From assembly GCA_040757115.1 (NCBI GenBank), contig JBFLYA010000175.1:1-7800 (forward strand): a stretch of DNA of 7,800 bases, written 5' to 3'. A model generated the notes under the pieces. That model searched no databases and was not told where the DNA came from. It saw only the letters and a program-made list of their open reading frames with translations. Positions 1 to 7,800 of this stretch are shown in pieces (positions within the stretch are counted from its first letter, which is position 1; each line of letters opens with the position of its first letter). Made by a program: the position numbers and the translations under genes. Source of the stretch: a bacterium. Its GTDB lineage: Bacteria > UBA9089 > CG2-30-40-21 > SBAY01.

Positions 1-1
1 A

Positions 2-127
2 TTGATTGTGGAAAACAACAAATTTCCATAAATTTCTATTAGTTTCTATTAATTTCAATTTTTTTAATAATATCTCCCTATCTCCTTAATCTCCACATCT
101 CCTTTTGTTACACCACCTGAACGCTTA
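2..127 (+). repeat. Left copy of 126-bp terminal inverted repeat
   Basis: This segment is the reverse complement of 7675-7800, pairing position i with 7802-i. The only mismatch is C at 96 against A at 7706, and identity stops at 128. It has two internal arrays: a 10-bp array at 21-60 (AATTTCCATA, AATTTCTATT, AGTTTCTATT, AATTTCAATT) and an 8-bp array at 71-102 (TATCTCCC, TATCTCCT, TAATCTCC, ACATCTCC). A TGTGGAAAA at 7-15 is a loose DnaA-box match on the minus strand. The repeat ends 24 bp before the chosen rpoD start, so it occupies the rpoD leader. It may be a dispersed genomic repeat at which a contig ends. Confidence 0.93.
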
Positions 128-151
128 ATGGGAATCTTACAGGAGCGGACA

Positions 152-1399
152 ATGACTAAAAAAGTCCTGAAAGACCTAAATACTGAAATAGAAAGGTTAA
201 TCGCAGCTGGAGAAGAAAAAGGATATGTTACTTATGATGAAATAAATGAAATACTTACTGAAAATGATGCCTGGTCACCTTATTTAGAAAAAATCTTTGC
301 TAAATTAGAAGAAAAGGATATCGAAATTCAGGATAATGGAAAGATGGATGAGGTAGTTGTAGAGAAAGAACCAGAAGAAACAACTCCTGTTGACCCCCTT
401 AAACTCTACTTAAAAGAGATTAACCAGATACCCCTTTTAACCCCAATAGAAGAAAGAAGATTAAGTCGGCAAATAGAAATCGACCACCTAAAAATAAAAG
501 AAATCGAAATAAAAAGTGGCCTTTCTGAAAGAAGACTAAAGGAATTATATAATAAATGGCAATTAAAAGAAATAAGGAAAAGTGATTTGCCACCATCTTT
601 AAAAAAATTACCTAATAAAGAAATAGATAAATTCTTGCGAACCGTAGAGATACTTGAAAACAAAATCGAGGTTATCAAACGGAAATTTATTGAGTCTAAT
701 CTCCGATTGGTTGTAAATGTAGCGAAAAGATATGCACATCACAAATTAAGTCTTTTAGATTTAATTAATGAGGGAAATTTAGGACTAATTCGGGCAGTAG
801 ATAAATATGATTATAAAGAGGGGTTTAAGTTCAGCACCTATGCTATTTGGTGGATAAAGCAGGCGATTAACCGAGCAATTTTAGAACAGGGTAGAACAAT
901 TAAAGTTCCTGTTTATATGATGGAAACAATTAATCGGTGTCTAAAGACAATAAATAAACTATCGCAGGAATTAGGCCGGGAGCCAACATTAGAGGAAATC
1001 GGAACCAAAATGAAACTCCCAGTTAGTAAGGTGATTGAAATTATCAATATTACTCAAGAACCTATCTCTTTAGAAACCCCGATAGGCATAACTGGAGAAA
1101 ATGAATTAAGTGAATTGATTGAAGATAAGGCAAGTCTGCCTCCATCAAAGGCGATATTCTTTACTATGTTACAAGAACAAGTTCAGGAAATAGTAGATAC
1201 TCTTCCTGAAAAAGAAAGACAACTTCTAAAATTACGCTTTGGATTAGATGGGTTAGAACCTCATACCTTAACTGACATAGGTAGGATATTAGGTCTAACA
1301 AGAGAAAGAGTTAGACAATTAGAAAAAAGAATACTTGATAATCTTCGCAAAAAAAAGATTACTAAACAATTATATGATGATTTTCTGGGAGAAGAATAA
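152..1399 (+). CDS. rpoD: RNA polymerase primary-type sigma-70 factor (RpoD/SigA)
   Basis: This is the sigma subunit that brings RNA polymerase to promoters and melts the -10 element, 415 aa. In order, the sequence shows a short region 1.1-like domain (about 9-62), an acidic linker, region 1.2 (DPLKLYLKEI at 81-90), a spacer of about 65 residues, region 2 (ESNLRLVVNVAKRY, then FSTYAIWWIKQAINR ending at 241), region 3 (GRTIKVPVYMMETINR at 247-262; EPISLETPIG at 303-312) and region 4 (LTRERVRQLEKR at 382-393, the -35 reader). The region 1.1-like domain favours a primary over an alternative factor. ATG 152 is chosen because AGGAG (141-145) lies 6 nt upstream; the in-frame ATG at 128 has no ribosome-binding site and touches the repeat. 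Compared with E. coli sigma70, T432, T440 and H455 are I232, N240 and Y255, while Q437 and E458 are kept (Q237, E258). A second RpoD paralogue elsewhere in the genome cannot be excluded. Confidence 0.93.
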   Translation: MTKKVLKDLNTEIERLIAAGEEKGYVTYDEINEILTENDAWSPYLEKIFAKLEEKDIEIQDNGKMDEVVVEKEPEETTPVDPLKLYLKEINQIPLLTPIEERRLSRQIEIDHLKIKEIEIKSGLSERRLKELYNKWQLKEIRKSDLPPSLKKLPNKEIDKFLRTVEILENKIEVIKRKFIESNLRLVVNVAKRYAHHKLSLLDLINEGNLGLIRAVDKYDYKEGFKFSTYAIWWIKQAINRAILEQGRTIKVPVYMMETINRCLKTINKLSQELGREPTLEEIGTKMKLPVSKVIEIINITQEPISLETPIGITGENELSELIEDKASLPPSKAIFFTMLQEQVQEIVDTLPEKERQLLKLRFGLDGLEPHTLTDIGRILGLTRERVRQLEKRILDNLRKKKITKQLYDDFLGEE

Positions 1400-1423
1400 G
1401 GAAACAAGGAGGTTATTAAAAAG

Positions 1424-2164
1424 ATGAAAGAGGTAATTTTAATGTGGCAGAATACAAGAATGGTTGTGTTATGCGCGGTTTGTGCCAGCGTATATACGGC
1501 AATACTTATTCCTTTTAAAATCGCAACCATAATTCCAGGTTTTACCGAGATACGACCTGCGGCGGTTTTACCTGTTGTCTTTTCACTTATGTTTGGACCA
1601 GCGGGTGCCTGGGGGTCTGCGTTTGGTAATTTAATTGGCGATTTCTTTGGAACTTTGGGACCGGGCTCATTTTTTGGATTTATCGGTAACTTCTTGTATG
1701 GATTTATACCATATAAGGTCTGGCAATATATCTCAAAACAAGACCCTGTTTTCAATACCCCAAAGGTAGTTATAAATTATTTTTGCTGTATTGCTTTAAG
1801 TTCCTCAATATGTGGAATGTTTATTGCCTGGGGGGTGGATTTGTTAGGATTTGTCCCGATAACCCTACTGGCGAATATCATTACTCTAAATAATTTTCTT
1901 GTTTGTGTTATCCTGGGACCATTTCTGCTTGTTATTCTCTATCCGAGAGTGAAGAAATGGAGATTACTTTATTCCAATATCTTAACTGAATTACCAAAAC
2001 CAGGAAAATTTGCTGGAATTGGTATTTTATGTTTATTAATTGGTAGCATTGGCGGGCTTATCATCATCAACTTAGGTAGTTTTGGTTTTATTCAATGTCC
2101 AATAACCTGGTGGACAATGACACCAGTTGTGTTACTGATTATTATTGGAACACTGCTTATTTGA
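1424..2164 (+). CDS. ECF-transporter S-component-like integral membrane protein
   Basis: A 246-aa, very hydrophobic protein. It has about six membrane segments (roughly 13-37, 46-72, 80-100, 115-138, 145-175 and 196-217) plus a hydrophobic C-terminal end (232-246). The core (IRPAAVLPVVFS, then FGPAGAWGSAFGNLIGDF at 58-75, then GFIGNFLYGFIPY) resembles S-components of energy-coupling-factor transporters, which bind vitamins, queuosine precursors or metals in the membrane and work with EcfA/A'/T. No EcfA or EcfT gene is nearby, so a shared module elsewhere is inferred and the substrate is unknown. The gene starts 24 bp after rpoD and may be cotranscribed. AAGGAGG (1406-1412) lies 11 nt before the start; ATG 1442, behind AGAGG, is an in-frame alternative. 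The protein ends inside a hydrophobic helix, and the stop codon abuts the heptamer array at 2163, so the C-terminus may be trimmed. The exact family is uncertain. Confidence 0.7.
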   Translation: MKEVILMWQNTRMVVLCAVCASVYTAILIPFKIATIIPGFTEIRPAAVLPVVFSLMFGPAGAWGSAFGNLIGDFFGTLGPGSFFGFIGNFLYGFIPYKVWQYISKQDPVFNTPKVVINYFCCIALSSSICGMFIAWGVDLLGFVPITLLANIITLNNFLVCVILGPFLLVILYPRVKKWRLLYSNILTELPKPGKFAGIGILCLLIGSIGGLIIINLGSFGFIQCPITWWTMTPVVLLIIIGTLLI

Positions 2165-2226
2165 GGGATTCGGGACTCGGGGCTCGGGACCCGGGACTCG
2201 GGAAGAAAAGAATCCCCGAACCCCGA
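2163..2226 (+). repeat. GC-rich heptamer array with inverted arm (TCGGGAC family)
   Basis: Six 7-bp units run in phase from 2163 to 2204: GAGGGAT, TCGGGAC, TCGGGGC, TCGGGAC, CCGGGAC, TCGGGAA. After a purine-rich stretch, 2212-2226 holds about two units in the opposite orientation (ATCCCCGA ACCCCGA). The arms can pair, giving a stem just downstream of the membrane-protein stop codon, which overlaps the first unit. No U-run follows, so it is not a canonical terminator, although it could protect the 3' end. Its GC content is far above its surroundings. Confidence 0.85.
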
Positions 2227-2230
2227 TTTT

Positions 2231-2276
2231 CAGGGGAACGCTCATGAGCTTGCGGCTCACAAAGGGGGATGAAAAT
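2231..2276 (+). other. Structured leader-like element, copy A (buried ATG hairpin)
   Basis: The element has AGGGGAACG, then an ATG (2244) whose TG begins a stem: TGAGC (2245-2249), a 5-nt loop TTGCG, GCTCA (2255-2259). It ends with CACAAAGGGGGATGAAAAT (2258-2276). A second copy on the minus strand (7616-7572) shares the flanks, with 17 of 19 matches in the downstream block, but has different stem bases that still pair. From ATG 2244 an 18-codon frame including the stop runs to TAA 2297 (MSLRLTKGDENNERTTP). From ATG 2269, preceded by AAAGGGGG, a 14-codon frame including the stop runs to TAA 2310. Neither peptide can be called real. The element could be a mobile leader, an RNA structure, or a repeat family retaining translation signals. 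Confidence 0.6.
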
Positions 2277-2297
2277 AATGAAAGAACAACCCCCTAA

Positions 2298-2315
2298 CCC
2301 CCTTTATTAAGGGGG
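2298..2315 (+). repeat. CCCCCTT/AAGGGGG stem-loop
   Basis: This is a perfect 7-bp stem (2298-2304 with 2309-2315) around the loop TATT. The C-rich side could also pair with AAGGGGG at 2262-2268 in the preceding structured element, so two folds compete. No U-run follows. The surrounding stretch (2277-2359) holds nothing else recognisable. Confidence 0.7.
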
Positions 2316-2359
2316 AATATCTGTTCTAAATCATAGGATACGAGTCTGTGGATACTATA

Positions 2360-2390
2360 CTAATTCGCTAATCTCTAATTCACTAATTCG
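2360..2390 (+). repeat. 7/8-bp tandem array (CTAATTCG family), copy 1
   Basis: The units are CTAATTCG, CTAATCTC, TAATTCA and CTAATTCG. The array runs straight into CTATTTTCAGGGGAA at 2391. The same family followed by the same motif stands upstream of recF on the minus strand (7531-7481), which shows that array and motif travel or evolve together. Confidence 0.8.
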
Positions 2391-2411
2391 CTATTTTCAG
2401 GGGAAAGTATA

Positions 2412-2481
2412 GGACGCAGATAAACGCAGATTTTCAGGATTTTTAAATATACATCCTGATAATCTGCGAAAATCTGCGTCC
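2412..2481 (+). repeat. 70-bp palindromic element (ATCTGCG family)
   Basis: The left arm 2412-2440 and right arm 2453-2481 are reverse complements at 25 of 29 positions, around a 12-nt AT-rich loop. Both arms repeat the core CGCAGAT twice. No poly-U tail follows, so it is a foldable repeat and not a standard terminator. A fragment of the same family (AATCTGCGGATTA) lies at 7654-7666 beside the right terminal repeat. As part of the glycosyltransferase leader it ends 26 nt before the start codon. Confidence 0.85.
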
Positions 2482-2495
2482 CATAATCTATTTTC

Positions 2496-2500
2496 AGGAG
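2496..2500 (+). promoter_or_regulatory. Ribosome-binding site of the glycosyltransferase
   Basis: AGGAG stands 7 nt before ATG 2508 and lies inside the repeated motif ATTTTCAGGAGAA. It fixes the start codon. It is noteworthy because the same motif occurs three more times in this window at repeat boundaries. Confidence 0.85.
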
Positions 2501-2507
2501 AAGTATT

Positions 2508-3419
2508 ATGGAAGAAGGTGAAATCTATCTTTCCATTATCAGCCCGGTATATAATGAAGAGGCACATGTAGTTGAATTGTATTTTCGGCTATCAAAGGTT
2601 TTGGCACAAATTGATAAACCTTGTGAGATTATTTTTATCGATGATGGTAGCACAGATAAAACCTATGCCTTGATTAAAGACTTGAAAATGCGTGATGAGA
2701 AAATAAAGATTATCCGATTTATTCGCAATTTTGGGCAATATTTAGCCATAATCGCAGGATTTAATCAAGCAAAAGGCAAGATAATGGTTACGATTGAAGG
2801 TAGTCTCAAAAGCCCACCTGAAGAGATACCTAATTTATTAGAAGAACTAAATAAAGGCTATGATGTTGTCATTGGCGCCATAGGATTACATCAGTTACCT
2901 TCTATTTTTCGACCCTTAATTAATTTTATTAACTGGTTTGTTTCTAAACTTACCGGAACCACGATAAAAGACTATGAATCTCTATTTATGGCATATAAAA
3001 GAGGGGCAGTAAAAATGCTCCTCCAGTGTCGAGAAAGAACCCCATTAATAAAAGCATTACTGAGTTGGCTTGGACTTAAAGTCGGTGAAATAGAACTTGA
3101 TACTACCCATAGTTCCACAAAGACAGTTTTTGATTTATTAAAAGCAGATTTTGAACTTATTACCAGTTTTTCAACATCGCCTATCTCATTCTTAAGCTCT
3201 CTTGGAGTATTTATGGGCTCCCTGGCGATTGTGCTTGGATTATTCTGGTTAATTCAATCATTTATTTTAAACGCAGGCATTAGTATCATCATCGCCTTTT
3301 TATCCATCCTTTTTGGCATACAACTTTATGGACTCGCCTTCCTCGGTAAGTATATTGCAAAAATATATCTCCAAATTCAAGGCAGACCTTATTATATCAT
3401 TGAAGAAATAATTGAGTAA
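2508..3419 (+). CDS. ArnC/GtrB-like family 2 glycosyltransferase with degenerate DxD motif
   Basis: This 303-aa, membrane-anchored GT-A protein resembles enzymes that move a sugar from a nucleotide donor to polyprenyl phosphate at the inner face of the membrane. Landmarks are SIISPVYNEE (9-18), IDDGSTD (44-50), RNFGQYLAIIAGF (73-85), PPEEIP (103-108), DY (155-156), CRERTP (174-179), and two C-terminal membrane helices (about 227-250 and 258-285) followed by GKYIAKIY, as in ArnC. The usual DADLQ, whose last Asp binds the metal, is EGSLK here (97-101). The basic, glycine-containing GxSKY segment before the helices is SSTKT (202-206). The fold is therefore intact while catalytic positions are lost. 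It may be a pseudo-enzyme or have altered chemistry. No sugar or flippase gene is adjacent, so the substrate is unknown. The frame is complete and the start is set by AGGAG 7 nt upstream. Confidence 0.87.
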   Translation: MEEGEIYLSIISPVYNEEAHVVELYFRLSKVLAQIDKPCEIIFIDDGSTDKTYALIKDLKMRDEKIKIIRFIRNFGQYLAIIAGFNQAKGKIMVTIEGSLKSPPEEIPNLLEELNKGYDVVIGAIGLHQLPSIFRPLINFINWFVSKLTGTTIKDYESLFMAYKRGAVKMLLQCRERTPLIKALLSWLGLKVGEIELDTTHSSTKTVFDLLKADFELITSFSTSPISFLSSLGVFMGSLAIVLGLFWLIQSFILNAGISIIIAFLSILFGIQLYGLAFLGKYIAKIYLQIQGRPYYIIEEIIE

Positions 3420-3526
3420 CAGTAACTACTCCTAATCTTTACCTACATCTTTTGGTGGTGTCTGAAAATAACTCTAATAGTGAAATCTATGCAGATTTGG
3501 TGTCCAAAAGGGATTTCCTCCAAAGA

Positions 3527-3718
3527 GCAAAATGCAAAAAGCAAATATAAAAATTACATATCAAAATGTAAAATTATCTCTTTCCTTTCAGCGTTAAAAT
3601 ACTTGAAGCAAAGATATTACCAAATTCCTCCAACTCTTTGAGAAACCCTGTTACTTCCTCTTTGAAATTTGATTTGTAATTTTGCATTTTGATATTTAAT
3701 ATTTGATATTTGATATTT
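3527..3718. repeat. Heptamer-armed inverted-repeat element (TTGATAT family)
   Basis: The left arm, 3527-3575, is seven 7-bp units (GCAAAAT, GCAAAAA, GCAAATA, TAAAAAT, TACATAT, CAAAATG, TAAAATT). The right arm, 3661-3718, has eight degenerate units in the other orientation, ending GATATTT, AATATTT, GATATTT, GATATTT. The best-matched part is 3558-3576 against 3677-3695, 18 of 19 bases complementary. The roughly 85 bp between the arms holds a coding remnant on the minus strand (3574-3687). The element stands between convergent genes. Confidence 0.75.
3574..3687 (-). pseudogene. Possible remnant of a four-helix-bundle protein gene
   Basis: A 37-codon minus-strand frame has its ATG (3687-3685) inside the right heptamer arm and its TAA (3576-3574) inside the left arm. 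Its middle, KEEVTGFLKELEEFGNIFAS followed by SILTLKGKR and the stop, reads like an amphipathic C-terminal helix of the S23/four-helix-bundle proteins found in rRNA intervening sequences and spacers. The first eight residues come from the repeat itself. There is no ribosome-binding site. It is probably the tail of a deleted gene now carried between the arms. The family assignment is weak because only one helix remains. Confidence 0.3.
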
Positions 3719-3821
3719 ATTTGTTGTCTCCCTCAAATCCTATTTTGCAGAACCCTATACACTATTTTAACCTTTATGCTAGATTAAGACACCACCTATT
3801 ATTTATACCGCGATGCTGTAG

Positions 3822-3884
3822 CACGCTAAACACATACCTTTCATTAGTGAATAGTGAACAGATATTCAGTACCTGTTTAGCGTG
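3822..3884. repeat. 11-bp inverted repeat with 41-nt loop
   Basis: CACGCTAAACA (3822-3832) and TGTTTAGCGTG (3874-3884) are perfect reverse complements in the spacer between the convergent glycosyltransferase and gyrB genes. The loop contains TTAGTGAATAGTGAACAG. No poly-U follows either side, so it is not an intrinsic terminator. It may be the paired ends of a small degenerate element. Confidence 0.6.
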
Positions 3885-3950
3885 GTCAGAGAGCACAAAT
3901 GAATGGTACTGACTTAGTGCGAAACTACTTCAAACACAACAAGAGTATTG

Positions 3951-4036
3951 TTGATAGTTGATGGTTGATAGTCTATGAAACTATCAACTATAAACCATAA
4001 ACTATCAACTATAAACTATCAACTATCAACCATCAA
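3951..4036. repeat. Heptamer palindrome downstream of gyrB (CTATCAA family)
   Basis: Eight perfectly phased 7-bp units occupy 3981-4036: CTATCAA, CTATAAA, CCATAAA, CTATCAA, CTATAAA, CTATCAA, CTATCAA, CCATCAA. Facing them at 3951-3971 are three units in reverse orientation (TTGATAG, TTGATGG, TTGATAG). The inner pair 3964-3972 / 3980-3988 forms a perfect 9-bp stem with a 7-nt loop. The block begins about 53 bp past the gyrB stop on the transcript, so it may cap the 3' end of the recF-dciA-gyrB message. It lacks the U-tract of a Rho-independent terminator. Variable unit number between strains would be expected. Confidence 0.85.
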
Positions 4037-4089
4037 CCCTGTTACTATATCTGTTCTATGAGAAGATTTCGTTAATAACTACTATATAT

Positions 4090-5994
<1,905 letters not shown>

Positions 5995-6016
5995 TTAGAT
6001 TACCTCCTCGTTTTTT

Positions 6017-6065
6017 GGTAAATGGTAACTGGTGACTGGTAATTAATTACCAATTACCAGTTATC
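6017..6065. repeat. Heptamer palindrome between dciA and gyrB (GGTAACT family)
   Basis: Four 7-bp units (GGTAAAT, GGTAACT, GGTGACT, GGTAATT; 6017-6044) are followed directly by three inverted units (AATTACC, AATTACC, AGTTATC; 6045-6065). The 38 bp at 6026-6063 is a palindrome except for two symmetrical pairs that become G-U wobbles in RNA on one strand. It begins 2 bp after the dciA stop and ends just before the gyrB ribosome-binding site. In the minus-strand message it would be a strong intercistronic hairpin with no U-tail, suited to RNA processing, differential stability or attenuated coupling. Confidence 0.88.
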
Positions 6066-6067
6066 TG

Positions 6068-6388
6068 TTAAGATTGAAAATATACATCCTTTATAACTTG
6101 CATTCCCACCGCAGAATTAATCTTTTTGATAATATCTTTTTTAAAGAATGAAAGTTCATTACACCAGGCGGAGCTATCAACCTTAACAAAAATTATCTTA
6201 TCCTTGATTGTCAATGGTTTTGTATGGACCGCAACATTAGTTCCAACTACCTCTTGCCATAATTGAATTGCCCGTTCTTCAGCTAATTTATGTGCTAAAG
6301 AAATTTCTCGCCCCTTATCAATTACCTTTATTCTCCGCATCATTTTATCTAACACATTGCCAAATTCTTCAATTCGACGACCTCTCAT
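6068..6388 (-). CDS. dciA: DciA/DUF721 replicative-helicase loading protein
   Basis: A 106-aa DUF721 protein. DciA is the ancestral bacterial partner that helps load the DnaB helicase where phage-derived DnaC/DnaI is absent. The sequence shows an N-terminal helix (IEEFGNVLDKMMRRI), then the family core WQEVVGTNVAVHTKP (44-58), the strand IIFVKVDSSAWCNELSFFK (65-83) with the conserved W75/E78/L79, and a terminal helix-strand (IIKKINSAVGMQVIKDVYFQ), i.e. a KH-like fold. The ATG lies within the 3' end of recF, overlapping it by 20 nt in another frame, with AGGGTGAG (6400-6393) just upstream, so translation is probably coupled to recF. Position between recF and gyrB matches the arrangement known in Actinobacteria and supports the assignment. 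Confidence 0.9.
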   Translation of the reverse strand: MRGRRIEEFGNVLDKMMRRIKVIDKGREISLAHKLAEERAIQLWQEVVGTNVAVHTKPLTIKDKIIFVKVDSSAWCNELSFFKKDIIKKINSAVGMQVIKDVYFQS

Positions 6389-7463
6389 TTATCTCACCCT
6401 GCCTGATTTTAAATATGCAGGCATCCTTTACAAAATCTGGATTTAAGTCATGTAAATCCGTCGTGGTAATAAATACCTGTGTTAGGTCTGGTATAAAATT
6501 TAGAAGAGCCTGACGCCTATTCTTATCCAATTCAGAAGTAACATCATCTAACAAAAGGATAGGAAATTCTTGTGTTTGTTGATAAATATTTTGCACCTGG
6601 GCTAATTTTAAACAAATAGTGATAGTTCTTTGTTGTCCCTGTGAGGCAAAGTATCTTGCCTCAACATCATTTATATAAAAAGAAATATCATCTCGATGAG
6701 GTCCAACTAAAGTTACTTCCTGTCTTATCTCATCTTCCTGCTTATTTTTCTGCGTTTTTCTAAAGTCCTCCTCAACCACACAAGGTCTATATTTTATCTT
6801 TAGTTCTTGCGGCTGTCCACTAATCTGATGATAAACTTCATTAATTAAGGGATTTAAACTATCTATTAGTTCTTTTCTTTTCTTTATAATCTCAATACCT
6901 GTTTCTATTAGTTGTTCATTCCATACCTCTAATTCTGTTATGTCACATTTCATATTTTTCTTAAGGAAAGATAATGTTTGATTCCGCTGTCTAATGATTT
7001 TGAGGTATCTTTGCAGGTTGTATAAGTACTTTGGGGATGTTTGTGAAAGTTCAATATCCATAAATCGTCTTCTTATTGCCGGGGCGCCTTTGATAATATT
7101 CAAATCCTGTGGTGAAAAGACAATTACCTTCAATTCCCCAATCAAATCTATTATCCTGGTGAGCGGTTTATTATTTATTTTTACCTTCTTAAGGTTATTA
7201 GTAAATAAGATGTTAATCTCAAGTGTAGTATTATTTTTCCATATTTCCCCATTCAGATAAAAATCTGTTTGCCCAAATTTAATTAGTTGTCTATCCTCAC
7301 TTGTGCGGAAGGATTTTAGAATACCAAGAAAATATATCGCCTCTAAAAGATTTGTTTTCCCTGCCCCATTTTCTCCCACAAAGATATTTATTTTCGAATC
7401 AAAACTTAACTCGTTATCGAATAAATTTCTAAAGTTTTTGGTAATTATTCTTTTTAAGAACAA
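6369..7463 (-). CDS. recF: RecF, DNA replication and repair ATPase
   Basis: RecF is an SMC-like ABC ATPase that, with RecO and RecR, directs RecA to single-strand gaps; 364 aa, the standard size. Visible motifs are ITKNFRNL near the N-terminus, Walker A GENGAGKTN (30-38), the family segment SPQDLNIIKGAPAIRRRFMD (117-136), GPHRDD (254-259), the ABC signature SQGQQRT (274-280) and Walker B ILLLDDVTSELD (302-313). The coiled region between about 145 and 245 is short, as expected for RecF compared with SMC proteins. The start is TTG at 7463, the only in-frame initiator before an upstream stop; AAAGGTGA (7475-7468) lies 4 nt away. It is the first gene of the recF-dciA-gyrB operon. dnaA and dnaN, which often precede it, are absent from the 337 bp upstream that the window covers. 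Confidence 0.96.
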   Translation of the reverse strand: MFLKRIITKNFRNLFDNELSFDSKINIFVGENGAGKTNLLEAIYFLGILKSFRTSEDRQLIKFGQTDFYLNGEIWKNNTTLEINILFTNNLKKVKINNKPLTRIIDLIGELKVIVFSPQDLNIIKGAPAIRRRFMDIELSQTSPKYLYNLQRYLKIIRQRNQTLSFLKKNMKCDITELEVWNEQLIETGIEIIKKRKELIDSLNPLINEVYHQISGQPQELKIKYRPCVVEEDFRKTQKNKQEDEIRQEVTLVGPHRDDISFYINDVEARYFASQGQQRTITICLKLAQVQNIYQQTQEFPILLLDDVTSELDKNRRQALLNFIPDLTQVFITTTDLHDLNPDFVKDACIFKIRQGEINERSSN

Positions 7464-7480
7464 CTGGTCACCTTTGTATG
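7464..7480 (-). promoter_or_regulatory. recF translation initiation region (TTG start)
   Basis: AAAGGTGA (7475-7468) precedes the TTG start codon by 4 nt. A second Shine-Dalgarno-like AGGAG within the repeated motif at 7496-7481 sits about 20 nt upstream of TTG, too far for direct use. No ATG or GTG is available in frame, so TTG is the most likely initiator and translation may be modest. Confidence 0.7.
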
Positions 7481-7496
7481 CTTCTCCTGAAAATAG
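7481..7496 (-). repeat. Recurrent motif CTATTTTCAGGAGAAG, recF leader copy
   Basis: This copy is identical over 16 bp to 2488-2503, the glycosyltransferase ribosome-binding region. Related copies are at 2226-2238 and 2391-2405 (GGGGA variant). As at 2360-2405, it directly follows a CTAATTC-type tandem array. Confidence 0.88.
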
Positions 7497-7500
7497 TTAA

Positions 7501-7565
7501 TTAGAGATTAGAGAATTAGTGAATTAGAACCTGCACTCTTGCTAATCTCCAATCTCTAATCTCTA
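7501..7565. repeat. 7/8-bp tandem array with inverted arm (CTAATTC family), copy 2
   Basis: Read on the minus strand, 7565-7545 is three heptamers (AGAGATT, AGAGATT, GGAGATT). A spacer follows, and then 7531-7501 holds inverted units CTAATTCA, CTAATTCT, CTAATCT, CTAATTA. The arms can pair to form a stem in the recF leader. It is the second member of the family seen at 2360-2390. Confidence 0.82.
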
Positions 7566-7571
7566 TGCTCA

Positions 7572-7616
7572 ATTTTCATCTTCCTTTGTGCCCACTCCCT
7601 GTGGGCATCGTCGTTT
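7572..7616 (-). other. Structured leader-like element, copy B (buried ATG hairpin)
   Basis: On the minus strand, GGAGAAACG is followed by an ATG (7608) whose TG opens a 7-bp stem: TGCCCAC, loop AGGGA, GTGGGCA (7607-7601 with 7595-7589). Then comes CACAAAGGAAGATGAAAAT (7590-7572). Layout and flanks match copy A, including the 5-nt loop, while stem bases differ in a pairing-preserving way. An 11-codon frame including the stop (MPTGSGHKGR) ends in a TGA that overlaps a second ATG by four bases (ATGA). It lies in the leader of recF, about 110 nt upstream of the TTG, with other repeats in between. Confidence 0.6.
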
Positions 7617-7653
7617 CTCCTATACCCTATGTCAAGGTTAAATATATCTGTGA

Positions 7654-7666
7654 AATCTGCGGATTA
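7654..7666 (+). repeat. Fragment of the ATCTGCG repeat family
   Basis: AATCTGCGGATTA matches the arm core of the palindrome at 2412-2481. Only one arm is present, directly inside the right terminal repeat. It is either a relic or an unrelated short match. The rest of 7617-7674 contains TTGACA on the minus strand (7635-7630) but no matching -10 hexamer at proper spacing. Confidence 0.4.
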
Positions 7667-7674
7667 ATTTCCAG

Positions 7675-7800
7675 TAAGCGTTCAGGTGGTGTAACAAAAG
7701 GAGATATGGAGATTAAGGAGATAGGGAGATATTATTAAAAAAATTGAAATTAATAGAAACTAATAGAAATTTATGGAAATTTGTTGTTTTCCACAATCAA
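7675..7800 (-). repeat. Right copy of 126-bp terminal inverted repeat
   Basis: This is the reverse complement of 2-127 with a single difference (A at 7706). It contains the same 8-bp and 10-bp arrays, and TTTTCCACA at 7787-7795, which fits the loose DnaA-box consensus. Identity ends precisely at 7675 and runs to the last base of the window, so the true outer edge of the repeat is not seen. Confidence 0.93.

Follow-up and report, generated by a model that had tools for sequence, protein, structure and literature searches.

We conclude that the heptamer palindromes of this genome are probably, in the main, arms or payload of non-autonomous foldback-type MITEs and of REP-like hairpin cassettes. 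The window, i.e., the whole stretch of 7,800 nucleotides analysed here, belongs to a 4.3-Mb Desantisbacteria-like MAG and was compared with G001, a genome of the same genus with 98% identical genes. Both genomes are fragmented MAGs, and the results refer to the part of each that was read. Since many arrays lie within elements that have terminal inverted repeats (TIRs) and clean target duplications, the inverted layout appears to be inherited from the element. In this process, a palindromic element would pass on its layout, replication slippage in each arm would enlarge and homogenise the words, and transposition together with cassette exchange would disperse them. The recurring period of 7 may be owed to a polymerase-slippage bias earlier proposed for bacteria. 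A dedicated process generating palindromes, as invoked in the preliminary description, is not needed, because the element itself would explain the inverted layout.

Several heptamer families had been proposed to share one period and an inverted layout despite unrelated words, and this was borne out across the genome; neither of the refuting conditions named beforehand applied. Using autocorrelation, the identity at lag 7 was 0.316 in spacers, with echoes at 14 and 21, compared to 0.266 in genes, which lack the peak. In 175 kb of spacer, 101 strong period-7 arrays were detected and none in Markov controls; the same spacers contain 22 arrays of period 8 and at most 11 of any other period between 4 and 24. 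At exactly 80 gyrB loci of other genomes, a looser cut-off yielded three heptamer arrays in 135 kb. Array pairs of the same family at most 200 bp apart are inverted in 38 cases and direct in five (15 versus five in the sister genome), and an inverted arm lies within 150 bp of 47% of the arrays, compared to 6.6% when the flanks of other arrays are searched. Among the 15 main unit words, similarity does not exceed the random level: they show six near-identical links, while random composition-matched heptamers have a mean of 2.9 and a maximum of 9. Chaining with one mismatch joins most observed units in one cluster (60 links, random mean 33), although variants within families contribute to this count; taken by themselves, the main words do not exceed the random range. 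Common descent, which had been dismissed as an explanation, does apply within families: their arrays are dispersed copies, many of them in elements with TIRs and target duplications. Some word families recur in low copy across the phylum.

At least four spacers of the window had been described as carrying arrays with opposing arms, besides a 7/8-bp CTAATTC family (Table 1). The description holds for GGTAACT and CTATCAA, whose paired arms have DNA folds of z -3.8 and z -6.6, respectively; the CTATCAA/CTATAAA array has 91 matches within its own genome. It holds in part for TCGGGAC and for TTTGATAT, formerly listed as TTGATAT. TCGGGAC is a true array, of which the orthologous G001 site has a shorter version, but the facing arm comprises about two units only and the fold is not above shuffles (z -0.7). 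In the TTTGATAT pair, heptamers make up the right side only, and the left side (3536-3576), though complementary to it, is no phased array. Within the CTAATTC family, the arms 5′ of recF do face each other (fold z -2.5, units mostly TTAGAGA), but the array at 2359-2393 has its partner 5 kb away. Rfam returned no matches in the window.

Table 1. Heptamer arrays, cassette units and mobile elements located in the window.
Feature	Position	Strand	Remark
Half MITE, GTAAC-RTTCAG family, contig edge	1..127	-	TIR 117-127
TCGGGAC/TCGGGGC heptamer array, left arm	2165..2203	+	TRF 5.6 copies, 84%
Opposing arm TCCCCGAACCCCGA, ~2 units, facing TCGGGAC array	2213..2226	-	read directly
REP-like cassette unit ATTTTCAT..stem-loop..GTTCCCCTGAAAAT	2226..2276	-	one of 48 distinct units
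181-bp dispersed element, cassette unit and payload with CTAATTC array	2226..2406	+	
CTAATTC array, period 8, without local opposing arm	2359..2393	+	
102-bp dispersed hairpin element GGACGCAGAT..ATCTGCGTCC	2401..2502	+	
343-bp IS1-like MITE, GGTGGTGTCT/AGACACCACC ends, bearing TTTGATAT arm	3454..3796	+	
TTTGATA/TTTAATA heptamer array, right arm within 343-bp element	3688..3718	+	
GTTGATA array, left arm of CTATCAA hairpin	3950..3972	+	
CTATCAA/CTATAAA array, right arm	3979..4037	-	8.4 copies
GGTAACT array, left arm, dciA-gyrB spacer	6016..6042	+	end 24 bp 5′ of gyrB start
GGTAACT array, right arm	6045..6063	-	
TTAGAGA/AATTAGTG array, left arm, 5′ of recF	7499..7528	+	
CTAATCT array, right arm opposite TTAGAGA array	7542..7565	-	
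REP-like cassette unit, right end truncated	7572..7620	+	common to G001, stem variant differs by one base
Half MITE, GTAAC-RTTCAG family, other contig edge	7674..7800	+	TIR GTAAGCGTTCAG 7674-7685

The link between arrays and mobile elements was assessed using empty sites in the 98%-identical genome. For the GTAAC-RTTCAG class (IS66-type, with short terminal inverted repeats beginning with GTAA), at least eight insertions with target duplications of 8-9 bp were found; the GGTGGTGTCT class (IS1-type) has three insertions with an empty site, two of which show duplications of 8-10 bp. Some of the polymorphic insertions bear AAGTAGG, CTATCAA, TTTGATAT or TTATCGG arrays. Reading the sequence for GTAA..TTCAG ends, 112 elements were collected, selected for an exact 7-9-bp duplication; they form 21 interior clusters and nearly all are without a long ORF. 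Their arms match each other in inverted orientation with a median local score of 24, compared to 8 in direct orientation and 13 against the arms of other elements. Elements are about 85-550 bp long, and a single backbone carries differing word families. A high-copy flank was seen at 147 of 175 array loci, and the high-copy share is 70-76% for array flanks versus about 10-12% for sequences 840 bp away. A simple end-and-motif search assigned no recognised element class to 95 of the 175 loci, most of which have repeated flanks. The GGTAACT hairpins before start codons appear bare, with no clean empty site identified.

In the window, the 181-bp element has many copies in its own genome (89-97%) and is mostly missing from the G001 spacer. 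The 102-bp hairpin element (copies 95-99%) is wholly missing there; its end CTATTTTCAGGAGAA forms the Shine-Dalgarno leader of a GT2 gene. The 343-bp element also has many copies (92-100%), and empty sites showing a target duplication exist for its family; around the copy in the window itself, no target duplication is visible. The half MITE at 7674-7800 is missing from G001 at the corresponding position. Regarding autonomous partners, an IS66 candidate is degenerate (L273 892-2455: DDE_Tnp_IS66 with two stops between GTAAC-RTTCAG ends, no matching target duplication), and an IS1 candidate stays below the cut-off (L274 1894-3164: DDE_Tnp_IS1 with 20.8 bits, cut-off 24.1, between GGTGGTGTCT ends).

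At one and the same site, the heptamer words can differ between genomes that are 98% alike. In the recF spacer, the TTAGAGA array is replaced by an AGTAGAG hairpin in G001, with conserved flanks, and the GGTAACT right arm between dciA and gyrB has about three units in the window versus roughly 40 in G001. This suggests that, within a single genus, hairpins can be acquired, lost or swapped in the leaders of core genes, gyrB and recF among them. With its many word families, two closely similar genomes, empty sites at base resolution and arms comparable unit by unit, the genus is a tractable case. Of 53 arm pairs, 33 differ in length by one unit or more. The fit between arms is 0.87 and 0.90 in phase, regardless of register, and 0.27 out of phase; unit-by-unit hairpin compensation between the arms was tested and not found. 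We favour slippage because arms change length singly and lack a unit-by-unit correspondence.

The palindromes could instead be made de novo at many spacers by template switching, snap-back synthesis or a dedicated enzyme. The randomness of the main word families would fit such an origin, as would hairpins that are bare or concentrically nested, e.g., at L147 7929-8265, where a CAAAACT hairpin encloses a CTATAAA hairpin. However, arrays are dispersed copies with common flanks and element ends, arms grow singly with unmatched units, and some families recur across the phylum, which renders this origin improbable. Loss of SbcD as the cause of palindrome tolerance was considered and rejected, as matches are weak here and likewise in relatives with few arrays. 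The tandem words might also represent repeated transposase binding sites by analogy with the long repeats of Drosophila Galileo, a tested precedent (PMC3688188). In line with this, the words start just inside both terminal repeats and are inverted, but identical terminal repeats go along with wholly different words, and we regard this function as highly unlikely. Each edge of the contig is a half copy of the same repeated element, which might point to faulty assembly or binning of a fragmented metagenome; such an artefact is extremely improbable, given that these arrays and elements recur in the second genome, where target duplications are resolved to the base.

Another explanation concerns the arrays in front of start codons. 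In the source genome, an array terminates 10-35 bp upstream of a start in 20 cases, compared to three equally far after a stop; in G001, the numbers are 22 and six. About 9-10 are expected. On the sense strand, the start-proximal arms are rich in pyrimidines (20:3 and 21:6), and the GGTAACT leaders run consistently from the arm through an A-rich stretch and AAGGAGG to ATG. A subset of hairpins may be under selection as mRNA leaders 5′ of the Shine-Dalgarno sequence in operons, copy number tuning expression. Nevertheless, the cassette class is accounted for by an insertion preference for the Shine-Dalgarno-like target TTTTCAGGAGA, the pyrimidine bias arises because of hairpin polarity, and both word and copy number vary freely between near-identical genomes. 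Overall, selection on leaders is unlikely.

The cassette unit of about 52 nt occurs in 48 distinct units, in which the stem is preserved by compensatory changes, and word families are swapped within cassette arrays. Similar to REP/BIME and integron attC sites, the unit forms an imperfect palindrome and alternates with payloads; its ends are fixed, and its stem varies with covariation. In contrast to them, the payloads are non-coding hairpins. The canonical attC cores RYYYAAC/GTTRRRY are absent from the unit, which ends with ATTTTCAT and CTGAAAAT. A search of the genome for integron integrases found real ones, but the separate integron has attC-like sites unlike the cassette unit (one locus read), so that an identity as integron cassettes was rejected. 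The same applies to a REP/RAYT identity, as none of six Y1 transposase matches is flanked by the unit. It is conceivable, if rather doubtful, that the cassette inserts at TTTTCAGGAGA sites, restores the ribosome-binding site there and exchanges heptamer-hairpin payloads before genes. If true, this would be a new class of non-coding cassettes, enabling fast, heritable rewiring of translation leaders.

The shared period of 7 matches a published surplus of heptamers in the spacers of bacteria, noted since 2007 with no function or origin assigned (PMC4692102). Cyanobacterial STRRs had been named as the nearest parallel and inverted arms as new; neither can be maintained, because 70-75 convergent heptamer pairs per genome were already reported for Xanthomonas (PMC4692102). 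The GGGAATC and GGGGA(C/T)T repeats of Xanthomonas and Nostoc are likewise heptamers of spacers with strong length change between relatives. However, they represent one G-rich family with quadruplex potential (PMC4692102), whereas the families found here are many, element-linked and mostly not G-rich, the CGGGACT family alone being clearly so. The TAACTGA repeats of Beggiatoaceae also crowd just upstream of start codons, but comprise a single direct word with one inverted case and no reported element ends (PMC4679880); TAACTGA is absent from our unit list.

Inverted arms of short tandem subrepeats, the mark of eukaryotic foldback transposons (Drosophila Foldback, Galileo, Tetris), are present here, as are many non-coding copies, variable arm length and exchange between copies (PMC3573991, PMC3688188). 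Our elements differ in being bacterial and far shorter, with IS66-like and IS1-like ends and several unrelated word families per genome, and the likeness would be one of architecture only. The results suggest that mobile foldback hairpins can be both nurseries and carriers of heptamer minisatellites. Literature searches for prokaryotic MITEs with tandem subterminal words gave nothing relevant. With known bacterial IS66/IS1-type MITEs, the elements share short terminal repeats, 8-bp target duplications and the lack of a long ORF; in contrast to these, their arms are built from words of 7-10 bp in tandem, and the interiors differ wholly under one type of end.

The spacers of the genome were examined for period 7 in an unselected sample of contig starts (940 kb), in which genes were delimited by a simple ORF rule. 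Both this genome and that of a sister organism of the same genus (genes 98% identical) are fragmented metagenome-assembled genomes (MAGs), of which about a quarter to a third each was covered. Identity at lag 7 was 0.316 in spacers compared to 0.266 in genes, with echoes in spacers at lag 14 (0.303) and lag 21 (0.299); lag 8 was likewise elevated (0.303). The 175 kb of spacer contained 101 arrays of tandem heptamers and 22 arrays of period 8, with at most 11 for any other period from 4 to 24, and Markov controls yielded no period-7 array. Genes contributed 46 period-7 arrays in 765 kb. With a somewhat more permissive threshold, 80 gyrB loci from other genomes, comprising 135 kb of spacer, yielded three arrays. 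An archaeal MAG (Woesearchaeota) has two heptamer arrays near gyrB, of ACGACTT and CTGACAA type. Pairs of the same family at most 200 bp apart were inverted in 38 cases and direct in five, and an inverted arm was located within 150 bp of 47% of the arrays, compared to 6.6% for the flanks of other arrays. Since spacers show the lag-7 peak and arms are inverted beyond controls, the preliminary description, in which phased heptamer arrays face inverted copies, withstood both comparisons that could have refuted it.

The contig (7,800 bp), which the window covers in full, is one of 462 in a 4.3-Mb MAG. Assembly halted at both ends because they lie inside a high-copy repeat of 134 bp (98–100% identity among the copies listed; 371 first-look candidates). 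The best GyrB relatives (69–72%) are MAGs including Ca. Desantisbacteria CG2_30_40_21 and some Woesearchaeota; many Woesearchaeota MAGs reach up to 71%, almost as near as the Desantisbacteria GyrB, which suggests gene transfer or binning problems. Using Tandem Repeats Finder and an inverted-repeat finder, phased arrays and opposing arms were confirmed for GGTAACT, CTATCAA and TTAGAGA/CTAATCT, and all three fold better as single strands than shuffled sequences (z −3.8, −6.6 and −2.5, respectively). The TCGGGAC array is genuine, but its opposing arm comprises just two units and the array gives no folding signal. The TTTGATAT structure is heptameric on one side but not on the other, and a further array thought to behave similarly has period 8 and no local opposing arm.

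Features in the window and at other loci examined (L numbers)
Feature	Location	Remarks
Sigma-70 factor; ECF-type transporter S component; family-2 glycosyltransferase	window	one strand
recF, dciA, gyrB	window	opposite strand
Contig ends	window 1-127, 7674-7800	two halves of a single high-copy palindromic MITE
REP-like cassette units	L026:15713-16578; window 2226-2276, 7572-7620	fixed ends, covarying stem, non-coding payloads
Period-8 array	window 2359-2393	
Dispersed 102-bp hairpin	window 2401-2502	GGACGCAGAT..ATCTGCGTCC; copies 95-99% identical
Second-class element	window 3454-3796	GGTGGTGTCT/AGACACCACC ends
CTATCAA arms	window 3950-4037	
GGTAACT arms	window 6016-6063	upstream of gyrB
TTAGAGA/CTAATCT arms	window 7499-7565	
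CTATAAA-family hairpin nested within CAAAACT-family hairpin arms	L147:7929-8265	entire structure missing from sister genome
Integron integrase above curated cut-off	L131:13612-17700 (contig C39)	followed by small ORFs and recurrent attC-like sites; the genome has several further integrase copies that are split or partial

Comparing the two genomes for empty sites revealed at least eight insertions bounded by GTAAC-RTTCAG, each with an 8–9-bp target duplication. Other insertions have GGTGGTGTCT/AGACACCACC ends, and two of these show 8–10-bp duplications. Some inserted elements of these two classes carry AAGTAGG, CTATCAA, TTTGATAT or TTATCGG arrays. In the sequence examined, 112 first-class elements with an exact 7–9-bp duplication share one end pair, and their interiors form 21 clusters. 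The subterminal words of these elements (CACAGAG, GGAGATA, AAGTAGG, ATTCACA, TGAATGTA and others; period 7–10) have inverted partners at the opposite element end. The AATTCAC family may have originated from the terminal repeat itself (GTAACTATTCACCATTCACAATTCACAATT). Remains of an IS66 transposase were found between first-class ends, and an IS1-like ORF, scoring under the curated cut-off, between second-class ends. IS66 elements start with GTAA and produce 8-bp duplications; IS1 elements start with GGTG. A third class (ends TAGTGT(C/G)GTGTTGA) carries GGTAACT arrays, its duplication being too short to call. The fourth is an imperfect palindrome of about 52 nt, ATTTTCAT..TTTGTG-stem-loop-stem-CATG..GTTTCYCCTGAAAAT, whose units alternate with payloads including AGTAGAA, TTAGAGA and CGGGACT arrays. 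In 48 distinct units, 3.75 of four variable stem positions are paired, compared to 2.39 (maximum 2.83) with shuffled halves. Sites resembling TTTTCAGGAGA serve as insertion targets for these cassettes, with the motif persisting at the junction, and at one locus the cassette content differs entirely between the two genomes. Of the 60-bp flanks of array loci, 70–76% occur in at least four copies in the sequence examined, compared to 10–12% of sequences 840 bp off, and a repeated flank is present on one or both sides at 147 of 175 loci. A simple end search, run without a random-placement control, assigned 80 of the 175 to one of the four classes.

The carriers are mobile, one type of carrier can bear different words, and arms change singly. 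In other copies of the window's second-class backbone, a CTATCAA hairpin occupies the position of the left TTTGATAT arm. Upstream of recF, conserved flanks enclose a TTAGAGA hairpin here and an AGTAGAG hairpin in the sister genome, from which two extra dispersed elements of our ECF-GT2 spacer are missing. Both genomes have GGTAACT hairpins between gyrB and dciA, one arm comprising about 3 units here versus roughly 40 in the relative (long-array copy numbers are approximate in short-read assemblies), the other being nearly unchanged. Arrays occur in at least one genome in 34 of 75 orthologous spacers (17 in both, 17 in one alone), and length differs by at least 5 nt in 8 of 17 same-family pairs. 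Arm-to-arm identity is 0.87–0.90 in phase versus 0.27 out of phase with no register favoured, and arms differ by at least one unit in 33 of 53 pairs. Such a pattern is expected from slippage within each arm, and not from the copying of one arm into the other. Probably, slippage produces the tandem words, palindromic carriers provide their inverted layout, and transposition together with cassette exchange disperses and reshuffles them. That 7 is preferred could reflect a polymerase-slippage bias, as proposed for bacteria (PMC4692102). Convergent heptamer pairs, comparable to our inverted arms, are already known in Xanthomonas (PMC4692102), and inverted arms of tandem subrepeats, also seen here, define eukaryotic foldback elements (PMC3573991). 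In the open-licence literature, we found no precedent for several word families in one genome within bacterial MITEs and hairpin cassettes, although priority is not established.

In same-strand spacers, arrays end 10–35 bp upstream of a start codon 20 times and 10–35 bp after a stop codon three times (sister genome: 22 loci versus 6), where uniform placement would give about 9–10. Target preference explains this position for the cassette class. For GGTAACT hairpins near starts, which are among the unassigned loci and for which a clean empty site was sought and not found, either target preference or selection is a candidate. The sense strand of near-start arms is rich in pyrimidines (20:3 and 21:6), a consequence of the polarity of these hairpins. 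Heptamers immediately upstream of start codons are similarly found in Beggiatoaceae (PMC4679880). In arrays 8–40 bp upstream of starts, e.g., at gyrB in the window, the arms end just short of the Shine-Dalgarno site, with a recurring layout of arm, A-rich stretch, AAGGAGG and ATG.
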